Positions 1-64,000 of a DNA stretch of 64,000 nucleotides are shown here, one piece after another. Origin of the DNA: Lumbricus terrestris (taxonomy: Eukaryota > Annelida > Clitellata > Crassiclitellata > Lumbricidae); NCBI GenBank assembly GCA_949752735.1, contig OX457037.1:20787039-20851038 (forward strand). Reading direction: 5' to 3'. The notes under the pieces are model-generated. The model searched no databases. It was given only the letters and a program-made list of their open reading frames with translations, and was not told the origin of the DNA. Numbering within the stretch: position 1 is the first letter of the stretch; each line of letters opens with the position of its first letter. The position numbers and the translations under genes were made by a program.

Positions 1-783
1 CCATTATACCAAACGTACATTCCCAGACAGTGGTGGTATACAAAACAAGATTATAATAATTATTATACCGAAAATAACTAGGGCGCGCACATTTGAGGTG
101 TGTAAGAGAAACATGACGCAAATCTGACAACTATCATTGTTGTGTCAAAGACATTTCTGGATAAAACGCAATCTTCTGGATAACCAGCAGTCTGTAAAAT
201 TATTTTCACGCATGATGTGCAGTACAGGTGCAACACTACTATGCAACGAATTGAATGACCTATACAATTTAATATATATATATATAATACATATCGTATA
301 TATATAGTTGATTTCGATGCCATTGACCATTGTCTAGCTTTCTTATTACGAAATAAGCCGTAATGGATATTTTCTGCTTCTTGCTTTGGGGGGCTGAGCC
401 GCATGTAGAGGCTATAACCCCTAGCCCTCTGACGACGCCACTGGCGCAAGCATCTACGCTATTGTTATATAGTTGATTGCAGGAGGGAGAAAATCCTAAA
501 ATTCTTTTGTGACGATAATTAATGTTGTGAAATATGCGAACAATCAAGAGAAAATACGGCTTTGCACCACTTTTTGAAGGACTAGGCAATCTCGATATTT
601 CTATACGTCTAATACTTATAAAACGGTTTCAATCTGAAACGAGGTGTCTAAGAGCCATGTTTTTTCTTCGACAATTTCGACAACCCTGTCCCGTTGTATG
701 GTCAAAAGGTAAGGGTGCAAACTTGTCACCCATTTTCATAGACTGAGGCCAAGAAATGAAGTCGCTAACTTAATTCTCAAATA
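1..783. other. AT-rich non-coding stretch
   Basis: No gene is recognised. A (TA)n tract lies at about 269-305. The short open frames on both strands are low-complexity or run through repeats. A repeat copy lies at 306-436 and is paired with 783-926, described separately. Confidence 0.5.
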
Positions 784-926
784 GATTTCGATGCCGTTGA
801 TGATTGTCTCGTTTTCTGATTACGAAATTAGCCGTTATAGACATTTTCCGCATTTTGCTTTGGGGGGGGCTGAGCCGCATTTAGGGGGGGCTTAGCCCCC
901 TCCAGCCCCCCCTAGCGCCGCCACTG
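783..926 (-). mobile_element. Terminus of a repeat element (second copy at 306-436)
   Basis: A block of about 140 bp ends in CCGCCACTG; read on minus this is CAGTGGCGG, a terminus of hAT type. A diverged copy in the same orientation lies at 306-436, and both share the GGGGCTGAGCCGCAT word. The block cuts abruptly into the coding frame of the Polinton structural gene at 927, so it is the edge of an insertion whose other end was not found. hAT assignment is a guess from the terminus only. Confidence 0.45.
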
Positions 927-1336
927 ACCACCGACCTTAGCGTATTTGTGTTTGGTTCTATTGTGATGTAGTAATCTCCATTTGCACTGTCATAATGTCC
1001 ATTCTCCTTCATGATTCTCTGTATGTGTTCGTTTATATCCGTTATTTCGTAGCACCCTTCTGGGACTTCTATGTTGAACCATGGTGTTTGGCTATCCGGC
1101 GAATATTTAAAGTTGTTGTTTGTCGCGTCGATGTTAGGGAAAGAATTGTACGTTTCGAGATTTACAAGAGCCATTTCATACTTTTTATTTTTGTCTAGTT
1201 CAAGTAGTGGATTAAACTTCGTTCAGATTCGTGTGTTGTTTTCGCTTAGCAAAATGTAAAGTGACGTTTTTGGTTCCGTGTTACGAGCCGTCTTTTCCGT
1301 ATTATCAGCTATCTGTTTGAGAAGCGATGATTCCAT
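927..1336 (-). pseudogene. Polinton structural-type protein, truncated, one internal stop
   Basis: On minus an ATG at 1336 opens a frame that reads well apart from an in-frame TGA at 1223-1225 (codon 38). The frame then continues through a Polinton-associated block (NPLLELD... then ETYNSFPNI and YEITDINEHI) until the repeat boundary at 926 replaces the rest with low-complexity sequence. I recognise this N-terminal type as one that accompanies animal Polintons, where it is probably a virion protein of the penton or minor capsid class. That role is not proven by anything visible here. It lies just downstream of the ATPase C-terminus on the same strand, as expected for one Polinton late-gene block. 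Stop codon plus truncation make it a pseudogene. Confidence 0.55.
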
Positions 1337-1355
1337 TTTGATTATGCAATAATTT

Positions 1356-1507
1356 TTACGACAGTGGATCCTCGATTACATAAAATTTGTCGAATCCGCA
1401 TCGGTATTTACCATTGTACTTTTCACTAGTGAGATCAATAACAAGGAATCCATGCGGTTGTTCCCACACCGTTTTGCATAGTTTTCTAAATTCATCTTTT
1501 TGCATGG
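1356..1507 (-). pseudogene. Polinton packaging ATPase, C-terminal piece
   Basis: Read on minus, this encodes about 50 residues (DEFRKLCKTVW..., FLVIDLTS, YRCGFDKFY) ending in TAA at 1356-1358. It is the C-terminal tail of an FtsK/HerA-superfamily A32-like packaging ATPase. The middle and N-terminal parts of the same gene are at 12711-13206 and 15847-15987, also on minus. The piece is separated from them by the LTR retrotransposon at 1508-12710 and the DNA element at 13211-15842. The reading frame continues exactly across both insertions when they are removed. Confidence 0.75.
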
Positions 1508-2920
1508 TGTAGCGAACCAGGTTGCTACAAGCTACCTTACTTATTTACTTAAGTAAGGCCGCTATTTCTATTACGAACTCATGGGTGCTATGCTTAGCAC
1601 TGATCGATGCGGTCATCGCTATATTTAGCTTCCCATGCATTTTTCAATGGAACTTTCCACCACCGGCGATTTTTGATTGGTTAGACATCACGCGATGTTT
1701 TACGCGCCAAAAAGCGCTCTCTTGCGGCAAATTAACGCGCAAACCTTCAGTCGGGCTGCAGTATTGAATCGAGTAAGACCTATGCTGGTGGAAATCGTGA
1801 ATTGTGGACAAAATTGATGGTATTTTCGATTCTGGCAAGTTTCTCAGGTAGAAGACGAGGTTCTTCCGATGTCTTGTGAATCGATGTGTAATACGAAGAT
1901 TTCCGGCAACAATTAAATTAATAATACGCTTCCTACGGAGAAATTCTGGCATCGGCCGACGACTCAATAACTTTCTACAGGACGGAAAACGGTGGATCGG
2001 CTGTCCTAAAATATCAATGGGAACAGGGAAGTATAGGCAACCTAATCGATAGAGCTCGAACCTGAACTAAGTGTAATTAGATGAAACTTGTATCGCTATT
2101 TTGGTGCAAATATTAGTTGTGGTATATTCAGTCTGTGAACTGATCTGATAAAACTTAAGCTAGTCAAGAGACATAAGCGTTTTAGGAGGGCCTAAATAGT
2201 GATTCGTTAATATTGATTCTATGTCATCGGCTGTGTAAATAATTGCTAATGAACGACAGACAGTCGCTTGTTTAATTCTACAATAAATGAAACTTAAATA
2301 GAGAACTGTGAAGTGATTTTTGCTATCAAATTATAATGGACTCCGACGGGGATACGGACAGTGTCTTAGGAACAGGGCAAGAGGAAGATGAGATATGTCC
2401 GGGAGGAACACTGGAGTTGGGGACTACAGACAATACTGATGATTTAGACCCGGCCGTATTACAGAAGCAAATGACAACAATAGAGCAGTTAATGGAGCGC
2501 CAGAGTAGCATTTTAACCGGTCTAGCGGAAGAGCTAAATCTAGTTTCCATGCAGCAAGCTCAATTAAACTCCCGCCAGAAAGAATGTGAAATAATGGTGA
2601 GGACGGTAGCTGATGGTAAAGTGGGTGGTGGAGCTTGGGGAAATGTTGAGGATTCGAACCCAGATAAGTACCCATTTAGTGGGGCTGTCGTGAACTTAAC
2701 AGCCACCGCTGACATATGTCCAATATCGGCTCATCCTGAGGAAGAAGGTAACCAGAGAAGCTCACACCCTAGGTTAGGATTCGAACCAGCTTCCATTGAC
2801 ACAAAAACCCTTGACCTAGGACCCGGATTTCCTCAACCGCGCTTAAGGGGGCGCGCTACAGTAGAGCCCATTAATTTGGGGGTGGAAACGTTAGGACAGG
2901 CGGCGCCCCCGCGCGTCACA
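1508..2920 (+). repeat. 5' LTR
   Basis: A 1413 bp direct repeat of 11298-12710 bounded by TG and CA. The first 30 bases form an imperfect hairpin (TGTAGC-AACC paired with GGTT-GCTACA). The last 585 bases encode the first 195 codons of ORF1, which is unusual for an LTR. Confidence 0.95.
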
Positions 2921-3622
2921 ATTGGTTCCAGCAAGTGGGATGAAGCTACAAAAGGTCATGGGTCAGAGGGTAAAATAATAATGGATCCCAGATTTGGTAG
3001 AACAGAAGATTTATGGGAAGAAGTGGAAAATGGAAAAGAAAATTTTCCACAAGATGATCCAAGAAGAATGGATGTACAGATGAAATACTTTGGTGCTAGA
3101 CCAAGGGATTTACAAGGTCAAGGTCAAAAGGTAAATGACTTGCAAGGTAAAAGGGTAAATGATTTACAAGGTCAAGGTCAAGGTCAAAGAGTAAATACAA
3201 CTGACATGTTGCATGGTCAAACAATGTATTATCATGATACAAATGTTTTGTATAGAGATTTTGACTTTGAAAATTACATGCGTCGAAAACAAGATAAATT
3301 AGTTAGAATTGGAATCGAAAATAAATCTGAAGACGATGATTCAGAAGTTACCGACTTGCGAGCGCTACATAAATTCGAACTGGAAACAAAAGCGTTAGGC
3401 GTTCGGCAAAAAGATAGTAAAACTTGTACTAATCCTAGATTTTTAGTTTCAGATGGAAAAATGGGGGATTCTTCGTTGCTGAGCGACGACCACGTGGGAA
3501 CATGGGATGCACATCCTCACCGGTCATCAGCGACTGCTACCCCATGGGTTGCCACCTTCCCCCCTCGTCGGTTCCTGAAGCAGAAAAATCCCGGTCACCG
3601 AGCAACATGCTGTCACAAGTGA
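2336..3622 (+). CDS. Retrotransposon ORF1 (gag-leader, begins inside the LTR)
   Basis: A 428-residue frame. Residues 1-195 lie in the LTR (acidic start, then a glutamine-rich probable coiled coil near residues 38-85). The frame crosses the LTR end and the presumed primer-binding site without a break and continues to 3622. Residues 255-285 hold repeats of DLQGQGQ type. It has no zinc knuckle and no recognised domain. It overlaps the next frame (from 3502) by 121 nt in the -1 register, so the two may be joined by frameshifting, but no canonical slippery heptamer was seen. In the 3' LTR the same start gives only a 200-residue frame ending just beyond the element. The function is unknown; a Gag N-terminal region is the simplest reading. 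Confidence 0.6.
   Translation: MDSDGDTDSVLGTGQEEDEICPGGTLELGTTDNTDDLDPAVLQKQMTTIEQLMERQSSILTGLAEELNLVSMQQAQLNSRQKECEIMVRTVADGKVGGGAWGNVEDSNPDKYPFSGAVVNLTATADICPISAHPEEEGNQRSSHPRLGFEPASIDTKTLDLGPGFPQPRLRGRATVEPINLGVETLGQAAPPRVTIGSSKWDEATKGHGSEGKIIMDPRFGRTEDLWEEVENGKENFPQDDPRRMDVQMKYFGARPRDLQGQGQKVNDLQGKRVNDLQGQGQGQRVNTTDMLHGQTMYYHDTNVLYRDFDFENYMRRKQDKLVRIGIENKSEDDDSEVTDLRALHKFELETKALGVRQKDSKTCTNPRFLVSDGKMGDSSLLSDDHVGTWDAHPHRSSATATPWVATFPPRRFLKQKNPGHRATCCHK
2923..2940 (+). promoter_or_regulatory. Candidate primer-binding site
   Basis: TGGTTCCAGCAAGTGGGA begins two bases after the 5' LTR, where minus-strand priming by a tRNA 3' end (TGG complementary to CCA) is expected. The matching tRNA was not identified. 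The site lies inside the ORF1 coding frame. Confidence 0.4.
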
Positions 3623-6000
3623 CCGCTTCAGTCACCTCGGCTGCTTCCGATGTCCTGTTCTGCGAATCTAAAACAGAACCCGGAAGAATCCTTCCAGTCT
3701 TCGCATCAGTTCCTCAGATGTTCGCGTACACATCTGCTCCGAGTCGACCGATCATGTCCATGGTGTCCCTGTCGTCGGAAACTCGAGTCACGCACAGCTA
3801 CGAATACATACATTGGGCTAATGGTCAGCCCGTGTATACGCCTTACAGTCAGAAGATGGTTCCACCTGTTCCAGTCTTCCCTGTCTACGCGGAAGCAGTT
3901 TCTCTTCCGATCCAGATGCAACCGTGGCCCATGACGAACACAGTTCTGGAAAACTCTGCCAAGGTCATGCAACTGCATCCATCGTCAGAAAAGCTCAGCT
4001 CAGCCAGTGTGAACTGTCAAGATAACTGTCTGAAAACAACTGAAGGAAAGACAGTCAGTCTTTCTTTCCCAGCAGTGCAAGTTGCTGCTGAAAGTCAAGC
4101 ATCAACTGGCGGTCATGCAACTCCATCAACCAACACAGAACAAGAAAAAGCTGCCGAGAAAGTTCAGACTTCAGCTGCCGATTCGACAAGAGAGAAGGTG
4201 AGATCGCACATGAAACTAGGTCATTATAATGGAAAAACGTCGGTAGAGGTGTTCCTAAAAAAATTTGAGGTGTGTTCCAAGAACAATCGTTGGACAGAAG
4301 ACGAAAAACTAGCACAACTGACCTGCGCACTGGTCGAACCTGTAGATCAACTTCTTTATGAATTTGACTCTGACACAATCACCACATGGGCCGATCTGAT
4401 GGACAGGTTGAGGCTAAGACATGGGAGCACTGACCAAACGGTTTTGTACCAGACTCAACTAAGTGCTCGCAGACAGAAGGTAGGAGAAGATCTGGGTTCT
4501 TTAGTCCAAGACATAAGACGATTAATGATTATGGCATTTCCAGGACCGAGGTCAACACACAGTGAAACTATAGCGATCAAAGCTTTCCTTGATGCCTTAC
4601 GAGATAAAGAGCTAGCCTTAAAAGTGAGAGAGAGGGAACCGGTCACCCTAGACAGTGCATACAAAACGGCCATGAGACTGGAAGGCTACCGCAGAGCTGA
4701 TGAAGATGGCATGGACCGCCAAGAACGACGTCCAGGCCGAGTCAAAATTGTGAAGGAAAGTAATGAAACGGAAGATTGTGATACGAAAGAATTTCGCGAA
4801 GACATCGCCCGTCAATTAAAGCAATTGAGTGACAGAATGGACTGCTTGCTAAATACTCCATCAACCGAAAGACACTATCCGCCATGGCAACCGCAACGCA
4901 CCTCTTCAGCATGGAGAGGCACAAACTATAGGAATCAACGAGGGAGTCAGAAACCGAATGAAAACTACCGAAGAATAACTCCTGACAACCGACGCTGCTT
5001 CGAGTGCAACCAGGTTGGACATTTGGCCCGGGTTTGTCCTCGCAGAATAAACTCTTCGTCAACTGGAGAGCAAGATGAACCTGAAAGACCTGGGGTGAGT
5101 AACGCTAGACATGTAAAAGGAAACAGTGACGCTTATCTGTCTGTGACAATTAGAGGGAAGAAATTGCTAGCTTTGTTAGACTCTGGCAGTGAAATGACAT
5201 TATGCCCTGCGTCGTTAGTGGACTCGAAAGAAATTATCGGTTCCAGTCAACTATTACAAGCTGCTAATGGGTCTGCAATTCGGGTACTGGGGGAGACTGT
5301 ACTGAAACTGAAAATCGAAGATCAGGCCTTCGAAATTCCTTGCTTGGTAACTGAGCAGGTTACTGAACTGATTCTCGGACTCTCTTGGATGGTGAAAGAA
5401 AATGTCCTGTGGCATATGGGGAAAAGATGGGTCCTCGTGCGGAACTTCTGGTTCACCGTTCATGGTAAAACCCGTTCAGGACTATGTCGTAAAATAATCG
5501 TTTCTCGTGATGTTCAAGTGCCATCAAATAGTGAAATGGACATAACGACACATGCAGTATTACCAAACCTGAAGGCGGTAACCACCCAATGGGCTGTCAG
5601 ACCTCAACTGTTGGACTCCGGGCTCATTCTAGCAGGGACCCTGCTCCCACACCGGACTTTTGATCTGCCACTCAGAGTCATGAATCCGACCAGTCGACCC
5701 ATCTGGATAAAGAGAGGAATCCAATGCACCGCCGAACCGGTTATCGTAGCAGACGAAGAGCCGCTTGCAACGACCGATTCCGCTTGTGCAGTCATCACCG
5801 AGACATCGAGGAAGCAAACCGAAGAGGATGTTACCGAGATTCTGGCCCCGCTATGGGAAGAGATTGCAGCTGATGTGCCGGAGGGAGTACAGCAAAGATT
5901 ACAGGCAATCATCTTGGAAAATCAGAAGGCCTTCTCCTTAAATGAATGGGACTTGGGTTTCACCGATGCGATTCAACACGAGATTGAGACGGGGACCTAA
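3502..6000 (+). CDS. gag-pro: Gag-protease polyprotein
   Basis: An 832-residue frame. A Ty3-type capsid/gag domain starts near residue 236 (MKLGHYNGK, then an alpha-helical block to about 395). A CX2CX4HX4C zinc knuckle (CFECNQVGHLARVC) is at about 498-511, and a retropepsin active site (LLDSGSEMTLC) near residue 560. The frame ends at a TAA at 5998-6000, directly followed in the same frame by the start of the pol region. The first Met is not certain to be the real start, because the frame overlaps ORF1 and could be reached by a -1 shift. Gag assembles particles and packages RNA; the protease would cleave the polyprotein. Confidence 0.88.
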   Translation: MGCTSSPVISDCYPMGCHLPPSSVPEAEKSRSPSNMLSQVTASVTSAASDVLFCESKTEPGRILPVFASVPQMFAYTSAPSRPIMSMVSLSSETRVTHSYEYIHWANGQPVYTPYSQKMVPPVPVFPVYAEAVSLPIQMQPWPMTNTVLENSAKVMQLHPSSEKLSSASVNCQDNCLKTTEGKTVSLSFPAVQVAAESQASTGGHATPSTNTEQEKAAEKVQTSAADSTREKVRSHMKLGHYNGKTSVEVFLKKFEVCSKNNRWTEDEKLAQLTCALVEPVDQLLYEFDSDTITTWADLMDRLRLRHGSTDQTVLYQTQLSARRQKVGEDLGSLVQDIRRLMIMAFPGPRSTHSETIAIKAFLDALRDKELALKVREREPVTLDSAYKTAMRLEGYRRADEDGMDRQERRPGRVKIVKESNETEDCDTKEFREDIARQLKQLSDRMDCLLNTPSTERHYPPWQPQRTSSAWRGTNYRNQRGSQKPNENYRRITPDNRRCFECNQVGHLARVCPRRINSSSTGEQDEPERPGVSNARHVKGNSDAYLSVTIRGKKLLALLDSGSEMTLCPASLVDSKEIIGSSQLLQAANGSAIRVLGETVLKLKIEDQAFEIPCLVTEQVTELILGLSWMVKENVLWHMGKRWVLVRNFWFTVHGKTRSGLCRKIIVSRDVQVPSNSEMDITTHAVLPNLKAVTTQWAVRPQLLDSGLILAGTLLPHRTFDLPLRVMNPTSRPIWIKRGIQCTAEPVIVADEEPLATTDSACAVITETSRKQTEEDVTEILAPLWEEIAADVPEGVQQRLQAIILENQKAFSLNEWDLGFTDAIQHEIETGT

Positions 6001-6033
6001 AGCCCTGTTAGACAATCGCTGCGGCGGCAACCC

Positions 6034-8781
6034 ATGTCCGTACTACCTACCATCGACGAACAAGTAAATCAAATGTTGCAGCAAAGACTCATTGAACCCT
6101 CCGCTTCCGCTTGGGCCAGCAATGTGGTTATGGTCACGAAGAAAGACGGTACCCCGAGGTTTTGTGTGGACTACCGCGCGGTGAACACTAAAACCCGGAA
6201 GGACGCCTACTCCCTCCCCCTAATAGGCGAAAGTCTCGACGCTTTGGCCGGGGCAAGGTGGTTTAGCACTTTCGACCTCCGTGCGGGTTACCATCAGGTA
6301 GCGGTACATCCAAGAGACCGGCATAAGACGGCTTTCATCACTAGAAGAGGAAGCTTCCAGTTTCGGGTCTTACCATTTGGCCTCTGCAATTCGCCGGCCA
6401 CCTTTTCACGAATGATGAACCTAGTAATGGCTGGACTGAATTTCGAGGTATGTCTCATCTACCTTGACGACATCATTGTTTTCGCCGAAGACCTGGAGAC
6501 GCACCTGAACCGACTAAAACAGGTGCTGGAGCGTCTAGCCAAGGTGGGACTGAAATTGAAACCGTCCAAATGTCATCTGCTACAACGACAAGTACTATTC
6601 CTAGGACATGTGATCAGCGAGCAGGGAATCACGACCGATCCGGAAAAGACAGTTGCTGTGCGGAGCTGGCCGACTCCGAGAAACCTTAAGGAAGTCCGGG
6701 GCTTTATCGGATTGTGCTCGTACTACCGGAAGTTCGTCCCTGACTTCTCTAACATTGCTAAACCGCTGCATGCCCTGACAAGGAAGGGGTGTCGTTTTCT
6801 CTGGTCTGAAGAGTGTGAAATGGCCTTCACCCAGTTGAAGCAACTTCTTATCGAGGCACCAATACTGGCTTTACCATTGGACGACGGAATGTACGTCCTT
6901 GACACTGATGCATCAGGAGAGGCCATAGGAGCTGTTCTATCGCAAATCCAAAGAGGACAAGAACGAGTCATTTGCTATGGAAGCCGCCTCTGTTCGAGAG
7001 CTGAGCAGAATTATGATGTAACGAAAAGAGAGCTTCTCGCAATCGTACATTTCTTAAAGGCCTACCGACAGTATTTGCTGGGGCACCGTTTTCTCCTTCG
7101 AACAGATCATTCGGCGCTTCAATGGTTGAGGAGAACCCCTCTCCCCATCGGACAGCAAGCGCGGTGGCTAGCCATTACAGAAGAGTTTGAATTTGACATT
7201 CAGCACCGGGCAGGGACGGCACATCGAAACGCAGACGCTATGTCCCGCATTCCACCACAAATACAAGCTGTTCGGGAACTGCGAGATTTCTCGGATGGGC
7301 TAACTGGCTTACCAATGGATTGGAACAGGACTGTCATGCGTGACGAGCAAAGAACCGATGCTGATCTGGACTGGGTGATTCAGAAGAAGTTGGACTCAAG
7401 CGATCCGCCTTCTTACGAGGAAGTAAGGAGTCAGAGTGGAGCCGTAAAGAACCTAATCTCCCAATGGCCGCAGTTGGAGTTGAGAGATGAACTGTTGGTA
7501 CGGAAATGGCTGGATGCAGAGGATGGCAACGTCGCTAACTACCAGTTGATTCCACCTCCTAACCGTCGGTTAGCGTTGATTCAGCTGTCCCACGAAGGAA
7601 TAACTGGAGGACACATGGGAATCAAACGAACCTTGTCCCAGTTACAGAAGAGAGCCTACTGGCCCGGGTGGCGAGAGGACGTTCGGATGGCACTGAGGCG
7701 ATGCACGCCTTGCGCCCAATACTTCAGAGGCAAACCGCCCAAGCAAGGTCGACTACAGTCAATGGCTGTAGGAGCGCCCATGGAATGCCTCGGAGTAGAC
7801 ATCACCGGACCGCATCCCACCTCCAGCAAAGGACACCGTTATATCCTGACGGCTGTCGACCACTTCACGCGCTGGGCGGAGGCACATCCGATCCGCAACC
7901 AAGAGGCAGCCACCGTGGCCCGTGTCCTCGTGAAGGAAGTCTTCTGCCGGTTCGGGTGCCCGCGGCAGATTCTGACGGACCAAGGGCCCTGCTTCGAGGC
8001 GGCCTTGTTTCAGGAACTGTGCCGTCTCCTCCAAATCGACAAGATCCGTACCACCCCCTATAAACCGAGCACGAATGGCGCGGTCGAAAGATTTCATCGG
8101 ACCCTGAACGCCCTCCTGGGAAAGGTGGTAGCCCAAAATCAGAAAGACTGGGATGTGCATCTGCCCTACGTCCTGGCCGCCTACCGAGCCAGCGAGAATG
8201 AAAGTACCGGATTCACTCCGAATCGGTTGTTTCTGTCAAGGGAATTGTGCATGCCTATTGATTTAGTGCTTGGGGATGTGCGGGACATGAATACCTTGTT
8301 AAATGTGGATGATTTTGTTGCTAATCAAATTGAAAATGTACAAACCGGTTTTAAAACTGCCAGGAAAGTTATGCAGCGCCAGGCTACCACTTGGAGTGCC
8401 CGCTACAACCTGAGGGTCAAACCGGCTACCTTTGCCATTGGGTCTTGGGTTTGGTATTTCTACCCGAGGCGACGACCCGGGGTAAAGGAGAAATGGAACA
8501 AACCCTATACTGGACCCTACCGAGTTATGGCACAACTGGGTCCTGTCCTGTATAAAATACAGAAGTCGGCCCGATCACAGGTTAAGTTAGTTTATGTCGA
8601 TAAACTAAAACGATACGAAGGAGAAACCCCTAGAGACTGGGAGATGGACCTTATCCCTGACCTGGTTGAACCAGTTGACCTGGAGGTTTTGGCGAATGCC
8701 AATGATTCGGGCGAAGAAGAAGAGGTAGCCCCTTCGAGACCGCGTAGGATCATTGTACCGCCCCGTAGGTATAGAGAATAG
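6034..8781 (+). CDS. pol: Pol: reverse transcriptase, RNase H, integrase
   Basis: 915 residues from the first ATG; the frame is open from 6001, just after the TAA that ends gag-pro, and is in the same register. RT motifs: KKDGTPRFCVDYR, FDLRAGYHQV, PFGLCNSPATF and the catalytic YLDDIIVF near residue 143. RNase H starts near residue 288 (DTDASGEAIGAV). The integrase has an HHCC zinc finger (about 520-560) and a DDE core with D in VDITG (about 589), D in TDQG (about 649) and E in AVERFH (about 685). The C-terminus is basic with no chromodomain seen. All catalytic residues are present and there is no internal stop. Together with the near-identical LTRs this looks recently active, provided the TAA at 5998 is read through or is a private mutation. 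Confidence 0.93.
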   Translation: MSVLPTIDEQVNQMLQQRLIEPSASAWASNVVMVTKKDGTPRFCVDYRAVNTKTRKDAYSLPLIGESLDALAGARWFSTFDLRAGYHQVAVHPRDRHKTAFITRRGSFQFRVLPFGLCNSPATFSRMMNLVMAGLNFEVCLIYLDDIIVFAEDLETHLNRLKQVLERLAKVGLKLKPSKCHLLQRQVLFLGHVISEQGITTDPEKTVAVRSWPTPRNLKEVRGFIGLCSYYRKFVPDFSNIAKPLHALTRKGCRFLWSEECEMAFTQLKQLLIEAPILALPLDDGMYVLDTDASGEAIGAVLSQIQRGQERVICYGSRLCSRAEQNYDVTKRELLAIVHFLKAYRQYLLGHRFLLRTDHSALQWLRRTPLPIGQQARWLAITEEFEFDIQHRAGTAHRNADAMSRIPPQIQAVRELRDFSDGLTGLPMDWNRTVMRDEQRTDADLDWVIQKKLDSSDPPSYEEVRSQSGAVKNLISQWPQLELRDELLVRKWLDAEDGNVANYQLIPPPNRRLALIQLSHEGITGGHMGIKRTLSQLQKRAYWPGWREDVRMALRRCTPCAQYFRGKPPKQGRLQSMAVGAPMECLGVDITGPHPTSSKGHRYILTAVDHFTRWAEAHPIRNQEAATVARVLVKEVFCRFGCPRQILTDQGPCFEAALFQELCRLLQIDKIRTTPYKPSTNGAVERFHRTLNALLGKVVAQNQKDWDVHLPYVLAAYRASENESTGFTPNRLFLSRELCMPIDLVLGDVRDMNTLLNVDDFVANQIENVQTGFKTARKVMQRQATTWSARYNLRVKPATFAIGSWVWYFYPRRRPGVKEKWNKPYTGPYRVMAQLGPVLYKIQKSARSQVKLVYVDKLKRYEGETPRDWEMDLIPDLVEPVDLEVLANANDSGEEEEVAPSRPRRIIVPPRRYRE

Positions 8782-11297
8782 CGTAATGTAATGTAATGTG
8801 ATATGATAGGGTAGTCCTGTCGCGTAATGGCGATAAGTAGGTGAATAGAGAATAGAGTCTTCTCTGCTTTAGTTGTGTTTTGATGATATTATATGTGGCC
8901 TTGAGATTTAGGTTTACATTTTTCTTTTAATGTGCTTTGATACATTGTGCTTTCTTACTGTGTAAAAATGTGAAAGTCGATTACAGTAATGAAGTGTAAT
9001 ATGATGATATAGGTTAAGTGAGAATGCATAGCTTTATTAGTGTGAAATGTAGCTTAAGTATTTCAGATTATATGTGTGTCCTCTGATGATAAAAATAACT
9101 ATGTAGATGAGATGAATAATAAAGAAATGAGATAAATAAGAGATAACCAGGTAAAGATACTTGTACTTGTCTCGTGTAGAATCCTTCCAGGTCGTGTAAT
9201 GGCGACGAGAGTAAGCGATGGGAGAATAGAATCTTCTCTGTTTTATTTGCTTTTTGATGAGATGTAACTATGTGATGTGGGAATACATTGTTTTATTTTC
9301 TTGTGCATAAATGCTGTGCTTTCTGATGTAAGCTAGTTGGCTATAACCATGTGAAAATGTTTACAGTAAGTGTTTAGTAGCAGTTACAAGGAAGTAATGT
9401 AGAGTGATGTGATGCTAATGCTTAAAGAGTAGTCCTTTAGTTTGAAATAAAAAGGGTAGTTTTAAACTCAGTTTAAATATTTGAATTGGTTCTTGTTGCC
9501 ACGAAGAAGGGCAGATTTTGAGCTTGTATGTTATTTGCATAATAATGGTTGCAAGTTAAAAAGTTATAATTATAATATGCTATGGTAGAAGTAATTAGCA
9601 TTCTGCAGGGTGATTGAAGGATAACCTTGTGTGATTGGTTGAATGAGTAACTTGGTGATGATGTGGTGCTAGATTGTGTAGTAAGGTTGAGTAGAGCACC
9701 CAATTGTAAGCATCGCCCTGAGAGTTAGTGAGTAAGTTGGATTATAGACTTAGAGGCAGAATCACTGTAGCAGGCAGTGGAGATTGCATGCAATGGTGAA
9801 GCTGTGCCTGTGGATGAATTCGTCCAGTCTTAGACTACTTCCTGCAAGGGTTGTAATGTAATAGACTATTATAGGATATGGGAATAAGTCCTTTATGCCT
9901 TGGGTATGCTTAACTGAGCAGTAATTCCTTCTTCGATCCGGGTAGCTAAGCCTTGATGTAATAAGGTATGGTATGCATGTGGTATACATTAGTGGCCTAG
10001 GTTTATGATCTGACGTTGCTTCATCTCTGTAGTAGTGGCTTAGTGTAGAAAGAATGAGTGCCTTTAAAACACAGCTTAAGTTTTAAGTTGCTGTATATGT
10101 TTGGCTTGGTGATTGGGTGAACATTGGTTTGGGATTGCGGTAGAAATAGATTGTTTGTGGAATCAAACATTGTCTAAGAGGTAGCGTAAGGTAGTATGAA
10201 TGAGAGTGACTGAGTGTGCTTGAAGTTGCATTTCTTATTTTGTAGCTTTTGATGACAAGTTTAAATGGAATATGGCCTCAGACTCTTGTGTACCTGAGAT
10301 TTAGTATAGTATCATAACCATAAAATTGTGTAAGGTATTGATTCTTCTATAGCGATTCTTGTTGGTTGTGATTATTATATGTGAAATTCTAATAATGCTA
10401 CTGCTGTATAAAAATGTAATAACGGATTAATATAAGATTTGGCGCCGGAACATGACTACATGTGTTAAGAGGACTTTCTTCATCGCTAGAGTTCCGTGCA
10501 ATTGCTGGAAGTAGTGTGTAGTTAAGTTTCATTGTGGATAATTGCTAAAAGTAGTTAAGCTAAGTGATTGTAATTATGTGTAGTTAATGGGGTTACGTTA
10601 AACGATTACTCTTTCTCTTACAGACCGAAACAATCAGTTGGCATGGAAGATAAGATTGGCATCTTGGATTTGATATCCCCGTGGGTAGGAAGTCATGAGG
10701 AGGCGATAGTTATAACGCTGTTTACTATTAAGAAGGCCGCATGGTTCTGGCCATTCCTCGTTTAACGCTATCGAGTTGATTGTAAGCAGTAATGTTACCG
10801 CTTAAATGTACCAGGCTCCTATAATTTAGTATCAAGGGATCTAGCATATAACACTAGTCGTGAAATGAAGATATGATTTAAATTGGTTATTTTATGTGGA
10901 CTATACAATTGTGTTACTGAGTTGTCTTGGAAATGCTATGTCCTGCATTGCTATGTTTTACCTTTCCGAGATATCATTGCTATATGATGTATGTAATCTG
11001 ATGGCAGGTATTAATGATAAAAACTGTGACAGTTTATGTGAATGAGGAGATTAGTAAGACTTTGTTGGTCAGTGTGAAGACCTCGATTAGCTAAGAGCTG
11101 TTGTTGGGCATATGTGAACTCTTATGACTGACTAATAATCAGTCATTGTACAAATTTGTATGCAAATTGATGCAACTTCTGAGACATTGTACGCTGTAGC
11201 ATGCTAGATGATATACCGTACTATGTATCCGGTTCGAGCTCCGAAGTATTATTAAATTTACCAGGGTACTGGTAAATTTAAGAGTAAGTTGTGGGGG
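8782..11297 (+). other. Long non-coding 3' region of the LTR element
   Basis: About 2.5 kb between pol and the 3' LTR with no plus-strand frame of note and no envelope-like gene. It contains a diverged internal duplication: 8815-9000 and about 9190-9380 share an ordered set of words (GTAATGGCGA, AGTCTTCTCTG or AATCTTCTCTG, TTTTTGATGA, TGTGCTTTC). A TATAAAAATG followed by TGGCGCCGGAAC near 10407-10450 resembles a promoter plus primer site but stands alone. Confidence 0.6.
11289..11297 (+). promoter_or_regulatory. Candidate polypurine tract
   Basis: TTGTGGGGG lies immediately before the 3' LTR, the position of the plus-strand primer. It is short and not purely purine, so the call is by position. 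Confidence 0.4.
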
Positions 11298-12710
11298 TGT
11301 AGCGAACCAGGTTGCTACAAGCTACCTTACTTATTTACTTAAGTAAGGCCGCTATTTCTATTACGAACTCATGGGTGCTATGCTTAGCACTGATCGATGC
11401 GGTCATCGCTATATTTAGCTTCCCATGCATTTTTCAATGGAACTTTCCACCACCGGCGATTTTTGATTGGTTAGACATCACGCGATGTTTTACGCGCCAA
11501 AAAGCGCTCTCTTGCGGCAAATTAACGCGCAAACCTTCAGTCGGGCTGCAGTATTGAATCGAGTAAGACCTATGCTGGTGGAAATCGTGAATTGTGGACA
11601 AAATTGATGGTATTTTCGATTCTGGCAAGTTTCTCAGGTAGAAGACGAGGTTCTTCCGATGTCTTGTGAATCGATGTGTAATACGAAGATTTCCGGCAAC
11701 AATTAAATTAATAATACGCTTCCTACGGAGAAATTCTGGCATCGGCCGACGACTCATTAACTTTCTACAGGACGGAAAACGGTGGATCGGCTGTCCTAAA
11801 ATATCAATGGGAACAGGGAAGTATAGGCAACCTAATCGATAGAGCTCGAACCTGAACTAAGTGTAATTAGATGAAACTTGTATCGCTATTTTGGTGCAAA
11901 TATTAGTTGTGGTATATTCAGTCTGTGAACTGATCTGATAAAACTTAAGCTAGTCAAGAGACATAAGCGTTTTAGGAGGGCCTAAATAGTGATTCGTTAA
12001 TATTGATTCTATGTCATCGGCTGTGTAAATAATTGCTAATGAACGACAGACAGTCGCTTGTTTAATTCTACAATAAATGAAACTTAAATAGAGAACTGTG
12101 AAGTGATTTTTGCTATCAAATTATAATGGACTCCGACGGGGATACGGACAGTGTCTTAGGAACAGGGCAAGAGGAAGATGAGATATGTCCGGGAGGAACA
12201 CTGGAGTTGGGGACTACAGACAATACTGATGATTTAGACCCGGCCGTATTACAGAAGCAAATGACAACAATAGAGCAGTTAATGGAGCGCCAGAGTAGCA
12301 TTTTAACCGGTCTAGCGGAAGAGCTAAATCTAGTTTCCATGCAGCAAGCTCAATTAAACTCCCGCCAGAAAGAATGTGAAATAATGGTGAGGACGGTAGC
12401 TGATGGTAAAGTGGGTGGTGGAGCTTGGGGAAATGTTGAGGATTCGAACCCAGATAAGTACCCATTTAGTGGGGCTGTCGTGAACTTAACAGCCACCGCT
12501 GACATATGTCCAATATCGGCTCATCCTGAGGAAGAAGGTAACCAGAGAAGCTCACACCCTAGGTTAGGATTCGAACCAGCTTCCATTGACACAAAAACCC
12601 TTGACCTAGGACCCGGATTTCCTCAACCGCGCTTAAGGGGGCACGCTACAGTAGAGCCCATTAATTTGGGGGTGGAAACGTTAGGACAGGCGGCGCCCCC
12701 GCGCGTCACA
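11298..12710 (+). repeat. 3' LTR
   Basis: The partner of 1508-2920, the same length, with two differences noticed. It is followed directly by ATATCTGCAC, which belongs to the interrupted ATPase gene (read on minus). Confidence 0.95.
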
Positions 12711-13206
12711 ATATCTGCACTAACATGATCGTTATATATATGATTACAATTTTTCAGGTCTTGCGCAAACAAGCAAATAAAGTTTGCATTCTCTCTGATC
12801 GTTTATTGCGGTAGTTTGAAATAATTCTGAGCGAGGTAAAAACAGTCCACATTACTATGCCTCCCCCGAATATAATATGTTTCGCACTTGTTTTGTTTTT
12901 CCAATTGTAAATCGTCGAAAATGATCAGATTCTTCTTTTCACTACTCAAGTCTCTCGGGTCCGGTACGTCTTCGGCATTTTCAAAGAACTTGGCAATTAT
13001 ATCGGATTTAGCTTCTAAGTTTTTGGCTATTTCTTCCATAACGAGGTCTGGTGACGCATTTTGTTCAGCGATTTCGTCTCGGTGCTCGAATAACCAAACG
13101 ATCGCTTCTTTCGGTAATTTTTCTTCGAATGCTTTTTTAATAATGCGATATTCCGGTTGAAACAGAGAAGTACCGAATACTTGAAGGTTATTATAGTCCA
13201 ACCAGT
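12711..13206 (-). pseudogene. Polinton packaging ATPase, middle piece
   Basis: On minus it begins with the sequence for PDWLDYNNLQVFG at the edge of the CCGG element and reads through a Walker B-like block (KNLIIFDDLQLEK, then HSNVDCFYLAQNYFKLP). An in-frame TAA follows at about 12799-12801. The frame then continues (ENANFICLF, HIYNDHVSAD) to the LTR. It is continuous with the N-terminal piece at 15847-15987 and the C-terminal piece at 1356-1507. The ATPase would pump genomic DNA into capsids in a virus-like Polinton life cycle. Confidence 0.8.
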
Positions 13207-13210
13207 CCGG

Positions 13211-15842
13211 TGTCGCGTGACAGAGTCTCCCCCCTAAAAGTCTCTCCCCGGAGACTCTATTTCGAAATAGATTCTCCCCCCGGAGGATCTGTTTCAGAAT
13301 AGATTCGCCCCCCGGAGACTTTGTTCTGAAATAAAGTCTCCGGGGGGAGAGAATATTTCATCCCCTGTCGAAACAAAGTCTCCCCCGGGGAGACTTTATT
13401 TCAACGCTCGATTTAATAGAGTCGCACCATATTAATCTATACCAAAATATGTCTGAAAGTTGTCCGTCTGTTTGAATATTATTTTGAAACAATTTGCAAA
13501 ACGTTCTCTGGCGAATTTGTATGTAAACGCGATTATTTTCAACTCACAATTCACTTCAATACTCGAGATACAATTTTTTAAACATTCGATGTGGTAATTA
13601 TTACCGCAAAATTAAGACGCTCTTTCACCGTTAAAGCCTATCACGGCGCCATTGGTGCTGATATCATCTCGGGTCTAAGAATGGGTTTAAGCGGAATCAC
13701 AATAATAATTTTTAAAATGATAGTATGAATGGATCTCCGCAAAATAAGAAAAAATAATGACAATAATCTTGAATAATAAATATTGTCTCGTAAATGGACA
13801 TTTAAAGAGCGCTCCTCGCCGTATGAACTACTCAGAGGCGATCTCGGTGCATAGAACACCGGAGAAACGATTTTAAGTGAAACTATTTCAAGCAGCGTGT
13901 AGACAAAGAGGTTACCCATACAATAAATTTGCCCGTGGGGGAGTGGAAGTCATTCAAAGCAGGGGTACGGTCATATTTTTATAAATATTATCGGTTAGTC
14001 AAAATTCAATTTCTATTTCATCAAGAGTTATTTTCGTCAATCCAGCTTCTATTTCATCAGGAATTATTTTTATGATTTAATCAAGAAATGCTTCAAATAA
14101 TCAACCCAGCTTTGATTTAATGAAGAATTCTTTTCATCCATCCACTTTATATATCACCAAGCCCTGTTTTCATCAACACAGTAGGCTACAGATTTACCAT
14201 AGACGGTAGACCTTCAATGTCTTAACCACTGTCAAGTGTCAACTAAAGTAGGCCTACCTGATTGAAACCATAGTATTATTTAGTGACGTAGGCCTAAACT
14301 AGGCCTTCGGGAATGGAAACATGGAGTTAGGCTTATTTTAACAACGTATACCGTAACTTGCTAGCAGTGAAAGTCTCCGAAAGGTTATAAAAGGATGATT
14401 CATCATTTATTATTCTTTATTTCCTGTGTATTAGGCCTATAACATATCGCTTAACCTGAGTTTTTACTTCTAGAAATTATTTGCGGTAAAATAGAAATTG
14501 ACTAATAAATAAAATTTCGATAATATATCGCTTTAGTGTTCTAAATTATTTTCCTCGCGCAGCAATATTGGGACTTTTCTTACCTTGGCATGAAAACGTT
14601 TAATCAATTCAGCTTCTATTTGAACAATAGGCCTAATTGCATTTTAACGATCGATACAACTTCTATTTAAAAAACTATTTTTTATGAATCTAGCTCCAAT
14701 CGAAGCAAAAACTATTTATTGATCTCACTACTACTTAGGTGAAAATACTTTCACCAATCCGACTCATGAATCTATTTAGCAGGAATTCTTCTCGTCAATC
14801 CATGCAATGGTGATTAATTTAGAACGCTAAAGTGATACATTTATTGTAATAGGCTAATTACCAAGAATTCTTGCTTAAATAAAATGGTTTGATGGAGGCA
14901 ATTCTTGCTTAAATTGAGGTTGGATTGATGAAAATAGTTCTTTCCTAAATGAAAATTCCAATGACGAGAAAATTTAATAACCTAGGCCTACTCACTTACA
15001 GAGTAAGCTTAAAAATGTACCAATGGCGTAATTGTAGCAGTTATAGGACCCCTGGGAAATCGGGCCACTTATGTAAACTACCCATGATTCGGATTAATAA
15101 AATTATAGACTAACGCCTGACTAATTAATTGGATCCACGGGTTTCTATACTGCAGTCTATTTGAGCGATATTGCTATTTGCCATATTGCTTATAGTCAGT
15201 CAGTCTTCGGGATAACCGTATCGTAGGCCTAATAAATCCGTTAAGATATCTAGGTCTAATTAAGCAGTAATAAACTTGAACGAATAGCCATAAGAGAATC
15301 AGCGTCGAGCTAATTAGTAGCTAACTGGCATAAACAATACAATCTTTTTCAATAATTAGCCTACAGTTAGGCGGAACTTAGGCCTAATTGTAGGCCTATA
15401 TGAATTACAAATCACATGATCGCTTAGTAAGCCTTTGTAAATATAGCAACCAGTTAATGTAGGCCTATGCCTATGTGCATGTAGGGCAGTCTCTCCGCTG
15501 CGCTTTAATGGTGTTAGGCCTATAACTATGCTACAATTACACCAAATGGCAGGGCCTATAAAGCATTTAAGCTTACTTCATAAGAGTCTTATTTTAATTC
15601 AAATGTATTAATGTCCAAATCCAATACCACAAATGGACACAAAAGTAATTTATTTAAGAAAATATACACTTTAAATCCGGAAATATAGGGGGGGGGATTT
15701 TTAATAGGGGGAGACTTTGTATCGTAGAGGGGGAGACTTTATTTCAACGGGGGAGACTTTGTTCCGATACAGAGTCTCCCCCGGAGACTCTGTATCAGCA
15801 AGGGGGAGACTCTGTTTCGGGGGGAGACTTTATTTCGTGACA
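13211..15842. mobile_element. Non-autonomous DNA transposon, CCGG target, G-rich arrayed ends
   Basis: A 2632 bp insertion between the N-terminal and middle parts of the ATPase gene, flanked by CCGG at 13207-13210 and 15843-15846. The interrupted coding frame requires only one CCGG, so this is a real 4 bp target duplication. Ends are TGTCGCGTGACA and TTTCGTGACA. Both subterminal regions are arrays of a word like GGGGGAGACTTTATTTCG in inverted arrangement (13220-13400 and 15688-15840). The interior has no gene. It holds degenerate 35 bp repeats (ATCCAGCTTCTATTT type) at 13985-14170 and 14600-14810, with the opposite orientation near 14885-14960. A smaller relative is at 34115-34526. Confidence 0.8.
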
Positions 15843-15846
15843 CCGG

Positions 15847-15987
15847 CCTTAGTAATAGATTAAGAAGAAGCGTTGTTTTGCCGCACGCCGATTTCCCTAT
15901 TATCAGCCCCCTTATACTTTTGGGTAGCAAAGGATTATTAAATCTTTTCGAAAGCGCAATGCCCCAACTCAGATCTTTGATATCCAT
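15847..15987 (-). pseudogene. Polinton packaging ATPase, N-terminal piece
   Basis: An ATG on minus at 15987 starts MDIKDLSWGIALSKRF and runs to a clear Walker A loop (GKSACGKTT) and NLLLRP, then hits the CCGG element. The start is supported by the very short divergent gap to the phospholipase-like gene (16016). The rest of the gene is at 12711-13206 and 1356-1507. Confidence 0.85.
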
Positions 15988-16015
15988 TTTAAATATATTT
16001 ATATTAAAAAGCGAA
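15988..16015. promoter_or_regulatory. Divergent AT-rich promoter gap
   Basis: Only 28 bp, nearly all A/T, separate the minus-strand ATPase start from the plus-strand phospholipase-like gene start. A shared bidirectional promoter is inferred; no individual box is assigned. Confidence 0.35.
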
Positions 16016-16573
16016 ATGTATTGCGTAAAGTGTAAAAAACAGACCGAAACGAGAGATGTACGGAACGTCGTAGCTAATAATGGTAGATCTATGCTTAGAG
16101 GCGTTTGCGTTGTATGTGGGAAAACAAAAACTCAATTCGTGAAGGCGTCTACCGTTGTGCAAGGCGGAGATGTAGTTGGTTTATTGAATGCAGCTACTAG
16201 TAACATTAAGCTACCTTGGGCCAAGTTCCCCGGTGAGATGCATTTACCAGGCCATCAGTTTACCGGTCCGGGTACTAGGCTAGATTTGAGACTGAATCCA
16301 GATGGGACTCCTAAAGAGTGGAGTAAACCTGTGGATAGGGTAGATAACGCCGCGTATCACCACGATTTGGCTTACGATCAACATGCTGATACGGCTTCTA
16401 GGAATATTGCTGATAGAGTAATGCTAAATGATTTGAACAACATTCCTAATCCTAGCTTGCGGGAACGTATAGAGAGAGCATTCGTAAAACCCATCTTGTC
16501 AGCTAAAACGAGCCTTGGTTTGGGTTTACCTTCAAAAAACGGCAAAGTTGTGGGGAGGAAGAAAAAACGCTAA
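16016..16573 (+). CDS. Polinton PX-like protein: zinc ribbon plus phospholipase A2-like domain
   Basis: 185 residues from the ATG at 16016, chosen because MYCVKCKK opens the zinc ribbon directly. Residues 1-45 hold two CXXC pairs (CVKC, CVVC). Residues about 75-150 match the parvovirus-VP1-type phospholipase A2 fold, with the calcium-loop element GPGT and the catalytic HD pair in YHHDLAYD. The C-terminus is strongly basic (GRKKKR). In virus-like elements such a domain is thought to breach endosomal membranes during entry; here that is inferred from the family. The frame is intact. It is divergently paired with the ATPase and followed at once by the integrase. Confidence 0.85.
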   Translation: MYCVKCKKQTETRDVRNVVANNGRSMLRGVCVVCGKTKTQFVKASTVVQGGDVVGLLNAATSNIKLPWAKFPGEMHLPGHQFTGPGTRLDLRLNPDGTPKEWSKPVDRVDNAAYHHDLAYDQHADTASRNIADRVMLNDLNNIPNPSLRERIERAFVKPILSAKTSLGLGLPSKNGKVVGRKKKR

Positions 16574-16599
16574 AGTGGACGGATGAACTGGCTAATGAA

Positions 16600-17484
16600 T
16601 TGCATAGACCAGTAGTACGACATTTTAGAAAGAGAAAGGTGTACGTTAGTGGGATAGATGAGATATGGGCTGCCGATTTAGTCGATATGCAGGCCTTCGC
16701 GAAAGATAACGATGGTGCGAAATACTTGTTAACCGTTATAGATGTGTTTTCTAAGTACGGTTGGATCGTACCATTGAATGATAAGAGCGGGAAATCAACG
16801 GCTAGTGGCTTCATGAAGATACTCGAGGGCGGACGAAAGCCTGTTAAATTATGGGTTGACAAGGGAAAAGAATTTTATAACAAAGACGTAAAGAATTTGG
16901 TTGAGTTGTACTCTACTGAAAATGAAGAAAAATCTTGCGTCGTTGAGAGATGGAACCGAACAATGCGAGAGAAAATGTTCAAGTACTTTACTGCTAATTC
17001 AACGAGAAGGTATATCGATATATTAGATGAAATGGTGGGTAATTATAACAATACAAGACATTCTTCCATTAAAATGACACCCACTAAGGCTAGTATGAAA
17101 GTGAATGAAAAGGTTGTATTTATGAATTTATACGGTAAAGAGATTTCGCAACCTATTTTACCAAAGTTTTCAATCGGTGATAAGGTCAGAATAACTAAGA
17201 AGAAGAACATTTTTGAGAAGGGATATACACCTAGATGGACGGAAGAAGTTTTTACAGTATCCCAGATTCAATACACAAATCCGTCAACTTATAAGATTAC
17301 TGATTGTAATGGAGAGGAAATACAGGGCTCATTTTATGAACAGGAGCTACAGAAGACAACTCAGGAAATTTTTAGAATAAAACAGATTATTAGAAAACGC
17401 GGGAAGAAATCTCTCGTAAAATGGTTAGGATATCCGGAGTCTTTTAATTCGTGGGTAGATAATGAAAACTTAGTGGTTATGTGA
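16600..17484 (+). CDS. int: Polinton integrase with C-terminal chromodomain
   Basis: A retrovirus-like integrase. The DDE core shows D in WAADLVDM, D in WVDKGKEF and E in CVVERWNRTMREK. An SH3-like stretch follows, and the end (RIKQIIRKRGKKSLVKWLGYPESFNSWVDNENLV) is a chromodomain. The given start is a TTG; the frame is open from about 16506, overlapping the previous gene in the -1 register, and no good ATG precedes the core. The usual N-terminal region before the LHRPVV-type block is missing. The N-terminus is therefore either deleted or supplied by another mechanism. No stop occurs in the core. It sits at the right end of the Polinton as is normal for the family. Confidence 0.85.
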   Translation: MHRPVVRHFRKRKVYVSGIDEIWAADLVDMQAFAKDNDGAKYLLTVIDVFSKYGWIVPLNDKSGKSTASGFMKILEGGRKPVKLWVDKGKEFYNKDVKNLVELYSTENEEKSCVVERWNRTMREKMFKYFTANSTRRYIDILDEMVGNYNNTRHSSIKMTPTKASMKVNEKVVFMNLYGKEISQPILPKFSIGDKVRITKKKNIFEKGYTPRWTEEVFTVSQIQYTNPSTYKITDCNGEEIQGSFYEQELQKTTQEIFRIKQIIRKRGKKSLVKWLGYPESFNSWVDNENLVVM

Positions 17485-17607
17485 TGATGAATAATTAGCA
17501 TCTGCCTCTGGACCCGTTTAAAAAGTTCTTATCGTGGTCGTTCAGCCTCAGATCGTGTCTATGTTAAACGCTACTTTAGTGTGGCCTTGCTTATTGGTTC
17601 GTACACG

Positions 17608-17775
17608 CCATGTCGTATAAATTCAACCTGTGGGGGTAGATTTTAACCATGGCGTATAAAATTCAACCTGTGGGTGCAGATTTTAACCATGTTTTAGGTT
17701 TTGTGCACGCGATGATGTGATTTTTTAACCATACCTTAGGATTGAGCATGAAAAGATAACCTAAGGTATGGTTAA
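17608..17775. repeat. Direct repeats and a perfect 16 bp hairpin near the Polinton end
   Basis: Two tandem copies of a 39-40 bp unit (CCATG.CGTATAAA..., 17608-17646 and 17647-17686) are followed by a perfect inverted repeat, TTAACCATACCTTAGG at 17725-17740 and its complement at 17760-17775 with a 19 bp loop. They lie just beyond the integrase, where the Polinton terminal repeat is expected, but the opposite terminus is not available for comparison. Confidence 0.6.
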
Positions 17776-18544
17776 AAATGAAAAAAGATAACCTATGTAT
17801 GGTTAAAATGAGCCAAAATATCCAGTCTGGTACTACTTCAAGGCAATTAGTAATTACCAAAAGTCAATATAGTCTCTGTCGACTCAACTTGGTCTGGAGC
17901 AGGGTCGGATCAAGGAGGGGGCCAATCCGACCATGGTCCCCCATTTAGAAATTTCTTTTTAACCTTGCAGCTATTCTGACTCGGAAAGTTGAAGTGCCTT
18001 CCTCATGAGTAGTTTCATAGGCCACTCCCCACGCCTCCACGAGGTCCGTACACGAAATCCGTGCAGGGGCCTGAGAACACTGAACGACTAAAAAAGGTCA
18101 TAAACTATATATTTTGGCGGATAAAATGGTATCTTTTTCTTGGAAATTCGATAAATGACGGTCTTCAGATTTTTGGTGACCAAGACGAAATTTTTTTCCT
18201 GTTCAAAGACCGAAAATTTTGGTTCCCATTTCGAAAATTTCTGCATGCGCCTTTGGTCTGGAGACTCTGAAAATTAACGATGTCGCTTGTCAACCTTGAG
18301 TGGGTTCTACGTGTGTGCGTGTGCCGACCATTGGTGACTCGACTCGTTTCGGTGCATTACTTTTATTACTTGAAGAGCCTACAGTTCTTGATACCATTTA
18401 GCATCGCATGTAATATAATCTATATATCGCAGAGAGCGTACCCCACCCCGATCGCTTCTCTCTGGCATTGGCGCTACGCAAATTGCTAATATCTATTGCA
18501 ACTTCACGTCCTAGGATATAGGCCTAGAAGTAGGTATACATTTT
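17776..18544. other. No gene recognised
   Basis: Unique-looking sequence with short frames only. There are no splice-bounded exons, RNA gene or terminal repeat that I can support. Confidence 0.4.
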
Positions 18545-19110
18545 TTTCTGTATCTGTCTGTACCTCTATCTCGATGTTTCTCTTTGTATCTCTATGTATC
18601 TCAATTTATCTCGAGCTGCATCTGTCTGCATCTTTGGCTGTATCTGTCTGTGTTTCTCTGAATCTGATTACATCTATCTGCATATCTCAGTATCTCCCTT
18701 ATCTCTTAGTATCTCTCTCTCTCTGTATCTCTCAGTTATATCTCTTATCCCTCAGTATCTCTCTGTATCTCTCAGTATGCATGTATCTCTTATCTCTCAG
18801 TATATCTCTGTATCTCTAAGTATATCTCTTATCTCTTAGTATATCTCTGTATCTCTCAGCTATATCTCTTATCTCTCAGTATATCTCTGTATCTCTCAGT
18901 TATCTCTTATCTCTCAGTATATCTCTGTATCTCTAAGTATATCTCTTATCTCTTAGTATATCTCTGTATCTCTCAGTTATATCTCATATCTCTTAGTATC
19001 TCACTGTATTTCTCAGTATATCTCTTATCTCTTAGGATCTCTCTGTATCTATCAGTATATCTCTTAGTATCTCTCTCTGTATCTCTATGTCTGTCTGCAT
19101 CTATCCGTAT
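18545..19110 (+). repeat. TATCTCT-based minisatellite
   Basis: About 560 bp of an imperfect tandem array built from TATCTCTCAG, TATCTCTGTA and TATCTCTTAG words, in places with a higher-order unit of about 60 bp. Open frames through it are artefacts of the repeat. Confidence 0.9.
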
Positions 19111-19609
19111 CCGTCTTCATATCCTATCTGTCTGTATACATAACCCTCTGTATCTCTCCGTAACTTTCCGTCTGCATGAGACTCTCAATCTCATTCGCAC
19201 GAACGAAATAAAGAGTAAAGGCGCTCTCTAAATCAACATTCAAAATGAACTTGCGCTACATCAGAATTAACAGAGCCGAATCGAAAGATGGCTGCTTTCT
19301 TACCTACTTACGACGTTTACTTATTAGCAAAGCGAAATTATGCACACGTTGCATGTGCGAAAACCGTATGCATACATTCACATAGCGCTACAACATCTAG
19401 AAATTTAAGAAACATGTATACATATATATATATATATATAATTAGTTATCATAGCCTTGGCAGGAATGACACACCACGTGTTTATAAACGATAAATATGC
19501 ATATTAGGCCTTGACATTCGTATAGTATTGATACCTATAATATGTAGTCTCTGACGTCGCCTGTTGTAGGCTTATAACCATATAATTAGACGAGTATGTA
19601 GATATATGT
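19111..19609. other. No gene recognised
   Basis: Ordinary AT-rich sequence with a short TATATA tract near 19421-19440. Nothing supportable. Confidence 0.4.
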
Positions 19610-19617
19610 ATGTATGT

Positions 19618-21322
19618 TAGAGTGGTCCAACTTCCCATGTAAAAAAATAAATTCTCAAATATCAAATTGGGTCACATTTGTCCTTGTTCCTATATACCAA
19701 GGGAGCTTACATGCCAAAAATTAGAAGGATTCGATTATATTTGGAGGTGACTCAAACTTGAATTTTTTTTCTGGCATTAGAACTGTCACACGCAGACTAA
19801 GGCTGCAGCTGAACAGGATTTGGATTCAGCCGAGTTACCTCTCCTTTTGCACTGCGATGGCAAACGTTAACTAGAATTTGTCCAGACCATTCTGAATGTG
19901 TTTCTGGAGCTGGAGAGAAAAGTTTCTTGTAATTTTCAAGTTTATTAGATAATTGAAAACAGCAAGTTAATGCTTGTCTTCAAATGTCGGATGATCGGAA
20001 TCGGAAGCAGAGTATATATGGGCTTGCATTTGATAAAACGGCCTCTAAAGACTTGCACATGTACAGTTGTAACCTACACTTATCTAACAGACACTCAATG
20101 AGGAGCCACTCCTGTGTGCTCGCATCTATGAAATCCAGTGATTTCTTTACTCCCACAACCCCCGGAACAACCAGGGGTCCAGATGTAGGCTCAGTCAAAC
20201 GATTTATGTGAAAAACCAACACCATCGTGAAGATTACGACGACCTTCTGCAATTATCGCATGTCATCCTTCTTGATAGGTGTTTGAGAGGAGAAGCGCAA
20301 TTTCATGTCCAGCTTCTGGGGCAATACACCATGCAACACCACTCACCAACTTCTAGCAAAATCCTCAAAAATCAAATGATTCTCCGCATTTGGGATGAAA
20401 AAGTTTTAACAGATCCAATGTCAGCCTTTTTGCCTCTCTTTTCTATGGAATATAGTCATGAAGTTTGCTTGGACAAGAGAGAGAGAGAGAGCTCCAAACA
20501 ATTATTTGACACTGTTCAACTAGTCAGAACTTAATATTTGCAACGTTGTTGTGCAGAATGCTGCCACAACCGCTTTCAAGAGATACCTGGTCTCTTTGAA
20601 CCCGCGTTGATGTGATTTAATGCAAAGACCACCTTGGTTACGGAGCTCAAATGTTCTGAAAAGAATATAGCATCAAACGGAATTGAATGCAAAATGTTGA
20701 ACTTTGGAAATCAACTGGAATCATATTTGACAAGCCGAAGATCTTGACCCATCGACATATGATCATTGCCAGCAATTGGCTGACAGATGAGGCTTAGGCT
20801 TTCTTCTCGACACTACCACACTTTGGCAGTAGCCTACTGATGCATTTAATTTATATCAAATTGAAAGACAAAGCCAGGCAGATTAAAGTAATAAATTAGG
20901 CCTACAGCGCAGAAAAAGGTAATGCTATCATCCAGATATTCAACTCTTCTGTGACAAGAGTCGAGAATCGAAAACAATACCTTTGTCAAGCCATTCTGAA
21001 GCCATAAAAGTCTCTCTAGAGGAACATATCAATAAAGACTTGTTTTAATGGCGATCTTATTACCTAGGAACTTATCAGACAGTTCACACTAAATAGTTAT
21101 TTGCTTTCGGTTTTGTTTAAAAACACTTTTGGGTCATAAATGCCAATATACTACATTATGACGAAATTTTCGAAGATACAAAATTATCGTTCAAAATTGA
21201 GTCACCCCTAGATATTCTTCAAATGACTCAAAAATTGGCTCAAATACTATTTGAAGTGAATGGAACAAGAACACATGTGACCCAAATTAATTTTCGACAT
21301 TTTGTCTTTTTGGACCACTCTA
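19618..21322. mobile_element. hAT element, 1705 bp, copy A
   Basis: Terminal inverted repeats start TAGAGTGGTCCAA and end in its complement. It is flanked by a perfect 8 bp target duplication, ATGTATGT (19610-19617 and 21323-21330). Length, ends and duplication fit the hAT superfamily. A copy of identical length is at 55296-57000; I noticed only two substitutions between them. The interior holds decayed coding sequence related to the transposase pseudogene at 45120-46700. It is non-autonomous as it stands. Confidence 0.93.
19984..20300 (+). pseudogene. hAT-like transposase remnant (copy A)
   Basis: Short plus-strand frames with stops between them. IYGLAFDKTAS, GPDVGSVKRFM and then HREDYDDLLQL resemble, in order, the FDTT-SNTG, VVLF-RLRKNF and RRDDYKEF blocks of the pseudogene at 45120-46700. 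The CRHH motif of that family is not preserved here. An identical remnant lies in copy B at about 55662-55978. Confidence 0.45.
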
Positions 21323-21330
21323 ATGTATGT

Positions 21331-21925
21331 ATATATATATATATATATTATATATAGTATATAGTATATATAAAGATCCTCTCAGGATATATCGGTAACC
21401 GAGACCGCATAAATCTTTCGAGATCAGGCCATGTATATTAAATTATATTAGACGTGATATATATATATAGCCTATATATATGTATAATATGCACCGGTCT
21501 AATGAATATATATATATATATATATATATAGTACGGTGTCTAAAACTGCCTACGTCAGCAGAGGAGCCGCAGACGACATTGGCAAATAAATGGATCGCTT
21601 GCATGATGTGCGTGAGGAGCAGTAGACTATATAATTATAATGCCATCGCTATATTATATGGCTCTGCATGGCTGCTGGGACGACCACACTGTATTGTATA
21701 CGTCGTCGTCGGTCGGCCACAATCATGCAGTCTGTGTCAACAAGTCTTGAGACGCGTCGTAACGCATCGTCCGTATACAGGACCTAATGCACGATGGACG
21801 TATGTGTACATATATATGTGTACATATATATATATACACACATATATATACATATATATACATACATATATATACATATATATACATATATATATACATA
21901 TATATACATATATATAGGCCTATTA
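21331..21925. repeat. TA-rich microsatellites
   Basis: (TA)n blocks at about 21331-21375 and 21455-21530, and an ATATATAC array at about 21800-21920. Between them 21540-21790 is ordinary sequence with no gene recognised. Confidence 0.85.
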
Positions 21926-22315
21926 TAAGAGGAGGACTGAATGCGCATGCGCAGCAGACGACACGCATAGTCTATACATAGGCCTCTGTATTATAAATAT
22001 ATGTGGGGTGGAGGAGGTCTCAGACTGTGGGCTGCGGTATGGACATGTCTATATAATTATGCTGACGGTGCATGTAAGGATTATGGAAAGGTTAAAGGCT
22101 GTGTACGAAATGCACTCGCGTGGGGGTGGCGGTCGTTTTTCGTGCAACTGTGTCATTTTAATATTTTAATTTTCATGAATATGCATAGATTCTATTTTTG
22201 GATGCGTGTAGCCTATATGCAATCGTGCATTTAGCGTGCAAGATATATCGTTGCACGTGTTTGCTGAGAGAATGAAGTGCAGTAATTTTATTGATCACTA
22301 TTTATATAGCATGGG
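21926..22315. other. No gene recognised
   Basis: Short frames only; nothing supportable. Confidence 0.35.
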
Positions 22316-22700
22316 GTACCCGGCGTTGCCCGGGAAATTTAGAACTCGCCCCGCTCCCGGCCAATTCCTTACTTCCCCACCCTCACTGCCGGCTTCCCAA
22401 CCGCCCGCTTCCCACCCCACCCCATCCAACCCCACCCTACCCCACCCCGACACAGTATAGTGAAGGTTTGGAGGGAAAAGCTAAAAACTGTTTAAATATA
22501 AGCTTATGCCAGTGAAAAGCGAAAATTAGGGTATTCGCCCCACCATGGCCCCCGTGGTGGTAGAGATTCGCCAATCCCTCCACTGGGTGGCCCTGATGAC
22601 CTTCTGTCTAGGTAGAAAGTTTCAGATCAATAGTTGCGTTTTACTGGAAATTTTTTCTTTCCCCCCACCCCCTCCCCAATAATATCCTGCCCGACCCGGC
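22316..22700. repeat. Dispersed C-rich repeat (GGTACCCGGCGTTGCCCGGG family)
   Basis: It begins GGGTACCCGGCGTTGCCCGG and continues with a C-rich block and GGCCCC.GTGGTGGTAGAGATTCGCC words. Related copies lie at about 34546-34600, 35133-35307 and 37221-37615. The last ends in a GACA tandem tract and TTCTCTTTATTTATA, typical of the 3' end of a non-LTR element or SINE. The family was not assigned. Confidence 0.65.
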
Positions 22701-22701
22701 G

Positions 22702-23352
22702 GGTCTCCTTTCTTTGGAAGTGGTATGAACGTTGATTGTGTCCATTCCTCTGGCCATATTCCTGTATTCCAGATCTCTACGCATATCTCGTGCAACTTGC
22801 TTATTGTCATTTCTCCTCCAAACTTTAATAATTCAACTGCTATATCGTCCGGGCCTGGGGTCTTTCGTGACGCTGTTCTCGTTATTGCTCTTCTGATCTC
22901 TTCAATCAATGGTGGTGGTTCTATTTCTTCATAGGAAATCTCTACTTCTTTTTCCTCTCCGTCGTATAATTTTTCGCAATATTCCTTCCATCTGCTGTTT
23001 ACTGCCATTGGATCTGCGATTTTCTTTCCATTGATGTCTCCAATGATAGTGTGCCGTGGTGTGAACTTTCCTGTTAGCCTCTTTATTGTTTGAAAGACAG
23101 GTCTGCTGTTGCCTTTGCTAGCATTTTCTTCCAATTCCTTGCAGAGTGAGTCAAGTTCTTCTTGTTTGTTCCTCCGGAGTCCTGCTCAGCTCGCAGCTTC
23201 TTGTATTCTGTATCCGATTTTAACTTTATCTCCCTTTTCTTCTCGATCAGTTTCCATGTATCTTCTGAGATCCAGTTCTTTTTCTGTGTTGGTTCCCTTT
23301 CCTTATTGTCTCGTTTGTTGCTCCCCGCGTAACTTCCTTCAGTTGCTGCCAT
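22702..23352 (-). pseudogene. Non-LTR retrotransposon reverse transcriptase fragment
   Basis: Two overlapping minus frames (23352 down to 23083, and 23134 down to 22702) with a frameshift between them near 23100-23180. They cover the linker before the RT and the first RT motifs (KTPGPDDIAVELLKFGGE, NTGIWPEEWTQSTFIPLPKKGDP). The coding match stops near 22702, where the C-rich repeat starts. The palm and C-terminus are missing. The clade (RTE- or I-like) cannot be fixed by eye. Confidence 0.75.
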
Positions 23353-23680
23353 AATCCATTAGGTGTGCGTGCCACTGCGTGGTTCTTCTAGGCTTTATAC
23401 CACGACATAATTTTATCATGACATTGTATTATACATGCCATAGCCTACATGATAATATAATATAATGCAATATACCGGTTTTACAATGAAAATGTTTTAA
23501 ATCTCTCAGATGTAGGTTAACATTAGCAAAATTAACATTCATTCATTCATTCAAGAATTTATATTGCGGTTCTTCAAGGCGACTACTCAGAAGCGCTCCC
23601 GACTCTCGCACGGCAAAAAACGACAGTTTTGAGTTTAATTTTTTTAAATGTTTCAGTAATAACCACAGCAAGTAGACGTA

Positions 23681-24035
23681 AGTAGTAAATGTATGACAGA
23701 CTAAAAACATCAAAGGGGCCCGGAGTTGGAACATCAAAGGCCCGGAGTTGAAACATCAGAGGGTCCGGAGTTGAAACATCAAAGGCCGAAAGTTGAAACA
23801 TCAAAGGCCGAAAGTTGGAACACTAATGCTTGTATGACTCATCGATAATTGGCTGACATCATCAGCGCGTGCTACAGTCGCCACCCACAAATGGGTGGAG
23901 GGCCCAGTGTTTTATGAATCGACAAACTTGACTCATATGGGAGACTCCCACCCCCAACCCCACGCATGCTTCGTCAGCTGATTATAACCATCGACTGCAG
24001 CAGCCCGTGTTTTATGAATCGCCAAACTTGACTCA
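23681..24035. repeat. Left terminal inverted repeat with 22 bp iterons
   Basis: About 350 bp, matching the complement of 32393 down to about 32000. After the first 27 bases come five tandem copies of a unit of about 22 bp (ACATCAAAGGCCCGGAGTTG type), then a unique block and 1.3 copies of the 100 bp unit found in three copies on the right. The arms differ at scattered positions and by one iteron. Confidence 0.9.
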
Positions 24036-24110
24036 TTATTTGACTGCTTTATATGAGATGATGCTTGGAATTTCCCAATTCTATTTCTTATGATTGTGCA
24101 ATACTTGTAT

Positions 24111-24118
24111 TATAAAAG
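24111..24118 (+). promoter_or_regulatory. TATA box of the PC4-like gene
   Basis: TATAAAAG, 84 bp upstream of the proposed ATG at 24195, just inside the left inverted repeat. Confidence 0.6.
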
Positions 24119-24194
24119 AGCCATTTGAACAGACTGGAACCATTTCTATTTCATTTTCGATGCCGGCATATTCGCCACTTACTACGACGAAAGA

Positions 24195-24870
24195 TGTATG
24201 CAGCACGAACTCTCGTACCAATTCCAGTGAGTATTATAGAATTTTCTTTAAACTTTGTATTGAAGAACTTATTTCATATTGAAGAACATGTATAAAGAAA
24301 GATTTGACCGTCTATTTGCAATATAACTCAAAATTCTGCTCTTCTTTTGTGCATCTGTAGCTCGCAGAATTCAAAGAGGCTATTGGCAACAATCGGTATC
24401 TCACAGCCAACCACTACAAGAATGAGCTAATGGTGCATATACGCGAGTATGTACAACATGGAAGCAAATCATATCCCACAAAGAAGGGAGTATCCTTCAA
24501 CAAATCATCTTGGGCGAGATTTCGGGCTTGCCTGGACGAATTGGACAGAAATGTACAACTGCTGAAGGCGAATCAACCTGTTGACGTCTACCAACATCTC
24601 GGAGGTCGTTATTATGCATCAATTTCAAAGGACTTCAGATGTGTGAATATTCGACGATACTTTCTACCACCAAACACCACCAAGGAGAGACCAACCCGCA
24701 GCGGCATCGCTCTACGTCTGGACGAATGGGACAACCTTCTTCTCAAAATTGATCAACTCCACGAACAATTGCCAGAACTTAAAAACGCTATGCCATGTTA
24801 TAGCTCTTTAGATCATTCAAATCAATTGGGATTTGTAGCATGCACTCAATGCAATCCTTTCGGACTTTAA
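24195..24870 (+). CDS. PC4/Sub1-like single-strand DNA-binding protein, two exons
   Basis: Proposed exons 24195-24227 and 24361-24870 (phase 0; donor GTGAGT, acceptor CTGTAG) give 180 residues. Two PC4-type domains are visible. One at about residues 13-73 has HIREYV, YPTKKGVSFNKSSW; one at about 90-145 has NIRRYF, PTRSGIALRLDEWDNL. PC4/Sub1 proteins bind single-stranded DNA and act in transcription and replication. In a protein-primed replicon, which exposes long single strands by displacement, such a protein could coat them; that is an inference. The first exon (11 codons) is chosen because it is the only one that joins in frame; the second exon is firm. An AATAAA at 24886-24891 follows the stop. 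It converges on the polymerase gene. Confidence 0.75.
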
Positions 24871-24885
24871 ATCTAAGCATTTCTG

Positions 24886-24891
24886 AATAAA
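24886..24891 (+). terminator. Polyadenylation signal of the PC4-like gene
   Basis: AATAAA 15 bp after the stop codon. A minus-strand AATAAA (TTTATT at 24914-24919) for the convergent polymerase transcript lies within 30 bp, so the two transcripts probably end close together. Confidence 0.55.
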
Positions 24892-25124
24892 CTTGTGTGA
24901 TGTGGACCATGGCTTTTATTTGTAACATAATGAAGTAAAGAAAAGACACAGAGATCATTTTTAAATTCTTTTTTTCTTTCACAAAATATCTTTACACACA
25001 TGCAAACATGCAAATTATGAGTGTCTCTTTCTCTATTACTATAAATCGCAAGATAAAATATAATATAGTCGAATCTAATATATACATTTAAATCAAAACA
25101 TACCAGCTCACACAGTATATAAAA

Positions 25125-28100
25125 TCAATTGTCTTTATATAATGCAATATCGACATGTCCATACGCAAACGAATCCGACGAATTCAGTAAGAAACGTTTA
25201 TCATCGTACGGAGAAAGGGCAATCTTTCGCAACTCAACAGTGTGTAGGGTATGCTTTTTACTCTGAATCACACAGAATTTGGAGCTAGTGGGCTTCTCTT
25301 CAAAAATACAGGCTCGGTATTCGGCATGCCTGATGCACTTCTTGACGAATCCCCTCTTTATCCCCTTTGCAGTCTTCTTTTCTTTCTCTCCAGCCAACAG
25401 CAAACTATACATTTTCGATCTTAGCCCACAAAATTCGATCACAGCGTCCCCATTGCATTCGTCTTTAAATTTCCCAATGACCTTTGCGTTGGATCGGCTA
25501 TGTAGAAAGTGCCCACAGGGGTAGTCTGAGGTGTCGTATTCATCTAAATTGCGTTGCATGTCTGTGTATATGTCGTGTGTGAAAATATGGTAGCAGAGGC
25601 TGTCTGTATCTGTAAAAAGGAGTTTGCAGGCAGATCCATAAATGGGAATTATATGCTGATAGTGGAACTCGTACATTTTTAATTTTGAAATGTCCAAGAT
25701 GCACATACCAGCATATAGGGGCTTGTTTAGATAAACGTTAGAATTTGTTAATTTTATGACGGTCAAATCTTCATTTATTATATTGTACGACTCGAAATTT
25801 GGACGGGCCACGAAGCGTTTGGCCCGTTTCGCACTAGTTACAAGTTTCACCGCCAGATGTTTTCTGTTGTTTTGCATTGTTTTGCCGTAAATTGAGTTGT
25901 TCATTAATTTGAAGAGGTCTTTTTCAAAGGAAAATTTGGCAACCTGCCGTTTGGAAGTGTTGAAGTCGATATATGGCTTCAGCCATCGACTTTGGCGAAA
26001 CTCGAGGATTTTATGAATTTTGGCCAATTTCATACCCATTTTCAGGTAGAACTGTAAATTTCTGTAATGAACGACGTACCGGGTCTTTGCCATGAGATTG
26101 GGCACCAACTTTGTGACACCGGTACCGATTTTAGCCGAAATTTTCTGAGAAACAGATTTTGCGTAAGGAGATATCATGTCCGGTCGTATGTGCAATGTCT
26201 CTGGTGCAAGGGGATAGTCATTGTGGTCGTCGTGGAGATGAGAAGGATAGTCCAAGTCCACGTCCAAAATATACCCCAAATCGTCGTCTGTCGATTTAGA
26301 GTCCAAGTCAAAGTCGTCAATTTCGTCTTCGTCCAAAAATCTGAATTTACCCGTCGGGAGCGGTTCGGACATGGCGTAGCCGTAGAGGTTATTGCAATCC
26401 AAATACATTATATAGCTGTTTGGAATGTTCGGGTCGTATCCTTGGGCGAGATACGGATTGTTCGCCTTTGCATATCGATTTGATATCATGGAAACGCCAC
26501 CTCTCATGCCTCGCTCCACAAACAGGTAAATGTCCGGGTCTGTGATAAGGTCCAAATTTACATTTGTCATGCGCAAGCACGCGTCGAAGCTAAGTCCAGG
26601 GCTGCTGTAGTAATGTAGCGGGTCCAATTTGTAAAAGTCCAAGGACATACCACGAAAAGATTCGAAAACATCGGCCAGTAAAATGACGACTGTCTTCAAA
26701 TACAGATCGTGGTAGTCCTGCATAGTCGTCATGTCGAAAGTCTGCCAAATTTTCTGCGCATAGTCGTAGTCGTCCTGGGAAATGTCCTCGTCCGTCAGTT
26801 TGCTAAAGAAGCAGCCTTTGGGAGGCAGAGTCCTTTCGGTCATTCTGCAGGCTGAAGTCATGTATTCGTAGGGAAATACGCCCTTACGCAAAAGCAATTT
26901 GTACTCGGTCGGAAAAAGACGACGCAAATGTTTGAATTTGGAGTCATCCTCTTTAGATACATTTTTAACCAACACGTCCAAACCGCAGTTTAGAAATTGG
27001 AGGGAGTCCAAAAATCTGATGTTGTTAATTTCGAAGGAGAGATATTTCTCCATGTTGGTTGCTATCACATTTATTTCCTGCTCCGCAAACTCCTTTGTCA
27101 TATTTTTGAGGATAAGGTGAGAGTCATAGCCTTTGAGGTTATGGAAGATGACAGGAAGAAGATAGTTTGCAGATTTGCCTTTCTGAAATTTTGTGGGCTT
27201 TCGAAATTTCAGTTTGAGATTGCAAGGAGAGCAGAGTGCAGAAACAAAGCTACCAGTCATATGACAGTGGTGTCGAACTTTGTTGGCGCCAGAAAGAGCG
27301 ATAGAGCAAGAAGGACAAGATTTGCAAGAATGAAAATCCATCCACTGCTGCTGGGTCAGCGGCTTCATGGGTGTGTTGGTGGCCAAAATTTTATTTATTC
27401 GCGTTTGCTCAGATTTTATATGTTTGAAGAAATGCTGCATCAAATCAGGACCTGAGTAAGTGTATGGTGTAGCGTCATTTAAGTGCGGAAAAGAGGATAC
27501 TGTGAGGCAGCAGAATCCGCTGGGGGTATGTGTGTCTAGAATTTTGGTCGCGCCGCTGGGGGCGGCCGAGGCGTTTGGAGCCAGGTAGCTTTCAAAGTCG
27601 CTGTATATCACGTATGGAATGGGCATTTCGTGCTGAGTGTTTGTGAATGAGAGGTTGGAATTTTCTGCGGTCGGGTAGCGCACGGACTGCAAGCCGTGCT
27701 TGCCGCATTCATCTATGTGCGCATTTTTCCCAGCAGCAGTGGTGAAGCAGTGCAAACAGTAAGGACAAGGAAAAGAGCGGCCATCATGCGAATTTCTTTT
27801 GGCCAAGAGAGCAGAAAGGTTGCGAATTGTAATGTAGTGGCGTTTAGCGCCATCGTCGAGAAGAAGAAGATTTACAATATGTTTTCTACCCCTGTGAGCA
27901 CTTGCATATAGGCGCGTAAATGTCTTGTCATCGGGATTTGAGTACATGACATTGATTGAATATTCAGCGTTCATGGATTCGAAGAGTGGGATTTGTTCGA
28001 TGGTCATTGGTAAGGTCAGCCCCTTAGTTTCAAGTTCATCCAGATATGGGATATAGTGACTTACGCGCTGTGGATTGGCAGTTTTGAAATGCGTCACAGA

Positions 28101-31100
28101 TAAGATGCTATAGAGGAAACACTTGTCATCGTCATTTTGGATATTCAACGTTGCATGTTTCCCAACCAAATGTCGTGGGGTCGGAATATAGCTAGATGCT
28201 CCAATTGGATCGTATATGGCATTAGCCAATTTAAAATTGACCACGCTGCTAACCACCCACCCCGAATTTTGAGTTGCGAAAGTATCTACCAATTCGTCAA
28301 TTCTTTGGATGGCGTCTTGCACTTGAGTTGATATCTGCGATGGATGAAGCAGTGTAGCTGGTACGGACTTGAAGTAGGCTGTAGTTCTAGTTTCGCCTTC
28401 GGAGCACTCTCGTTGAAATTCGACATCTACGGCCACATACCATTTCACCGGCCTAAAGAATCATTGCAGAAGTTTATTAATTTTCTGAATATAATGCTCA
28501 TATTGCATATAGTTTGAAATTTATAGAGGGAAAGTGTAAATGTCAGCAAGATCAAAAATTAAGGTTCGCGTGTGGAAAGAAGAATTGACCAAGTTTGCAA
28601 GAATTTGTTTAAGACAGTGTCTATATTACAAATGTGCCAGCATAATTTTGGAGAGAAAATTCTACTAATTCCAAACAAGTGCCAATTGTCAATTCTCTAC
28701 TTACAAATAAAATATTAAAATTTGTGTATAATGCAAACTCACCCTTCATCTCTGACTGTGTCCTCCAAAGCATTGATCATCTGTTGAGCATCTCCCACCA
28801 ACATGGCATGGATATCTGCGGTGTCCGGAGTTGGAAAGGAGATGTCCATAAAGGCATTCTGTGCGGAAGTACGTAGCCCTGGATTCCTCTCTTTCTTGAT
28901 GCATGTAACGCACACATCTTGTCCAGCACGGAAGAAGCGTGAGGCCCTCCGACATTTGCATCGTATGCATTCTTGGCGCTGCAGACAGGTTTGACAAAGC
29001 CCATTCACCAAGTTCGTCGTCTTGTATGCATGACAAGAGTCACATCGACCTACAGACACACAGAAAATTGTATTAATTTCAAACAATACAATGCGCATGA
29101 AGGCTGGATATAAAAGGCTACAAACATAAATTGCGTTGTGTGTGTGTGTGCGTGCGTGCGTGTGTGTGTGTAAGATGAGTGCAAAAGGAAGACACTTACT
29201 CGAAGTTCCGGGTTCTGTCGGCGCTGCCGCCATGTCGATGCTGCTAGCCGCCGCCGCGCTGCTGCCGCCGGCATTGTTCGTCACCGCACCCGTCGCCGCC
29301 GCCGCCGCCGCTGGGGCCCCTTCTCGCGGGGTTTTCAGATCTGCAATATACAGAAATTTATGTAGACATATCGAAGTGGGATATCCTAGAAAAAAATTTG
29401 TCTCAGATGAGCACTATAACAACTACTTAATTCTGATTTTGATACCACTGTCGTACACTACTTTCGAAAAAATTTCAAGTCACACGCAATATAATAAAAA
29501 TTTGTATTTGGTTAGAGAGTAAGGCCTAACAGTTTGTGTGCGTTTGATTGCGCGTATCACAACTATTAAATTCAATAAAGATAGATTTTTGTAAATGTCG
29601 AGTATGACTGCCGAAAATGAAGAGAGTAACTTACGCGATGGCGCGAACTGATTGTCTCTTGTTGTTCCTTCGCCAGCCGATTCCTTGAAAGTAATGATGC
29701 CCGTGCCATCAGACTCTGCAAGAATTAAAAGAAAAACAATTAATATTATGCATAAATTGTTATAATTTTAAAAAAAGCATGCATATATTTTTGAAAGTTC
29801 TACCGATTGTGAGATAAATTAAAATTCACTTACTGAATTTCTTTTCCTTAAGCTTCGGGTTTTCGTCAAGCGATGCAATTCGTCTTTTCGCTAAAAATAT
29901 ACAAATCAAAAGTTTCATTTATTGATGCAAGTCAATCACTATTTAAATTTTTGACAATTACAAGAAACAATTTTTTTAAAATACTGCGTTTCAAAATGTA
30001 TAAATGGCTAAGAGCATTACCTGGCATTTTTCCCCGTTCCTGTTTTCTTGATTCTTTCTTTCTTGCTTCATCTGCCTCTATTTGCAGCACATATCCCAAC
30101 AGTTCCTGATCGCTCATAGGCCCCCAAAGTTCGGCTAGTTCAGCCTCTTCTGCAGCTCTCATCAAGGCTGCATCTTCTGCGTCCAACATCGCAGCTGCAA
30201 TATTATAAGAAATTTTTAAAAATAGGTCAGAAGACATTAAAGACGAGGTGAAAAAATATTATTCGTAGAAGTTGTCGCGCGTAATAATATAATAATCTTA
30301 TTAAATGCTGTAAAATCAGAAATGTGTAAAATGATTCGTGTGGGCGTGAATAAAGGTTCCTATGTACTTACTTGCTGAAGCCGAATTTGTTGCTGCTGAA
30401 GAGGAAGCTGCTGGAAATTCTAATCGCTCTGGATTCGGATCTATCTGTTCCACATCATTGCATTGCTTAGTTTCTGTAAGAGAGAAAATTATGCATATAT
30501 TAAAGTTTTAAAAGAAACACCACACAGAAAATATTATAGTATTAACATAACACATCGCGGTTAGCATCACAATTTCATTAGAATTCGCTAATTCGCACGC
30601 TATCACATTGTCATAGGGCTATGCTTTGCCATATGCAAAAGCCGTCAATATGTATAAAGTCTGTTTGAGTAGCTTCACACAATACTGTTGAGTTCTTTCA
30701 CAGTTGCATTGATCAAAGTACTATCATGTGTAAAAGAAAAAGCTTTTATGAGTTTGCAATATATGTAGTATCACTAACTTGTTCGCTTAACGGTGTGATG
30801 TTCATCTGTTTCATTAAGGTCGCGCAGTCTTTCTATAATATAAAAATAAGATTCGCTATAAAGTTTTATAATATAATAATTAAAATGGCATATATTTTTA
30901 AAGAAAAAAATTATTACTTTTATCCAAACTGTTATGAAGCTATGATTTTAAAAAGCAATGAAAAATAATATAAAAGATTCATACTCAGTTCACGTATTCT
31001 GGCAGCAAGTTCCGCCTCAGTCTTTTTTAGTTGAGAGATCTCCGCTCGAAGTTTATAAACTGCAAAAAAAAATAAATATAAGATAAATGTAGCGTGTGTT

Positions 31101-31271
31101 TAAAGTGTACGTCTAATATTCTACAATATCTTGATTATTCGAACCCTGCATGTTATTTCAAAGTGCATTAAGAGTATAGATTATAAATCTCCCAAGGCCG
31201 TGCAAGATTTAATCTAAATAAGAGTGATTAGAAGTTATGTAAAGAACTATAGTATACTAACTCGTCTCCAT
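25125..31271 (-). CDS. polB: Protein-primed family B DNA polymerase (Polinton type), nine exons
   Basis: Exons on minus: 31271-31262, 31059-30985, 30473-30372, 30194-30021, 29890-29834, 29715-29635, 29340-29200, 29049-28743, 28452-25125. All junctions are GT-AG. The total is 4275 nt, exactly 1425 codons, with no internal stop, giving 1424 residues. The N-terminus is a short coiled coil (exon 2), acidic and alanine-rich linkers (exons 3-7), and a cysteine-rich domain with four CXXC pairs (exon 8). The last exon holds a C2H2-like finger, the ExoI motif YSDFESYL (about 599), an HNH/endonuclease-VII-like zinc block (about 692-726), ExoII HNLKGYDSH (about 752), motif A YLDCNNLYGYAM (about 999), motif B NNSIYGK (about 1166) and motif C FTDTDS (about 1263). 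All catalytic aspartates are present. It would copy the linear element from a terminal protein primer. Intron 7 contains a TG microsatellite. Confidence 0.92.
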
Positions 31272-31389
31272 AGTTGCAGTAAACGATCAAATCGTCAGAT
31301 TTCTTGAAGTCTGATTCCGACGTGATGTTGTAGAAAGCGTGCGTAGAAGCTGGATCAGCGAGGTTGAAGGTAGCACTGGCTGATATTCT

Positions 31390-31508
31390 GGAAAGCTCGT
31401 GTAGAAGTTGTTCCCCGCGAGGTTGAAGTTGGAACCGTCTGATGCTGGCGAAAGCTCGTGTAGAAGTCGTTCTCCGCGAGGTTGAAGTTGGCGCCGTCTG
31501 ATGCTGGC
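31390..31508 (-). repeat. Tandem unit of about 59 bp in the polymerase leader
   Basis: Two full copies of a unit containing AGCTCGTGTAGAAGT, CCGCGAGGTTGAAGTTGG and CCGTCTGATGCTGGCG, with a partial third copy toward 31330, between the TATA box and the start codon of polB. This implies a repeated 5' leader or a regulatory array. Confidence 0.7.
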
Positions 31509-31540
31509 GAAATCATGTGATTAAGCGCTGTTTGGACTCC

Positions 31541-31550
31541 TCTTTTTATA
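31541..31550 (-). promoter_or_regulatory. TATA box of polB
   Basis: Read on minus: TATAAAAAGA, about 270 bp upstream of the first ATG (31271). The start of transcription would fall near 31515, which places the 59 bp repeats in the leader. Confidence 0.6.
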
Positions 31551-31879
31551 GCCGTGTGGCTGTAGATTGCAATCTGATGGCGCAATAGTATACGTGTTTA
31601 TACTCTTAAAAGTGTGTTTGCGTGCCTGTCTGGGTGTTTGCGAATTTCAATGTGTGGTGCAATAGGCGTAAAAACCCGAGCTGCGTGGTTTTCAAGCTTA
31701 TACGGTCGATCGTAGGTATTCCCTAAGATAGCCGTTTAAGAATAGTCATCTGTGTTGGGCTGTCAATGTGGTTGGACGTCTAAGTAAGCCTGCTTTACTG
31801 TCTGTATATATGTGTTGCACAATTCTTACTGTTGCATGTCGCAATGGCAGCGCTTGGGGAAAATACCCATGACTAAGCA

Positions 31880-32393
31880 TCGACTGTGGCTGCTGCTGCC
31901 TCCGATGGCGATAATCAGCTGACGAAGCATGCGTGGGGTTGGGGGTGGGGGTCTCCCATATGAGTCAAGTTTGTCGATTCATAAAACACGGGCTGCTGCA
32001 GGCGATGGTTATAATCAGCTGACGAAGCATGCGTGGGGTTGGGGGTGGGGGTCTCCCATATGAGTCAAGTTTGTCGATTCATAAAACACGGGCTGCTGCA
32101 GGCGATGGTTATAATCAGCTGACGAAGCATGCGTGGGGTTGGGGGTGGGGGTCTCCCATATGAGCCAAGTTTGTCGATTCATAAAACACTGGGCCCTCCA
32201 CCCATTTGTGGGTCTTGCCTGTAGCACGCGCTGATGATGTCAGCCAATTAACTATGAGTCATACACACGTTGGTGTTCCAACTTTCGGCCTTTGGTGTTT
32301 CAACTCCGGACCCTCTGATGTTTCAACTCCGGGCCTTTGATGTTCCAACTCCGGGCCCCTTTGATGTTTTTAGTCTGTCATACATTTACTACT
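31880..32393. repeat. Right terminal inverted repeat with 100 bp tandem units
   Basis: The outer 330 bp or so is the complement of the left repeat, with four instead of five 22 bp iterons. Inward lie three tandem copies of a 100 bp unit (exact period seen at 32001 and 32101; GCGATGGTTATAATCAGCTG...). The left arm carries only about 1.3 units, so the arms are unequal by roughly 170 bp. Confidence 0.88.
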
Positions 32394-32399
32394 GACGTA

Positions 32400-33790
32400 G
32401 CTCCTGTGGAAGCCCATTTCAGACAACTAGGCCGATCACAGAAAAGGCTCTATTCTGCATCGTTGCAGTTCGTGCAAAAGGGACCAAGAGCAATCCCTTC
32501 TGTGCAGAACGGAGGGGCGGTGGTTTTGGGTACTAATGGAGCAACAAAGCTCTTGCAAGTAGTGGGGGGCAATTCAAGCTGGCATTGCCTAACTAGGGCA
32601 GCAATCCTAAATTCAATGCGCTGCCGAGTAGGAAGCCAGTGCAATGTCTCCAGCATATAGCTGGATACATGATCAAATTTAGGGATATGTCCAATTAAAC
32701 GTGCTGCAGAGCGTACGTAGAACTCTGTTTAAGCACATTATTCCATTGGATGGGAGGCCACAGTAAAGTGACGAGCAACAGTCAAGACGGGAAGTAATGA
32801 AGGAATGGACCAAAGTGGTGACAGCACTAGATGTCAGTGAACGAGCAATTGTGCGAAGCTGACGCAGTTGATAGTAGTCTCGAGCAAGTCGGTGAATGTG
32901 ATGAGCAAATGTGAGCTCTTGTTCCAACAGAACACCAAGGTCACGGACCGTGTTTGAGAAAGTGTAAGTGATGAATTCAGTCACAAGTGCATCGAAGTCA
33001 ATTTTAGCAAGTTGCTTAGGATTGCCCAGCCAGATAAATTTAGTCTTAATTGGGTTTAGGCGCAGTCAGTTAGACGACATCCATGTTTCTAAGGCAGTTA
33101 AGGCACAGAATAGATAAAGCTTTATCTATTCTGTGGTTAAGGTCTCACTCGTGTCCCGGACCACTGATATGGCGCTAGACGATAGGCGATGCTTGTAGGC
33201 TTGTACATCATCAGCATAAAGCTGACCCAAAACTGCAATTGTTGCAAGAAGAGAGACAAGATCAGAAGTGCAAATTATGTTATGTACAGAATTGGACAAG
33301 GACAGATCCCTGCGGCAGGTCATATTGGGCAGGGACCCATGCGGACCTAGTAGAACCGTGGACCATACAAAGAGAGCGGTCATATAGAAAATAGGCTATC
33401 CAGTATCCATTCAAGAAATTTACCAGTCAGACCAAACGAAACATTCAATCGTTCTAATAAAATATCATGGTCAACAGTGTCAAATGCGGCACTGACATCG
33501 AATAGAGCCAACAGGATGAGCTGGCCCCTGTCGATTGCCCCGTAGATGTCTGAAAGAAGACGAAGAAGCAGCGTCTCGGTTGAGTGGCGCTTTCTGAAGC
33601 CAGATTGGTTAGGCGGAAGTAGTTTTTTCTCCTCTAAGTATGCAACAAGCTGCACAGCAACCAACTTTTCGATGATCTTTGATAGGAAGGATACGTTCGC
33701 TATAGGTCTATTATTCGCTGGGTCAGATGAGTCAAGTCCCTCACTCTTCAGAATAGGGGTCAGGATGGATCTCTTCTGCAGTGAAGGCAA
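32400..33790 (-). pseudogene. LINE reverse transcriptase, frameshifted
   Basis: Minus frames in order: 33790-33380 (PANNRPIANVSFLSKIIEK, SGFRKRHSTETLLL, FDVSAAFDTVDHDILL), 33383-33126 (catalytic YADD in QLYADDVQAY), 32984-32679 (VRDLGVLLEQELTF, a thumb-like block) and 32656-32450 (C-terminal region, LHWLPTRQRIEFRI). Frame changes fall near 33380, 33126 and 32680. An RT of the L2/CR1 group is the best reading. The C-terminal end lies across the inserted element at 23535-23680. Confidence 0.85.
33104..33135. repeat. Perfect 32 bp palindrome
   Basis: CACAGAATAGATAAAG is followed directly by its complement, at the point where the LINE reading frame breaks (33126). It can form a cruciform with no loop. 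Confidence 0.9.
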
Positions 33791-33860
33791 AATAGTAGTA
33801 AAAGAACCCGTTGACAGGACAATGGAGGGATTATCGCTAATGACCTGCCACGCCCCCTCC

Positions 33861-34110
33861 GCTAATGGGCTATTAGGCCACGCCCCTTGAATATGATAAT
33901 AGTGGAAACCGGTCCCATGAGGCTGAACGGATTTTGGACCCGGTTGTTGGACATGGCCTACCTCCTGGGATGGACCCTAGAGCTCTACGGCGAGGCGATT
34001 CACCCTCGAGGCCGGAAGTACAAGTTACTTCCGGACGACAAAAGGGTTTCGCGACACTATTCCCCACCCCACTTTTTCCCCATCCCACTCACCCACCGAC
34101 CTCTCACCCG
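33861..34110. other. Unassigned GC-rich segment between LINE and MITE
   Basis: A 122-residue plus frame (33887-34255) crosses into the MITE at 34115 and is not recognised. Nothing else is supportable. Confidence 0.35.
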
Positions 34111-34114
34111 CCGG

Positions 34115-34526
34115 TGTCACGAAATAGAGTATCCCCCGTATAATTGTATCCCCAAATTTAAAAAAGTCGAACAAACCGCTTCCGCGTGTTTAAAAAAAAT
34201 ATTTTCATCTGCTTTTTTTAACAATGACACTGACAGGTATGTTTATTCCGACTAGATAATTTTTTGCAGTGTTTTTAGAGCACTTGAAAAACTTAAGAAA
34301 CTTAAGAACACTGAGAGTCACTATATAAATTCGAGTTACCTTTATCTGTGCATTGCTTATCACTTAAAATTTTGATTACAGGAGATTTTTTTATTATGCG
34401 CTTTTTAAAAAGGGGATAGAATGGTTTAACCCCCGGATAGTATAGACCGGTTAATTCCATCCTGGGGGATAGATTAATTCATTCCTCCGGATAGCTTTTT
34501 GAGGGGGGATACTCCATTTCGTGTCA
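34115..34526. mobile_element. MITE of the CCGG family, 412 bp
   Basis: Ends TGTCACGAAATAGAGTATCC and the complement-like GGATACTCCATTTCGTGTCA, flanked by CCGG on each side (34111-34114, 34527-34530). Subterminal words GGGGGATA replace the GGGGGAGAC words of the 13211-15842 element. The shared terminal TGTCACGAAAT and CCGG target mark them as one family. Confidence 0.82.
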
Positions 34527-34530
34527 CCGG

Positions 34531-35132
34531 CCCACCTTGTCCCCACCTCTCTGCGGTACTCGGCATTGCCCAGTAAATTTCGGTTTTGGTCCACCTGAAC
34601 TCGCCTGGAGGCATAGGCTACATATCCAGCTGGAGACGATTCGGCACCATTTCTCCTGAAACGCGCTAAGAGTAACTTGTCTATCCGAAGTCCGGACGCT
34701 GTTCAATATTGGTGAAAACGGAATTATTATTTAACTTGCAACAGGGTCTAAGGCCTGGTAAGAGGACAATTATCCCCGGAGAATTACCCCGGACAATTAC
34801 TCTCTGATAATTACCCCTAGGACAATTACCCCGGGAAGAAAGAATGACCAAAGAACAACCGTTTGATATATTATCAATTGCATAATTCTGACAATAATGC
34901 ATAATATTCATTCAGTTTATATATTAATTAATTAGACATACCATGTTATTAAAGACCTCTGCAACGGAATGAACTTTAAAAAGGTCGTTGTCCACTCCAT
35001 TATGATAATCCAGGAAATACATGTCTTAGAGAACCATGCAAAATGTCACAATTATTTCTTGATGTGTGCTAAGTCTTTGATGACAATTCTAGTTCAAAAT
35101 GTTTAATAATTGTGTCATATTTATTGTAGACT
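34531..35132. other. Repeat fragments, no gene
   Basis: 34546-34600 is a fragment of the C-rich dispersed repeat. 34766-34840 is a short array of the word GGACAATTACCCC. The rest is AT-rich unassigned sequence. Confidence 0.5.
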
Positions 35133-35307
35133 AGCTGGGGTATCCGGTGTTGCCCTGGGAAAATTTAAGATTCGCCCCACTCCCGGCGAATTCCTTTCTT
35201 CCCCACACTCACTGCCGGCTTTCCACCGCCCGCTCCCCAACTCACCAATAATGGGTTTCGCCCACCCACCATGGCCCCCATGGTGGTAGAGATTCGCCAA
35301 CCCGTCC
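35133..35307. repeat. C-rich dispersed repeat, left half
   Basis: A copy of the GGTATCCGGTGTTGCCC family, interrupted at 35308 by an inverted-repeat element. Repeat sequence resumes at 37221 with AACCCGCAC. Confidence 0.65.
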
Positions 35308-35639
35308 GCACGATTCCATTTGCTAGGGTCTTAACGGCATATACTTAGCTAATGCTCAAACATTTGATGTGACTCATCATTAATATTCATGATCTATGGT
35401 CGGGGAGGCTAATGAATAAACATCTAATTTTGTTTATAATGGTAGCGCTGGTCGCATACATGTTGGACTGACTATAAGAATTCTCGGTAAATGGAAGTTG
35501 TAATTATAGCCGATGGTACGGTGTCACAACAACTGCAGGTTCACCGACAACTGGTTCACGACAACTGGTTCACCGACAGCTGGTTCATGACAAAATGTTC
35601 ACTGCGAATTTTGTACGACATGGTTATTGCCGCCAAAAG

Positions 35640-36470
35640 AGTAGTTGGATTGATGAAAATAACTCGTGATAAATCGAAAACAGGTTGTTTATGGCCTCGC
35701 TGCAAAAAGAAAACGAGCAAAAGATCGTTTCCTGAACGAAAAAGAAAACGAGCAAAAGATCGTTTCCTGAACGAAGTTGCATTGATGAAAATAATGCTTG
35801 TAAAAATTGAAGCCGGATACACGAAACAATCGCGTTGCGAAATAGAAGTTGGATTGATGAAAATACTTCAATTTTAAATAGAAGTCGGGTTTAGATTGAC
35901 TAAAATCTTTTTGTTAAAATTGGAGCGGTTGGAGTAAAGGAAACCGGAATAAGAATTTTCTTACCTGAAATAGAAGCTGGATTGATGAAAATGTCCTTCC
36001 TTAAATTGGAGCTGGATGGATGAAAATGTTTTTTATTAAGTTGGAACTGGATTGGTGAAAATCTTCTTGATTAAATTTGAGTTTGATGGATGAGAATGTT
36101 CTTGCTTAACCGGGAGCTGGATGGATGAAAATGTTCTTGATTAAATTGGAGCAGGATTAATATAAACATTCCTGCTTAATTTTGAGGCTGCTTGATGAAA
36201 TGTTTTCGCGTATATTGGAGCTGGTTTGATGAAAATAGCTGTTGGTTGAAAAGAGGCTGTATTTTTGAAAATATCGATTGATAAATGGAAGCTGGATTAA
36301 AGTATTTTATGGCTGAAAAAGAAGCAGGATTAATTAAACGAATGCTTGAGAAATGGAAGCTGGATGAAGGTTCTCTAGAGGTGAAATGGAAGCTGGATAA
36401 AGGTTCTCTAGAGGTAAAATAGAAGCTGGATAAAGGTTCTCTAGAGGTAAAATAGAAGCTGAATGAATGT
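35640..36470 (-). repeat. 35 bp minisatellite (GAAGCTGGATTGATGAAAAT orientation)
   Basis: About 20 diverged copies of a unit containing AAATGGAAGCTGGATTGATG. The better-preserved arrays at 41511-41930 and 42880-43140 have an exact 35 bp spacing in the opposite orientation. Confidence 0.85.
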
Positions 36471-36475
36471 ATTAT

Positions 36476-36650
36476 ATGGGGGGTAACCTGAAACCGCAGG
36501 GGTAGGATGAAACCGGTTTGAGATTACCCCCGAGGGTAATTTGAAACCGGTTTCAGATTACCGGGAAGTAATCTCAAACCGGTTTCAAGTTACCGGGGGG
36601 GGGGGTAATGTTTAGGAGGGGGTAATTTGAAACCTTTACACCGGTACAAA
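36476..36650. repeat. G-rich word array (GGGGGTAATTTGAAACC type)
   Basis: Alternating direct and inverted copies of GGTTTCAAATTACC next to runs of up to 11 G. They resemble the end arrays of the other DNA elements here, so this is probably a nested remnant, but no matching partner end was found. Confidence 0.6.
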
Positions 36651-37220
36651 CTGACAAATACATTGTAGGGCCTACCACTTAAGAGGCTTTATTTATTTTT
36701 AAAAAATTCGATGATGTGCTGATTGTGCTGCTGAAGAGCTTTGTGGTTTGCTGGGATAATATAGGTTAAATAGCACATCACTTAAAACTATCACCGTTAC
36801 TTTCAGAAACAAAAATAAGTGGTGGAATAAAATCTTACCTGCATTACCGAAGGGAGTGTACCCTTAGCGTGACGCGTGGAATTTCACGTATTCAGCAAAT
36901 TCATCGCAAATTGTCAGCAAAATTAATGGTGACGACTAAAATGAAAAGCATCGTCCCGTTTTTTCGTCCGAGGATGAATCGAGGGAATGTAGCTGAATTT
37001 TAGCGACTCCTGCGTGTGAAAATCCTTCTAATCGACGAATGACAGCCGCCATTTTACTTCATATTTTTACGGCCTCTACTTGATAATTTAGATGTTTATG
37101 CATTAGCTAGGCCCGTGACTTTTCCGACAATAGATCATGAATATTAATGACGCGTCACAATGAAATGTTTGAGCATTAGCTAAGTCTATGCCTTTAATAC
37201 CCTAGCAAATGGAATCGTGC

Positions 37221-37615
37221 AACCCGCACACCGTGTGTGCCATGCCGAATCCCGACACAGTAGTGAAGGTTTGGAGAGAAAACTCAGCAATGTGGGAATG
37301 CATCCTGGTGAAACTGGAAAATTGAGGGTTTCGTCCCCTCCCACCCTTGCCCCATGATGGGAGAGATTCGCCAACTCCTCCACTGGGTGGTCCTCTGTCT
37401 AGGTACAAAGTTTCAGATCAATAGCTGCGTCATACCGAAATGTTTTGGGGTTTCGCACCCCTTCCACTCTGAGAGAGATTCGTCAACCCCTCCACCGGAT
37501 GTCTCATGCCCACACCGACACAATAGTGACGATTCGGAGTGAAAAGCTCAAAAACTGTGGAAATACATCCCACTCAAACAGATAGACAGACAGACAGACA
37601 GACAGACACACATAA
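37221..37615. repeat. C-rich dispersed repeat, right half with GACA tail
   Basis: Continues the family at 35133-35307 and ends in (GACA)n at about 37580-37608 followed by a T-rich TTCTCTTTATTTATA, the look of a retroposon 3' end. Confidence 0.6.
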
Positions 37616-37639
37616 TCTTCTCTTTATTTATAGGACCTA

Positions 37640-38600
37640 TAGATGTAGGCTATGTTAAGCCTCTAATGTGTAAGCTTGCTCTGATTCAAATTGTTTAACT
37701 ATGTTGTTGTTTGGTCATTCTTTTCAACCTTTCAATCTTTAATTACGACTGTATACTCTGATTCGGTCCAGGTAGTATAGTAGACTGCGACCAAATGTCT
37801 GTTATTATGAACCAGCTTGTCAAAAAAGAATTGTCATGGTTTTTTTTAACCAAACAAGAGAACTTTCGTCATACTTGTGTATTGTTAAAACTTGACAGCT
37901 CGAGGGCCACCTCTAAACGTTCCCCAATTACAAAGATTTTTGGCACATATTTTTTATTTATAATTGGAATAGATTGGAAAGGTGCCAGCAAATGATTTTC
38001 AACTTTCATTTTTAAGGACCACCCTAGTAGCCATGTAGTGCCTCAGAATTCGCTTCCTGTTGTGTTCGGCCTTGTGATTCAGAGGTCGAGGCTGGGAGCG
38101 CCTCTGAGTATATTTCGTGAAGAGGCGCTATATAAATTCCCGATACGAATTAAATTAATTGCAGTTCTTTTAACGCAATCCAACTATTAATTCGAACACG
38201 TCAGTACAACTACCGTTTGAATGTTTCGAACACAATCTGAAGAAATGACGTCATAAAACAGAACAGAACATTGATACTCAATTTTCGCATAATAGGCTAA
38301 ATGTCGACTCTCACATCGAAATCACTAATCTATGTTTTGATATTGCAATAGGTCATCTTTAAACCAGTCGTGACATAGTTTAAACGTTTTCGTGCGAAAA
38401 AGCACAAGATGATCTATTTTACGAACAATCGTTTAAACTCTAAATAGATACTCTGGATCATGGTTTCTCTTGGAAAGTCATTTCAACGCAATGGCCCAGA
38501 GAAGTGAAACTACGCCGAGACATGGAGGAAATACGTATGCTTCTATCACACTAACATGAACAAGCTTGTTACTTTGTGGTTCATGTGGTCATTTGGTCAT
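37640..38600. other. No gene; retroposon-like tail near 38040-38160
   Basis: 38080-38150 contains GAGGCGCTATATAAATTC, a word common at the ends of deuterostome LINE or SINE copies. Otherwise short frames only. Confidence 0.4.
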
Positions 38601-38601
38601 A

Positions 38602-38760
38602 ATTATTACGATCAATCAATCAATCAATCAATTTATTTGGCAACCAAATCAAAGCAAATTTAAAATAAATCAGATGCAACATCATACATGTATAAACAAA
38701 GTTAACACAATAAAATAAAACAGTGCTTAAATAATGATGCTGATAGTTTACAATTGGTTG
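38602..38760 (-). repeat. Probable LINE 3' tail
   Basis: (AATC)n at about 38611-38632, then TTTATTTGGCAACCAAATC. Read on minus this is a 3' untranslated end followed by a (GATT)n tail, as in L2/CR1 copies. Confidence 0.45.
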
Positions 38761-38947
38761 CACAGGGGACTCGGAAGGGGTCTTGCAACCCCGCTAGGTG
38801 GGCCCCCTGGGCGGAAATACCATGATGAGGAAGGCCATTAGGTTGCCATAAAGTGGTCTCAATATAAACAACATTAAAAAAGAAAATGTTCTGAAAAACC
38901 TTAACTAAACATTAAACACCTTAACTAATAGCACGGTTACACATTCG

Positions 38948-39647
38948 GGCATACCTGGGAACGGCGGTCCCAAATTATAACATTAAATAAATCAACCTGA
39001 CGTGTCGTAATAGCGCGGTGTATAGGATGGGCGCATAGAAACGATGTTTCTTTTGCACTCCACACTTATAAAACGACCAGCAGACCTCCAGCATCACGAG
39101 CTGTTTGTAATGCTGCACTACCATGCTTGAGAAATAGAAGCTGGATGAAGACCTTTTACAGGTGAAATGGAGGCTGGATTGATGAAAAACCGCAAGTGAA
39201 ATAGAAGCTGGATGAAGACCTTTTACAGGTGAAATGGAGGCTGGATTGACGAAAAACTGCAAGCGAAATAGAAGCTGGATGAAGACCTTTTACAGGTGAA
39301 ATGGAGGCTGGATTGACGAAAAACCGCAAGTGAAATAGAAGCTGGATGAAGACCTTTTACAGGTGAAATGGAGGCTGGATTGATGAAAAACGCAAGAGAA
39401 TTGGAATCTGGATGAAGGTTCTTTTGCAGGTTAAATAGAAGCTGGATTGACGAAAATAACGAAAATAATGCATGAGAAATAGAAGCTGGATGAAGGTATT
39501 TCTACATCTGAAATAGAAGCTGGATTGACGAAGAAACGCTTAAGAAATGGATGCTGGATGAAAAGCGCGCACTTTTTGCCCATCCAATACTCCACACTAT
39601 CGATTTATGGAATTTTATAATTTGGGACCGCCGTTCCCAGGTATGCC
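38948..39647. mobile_element. Inverted-repeat element, 700 bp
   Basis: Ends GGCATACCTGGGAACGGCGG and its complement, continuing inward through TCCCAAATTATAA. The interior (39125-39560) is a tandem array with a period of about 67 bp, each unit being two half-copies of the GAAGCTGGATGAA minisatellite. No target duplication was found. Confidence 0.8.
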
Positions 39648-39958
39648 GGATGCATTAAGAAGATCATTGACGTAGATTAGAAACAATAAGGGACTCGTAT
39701 TAAACTTCATTTCATCATCAGCAGGCCGCTACTGAAAAACGATTAAAATATAGCGTCGCAATTGCAGCGATAGAGCATACAGTAACACAGTATCTTACCG
39801 CTTTGTTTAATGTCCCTAATCTGGCACCCCGTCATAATATCCCGGTCAAAATAGCCCCGTCAAAAGAGCCCGTCATAATCGCCCAAAGACAAAACAGCCC
39901 CGTCAAAATCGCTCAAATAAACCCAGATTTCCTTCCGAAAAAACCCAGAAAAACCCAG

Positions 39959-40653
39959 GGTTATTGTTACTGACGTCTCGGTAGGAAGTAAACAGTATGG
40001 CGGTCGCAGATACACGCAGAATAGAGCGGTCTCAACTCCGGCGATCGATAGCCCAATGTTTCCGCTTAATAGTCAATGGTCAAAAGACACGGCAAGTGTG
40101 CAATAAGACAGCAGGCAAAAATAAGTAAGTAAGTAAAAGTCCAGCTTTTTCAATTGCATCAGCTGTTTTATGAATCCAACTTCTGTTTCAATAATGATTA
40201 TTTTTCATCAATCCAGCTCCAATTTAATCGGAAACATTTTAATCAATCCAGCTCTTATTTAATTAAGAAGATCCTTATCCATCCAGCTCCAATTTAATCA
40301 ACAACATTTTCATCAATCCTGCTCCAATCTAAGCTATAATATTTTTATTAACCCAGCTTCTGTTTCTCGCCTGTTATTTTCGTCAGCCCAGCTTCTATTT
40401 CAAATATAAGAATACCATCATCCAGCTTCCATTACTTAAGCGTTTTTTCATCAATCCGACTTCTATTTCAGATCTAGAAATACCTTCATCACTTACTTAC
40501 TTACTTCACACAACATCACTGACTGAAGCGGGACCCAATGTTTCGCGCGGAAACATTGGGCTATCGATCGCCGGAGTTGAGGCCGCTCTATTCTGCGTGT
40601 ATCTGCGATCGCCATACTGTTTACTTCCTACCGAGACGTCAGTAACAATAACC
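39959..40653. mobile_element. Inverted-repeat element, 695 bp, 8 bp duplication
   Basis: Terminal inverted repeats of about 110 bp (GGTTATTGTTACTGACGTCT at the left end), flanked by AAACCCAG at 39951-39958 and 40654-40661. The interior contains TAAGTAAGTAA / TTACTTACTTA words and several 35 bp repeat units. No gene. Confidence 0.88.
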
Positions 40654-41355
40654 AAACCCAGACTTTTCATATAAGCTATTTTATGGTTGTAGGACCTTAG
40701 CCCCCACTGGACATTTTTCCCCCGGACACTATCCCCCTCGGACATTAGCCCCCCAGGACATATTCCCCCCCGATTTTGCGTAGGACATTAGCCCCCCCGG
40801 ACAAAGTCCCCCCCTATGTGCAAATCGTAGAATAATGCCGTAACCGATAAGACTCGTCACTGGCATTCACATGCAAACGAAAGTACTTAGTGTCATTTAA
40901 TTAGGTCCTAATTGTATCAATAGGCCTATAGACTTAGATTTGAAATGTACGAATAGGAATCGTATATAGGGCCTGTACAGTCTATTTGTTTAGTGTCTTA
41001 CAACAAAGGTTTGTTAACGTCAGTTAGGCTACGTCTGTACTTCGTAGACTTAGGCTATTAGCGTTGTTTCCATTCAAAATTAGATTCAATACATTAGAGA
41101 AATGAACAAATGGTAATCGTATACAGTAGCCTAAGTAGGCCTACTTGTTAGTGTCAGTTATGGCTACAACGAAGGTTTATTAACGACATTTACGTATGAG
41201 CTTCGTAGACTTCTTAGCGTCGTTTCAGACGTTTAAACTGTCTTATAATATACATATTAAACCTTCAATTAACTTAACATATTCCTACAGGATTTTAAAC
41301 TAATATGTAATGTATAGATATTCATTTAACATAGGCCCATTAATTACATTTTGTG

Positions 41356-42160
41356 GGGGAACGGACATTTCCCGCCCAGGACATTTCCTCCCCGGACATT
41401 TCCCCTCCCGGACATTTCCCCCCTGGACGTTTCCCCCCTACCCTAGGACATTTCCCCCCCCGGTCTGCGGAAACCATTGCTTTGTCGTCTTCAACAATTT
41501 AAACCAGAGTATTTTCATCAATCCAGCTCCAATTTAAACAATAATATTTTCATCAATCCAGCTCCAATTTAAGCAAGAACATTTTCATCAATCCAGCTCC
41601 AATTTCAACAAGAATATTTTCATCAATCCAGCTCCAATTTCAACAAGAATATTTTCATCAATCCAGCTCCAATTTAAACAAGAATATTTTCATCAATCCA
41701 GCTCCAATTTCAACAAGAATATTTTCATCAATCCAGCTCCAATTTAGACAAAAATATTTTCATCAATCCAGCTCCAATTTAAGCATGAGCATTTTCATCA
41801 ATCCAGCTTCCATTTAGGCAAGAATATTTTCATCAATCCAGCTCCAATTTCAACAAGAATATTTTCATCAATCCAGCTCCAATTTAAACATGAATATTTT
41901 CATCAATCCAGCTTCCATTTCAGTAAAATTTATTGTGTATCAATCCGGCTTCTATTTAGCGAGAGTTCTTTTAATCAATAATTTAACTTATGTGCTTAGG
42001 AACATTCAGCGGTCCGATGTTTTGATCTAAGGGGGGGGGAGGAAATGTCCGGGGGGGAAATGTCCTAGTCGAAATCAGGGGGGGAAACGTCCAGGGGGAA
42101 ATGTCCGGGGGGGAAATGTCTGGGGGGAAAATGTCCAGGGGGGGAAATGTCCTACACCCC
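41356..42160. mobile_element. GGACAT-word element, inner copy, 805 bp
   Basis: Starts GGGGAACGGACATTTCC and ends GGAAATGTCCTACACCCC, with a perfect 8 bp duplication ATTTTGTG (41348-41355, 42161-42168). Both ends are arrays of GGACATTTCCCCCC. The interior is the 35 bp minisatellite (41511-41970). Confidence 0.9.
41511..41970 (+). repeat. 35 bp minisatellite, 13 units
   Basis: The most regular array: a unit such as ATTTTCATCAATCCAGCTCC plus 15 bp repeats at an exact 35 bp spacing. Other arrays with the same or opposite orientation lie at 40140-40500, 42880-43200, 43960-44730 and 47148-47275. Confidence 0.92.
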
Positions 42161-42577
42161 ATTTTGTGCATCGCTTTAAGGTAATGACATCATGTAAGGG
42201 GGTGGATAATGTCCTACCCCGGGGGGGGGATAAAGTCCGGGGGGATAATGTCCGGGGGGGATAATGTCCGAGGGGATAATGTCCAGGGGGCTAATGTCCG
42301 TTCCCCCTTTACCCCTTTGTTCAAATTAAGTTGATTTTTCACTTGTTCGTATGAGGGTTAACAAAATGTTCGTCAAAAGAGTCGAATAAAATGTAATTAC
42401 AACTTTAAAAATATCAATTGTTAAAGTTGTCAGAGACTCGGCTTCCATACTGACAATAACTTGTCAATAAGCTTAATCGATATATTTGTGCGCGCATGCG
42501 CAGCAAGTCGAGCAAGTGTCATCAGATATAGGATAGGCCTATTCCACTGCATTTAACATCTCAGCAGCAAGGACTGC

Positions 42578-43680
42578 GGTACTTGTGGGTTTGACGACCA
42601 CACAGAAATAATAAATTCGATGAAAAATATTTCCTTACGAAATAGAAGCGAGATTTATTGCGTGAGGGTAGGTTAGGGCTCAGGTTAAGGGGGCGCGGAC
42701 ATTTCCCCCCCTGGACAAAACTCCCCCGGACAAAACCCCCCCGGACAAAACCCACCCGGACAATTCCCCCCCTGATTTAGCCTAGGACATTAACCCCCCC
42801 GGACAATTCCCCCCCCTTTGCTTCCATTTAGGCAAAAATGCGTTTAATCCAACTTCTATTAAATAACAATTATTTTTATCCATCCAGCTTTCATTTAAGC
42901 AAGAATATTTTCATCAATCCAGCTTCCATTTAAGCAAGAATATTTTCTTCAATCCAGCTTCCATTTAAGCAAGAATATTTTCATCAATCCAGCTTCCATT
43001 TAAGCAAGAATATTTTCATCAATCCAGCTTCCATTTAGGCAAGAATATATTCATCAATCCAGCTTCCATTTAAGCAAGAATATTTTCATCAATCCAGCTT
43101 CCATTTTAGCAAGAACATTTTCATCAATCCAGCTTCTATTTAAGTAAAAATTATTTTGTATCAATCCGGCTTCTATTTAGCAAGAAATCTTTTCATCGAT
43201 CCAACTTAGGACACTTAGGACCACCGTTTTATAGTAATACCACTTACACGCAATATGTTGACAGGGGTGGGGGAATTGTCCTACCCTGGGGGGGAATTGT
43301 CCGGGGGGGAATTGTCCGGGGGGGTTTTGTCCGGGGGGGGTTTTGTCCGGGGGTGTTTTGTCCAGGGGGGGGAAATGTCCTACACTCAGGTTAAGCGTCG
43401 TGAGGGTAGGTTAGGGTTAGTTTTAGGGTTACTGCAGTCATTCTGCTGAAATTGAAGCTGGATTGATGAAGAATAATTTTCAATGAAAAATTGATGAAAA
43501 ATATTTAGTGACAAAATAGAAACGGGATTTATCGAACAAATTCTTGTCTAAGCAGAAGCTGGATCGATTAAAAGGGTTCTGGACAAACTAGAAGTTGGAT
43601 TTATTAAAGATAACAACGCTACAACGTTAGTTCTTTCATCGAATTTATATTTCTGTGTGGTCGTCAAACCCACAAGTACC
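42578..43680. mobile_element. Inverted-repeat element, 1103 bp, 8 bp duplication
   Basis: Ends GGTACTTGTGGGTTTGACGA and its complement (about 55 bp of match), flanked by AGGACTGC at 42570-42577 and 43681-43688. It contains the 698 bp GGACAT-word element and diverged 35 bp units near 43445-43600. No gene. Confidence 0.9.
42690..43387. mobile_element. GGACAT-word element, third copy, 698 bp
   Basis: Starts GGGGCGCGGACATTTCC and ends GGAAATGTCCTACACTC, with an 8 bp duplication AGGTTAAG (42682-42689, 43388-43395) that extends to 11 matching bases. End arrays use both GGACAAAACCCCC and GGACAATTCCCCC words. The interior is a 35 bp array (42830-43200). Confidence 0.88.
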
Positions 43681-43959
43681 AGGACTGCAACTCCACCCCA
43701 CGCCTCCCAACTCGATCTCTTCTGATTAACGAATATCCCTCAATCTGGCATATAGGACCATCATGGTGTTTCTTAAGATGCGTTTCTGTCACAATTGCCA
43801 AGCTCAATCCATACCCTATCATCTCAGCATGGAGTGGTAGAGAGCATTTGGCTTAGCAATCGAGCAGGCATTGATGATATACATTCCTGGCAGGTCGGGG
43901 ACCGACAAAGTCGCGGAATAGAACACGGTTTCTGTGAAAAATAGACTGACGAAATTATT

Positions 43960-44730
43960 CATCCAGCTTCCATTTAATATATAAAATACCTTCACCCAGC
44001 TTCTATTTCTCAAGCTTTTTATCATTCATCCAGCTTCTATTTAATATATAAAATACCTTCATGCAGCGTCTATTTCTCAAGCGTTTTATTATTCATCCAG
44101 GTTCTATTTAATATATAAAAACCTTCATCCAGCTTCTATTTCTCAAGCGTTTTATCATTCATCCAGTTTCTATTAAATATATAAAATACCTTCATCCCGC
44201 TTCCATTTCTTAAGCGTTTTATCATTCATCCAGCTTCGATTTAATATATAAAATACCTTCATCCAGCCTCTATTTCTCAAGCGTTTTATCATTCATCCAG
44301 TGCTATTTCTCAAGCGTTTTATCAGTCATCAAGCTTCTATTTAATATATAAAATACCTTCATCCAGCTTCCATTTCGTAAGCGTTTTATCATTCATCAAG
44401 CTTCTATTTAAGATCTACAAAACCTTCAATCATCCAGCTTCCATTTCTTAAGCGTTTTATCGTTTTTTTGGCTTTAGAGATCGAAGCGGGATCAAGGTAT
44501 TTGATATATTAAATAGAAGGCTGGATAAATGATAAAACGCTTGAGAAATAGACGCTGCATGAAGGTATTTGATATATTAAATAGAAGCTGGATGAATGAT
44601 AAAACGCTTGAGAAATAGAAGCTGGATGAAGGTATTTTATATATTAAATAGAAGCGGGAGCAAGTTAATTTATTTCTTAAAAAGCAGCTGGATGGATGAT
44701 AAAACGCTTGAGAAATGAAAGCGGGATGAA
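43960..44730. repeat. 66 bp higher-order form of the minisatellite, both orientations
   Basis: From 43960 to 44470, units alternate TTCATCCAGCTTCTATTTCTCAAGCG and a half ending TTTAATATATAAAATACC. From 44490 to 44730 the same appears inverted. The hAT at 44734 inserted in the inverted part, and the array resumes at 47148. Confidence 0.88.
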
Positions 44731-44733
44731 GGT

Positions 44734-47139
44734 TAGGGTGCATCAAACGCCCCGTAATTATTAAAAAAACTTTCAAAAGTTTTTGTCCCTAATTCACTTC
44801 TTTTCCTATCACTAAAAAAGTTTGTTTCCCAAAATTTGAGAATTTTCTGACATATTCTAGGTATCCCACCACCCAGCAACTGAAGTTTTACAATGGCGAA
44901 CACACTGAACAGATTATGCATTATTATGCTGAAACAAGACTTTAAAGATAGGTCCAATAGTTCTTAACATTATCTGTGCTGTATTAGCCAAGAGCCATCT
45001 TCAGAAGTATTGCAAAGTATTGCAAAGATTCTTAGAAGTGAACATAATTATTTATTATTACTATTGTAAAAACATTTATGTTGCGATGCTATTACATAAC
45101 ACATGTCAAGCGGATATTGTCATTCGGAAGTTGGCTTGCGTTTGCGCGGATTGGATTGTCTCTGCCGGTCTTGTTCCACAACTTGAAGCACATCTTGATA
45201 ATGCTGTTCAGTCGTTGATGCTGACAGAAAATCCGAGCTGAGCTTCACTCCTCTCTCAGCACAGTCATTGATTACGTTGAGTGCTTCAATGTTTCTCATA
45301 GCAGTTTGATAGTCATTGCGGCTCCACCAGTTGGAAAGCTCTTCGTTGAGGAACTGAGTGTCAACTTGTAGTATTTCAAACATATACCACGAGTCAGTCC
45401 CTGCAAGATCGACAAGAGTTGTTGTAGCTGTTATTACATCTGGAAATTTAGGTTTCCCAAAGCCCGATCCAAACCTGTTCTGCGGCAATTGCAAGCGTTC
45501 TTCGTCGTTCAGTGTCTGGAACATTATTACTAAACAGTGCAAGTGTCACCATTTCTGCCGTTAAATACCACAAATGTCGTTTGAAGGCACGAACAGCACT
45601 CGCGGAGACCTGTGCATTCAGCAAGTCATATTGCAAGAATGATTTGTATAGCTTCAAGTCATTCCATGGCGCATCAGTCACCAAAATACAAGTCATCCAC
45701 CAATAGCTGTAAACCACTGCAGGGTCACAAAATTCACGAAGTCTCTCACTTTTGTGACCTGACGCTCTGTTGTTATTGTGTTGCCTGGAAGCTTTGCAAT
45801 ATGTTGCTAAAAAAAACATATCTTGATTGAATAAATGAATTTGACCATCCATCTGGCCTTGTGGAGTGCTCCAGGTCGCTTGAATGTGACTTTATCTCCT
45901 ACTTCTCCATCAAGAAACAAGAGGCAGAGTTCTGCAAATTCCTTATAGTCATCTCTACGAAAGGACAACAGTATACTGTGAACTATAAATCTGTCGAAAT
46001 TGTTCTCTGCAAATGTCAATGAATGGTTTCGCATTCTCACTGAACACATTATCATCGAAGCGTGATAGTCTTTCTGTTGCTGACCGATGTGTCTTGAGGA
46101 GATTGAAGTTCTTACGAAGCCTTGCAAATAATACCACCTTGGGTGATTTTGAAGTCTCAATTTGAAGATCTTCAAACACGTGTGTAAGAATTACTTCGCC
46201 AACGTGATGTCGACATCCTGACCAGAGAAGAGCTCGACCTAACCGCATCTGAAATAACACAAGCAGCAGTAGCGTGTCCTGTATTTGATCTGGTGGTGTC
46301 AAATGCCATGTTGACAATCGAGTCACTACATTGCCATGAGCGCATGCAGGAGATCAATGGTCAGATCAGCAATGATTTCCCCCGTTTTTCTCTGTGATTC
46401 CATTGCATAAGATGGCACACCGAGGAAGGAACTTCAGCTCTTTTGCATTCCCAACAACAATTGCAAGGCGCTCCTCCTTAATATTCTATTTGACAGCAAT
46501 GGCATTTGTTTGGGGTCCCAATGCAGTGTTAAAAGCTGTGGAGCAACCCATTGCTCTTTGCAAGCCGAAGCTATATTCTGTCCAACTTGACGCCTGGCTT
46601 TGTCAGTCGTTGCGTATGATGTAGAGACTTTTGTCACATCTCCTCCAGCCTCAGATATGAGTGCTTCAGTGTAGGCTGATTGTTGTGTTGGAGTCATTGA
46701 TCAGCATCTTAGGTAATATACTCCAGAAAAATATAATACAAATTAGAAAAAGCTAACACTTTGTCATTATTAAACCAAATGTTGCCGCTTGCCGCTAGCA
46801 CTTTGCTGCCAAACCAAGCCTTCTATGTTGAAACATAGAATAGTTAACTTCATATATCATAGAAAACACTGAACACTTAAAACATGAAACATATAGTAAC
46901 TATGATATATTTCTTTCCAGCCTAAAACAAGTAATGTTAAAACGCCATACAATCCGACAAATTCAATAAGTAATGTATGTCGAATGATAATTATGTACAT
47001 TTCAAAAAATGGAGGTGGGATACCTAAACATTTTTTTATTTTTATGCTTTTGGATCAGGGATATATTGGAGATAAAAGGAACAGTTTAAGCATAGGAACA
47101 ATGCATTTTGATAACTTTGGGGCGTTTGATGAAACCCTA
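44734..47139 (-). mobile_element. hAT transposon, 2406 bp, with decayed transposase
   Basis: Ends TAGGGTGCATCAAACGCCCC and, inverted, TAGGGTTTCATCAAACGCCC, with a perfect 8 bp duplication ATGAAGGT (44726-44733, 47140-47147). The minus strand encodes a broken transposase. It sits inside the minisatellite array, which continues on both sides. Confidence 0.9.
45120..46700 (-). pseudogene. hAT-like transposase, multiple frameshifts
   Basis: Consecutive minus frames overlap in different registers: 46697-46434 (EQWVAPQLLTLHWD), 46357-46172 (FDTTRSNTG), 46326-45955 (GCRHHVGEVILTHVFED, SPKVVLFARLRKNF), 46175-45807 (RRDDYKEFAELCLLFLDG, PGALHKARWMVKFIYSIK), 45852-45448 (RHLWYLTAEMVTLALF) and 45542-45120. 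The D-T-T-x-S-N-T-G and C-R-H-H elements would correspond to the second acidic residue and the CxxH of a hAT-type RNase-H fold. I know this protein type only as a widespread unnamed invertebrate family. At least four frameshifts. Confidence 0.65.
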
Positions 47140-47445
47140 ATGAAGGTATCCTATATACTAAATAGAAGCTGGATGAATGATAAAACGCTTGAGAAATGGA
47201 AACGGGTGGAAGGCATTTTATATACTAAATAGAAGCTGGATGAATGATAAAACGCTTGAGAAATGGAAGCAGGATGTTTTCGCGGAACTGTTTGCACGGG
47301 CTGTTTTGACGGCATAGTGTCGGGAACTGATATTTTCTGGGCTGTTTTGTCGTTGGGCGATTATGACGGGGCTACTTTGTCATAGGGCGATTATGACGGG
47401 GCTATTTTTACAGGGTGTTTTAACCGGGCTAATTCGACGAGTCAT

Positions 47446-48164
47446 CCCCAAATCTACCCTTTTTGGTTTCGCGTTTTTTGTCTAAAGAACTAGCGCCTAG
47501 TTAGGATTTTGTGTACTGTATAAAAAATATTTGACTATGTATACATATATTGGCTCCTTTGATGATGTACCTTTATTTTACAATGCTTTAACACCAAAAT
47601 ACGGATAGCAATTGGTCTATGAAACAATATTCTTATATTATTATTTTATGATGCGCTATTGAGAGACTAGAGATCGGTCTTGTCCCAATAGCAAATAAGA
47701 TAGTCTTCAAGCGTTTTCGAAACAATGGAAGGAGGCTAAGAGCTCAAGTCACAGTGCCTGCGGAAGATGGTTCCATTCAGAGGGGCAGACGTAGGCCCTA
47801 AGTAGCATCACACGAGCGGGGGACAACCAGAAGGCAATAGCAGCCTATGGGAGATGATGATGACGACGATGATGACGGTGCTGCTGCTGATGTTAGTGAT
47901 GATGACGATGCTGCTGCTTCTGATAATATTGATGAAATTGAAGACCAACAACACGAGAATACAATTAATGACGATCGTGAAGCTTTGTGTTTCAATTTAG
48001 AATAACTTTAGGATACTTTGCTTTTTCCATCTGGAAGGCCTTTTATAACCGAGGGTAGGCCTAACAATCGACGTGAAATGATGATCTAAAATTCTAAAGC
48101 GATTCTGGTAAAGTTGGCACCTGAAGCAGATTATATCATGCGATGATTGATGTTGATGTCGTCT
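47446..48164. other. Mostly unassigned; small acidic frame at 47847-48002
   Basis: An ATG at 47847 opens 52 codons that are mainly Asp, Glu and Ala, with a stop at 48000-48002. It derives from GATGATGAC repeats and may be only a microsatellite. No other feature. Confidence 0.35.
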
Positions 48165-48172
48165 ATTGTCGG

Positions 48173-48515
48173 CAGGGCCGTGTTTAACATAGGTCCATTC
48201 GGTGCTGTGCACCGAATGCCCGGAGGCCTGAGCCGATAGTTTTGTTGCTGTTGGCCAAAATGTCTTATGCGAGTGCAGCAAGTCTCAGTGTTACTTAGGC
48301 ATAGCCTTTTGTAAAATAAGTTAGTGCAAGAAAACATTAATTAAAAGTGTAGCTATGCCATAAAAACTCTTTTGTAGGATTATATAAATTTCTTTGTGAT
48401 ATATATTTATTTACACGTGGCCGTAGCTTTTGGAAAATCAACGGCCGCTCGAACGACACTATGCCCTGCGGTAACACTTTGCACCGACACTCGAGGAACC
48501 TTAAACACGGCCCTG
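48173..48515. mobile_element. hAT-type MITE, 343 bp
   Basis: Ends CAGGGCCGTGTTTAA and TTAAACACGGCCCTG, with a perfect 8 bp duplication ATTGTCGG (48165-48172, 48516-48523). No coding potential. It lies 44 bp before a probable host exon. Confidence 0.92.
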
Positions 48516-48559
48516 ATTGTCGGGTGCTAATTATTTTATGATTATGGATCGTGCTACAG

Positions 48560-48864
48560 GAACTGGATACAGTTCTGGTTGCTGCTGTGGAAGAACTGGT
48601 TGCTCCAGAAGAAGAAGGTCGTCCGGACCGTACTGATCGTTCTATTTCCGATCTTCGTCGCTGCAATACTCGTCGTGATGCGAGAAATATCCACACCCAA
48701 CACTACGTCTGATCCAATTAAATACCGCAGCTTCGGCTTAGCGGATAGCTACCTCGGTCCAGACAGGACTGGGCCTACAATCGTTGCTTACGTCCCTGGC
48801 TCGGCCCTCGTCTTGAGGATTGTGAATAGAGCAGCGACCATTATAGGAGCCACATCTATACCGA
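48560..48864 (+). CDS. Exon of an ABCA-type transporter
   Basis: Bounded by an acceptor (CTACAG, ending 48559) and a donor (GTATGT from 48865), 305 nt. It encodes NWIQFWLLLWKNWLLQKKK followed by a hydrophobic segment (VLIVLFPIFVAAILVV), then a soluble stretch with GLADSYLG and VAYVPGSALVL. WLLLWKN followed by a first transmembrane helix is the standard N-terminus of ABCA lipid transporters. Only this exon is in view; the ATP-binding domains must lie in later exons, not found in this window. No stop interrupts the exon, so it may belong to a live host gene with very long introns, or be a captured fragment. Confidence 0.75.
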
Positions 48865-49503
48865 GTATGTATTCAAAGTATTCTTATTAATAGTTCAGTA
48901 CTTGGAAGTGTGGGCGCGTTTTCCTAGTCAGGTGAGATGATCAACGGCTATGAGCGGAGTCGAGGGTTCTGCTGACAGAAAGCTGCTCAGTCAAAACAAA
49001 ACGTAGTAGGCCTAGATTCAAATCTATAGAGTTCAGTGTGCAGTATCGTACAGCAAGATATCAAGCGATGCATCATGCGGTATTGCGAAATTTATGGTAC
49101 GTTTTTTGTTCTAATTATAACCAAATAGCCATAACCACTCTTTTTATTGCATATTTATTATTGCTTAAAGTGACCATAACTAACGAAACGTCGTTTTACA
49201 CACGATACATATAGATTAGAGAAGCTAACCAAAATGCAAAAATTAGAGAGCTATTAAGGGACTACTGTTCCCTAGTATAAATGAGAAGACACAGCAACAT
49301 GCTGTACAGATATTTAAGGAAAAACATGTCTTAGCTATTCAATGCATCCGAGACTACTTCATTTCAAATAGCCAATAGGTCAGTAGGCCTATTATGTCCT
49401 TCCGAATTGCAGACTAATTGCATGACTACACACGGGCATCGTGGTCCTAATGCTTCTTTAAAGATCACCTTATCCATTATGAACTATCTGCAGCAGAGTC
49501 GTC
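48865..49503. other. Intron-like sequence, no gene
   Basis: Follows the ABCA exon donor. AT-rich, short frames only. Confidence 0.4.
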
Positions 49504-49926
49504 AGTAGTGGTAGAACGTTTCTTTAAAACCCTCACCACACCCCGCGATTCCTGGACCCCTCGACTTCTGGACCGTCTGCATTCCTGGACCGTATGGACT
49601 TCTGGACCGTCTGCATTTCTGGACCGTCTGCATTTCTGGACCGTCCGTGATTGTATGACATCAGCTATAATGGACACTGTCACAAACGGGCAGCAGACCC
49701 CTCCCCCACCTCCCCCCACAATGATTCGTCAGCACATTTTGCTTGTACAGCAGCAGCTGTAACCCACACCCCTCCAGGCAGTAGTAGATGCTTACCTCAG
49801 CTTGATGATATCATCTCGCGATTGTATGACATCAGCTGTAATGGCCACTCTCACAAACGGGCGGCAGACCCCTCCCCCACCTCCCCCACAATGATTCGTC
49901 AGCACATTTTGCTTGTACAGCAGCAG
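49504..49926. repeat. Iterons and a 180 bp duplication at the left end
   Basis: 49545-49645 holds tandem copies of a unit of about 17 bp (TTCTGGACCGTCTGCAT). A block of about 110 bp (GATTGTATGACATCAGC... to GCTTGTACAGCAGCAG) occurs at about 49647-49758 and again at about 49823-49925. Confidence 0.8.
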
Positions 49927-50107
49927 CAGCTGTTACAGCTGCTTAGTCATCATGCTTGCTCAGCATATTTTTATTTATAGAACATACACTGCTATATCAT
50001 TGCATGCACTATAAGACACGTAATATTTTAAACTATAAGAGTGATTCTCTTTTCATTAGTAGACATTTCATATTGAAACCTTCTAAAGAGCGACAACAGC
50101 GGTTGAT

Positions 50108-50440
50108 ATGTGTCCTAACATTACTAAATGCGAAATGGATGTTTGTGGAAACTACAGATGGGAATGCGTAATGTGTCAAGGCGAAGATGATGATGATGAT
50201 GATGCGAGCGTTCACATTGAAGATGAAAACGTTGTAAAGTATAGTACTATAAAACTTAAATCGGAGAATGAAAGACTGAAGAAATCTGTTATTTGTATAT
50301 TCTGTAAAGAAAAGCAAGTGCAGGCCTTATCTCTTCCGTGTGCGCATGTGAATATGTGCGACCCTTGTGCGGACATTGCAACACACTGCCCCTCGTGCGG
50401 CGAGCGCATCCTTGGAACTGTCAGAATATATCTTGTATAA
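50108..50440 (+). CDS. RING-finger protein of the Polinton
   Basis: 110 residues. An acidic run (EDDDDDDD) is near residue 27. A C3HC4 RING is at about residues 63-100: CIFC, CAHVNMC, C and CPSC, ending GTVRIYL, close to the RING of IAP-type ubiquitin ligases. Such genes occur in Polintons and related viruses, presumably acting on host defence or degradation; the target is unknown. The frame is intact. It overlaps the open frame of the ATPase at 50434-50440. Confidence 0.8.
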   Translation: MCPNITKCEMDVCGNYRWECVMCQGEDDDDDDASVHIEDENVVKYSTIKLKSENERLKKSVICIFCKEKQVQALSLPCAHVNMCDPCADIATHCPSCGERILGTVRIYLV

Positions 50441-50493
50441 AAACAACTCTGTACTTCAAAAGGTATTTACTTTTTAAATTGGATCCAACGTGG

Positions 50494-51093
50494 ATGCATC
50501 CATTCTCTGCAATAATCAGCGGACCCAGCGGATGTGGAAAAACCAACTTCACTTTACGATTTATAGATCATTTAGACTATATGGTGAAACCTGCAATAGA
50601 AAAAATTATCTGGTGTTTCGGTATATACCAAGAAATCTTTGATAAATACGCCCATGTACAATTTCACGAAGGTCTGCCCGACCTGGCTATTTTCGATGGC
50701 AAGCAAAAGACTCTGCTCATTTTAGACGATCTTATGAGTGAAACTGACGAGAGGGTTACCAAATTGTTTACAAAGATTAGTCATCATATGAACGTTTCTA
50801 TACTCTACCTGACGCAGAATCTTTTCTACAGCGGAAAGCACTCAAGAACAATCAGGTTGAATGCGCATTACTTTGTATTCTTCAAAAATGTTAGAGACAG
50901 CACGCAGGTTTCAATATTAGCACGACAGATGTTTCCCGGCAAGGCAAATTTCATGATAGAAGCCTTCCAAGATGCTACTATGGCGCCTTTCGGATATCTT
51001 TTGGTCGATCTGAGGCCGGAAAGTGATGAGCGGTGCCGCATAAGGACAAACATTTTCCCAGGCGAGACGCATTATGTTTATGTAAGGAAATGA
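50494..51093 (+). CDS. Polinton packaging ATPase
   Basis: 199 residues from the ATG at 50494. Walker A is GPSGCGKTN near residue 9, Walker B is LLILDDL near 72, and a sensor-like LYLTQNLF lies near 107. This is the A32-like branch of FtsK/HerA ATPases that pack DNA into capsids. The conserved-looking FKLDPTW just upstream is in the same open frame (from about 50434) but has no ATG, so the true start is unclear. It may have been upstream and lost, or be joined by splicing. No internal stop. Confidence 0.85.
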   Translation: MHPFSAIISGPSGCGKTNFTLRFIDHLDYMVKPAIEKIIWCFGIYQEIFDKYAHVQFHEGLPDLAIFDGKQKTLLILDDLMSETDERVTKLFTKISHHMNVSILYLTQNLFYSGKHSRTIRLNAHYFVFFKNVRDSTQVSILARQMFPGKANFMIEAFQDATMAPFGYLLVDLRPESDERCRIRTNIFPGETHYVYVRK

Positions 51094-51134
51094 ATATAAA
51101 CTCCTACTCGCGCCACTTCTCTCATTCAACCAAA

Positions 51135-51383
51135 ATGTCCGACCCCATTGAGGAGAAGTTTGCGAAACTTAGACTGCTTAAAGAATCTTCGCCTAAAGTA
51201 AGGAAAAGAATTTTAAAGGAATGTAATTCGTCTCTGCTTTGCTGCCTTTGCGAGTGTGCACTCAACATTTTAAAAGGAACGGTACTTTTGAAAGACGCTC
51301 AGAAGAAAAGACTCGGTCGATTCAAACACAAGCTGAGAAAGCTTGCATCCAAGAAGACGCGGGTTAAAATCAAGAAAGTATAG
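51135..51383 (+). CDS. Small basic Polinton protein
   Basis: About 82 residues, rich in Lys, with CCLCECALNILKG near the middle and a basic end. I recognise it as a protein commonly found next to Polinton capsid genes, possibly a DNA-condensing core protein. The stop at 51381-51383 is followed, in shifted registers, by sequence for a hydrophobic tail (QTGGFLGALLT in one frame). The C-terminus has probably been lost to frameshifts. Confidence 0.6.
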   Translation: MSDPIEEKFAKLRLLKESSPKVRKRILKECNSSLLCCLCECALNILKGTVLLKDAQKKRLGRFKHKLRKLASKKTRVKIKKV

Positions 51384-51481
51384 TGCAGACAGGCGGTTTC
51401 TTAGGAGCACTACTGACCCTGTACTTTCTTTACTGGGGACATTGCTGAGTAATAAAATCTAATAGGGAGCATACGAAGAAA

Positions 51482-52148
51482 ATGGTGCTGGTGGAGCCTA
51501 GACAGATAGAGAAATGGAAGGAGACGATGCTAGACAAAACATTATCGAAATTGGATACACATATGTACGATATTCTGCATAGAAATATTGCAGATGATGA
51601 TAAAGCCAAACTGTATACCAACAGTTTGAGTCGTTACTTTAACATTGACAAACCCAGCGTAGTCACAAAATTCGAATCCAAAGAAGAGGCTGCAGCGGCG
51701 GCGGCGGCAACCGAGGCTGTTGAATCTACCAAGAGCAGCAGCAGCAGCAGCACAGAGACACAAGTCTTGGAAACAGTTCCAAAGAAATGGAAAACACAGG
51801 CTGCACGTCTTTTTATCGCATATGAAGAGCAATCCCGACGTGGCCTGGACTTCTAAAGGCGAACTTATTTTAAAAGATGCAACTATTCCGAAAACGCATA
51901 TGGTCGATTTGGTGAACGATCTTATGAGAAAACGCACCACAGCTTCCCCACCCACCGGGTGCCGACTCTTGGCCGACGCTCTGAAAGACTCAAACATACC
52001 TCGCGAGCTGATAGGAAATCAAGAACGCTGGGCCTATATTAACGATTTCACAGACGAATCGACAGCAGTTACGCCAAAGAGCATTCACGATAAACAGCAG
52101 CTTCCGTCGTTGTCGTCATCTTCTTCTTCAGCCTGGCTGACTTACTGA
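51482..52148 (+). pseudogene. Polinton protein of unknown role, frameshifted
   Basis: Two frames, 51482-51856 and the frame ending at 52148, join by a frameshift near 51810. The N-terminal half has MVLVEPRQIEKW, then an Ala-rich and Ser-rich linker. The C-terminal half has a conserved-looking block (WTSKGELILKDATIP, LVDLVNDLMRKR, PRELIGNQERWAYI). It stands immediately before the integrase, with stop and start overlapping at 52148. I recognise the type as Polinton-specific but know no assigned function. Confidence 0.65.
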
Positions 52149-52507
52149 TGGAGTCGTACTTCGATCCCAAGACGCCCGGAAGCTTCGCCGGCTTGTCATC
52201 ATTTCAAAAACATTCTGACTTTAAAAATAAAGACGTTAAAAATTGGTTGATTAAACAAGATGCATACACGCTACATAAACCTGTTAGGCTTATCTTTAGA
52301 AGGCGAAAAACTTTCGCGCCAGGTATTGACAATCTGTGGCAAGCGGACTTGGCCGATCTTTCGGCATTGGCGAAACATAACGATAAAAATAAATACATTT
52401 TAACCTGTATAGATGTCTTGTCTAAATATGCCTGGGCTGTCCCGCTAAAAACAAAGTCCGGTGCGGATCTGACCGAAGCCTTTTCATTCATTCTTTTAGA
52501 TAGATAG
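52148..52507 (+). pseudogene. int: Polinton integrase, truncated
   Basis: 119 residues. An N-terminal region (SFAGLSSFQKH, DVKNWLIKQDAYTLHKPVR) and the first part of the DDE core (LWQADLADLS, TCIDVLSKYAWAVPL), then a stop at 52507 and unrelated sequence. The second D and the E are missing, so it is dead. It shows the N-terminal part that the other integrase (16600-17484) lacks. Confidence 0.85.
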
Positions 52508-53334
52508 CTGTCTAATTTGCAAACTTCCGTGAACTTCTGGCCGCCTCTCTGCGTGTCTGACTCGACAGTGCGCGCTCCTTATATTAAGTCTTCTTGCCGA
52601 TGACGCCAGTGACGTCAGAGCATAGGTGCTGACCATCTACGTCATAGGCGCCAAAATGGCCGCCATATCCAAGTCACGTACACCCACACGTGCGTCTCCC
52701 CTTCCCTTCGAGTCGTCGATTAAACCGTGCGAAACACGGCAGCTTCCATACAGGCAATAAATCGGACTGTGTTTGACAAGCGGCCGCACACGACGTGTCC
52801 TTTTCTCTGTCCGTCTTTATATCCTTTTCGGTATCTCCGCTTGTGATAGCGACTTTATCTGTTGTGACATTGCGTGTCTGCGCGACTATGTCTGTCGTCG
52901 CTGCCCTCCTCTCTTTGCTACAGCTCCTGCGTAAGACCGACCGTGAAAGAGATTCGCGACGGCCGCCGCTGTCTTTGAAGACGACGACCGAGGCGGCGAC
53001 CGAGGCCTGGGATAAATTCGCGACTAAAGACCGACCGTCACGGCAGCCACTCTCTCTCTTTCACGGCCGTGAGAACTTTTACCGACATTGACGACGGCAG
53101 CGACCGACGCGTGGGAAAGATTGCCGATATCGATCGCTGCGTCGGCCACTCGACAATCGCGACAACGACCGCCAACCGCCCACGTAGCAATCGGCTCCAC
53201 ACCAGACGGCGCTAGCGATTAAAAATGCGGCGGAAGTATAAAAATGCACATGGCTGCCCTATAATATACCAGTCGCCTAAAACGCAAATGGCGGCGACCG
53301 GAAAACGTAACCCAAATTATATGCAGGCGTTACA
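52508..53334. other. CpG-rich segment of unknown origin
   Basis: Clearly richer in CG than its surroundings. Contains TTATATTAAG near 52577, AATAAA near 52757 and many CGACCG words. It could be a solo LTR or host promoter-like DNA; neither is supported well enough to call. It separates the truncated integrase from the Gmr1-like element. Confidence 0.35.
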
Positions 53335-53374
53335 ATATTCTAGACTAACAATCCATGATACACGGGTAGTGACA
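53335..53374 (+). repeat. Remnant of the 5' LTR end
   Basis: 40 bp (ATTCTAGACTAACAATCCA...GGGTAGTGACA) match the end of the 3' LTR at 63264-63303 with one difference. Sequence upstream does not match, so the rest of the 5' LTR is missing. Confidence 0.85.
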
Positions 53375-53683
53375 TGAGTTGAGGCCCACGCCGGGATTTT
53401 AGTCAGTTGAAACTGTCTATTTGAACATTATTAGAGAAAGCTTTGAACATTTATTGCTAGTAGATTTTTGGACACATAATTGGAACTAGTAGATGCTTGC
53501 GTTGAAATCGCAGTATATATATTGAAGAGTTCACAGTAGATTGTTTGAACTATTAGCTATTAGCTTTTGTGGAACTGAATTTGTATTTGTAGAGTTGAAC
53601 AATTTCTGTCTGCCAGAAATTTATATAGTGCAAATTGTTGCCTATATTTTGCCACTTACCAGTTAGTAAGTAAGACAGTAAGC

Positions 53684-54939
53684 ATGTCTATCAGTGAATT
53701 CGAATCCTGGTTAGAGGTGGCTAAGCAGTTGAACATGGAGGGGAGGAATTGCGAGCCTTTGTCAAAGAAAGACGGGCTGAGTTGAGGCAAGAAAGAGCAA
53801 TTGAGAGAGAGAGAGAGAGAGATTGCAAAGGAAGCAAAACTAGCTGAGACAGCTGCAGAAGTAAGAAGAGCTGAAGCAGCAACAGAAATTAAAAGACTTG
53901 AAATAGAGGCTGCAATGCAAGCGAAAAAGGCTGAAGTAGAATTATAAGCGATTAGGAGTGCTGAGTCAGAAGCCAGACTAACACGTGAAGCAGCTGAAAC
54001 AGAAGCGAGGGGTCAACGTGAACACCAACTGGAAATCAAGAGAATCGAAGCACAGGTGAGAATGCGTGAGATTGATTCAAGAGGGCAACAGAATCAAGAC
54101 CGTGAGAATGTCTACACGATGATCGGTGATGGTCAACAACAGGGAGATCACCGAGAAAACAATAAAGGAATCAGAAACATCAAGTTTCCTATATTCAACG
54201 AGTCAAAGGATTGCTTGGATGCATACCTTTTGAGATTTGAGTGAACCTGTGTTGCATATGAAGTCAAGAGAGAAGTTTGGTCGTTGACGTTAGCGAGACA
54301 TTTGGAAGGTAGAGCACTGGAAGTCTACCAAAGGCTATCTGCAGAAGAAGTGCAAGATTATGAGTGTTTGAAAACGCAGCTATTGAAAAGATTCCAACTG
54401 ACTGAAGGTGGTTACCGTAACCGATTCAAGACTAGTCTAGTAAACTGGAGTCAGGAGAAACGCCGTCTAATTTTGTACATCGTTTGAGAAGGTACATGCA
54501 GCAGTGGTTAGCACAAGCGGGATTCGAAAGAACATACGAAGGAGTGGAAGATCTTTTGTTGAAAGACCAGTTTTATCTGACATGCAGCACTGAACTGCGT
54601 ATGTTCATAAAAGAGAAAGGGAAGATGAGTTTGAAGGATATGTTGGTGTGTGCGGAATCGTACATTGAAGCGCACGGACATAAATACAGCGAGCCTTCTG
54701 CAAAACCAGATGTGAAATTCCATAGCGACAGGTCGAACAGGCCGTTTGAACATAAGTCCAAAGAACAGTTTGGCAATAATTTGAACAGAGGAAGAAATGG
54801 TGTAAGAACAAATCAGGGTGCACACATGAACAGAGGGTTCAGCAGAGAACGTGAACATGCTGCTGAACATAAGATAACCTGTTTCTCGCGTGGAGAACAA
54901 AACCACAAGGCATATCAATGTCCACGGAAAAATAGATGA
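53684..54939 (+). pseudogene. gag: Gag, with stops and frameshifts
   Basis: An ATG at 53684 opens a short frame. Sequence then continues in another register through a long Glu/Arg/Ala-rich coiled coil (53770-54100), a gag core (IRNIKFPIFNESKDCLDAYLLRFE, LLKRFQLTEGGYRNRFK) and a nucleocapsid motif near 54885-54925. Stops occur near 53945, 54242 and 54485. The zinc knuckle reads C..R....H....C, with Arg in place of the second Cys. Dead gene. Confidence 0.8.
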
Positions 54940-55295
54940 GCATTTAAACATACCGCTGCAACAGTTCAAGTGTATGAGAACAGATCATACAGTGCTAGAC
55001 AGGAAGAAGAAATACATAGAGTCAGAGACGTTGTTAGGAAAGAACAACCTAATGAACCAGTTGAACACAGCAGAATACCACCAATGTACATGGCAGCTAG
55101 TACCATGATAACCAGTGACAACGATGGATGTATCAGCTTAGAAGATAAAAGCGAGTATCAAGTAACAGTTAACGGGATCAACGCATAGTGAAGAGGTCGT
55201 TGATAGATGACAAAGATTTGACGGGAGAAGAAACTCATTGTGTGTTGGTTGATGGAAGCTTGAGGTGCTTCCCACTTGCAAAAATACATATAGAG

Positions 55296-57000
55296 TAGAG
55301 TGGTCCAACTTCCCATGTAAAAAAATAAATTCTCAAATATCAAATTGGGTCACATTTGTCCTTGTTCCTATATACCAAGGGAGCTTACATGCCAAAAATT
55401 AGAAGGATTCGATTATATTTGGAGGTGACTCAAACTTGAATTTTTTTTCTGGCATTAGAACTGCCACACGCAGACTAAGGCTGCAGCTGAACAGGATTTG
55501 GATTCAGCCGAGTTACCTCTCCTTTTGCACTGCGATGGCAAACGTTAACTAGAATTTGTCCAGACCATTCTGAATGTGTTTCTGGAGCTGGAGAGAAAAG
55601 TTTCTTGTAATTTTCAAGTTTATTAGATAATTGAAAACAGCAAGTTAATGCTTGTCTTCAAATGTCGGATGATCGGAATCGGAAGCAGAGTATATATGGG
55701 CTTGCATTTGATAAAACGGCCTCTAAAGACTTGCACATGTACAGTTGTAACCTACACTTATCTAACAGACACTCAATGAGGAGCCACTCCTGTGTGCTCG
55801 CATCTATGAAATCCAGTGATTTCTTTACTCCCACAACCCCCGGAACAACCAGGGGTCCAGATGTAGGCTCAGTCAAACGATTTATGTGAAAAACCAACAC
55901 CATCGTGAAGATTACGACGACCTTCTGCAATTATCGCATGTCATCCTTCTTGATAGGTGTTTGAGAGGAGAAGCGCAATTTCATGTCCAGCTTCTGGGGC
56001 AATACACCATGCAACACCACTCACCAACTTCTAGCAAAATCCTCAAAAATCAAATGATTCTCCGCATTTGGGATGAAAAAGTTTTAACAGATCCAATGTC
56101 AGCCTTTTTGCCTCTCTTTTCTATGGAATATAGTCATGAAGTTTGCTTGGACAAGAGAGAGAGAGAGAGCTCCAAACAATTATTTGACACTGTTCAACTA
56201 GTCAGAACTTAATATTTGCAACGTTGTTGTGCAGAATGCTGCCACAACCGCTTTCAAGAGATACCTGGTCTCTTTGAACCCGCGTTGATGTGATTTAATG
56301 CAAAGACCACCTTGGTTACGGAGCTCAAATGTTCTGAAAAGAATATAGCATCAAACGGAATTGAATGCAAAATGTTGAACTTTGGAAATCAACTGGAATC
56401 ATATGTGACAAGCCGAAGATCTTGACCCATCGACATATGATCATTGCCAGCAATTGGCTGACAGATGAGGCTTAGGCTTTCTTCTCGACACTACCACACT
56501 TTGGCAGTAGCCTACTGATGCATTTAATTTATATCAAATTGAAAGACAAAGCCAGGCAGATTAAAGTAATAAATTAGGCCTACAGCGCAGAAAAAGGTAA
56601 TGCTATCATCCAGATATTCAACTCTTCTGTGACAAGAGTCGAGAATCGAAAACAATACCTTTGTCAAGCCATTCTGAAGCCATAAAAGTCTCTCTAGAGG
56701 AACATATCAATAAAGACTTGTTTTAATGGCGATCTTATTACCTAGGAACTTATCAGACAGTTCACACTAAATAGTTATTTGCTTTCGGTTTTGTTTAAAA
56801 ACACTTTTGGGTCATAAATGCCAATATACTACATTATGACGAAATTTTCGAAGATACAAAATTATCGTTCAAAATTGAGTCACCCCTAGATATTCTTCAA
56901 ATGACTCAAAAATTGGCTCAAATACTATTTGAAGTGAATGGAACAAGAACACATGTGACCCAAATTAATTTTCGACATTTTGTCTTTTTGGACCACTCTA
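55296..57000. mobile_element. hAT element, 1705 bp, copy B
   Basis: Same length and ends as 19618-21322. Perfect 8 bp duplication ATATAGAG (55288-55295, 57001-57008). It interrupts the protease coding region of the Gmr1-like element. Differences noticed from copy A: T to C in GAACTGYCACACG and T to G in CATATKTGAC. Confidence 0.94.
55662..55978 (+). pseudogene. hAT-like transposase remnant (copy B)
   Basis: Identical to the remnant in copy A (FDKTAS, GPDVGSVKRF, HREDYDDLLQL blocks with intervening stops). Confidence 0.45.
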
Positions 57001-57008
57001 ATATAGAG

Positions 57009-58727
57009 AGTGAACACTTTAATGGCGAAGTGCAAGCCATGGTCATGGAACAACCAGTGAAGCGAGTGATTATTGGAAAGATTAAAGGTTTGAGATTCAT
57101 GGTTAAAAATGAAAGAACCGAGAATGCAACCAATGATGAATCGAAAGAAACAATTGAGATTAACACTGAAGCGAAAGTCAAAGGTATTCTAGTCAGTAGA
57201 ACAGAACTTGAGGAGAGACCTCTACGTGTGAAGAACTCAGTAAGGTTCTCTAACGATGTAAAGGAGAATAAAGATGAAGAAGTGACAGCAGCAGCAGTAG
57301 AAACCAGATCAGAAGTGAGAAAGGTAACAAAGTACAAACCATTGAAAGTTGCGGAGATGCCGGACTTAAATGTGACTGTAAAAGAAATACAGGAATTACA
57401 GATTAAAGATGAGACTATGACGAAACAAATGGAAAGAGCAATAGAATGGGATGACACAGATGATGAAATTGAGGATAAACCATATGTGATGAAGAATGGT
57501 TTATTGTATCAAAGAAGCACTGAAGGATGATGTGAAATGGCAACTGATGGTGCCTAAACAGTTCAGAGAAAAAGTGTTAGCAGTGGCGCATAATTCATTG
57601 TTGTCAGCTCATCTAGGGATAAGGAAAACGCATGACAAGATTATCAATGAATTTTATTGGCCTGGAATTGGTCAAGATATACGAAGATACGTTTTGAGTT
57701 GCGACATTTGTCAGAAATCAGTTGACAAGAAAGTTAACTACAAAGCGCCCATGGGTCATCTACCAGTGTTAGATGTACCATTCAAACATATTTGCATAGA
57801 TATAATCGGAGAAGTTAACCCAATGTCAGCAAGGGGTTACCGATATATTTTGACAATCATAGATTTGAGTACAAGGTATCCGGAGGCTATTCCGTTGAAA
57901 GGAATAAGTACTGAGGAAGTTGCCGAAGCTTTATTTGGATTTTATTGTCGAATGGGTGTGCCTCAGAAAATCCATACTGACAGAGGAAGTCAATTTACTT
58001 CTGAACTCATGGCGGAAGTGAACAAGATGCTACTGATAAAGCATACGTTAACAAGTCCTTACCATGCAATGGGTAACGGGTGTGTAGAAAGACTTAATGG
58101 AACCATCAAACCAACGTTAAGAAAGTTGATTGGCGAACAAGCGAAAGAATGGGATCGTTATTTAGCGCCGTTATTGTTTGCATTGAGAGACACGGTACAC
58201 GAGAGTCATGGTTTCACACCATTTGAATTAATATTTGGGAGATCATGCAGAGGACCAATCCAAATACTTAAGGAGTTATGGACCAACGAGACAGTCGAAG
58301 AAGAAGTAAAAGATGTTTACACATACATGGTAGATTTAAGAGAAAGGATTGAGGAGACTTGTGATATGGCACAGAAGGCGATACACAAGGCGAATGCTAA
58401 AAACAAGAAATATTACGACAGGAAAGCAAGATACCGGAAATTAGAAATAGGCGAGAAGGTATTGCTATTATTGCCGAGTTGTAAAAACAAAATGTTGGTG
58501 AAATGGCAGGGACCATTTGTTGTGAGAGAAAAGATTGGAGATTACGACTACAGAATTGAGATTGAGAAGGGCAAGATAAAGACTTATCACATTAATATAT
58601 TGAAGAAGTATCACGAGAGAGAAAATGATGAAATGCGAAACGAAGAAATACAAAATGTCGAGACAGTGGCATACATTTCGGCAGTTGTACACGACGGAAA
58701 AGAAGGAGAAGATGAGGAAGAAGAGAT
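57009..58727 (+). pseudogene. int: Spacer and integrase of the Gmr1-like element
   Basis: 57009-57530 is a Lys/Glu-rich spacer ending PYVMKNGLLYQR. A frameshift in the overlap 57496-57530 leads to the integrase. It has an HHCC finger (HNSLLSAHLGIRKTHDKI, then CDICQ), a DDE core (D in CIDIIGEV, D in TDRGSQF, E in CVERLNG) and a C-terminal domain with KMLVKWQGPF and HINILKKYHER. After 58727 the frame continues at 60717. Catalytic residues are intact, but the frameshift breaks the polyprotein. Confidence 0.88.
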
Positions 58728-58841
58728 CAGGGCCGGATTTGAACAGAGTGAGGCCCTAAGCAATTTCAATTATGAGGCCCCACTTAAGGACAAAAACAGA
58801 CAAAATGCATATTGCTAGATCTAAGTATAGCCTATTCCTAA

Positions 58842-59616
58842 GGCCAAAAAAAAATAATGTTGTGTTTCCGGTAACCCGACCGACCCTCTTTTATTGCCGC
58901 GACTCAAATAATTTTGTAAAAAAAATTTATTTAAAAAAAATTTTAAAAAAAAAATTTTTTTTAGGAAAAAATTTTTTCTCCAAAATTTTTTTTACATAAT
59001 ACGGTGACATTGCCTTCCGTATAAAGTTGGATCTTAGGCAAAAAATGTTGTGTTCCCGGTAACCCAACCGACTCACTTTTATTGCAGCGACTCGGAAAAT
59101 TTTGCGTAAATTTTTTATTTACATTGACATAGTCTTAGAGTTTCACGCCTGCCTAACTACTTCCTGGCTGCCAGTCTTGAGAAACCTCTAGCCTTATCGT
59201 TCTCACTTGAGTCACCTCTAACGGTGACTAGGGAAAATAGATCTAGCAACCTCTAGGTGTAACTAGTCACTGGCTCGATCAGTCTGTAACGACCCCTAGC
59301 AGTGATGTTTTGTTCGCGCTCATCTTCCCTTTCCCTTCCCACTTTATCTTACCAGAAAGGATGTCAACAAAATGAAATTAATAGAACTGCTTTCTAGAGC
59401 AATTTTAGGTACAGGGAAATAGGCAGTTTATACTTGCTTAGAACAAGTACTTTGTTGCAGCGTGTACCTATATGCAAAAAAGAGTATTTCGGTATAATTT
59501 TTCGTATAGTCACTGTATAAAAATATTTTACCAAAATAAAAATATTTTTCGACCTAATTTTTTACCCAATTTTTTTTAGCTCTGTTACCGGAAACACAGC
59601 ATTATTTTTTTTGGCC
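58842..59616. mobile_element. Nested inverted-repeat element with TAA duplication
   Basis: Ends GGCCAAAAAAAAATAATGTT and its near-complement, continuing inward to TGTGTTTCCGGTAAC. Flanked by TAA (58839-58841, 59617-59619), a 3 bp duplication as in PIF/Harbinger elements. The word TGTTGTGTTYCCGGTAACCC occurs again at about 59045. No gene; very A/T-rich. Confidence 0.75.
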
Positions 59617-59811
59617 TAATGCGTATTGCGCCAGTGATCCATGTTTGATCAACTACTGCTAGTCTTTATAACGAGTCGAATTGTAATTGATACACTCGTT
59701 TTATTCCAGTTTTTGCTATGGAAGGCCTATAGACCTACATACTAAAACTCACAATGAAGTTTTGCATCAACTTTCTTGCATTTCTGCATCGCATGATCTG
59801 CGATAATGTCA

Positions 59812-60036
59812 TCAGAAGGAATTTTGCGTAGTTGTTTGCATTCGATGAAAAGCAAGCTCAATGATCAGATCTAGTTTATTCTGGTGCATCCTGGAGCGAA
59901 GTTCGCTTTTTTGCGAGAACGATCGCTCGCTAGTGCAATTTCTTAGGCCTACCATTAGACTCAGAGACATACGAAGCACCATGCACTTCAAGGTTAGGAA
60001 AAGCGCTTTTGATGCCGTCCCTGACAATGATGTCAT
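59812..60036 (-). pseudogene. hAT transposase C-terminal dimerisation remnant
   Basis: A 74-residue minus frame with NCTSERSFSQKSELRSRMHQNKLD-like spacing. The ERSFS and LRSxMxQxxL pattern is the signature of the hAT C-terminal dimer domain. The rest of the transposase is not detectable. Confidence 0.65.
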
Positions 60037-60716
60037 ACAAATCCTGATGACTGTATTTCCTTATATTCACCATTTTCCAGTTGGATTGGAAGCTTTTGTT
60101 TAGCAGGAATTATTTTTCATCAATATCTTATCTGTTTAATTAGAAATTTTTATTTTTGAATCCAACTTCGATTTCAGCGAGATTGTTTTAATTAATCCCA
60201 TTTCTATTTCAGTAAAAATTATTTTTATGAATCCGACTTCTATATTTTGCGACTTGTATCTGATAAACACTGATACGGTGAAAACCGTGACACCCATGCA
60301 ATGGCGAATAATTAAATAGGCCTACGCTAAAATGCACTTTTACCATCGATCAAACATTGAAAAAACGTGTTCTTCTTCACTTTCCGCATTAAACAATAAT
60401 GTATCGGTTGTCGCAGGTTCTTGCCAGACGAAATAAAATAGGCCTACTTAATATTAAAGAATGAGACTAAGAGCAAGTGTACATGTGTTCGATCGTATAC
60501 GCATTAGCCACATCAATTCCTACTAAAAGGTAAGATAAAAATAAAATGATTGATTATAATCAATCGTGAACTAAAAAAAATCAAAAAATCAGTGGCATAT
60601 AATTTATAATTTATAAGCCACTGAGTTTTTTTTAATTTTGTTCACTTTTGGAGGCCCCCCAGATTCCGGAGGCCCTAAGCCGGTGCTTAGTTGGCTTACA
60701 TGTAAATCCGGCCCTG

Positions 60717-62162
60717 GAAGAGATACTGGACTTATATGTCAGTAAGCAAACTGAAACTTATGAAAATGTGGATATAAATCCTAACTTGGAGGAAAATCAG
60801 AAAGATGAGTTGAGAGAGCTGTTGAAGAAATACAAAGATATTTTCACAGACAAGCCTGGAAGAACAGACTTAGTGAAACATGAGATACGTTTAACCTGTG
60901 AAGAGCCAGTACGACAAAGAGCGTATCCGACGCCTTACCACTTACAAAAGGAAATAGATAAGGAGATCCAGACAATGTTGGATGACAACATAATAGAAAG
61001 ATCAGAGGCGGCTTATGCTGCACCACTTGTAGGAGTCAAGAAGTCAGACGGTAGCAATAGGCTTTGTTGTAATTACAAACAGCTGAATAAAATCACAGTG
61101 TTTGACCCCGAGCCTATGATGTCGAATGAGGATATTTTCAACAAATTGAGTGGTAGCAAGATTTACAGCAAGTTTGACTTCTGTAAAGGTTATTGGCAGA
61201 TTCCCATGAGCCCAGAATCAAAGGATTACACTACATTCATTTGTGCCAATGGTATGTAGAAGTACAATGTAATGTTATTCGGATTAGTCAATAGTGCTTC
61301 GAGTTATAATAGATTGATCAGGAAGATACTCTATGGAACAGAAAATCTCGAGAGCTACGTAGATGATATTCTGGCGCACAACAAAGGATGGATGGAACAT
61401 TTGGATACAGTGGAGATATTTTTTGAACGAGTGAGGCAAGCGAACTTGACGTTGAAACCGAAGAAGTGTTCCCTGAGATATGAACGAATCGACTTCTTGG
61501 GACACACGTTAAATAATGATGATATCAGTACAAAAGTGAAGTCAGTGGACAAGATAGTTGACATGCCACAACCAAAGACTAAAAAGCAAGTCAGGAGTTT
61601 CGTTGGAGCCATAAATTATTATCGAAAGTTCATACCACATTGTGCGGAGATAATGGCTCCGCTCAGTTATTTGACTAGGAAGACAGCACCAGGAATAGTT
61701 GAGTGGAATGAAGAGTTGGAATGTAGTTTCACGCAGTTAAAGAATGAATTGGCGAAGGCACCGATTCTGAAACTACCAAATTTGGATAAAAAATTTATCA
61801 TACAAACAGATGCTAGCGGAAACGGGATAGGATGTGTGATTATGCAGCAGTACGACGGGGTAAACCATCCCATAGCGTATGCCAGCAGGAAATTATTGGA
61901 ACGAGAAAGAAGATACTCTGTTGAGGAAAGAGAGTGTTTGGCAATCATGTGGGGTATTAGCAGATTCGACCGATACCTATGTGGAAAACAATTTGTGATC
62001 GAGACAGATCATTGTGGATTGCAATATATGATAGAAAGTGGGATGAAAAATGCAAGGGTCATGAGGTGGAGTTTGGCACTCCAAGATTATTCCTTTAGCA
62101 TTAGGTATATTAAGGGGTCCGACAATGTAATGTCCGATTACCTGAGCAGGGGATTAGCGTAG
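60717..62162 (+). pseudogene. RT and RNase H of the Gmr1-like element
   Basis: Continues the integrase frame. RT motifs: VKKSDGSNRLCCNYKQLN, KFDFCKGYWQIPM, FGLVNSASSYNRL, catalytic SYVDDILAH. A TAG at 61257-61259 interrupts between the second and third of these blocks in the same frame. RNase H follows (QTDASGNGIG, ETDHCGLQYMI) and ends at LSRGLA, 62162. Apart from the TAG all is open. Confidence 0.92.
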
Positions 62163-62322
62163 AATAAGTTGAATTAAGGTAAATGATTAGTTGTAAATAA
62201 GTGAGTATATAGCAGTAGTTTTGTCATGCTATGTAATGTAGATAAAGGTAGTTTACTAGGTTAGTTTGTTAAGTATGTGAGTTTGTTAAAGCCTGTAAAC
62301 AGTCTTTTGAAGGAGGGGTATT

Positions 62323-63303
62323 TGTAGCGATTTAATGCTTTTTAAGCAAACGAACCTATTAAACAATGCACTGTGTAATTACTAATATTAAGTAAGAGTC
62401 AAGCTAGACAGTTCAGTGGTGTATTCATAAGTAATTGAATAATGAATTGTGGCTAATAAAAGAATAATTATTGATAACGCGCATGCAAGCGCTGCAACAA
62501 TCTTCGATATACGACGGAGGGCAGGAAAACAGCGTCGATGTGTTTGAGCAGACGATAGAGAAGCGTGCAAGGAGGAGTCAGCGAGAGATCTACGGAGCGT
62601 AATGGCAGCCATGGACATGTTGGGCTCATTGCGTTGGTAATTCCGGACGATCTGGAGTTTGTTTCTGGGTGTGGAAAGCGATAAAATATCGGCTTATCCC
62701 ACCATCGAACTATAAGTCCCTGGGAACTAGATACCAGGGCGAGTTAAACGAACTTTGTGAAGTATTGTGCGACACTCGAATGAACAGTGAACGATTTTGC
62801 GAAATCGGGCGAACTGAAAGTTGCTATTGCGATAGAACTTTGGCGACTACGAGAAAGAGGAGAAACTGTGACAAGACGAGGGGGAAGACGAGTGTAAGTT
62901 ACTGTTCCGAGCTACAGCACTTGCTGAAGACGCAGCTACAGTGAAGACAGGACCGACTGCAAGCCAGAAGAAAACGACCTTTCTTCCTTCCTTCAGCCCA
63001 TTCCCTGTGAGCTGGAGAAAACATCTACATCCATACTGGAGAAGAAAACCAATGTGGAAAGATAAGCAACACAGCAATAATAATACTTAATTAAATAATA
63101 CGCCACAATAGGTAGTTAGGAATTGCTTGAATTGTATTTACTGATTAATACTATTATTTTAAAATTCTATATATTCAATTGAACTACAGTGATTTTCTTG
63201 TTCAAGGTCGTAACCTATCTAATTATGATCACCCAACAGCCTCTGAGCCTAAAGTTAATCCATATATTCTAGACTAACAATCCAGGATACACGGGTAGTG
63301 ACA
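62323..63303 (+). repeat. 3' LTR of the Gmr1-like element
   Basis: 981 bp from TGTAGCGATTTAATGC to GGGTAGTGACA, preceded by a purine-rich GAAGGAGGGG (62309-62318), the likely polypurine tract. It is followed by CTACG; no matching 5' flank survives. Confidence 0.8.
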
Positions 63304-63444
63304 CTACGTAAAACTTGCATTCGATTCTACACGTCCGAAAATAGTGACATAAATAGCCTCTGTGGTCGAGCGATTCAATAGAACACTTAAGACCAAGATG
63401 TGGAAATACTTTACTTATAAAAATACGTATAGGTAGCCTATATA

Positions 63445-64000
63445 CAGGGTGCGCCAAAAAAGTAATCCCCTACGGTTTTTAGCCCATATCTTGGCCAAAG
63501 ATATGAATTTTAAAATGAAACTTTACAGTCTTGAAGGCAATTTATATCTACGTACAATGGTCAAATTACAAAAAAAATATTTCAAACGGAACAAAAGTTA
63601 CACCCCTTTTAGGGAGGCCACCCACCGTTTTTTGACGATTCAAAAACGAAGCGCAACAAAAATTAGGTTTTTGCCAATATCTTGGCCAAAATTAAGAATA
63701 TCGAAATGAAAGTTTACAGGCTTATAGACAATTCATAACTGCACTTGGTGCTCAGATTTCATAAAAATATTTCAAACAGGACAAAAGTTATACCACTTTT
63801 AGTGAGGCCACCCACCGTTTTTTGACGATTTAAAAACGAAACGCAACAAAAAGTAGCAAAAACACGATTTTATTAAGTCTCATCTCAAATAAATGTTGTC
63901 AAATGACCTTGGTAATGCTTTACAACTTGTGCTCAATGCGCCCACCACCAGTGCCAAAACATCTTTTGAGTCTCTTTGAAAAGTTCTTGATGGACCTGTT
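63445..64000 (-). mobile_element. Mariner-like element, partial
   Basis: Begins CAGGGTGCGCCAAAAAAGTA straight after TA, the mariner/Tc1 target. Two diverged copies of a block of about 185 bp (CAATATCTTGGCC... to ACCCACCGTTTTTTGACGAT) lie at about 63485-63670 and 63675-63860. The element continues beyond the window. Confidence 0.65.
63920..64000 (-). pseudogene. C-terminus of a mariner-like transposase (partial)
   Basis: On minus, 26 codons up to a TAA at 63920-63922 (KNFSKRLKRCFGTGGGRIEHKL). The RL..C....G..IEH.L pattern fits the end of a Tc1/mariner transposase. Too short to say whether the gene is intact. Confidence 0.5.

What the first reader, a model, noticed from the sequence alone, without database searches (positions are those of the whole stretch)
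23681..32393. An 8.7 kb Polinton-type element that carries only a DNA polymerase and a PC4-like protein
Seen: inverted repeats, a perfect 6 bp duplication (GACGTA), an intact 1424-residue pPolB and a PC4-like gene, and nothing else. Known: Polintons integrate with 6 bp duplications through their own integrase and usually also encode ATPase, protease and capsid. Inference: this is a replication-only satellite that uses integrase (and possibly capsids) from other Polintons, two remnants of which lie in the same window. Intact genes and separate promoters argue against simple debris.
Basis: partly seen in the sequence, partly recalled or inferred. Interest (0 to 1): 0.88.

Follow-up and report, generated by a model that had tools for sequence, protein, structure and literature searches.

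The report
A virus-like transposon split into segments
The element looks like one part of a large virus-like jumping gene that, in this genome, is split into separate pieces with matching ends: one for copying DNA, one with capsid and integrase genes, and one with a small gene of unknown role.

Summary
In detail: an 8,713-bp element (23681-32393) with perfect 6-bp duplication, near-identical termini, a 10-exon protein-primed polymerase gene and a tandem PC4-like gene; nothing else recognised.

The interpretation changes. Twenty further host copies with the same ends were read; all have perfect duplications. They form three classes with almost no shared interior: A, PolB+PC4 (6); B, protease, capsid, integrase, ATPase, no PolB (5); C, neither, with one small two-exon gene in 8 of 9. 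None holds both polymerase and integrase. Two further lineages with largely different ends contain the same three classes. Of 56 paired-end elements in three lineages, 21 hold PC4, 19 capsid, 16 neither, none both. None of 104 scored PolB places lies within 20 kb of 95 scored capsid places.

So this is most likely not a satellite of complete Polintons but the replication segment of a segmented Polinton. Shared lineage-specific ends, complementary gene sets and purifying selection are shown; mutual dependence and virions are inferred. Against: capped searches; A and B genes group the lineages differently; a fourth PolB lineage lacks PC4 and a known capsid partner. My literature searches listed no segmented Polinton.

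The parts
23675..23680 (.). left target-site duplication GACGTA
23681..24036 (+). left terminal inverted repeat; begins AGTAGT (tandem AGT), holds 22-bp repeats (23716-23827) and a core partly conserved in the ends of other lineages
24111..24118 (+). TATA-like box (TATAAAAG) before the PC4-like gene
   Evidence: read by eye; inference
24160..24226 (+). probable exon 1 of PC4-like gene (GT-AG intron to 24367)
   Evidence: read by eye; inference
24368..24870 (+). exon 2 of tandem PC4-like protein (predicted ssDNA-binding protein)
   Evidence: Pfam PC4 2.5e-20; PDB PC4 by profile 1.5e-12; AlphaFold model pLDDT 93.2, pTM 0.87; best Foldseek hits human PC4 at E about 2e-3, none at 1e-3 or below
25125..28452 (-). 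exon 10 of PolB: exonuclease and polymerase domains (YLDCNNLYG, TDTDS and DFES motifs; motif names recalled)
28743..29049 (-). PolB exon 9: cysteine-rich N-terminal domain
29200..31059 (-). PolB exons 2-8 (31059-30985, 30832-30779, 30473-30372, 30194-30021, 29890-29834, 29715-29635, 29340-29200)
   Evidence: a stop-free frame per exon, phase consistent; end of exon 4 by eye
31262..31271 (-). probable start of PolB (ATG GAG ACG A|gt)
   Evidence: by eye; inference
31545..31550 (-). TATAAA before PolB, followed by three 59-bp repeats at 31355-31519
31892..32393 (-). right terminal inverted repeat, with extra 100-bp tandem copies (31892-32191)
32394..32399 (.). right target-site duplication GACGTA
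49863..52525 (+). R2: remnant of a class B segment (RING, A32-type ATPase, two small conserved genes, cut-off integrase), no known terminal repeat found

Best explanation
The element is segment A (replication) of a segmented Polinton. Segment A encodes the protein-primed polymerase and, in three of the four lineages looked at, a tandem PC4-like protein. Segment B, a separate element with the same ends (8.2-9.7 kb in 17 of 19 paired cases, 11.7 and 15.5 kb in two), encodes adenain-like protease, capsid protein, integrase with chromodomain and packaging ATPase. Segment C has the same ends and one small two-exon acidic protein between long inverted repeats. Proposed mechanism: PolB initiates at the AGTAG termini, with PC4 coating displaced strands; it copies DNA that bears the lineage's ends; the B integrase inserts each linear product separately, giving 6-bp duplications; B capsids may package the segments. 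Shown: ends shared by A, B and C within each of three lineages, complementary gene sets, perfect TSDs, purifying selection. Inferred: replication and integration in trans, single-strand binding, any packaging, the role of C.
For: Twenty paired-end copies chosen by their ends before their content was known: 20 of 20 perfect 6-bp TSD; 6 A, 5 B, 9 C; 0 with both PolB and integrase; interiors of different classes share 0-7% of length, mostly 0-2%. Class B gene content. Lineage 2 ends flank A L045/L047, B L054, C L051; lineage 3 ends flank A L053, B L046/L048/L049, C L052; TSDs perfect in 6 of 6. Paired-end elements (paired by script, 2-16.5 kb apart): lineage 1, 24 = 8 PC4, 5 MCP, 11 neither, 0 both; lineage 2, 14 = 6, 5, 3, 0; lineage 3, 18 = 7, 9, 2, 0; no PC4-MCP pair within 15 kb (126 of the 150 PC4 places, all 95 MCP places). 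With all 150 PC4 places none lies within 20 kb of an MCP place, nor do 104 of 104 scored PolB places. dN/dS between lineages: PolB 0.07, MCP 0.03-0.06, INT 0.12-0.17, PC4 0.14-0.29, C exon 2 0.15-0.29. Ends carry the AGT repeat reported for vertebrate Mavericks and tied there to jumping-back in protein-primed replication (PMC8097293, passages).
Against: Genome searches score only the best candidates (40 of 76-170 for ends, 150 of 211 for PC4, 95 of 875 for MCP, 104 of 1358 for PolB), so a rare full-length Polinton with these ends could be missed. A and B do not simply diverge together: PolB dS puts lineages 1 and 2 closest (0.72 against 0.93-0.98), INT dS (0.31 against 0.39-0.40) and MCP dN (0.019 against 0.037-0.040) put 2 and 3 closest, and within A the PC4 dS of lineages 1-2 (0.21) is far below that of PolB (0.72) (one copy per lineage); this fits reassortment or recombination but not strict co-divergence. 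Lineage 4 (PolB without PC4) shows no B partner among the 95 scored MCP places: 8 of 16 paired elements hold PolB, 8 are unread. 64 of 104 PolB places have no PC4 within 4 kb. Unread pairs without an assigned gene: 2 in lineage 1, 2 in lineage 2, 1 in lineage 3. L041, of class C, lacks the C gene. The exon-10 frame is open at full length in 4 of the 6 other A copies. One class B copy, L046, has a virion gene interrupted and L042 has its integrase match in two pieces. The capsid call rests on a sub-threshold Pfam hit plus gene order.
Confidence: 0.8

Rival explanations
1. A, B and C are complementary internal-deletion derivatives of a full-length (~17 kb) Polinton that still exists, or existed recently, and supplies everything in trans.
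For: A plus B add up to about 17 kb, near the 16.9 kb mean of intact vertebrate Mavericks (PMC8097293, passage).
Against: Zero copies with both gene sets among 20 read copies and 56 paired-end elements; the split recurs under different ends in three lineages with synonymous divergence of 0.2-1.0 in A and B genes; class C interiors, with their gene, share almost no DNA with A or B.
Confidence: 0.1
2. Asymmetric parasitism: B is the autonomous element, replicated by host or other polymerases, and A and C are hitch-hikers that use B's integrase.
For: Only B has an integrase. A lineage 4 exists for which no B partner was found.
Against: PolB is as strongly constrained as the capsid protein (dN/dS 0.07 and 0.03-0.06); A and B occur in similar numbers among the paired elements (21 and 19); B elements read in all three lineages have no PolB match.
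Confidence: 0.07
3. Simple debris or a single internal deletion of a Polinton.
For: Most Maverick copies in vertebrates are degraded (PMC8097293, passages).
Against: Repeated family with perfect TSDs, 97-98% interior identity in class A, and mostly open frames.
Confidence: 0.02

Closest known systems
Polintons/Mavericks (Eupolintoviridae, adintoviruses)
   Same: AGT-repeat ends, 6-bp TSD, pPolB, rve integrase with chromodomain, A32-type ATPase, adenain-like protease; the named PolB listed nearest is that of the Parasteatoda house spider adintovirus (44%; an unnamed Argopecten protein is at 46%).
   Different: One element normally carries all genes, and intact vertebrate copies are intronless (PMC8097293). 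Here the gene set is divided over separately integrated elements and the polymerase gene has nine predicted introns.
Capsid-less Polintons (PMC4028283, passages read)
   Same: Nine elements without capsid, protease and ATPase genes are reported there.
   Different: The loss was read there as a step between viral and transposon states; nothing is said in the passages I saw of a complementary element with the same ends.
Bidnaviridae
   Same: Can have segmented DNA genomes and an adintovirus-type PolB; up to twelve segments reported (PMC11071296, passages).
   Different: Defined there by parvovirus-type NS1 and capsid, not adenain/A32/integrase.
Satellite P4 of phage P2 (recalled)
   Same: Own replication genes, borrowed capsids.
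   Different: P4's helper is complete by itself; here the integrase/capsid partner has no polymerase.

Membership tests
[quoted passage not shown]
Polinton/Maverick (single element) | Protein-primed family B polymerase | tested here: met
   homologous over full length to adintovirus PolB; protein priming itself not tested
Polinton/Maverick (single element) | rve integrase in the same element | tested here: not met
   none in the window element or in 6 of 6 class A copies
Polinton/Maverick (single element) | Packaging ATPase, protease and capsid in the same element | tested here: not met
   ATPase and L001 capsid queries: none in the window element or class A copies; the class B protease and capsid queries were run on A copies of lineages 2-4 only, none; no interior DNA shared between classes
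Polinton/Maverick (set of segments taken together) | PolB, integrase, ATPase, protease, capsid under one set of ends | tested here: met
   capsid by a sub-threshold Pfam hit and gene order
Segmented virus or mobile element | Different gene sets under the same terminal sequences, kept over lineages | tested here: met
   three lineages, three classes each
Segmented virus or mobile element | Segments need each other for replication or transfer | not testable with these tools
   needs experiment
Bidnaviridae | Parvovirus-like NS1 and capsid | not tested
   no NS1 query was run; class B carries adenain, A32 ATPase and integrase instead
Satellite of a complete Polinton | A complete helper with matching ends | tested here: inconclusive
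   none in 20 read copies or 56 paired-end elements; candidate lists capped

The most novel reading that the evidence does not exclude
A tripartite, segmented Polinton: three separately integrated DNA segments (replication; capsid plus integrase; a small, perhaps regulatory, gene between long inverted repeats) that replicate, package and integrate as a set, recognised by lineage-specific ends, with several such sets coexisting in one genome and exchanging segments or ends (reassortment).
Probability: 0.5. Interest if true: 0.95.

Novelty: new variant of a known kind. Interest (0 to 1): 0.9.

Why it matters
Polintons are described as single self-synthesising elements and possible ancestors of many eukaryotic DNA viruses. 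A split, segmented form would show how a mobile element becomes a multipartite genome, would explain integrase-less PolB elements that a survey of single elements would call degraded, and would offer a parallel to the segmented bidnaviruses. Because several lineages with their own ends coexist in one genome, end specificity and reassortment become testable by counting.

Tried and rejected
Searches that led nowhere: PolB and PC4 in viral contigs (one search found one distant capsid-bearing virus, 36%); PC4 in genome contigs (none); a 21-bp end repeat in viral contigs (none). The 15 bacterial-MAG contigs with distant PolB relatives and L001 hold no convincing PC4 (best E 0.016); five of the 16 match an ATPase query besides L001's own (L007, L008, L009, L011, L016). 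PDB search with the PolB profile gave only a zinc-finger chance hit. Pfam on class C exon pieces gave nothing above cut-off. The three lineages' ends were looked for beside the remnants R1 and R2 and not found. The idea that R1's integrase serves this element was set aside: only the window's own PolB/PC4 lies within 20 kb of one of the 77 (of 123) R1-type integrase places that I entered.

Rejected: single internal deletion; assembly error (20 of 20 perfect duplications).

Full report
What is there. Multi-exon genes, retroelements and genome size say eukaryote (inference). The element at 23681-32393 is bounded by inverted ends beginning AGTAGT and by a perfect 6-bp duplication. The 21-bp terminus occurs in the window at its two ends only. 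It holds two genes in tail-to-tail order. The plus-strand gene encodes a protein with two PC4-like stretches, modelled with high confidence (pLDDT 93.2); its best Foldseek matches are human PC4 chains (E about 2e-3, none at 1e-3 or below; TM to target 0.80-0.89 for the first five), in line with the sequence profile match (1.5e-12). The minus-strand gene is a polymerase of the protein-primed kind: exon 10 is open for 1,111 codons and matches 697 proteins, among the named ones an adintovirus polymerase (44%); upstream exons each have a stop-free frame with matching phase. The exons were examined apart.

The family test. The first 520 bp found 105 matches (141 candidates, 40 scored); the first 100 bp found 41 (76 candidates, 40 scored). 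They form 24 paired-end elements, of which I read 20 besides the window copy; the copies were picked by their ends alone. All 20 have a perfect 6-bp duplication and all ends read AGTAGT except the right end of L031, which has one change. They fall into three classes. Class A (6 copies plus the window): PolB and PC4, 8.55-9.34 kb. Class B (5 copies): 8.25-8.44 kb, no PolB. Class C (9 copies): 7.49-8.74 kb, neither. Interiors within class A are 97-98% identical, class B 98-99%, class C 80-96%; between classes coverage is 0-7%, mostly 0-2%.

Class B. In L043 (all genes on one strand) there are an adenain-like protease (Pfam C5, above cut-off), a 441-codon protein with a sub-threshold double-jelly-roll match taken as capsid protein, three further open frames that I take for virion proteins (by recall; Pfam gives no support), an integrase with rve core and chromodomain (both above cut-off), two small conserved frames, an A32-type ATPase (above cut-off) and a RING protein (above cut-off). 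The other four lineage-1 class B copies and a copy from each of two other lineages match all ten queries; in L042 the integrase match is in two pieces, and in the lineage-3 copy one virion-like frame is interrupted by about 2.4 kb. The window's remnant R2 (49863-52525) is 85-90% identical to class B copies.

Class C. A two-exon gene (acidic product by inspection) is found in 8 of 9 lineage-1 copies, exon pieces 96-99% identical to those of L029, and at 34-50% in the class C elements of the two other lineages. Long inverted repeats flank it in L029 (mirrored frames), L051 (arms of 501 bp and more) and L052 (3.3 kb at 99%); the other copies were not examined for this. Pfam has nothing above cut-off for it.

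Three lineages, the same three classes. PC4 matches (150 scored of 211) and capsid matches (95 scored of 875) fall in steps of identity, so I took one diverged A element and one diverged B element and used their ends as probes. Their ends share only a core of 32-44 bp with the first lineage or each other. The ends of the diverged A element (lineage 2) flank 14 paired elements: 6 with PC4, 5 with capsid, 3 neither. The ends of the diverged B element (lineage 3) flank 18: 7 with PC4, 9 with capsid, 2 neither. Lineage 1: 24, of which 8, 5 and 11. None of the 56 has both. Of the PC4 elements, 7 of 8, 5 of 6 and 6 of 7 also hold a scored PolB place. Reading one of each confirmed PolB+PC4 under lineage 2 and 3 ends, the class B set under both, and class C under both, each with a perfect 6-bp duplication (6 of 6). 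No PolB place (104 scored of 1358) and no PC4 place (150) lies within 20 kb of a scored capsid place.

Selection and history. Between lineages dN/dS is 0.07 for PolB, 0.03-0.06 for the capsid protein, 0.12-0.17 for integrase, 0.14-0.29 for PC4 and 0.15-0.29 for exon 2 of the class C gene (C values rest on 63-94 codons with saturated dS). So the proteins were kept while the ends diverged almost beyond recognition, yet ends agree between A, B and C within a lineage. The segments did not simply diverge together: PolB groups lineages 1 and 2, integrase and capsid group 2 and 3, and PC4 between lineages 1 and 2 is less diverged at synonymous sites (0.21) than PolB (0.72) (one copy per lineage). I read this as exchange of segments or ends between lineages; it speaks against strict co-divergence and I had first called it co-evolution.

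Reading. The simplest account is a Polinton whose gene set is divided over separately integrated segments with common, lineage-specific ends. The polymerase would act on ends and so copy all segments; the integrase acts on ends and so could insert all. The conserved core in the ends is a candidate recognition site (inference). Papers consulted: vertebrate Mavericks have AGT-repeat ends tied to jumping-back, no introns and about 17 kb (PMC8097293, passages); capsid-less Polintons are known (PMC4028283, passages); bidnaviruses can be segmented (PMC11071296, passages). In PMC12721341, PMC12567637 and PMC11521997 I saw passages only; none describes a segmented Polinton. Searches on Polintons with PC4, non-autonomy, satellites or segmentation listed no paper whose title or abstract start reports this; most subscription papers are not in that library.

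Limits. Searches score only top candidates, so absence of full-length elements is not proved. A fourth lineage (L055/L057, C6:37961259-37969770, 8,512 bp, TSD ATGGTA) has PolB but no PC4 and no class B match within the element; 8 of its 16 paired elements hold PolB, 8 are unread, and none of the 16 holds a scored capsid place (compared by eye). So PC4 is not universal and the partner of lineage 4 is unknown. The class B integrase and class C exon searches of the genome did not complete. Dependence, packaging and activity are inferred.

Noticed in passing
window 15728-17484: R1: a frame resembling a parvovirus-type phospholipase A2 (by recall) and an rve-type integrase of another Polinton-like family; the integrase has 123 scored matches of 3,720 candidates, 86-94% identical apart from itself and mostly open. 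In the 77 of 123 places checked, no scored PolB or PC4 lies within 20 kb except in this window; its own ends were not found.
   Followed up: partly
L055 2260 to L057 771: Lineage 4: PolB-only element, 8,512 bp, no PC4; half of the paired elements with its ends are unassigned.
   Followed up: partly
L052 88-3431 and 6179-9507: Class C element with 3.3-kb inverted arms at 99% identity; could form a giant hairpin.
   Followed up: no
metagenome proteins P0121-P0188: PC4-like relatives lie mostly on contigs of about 0.7-2 kb, which would fit assembled transcripts (inference); one on a 936-bp contig is 98% identical to the window's protein.
   Followed up: no
G000:C5:46520597: A PC4-like match (95%, residues 57-169) inside a 1,798-codon open frame: a possible repeat or fusion.
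   Followed up: no
lineages 1-3: A and B genes group the lineages differently, and PC4 and PolB differ in dS within one segment: possible reassortment or recombination.
   Followed up: partly
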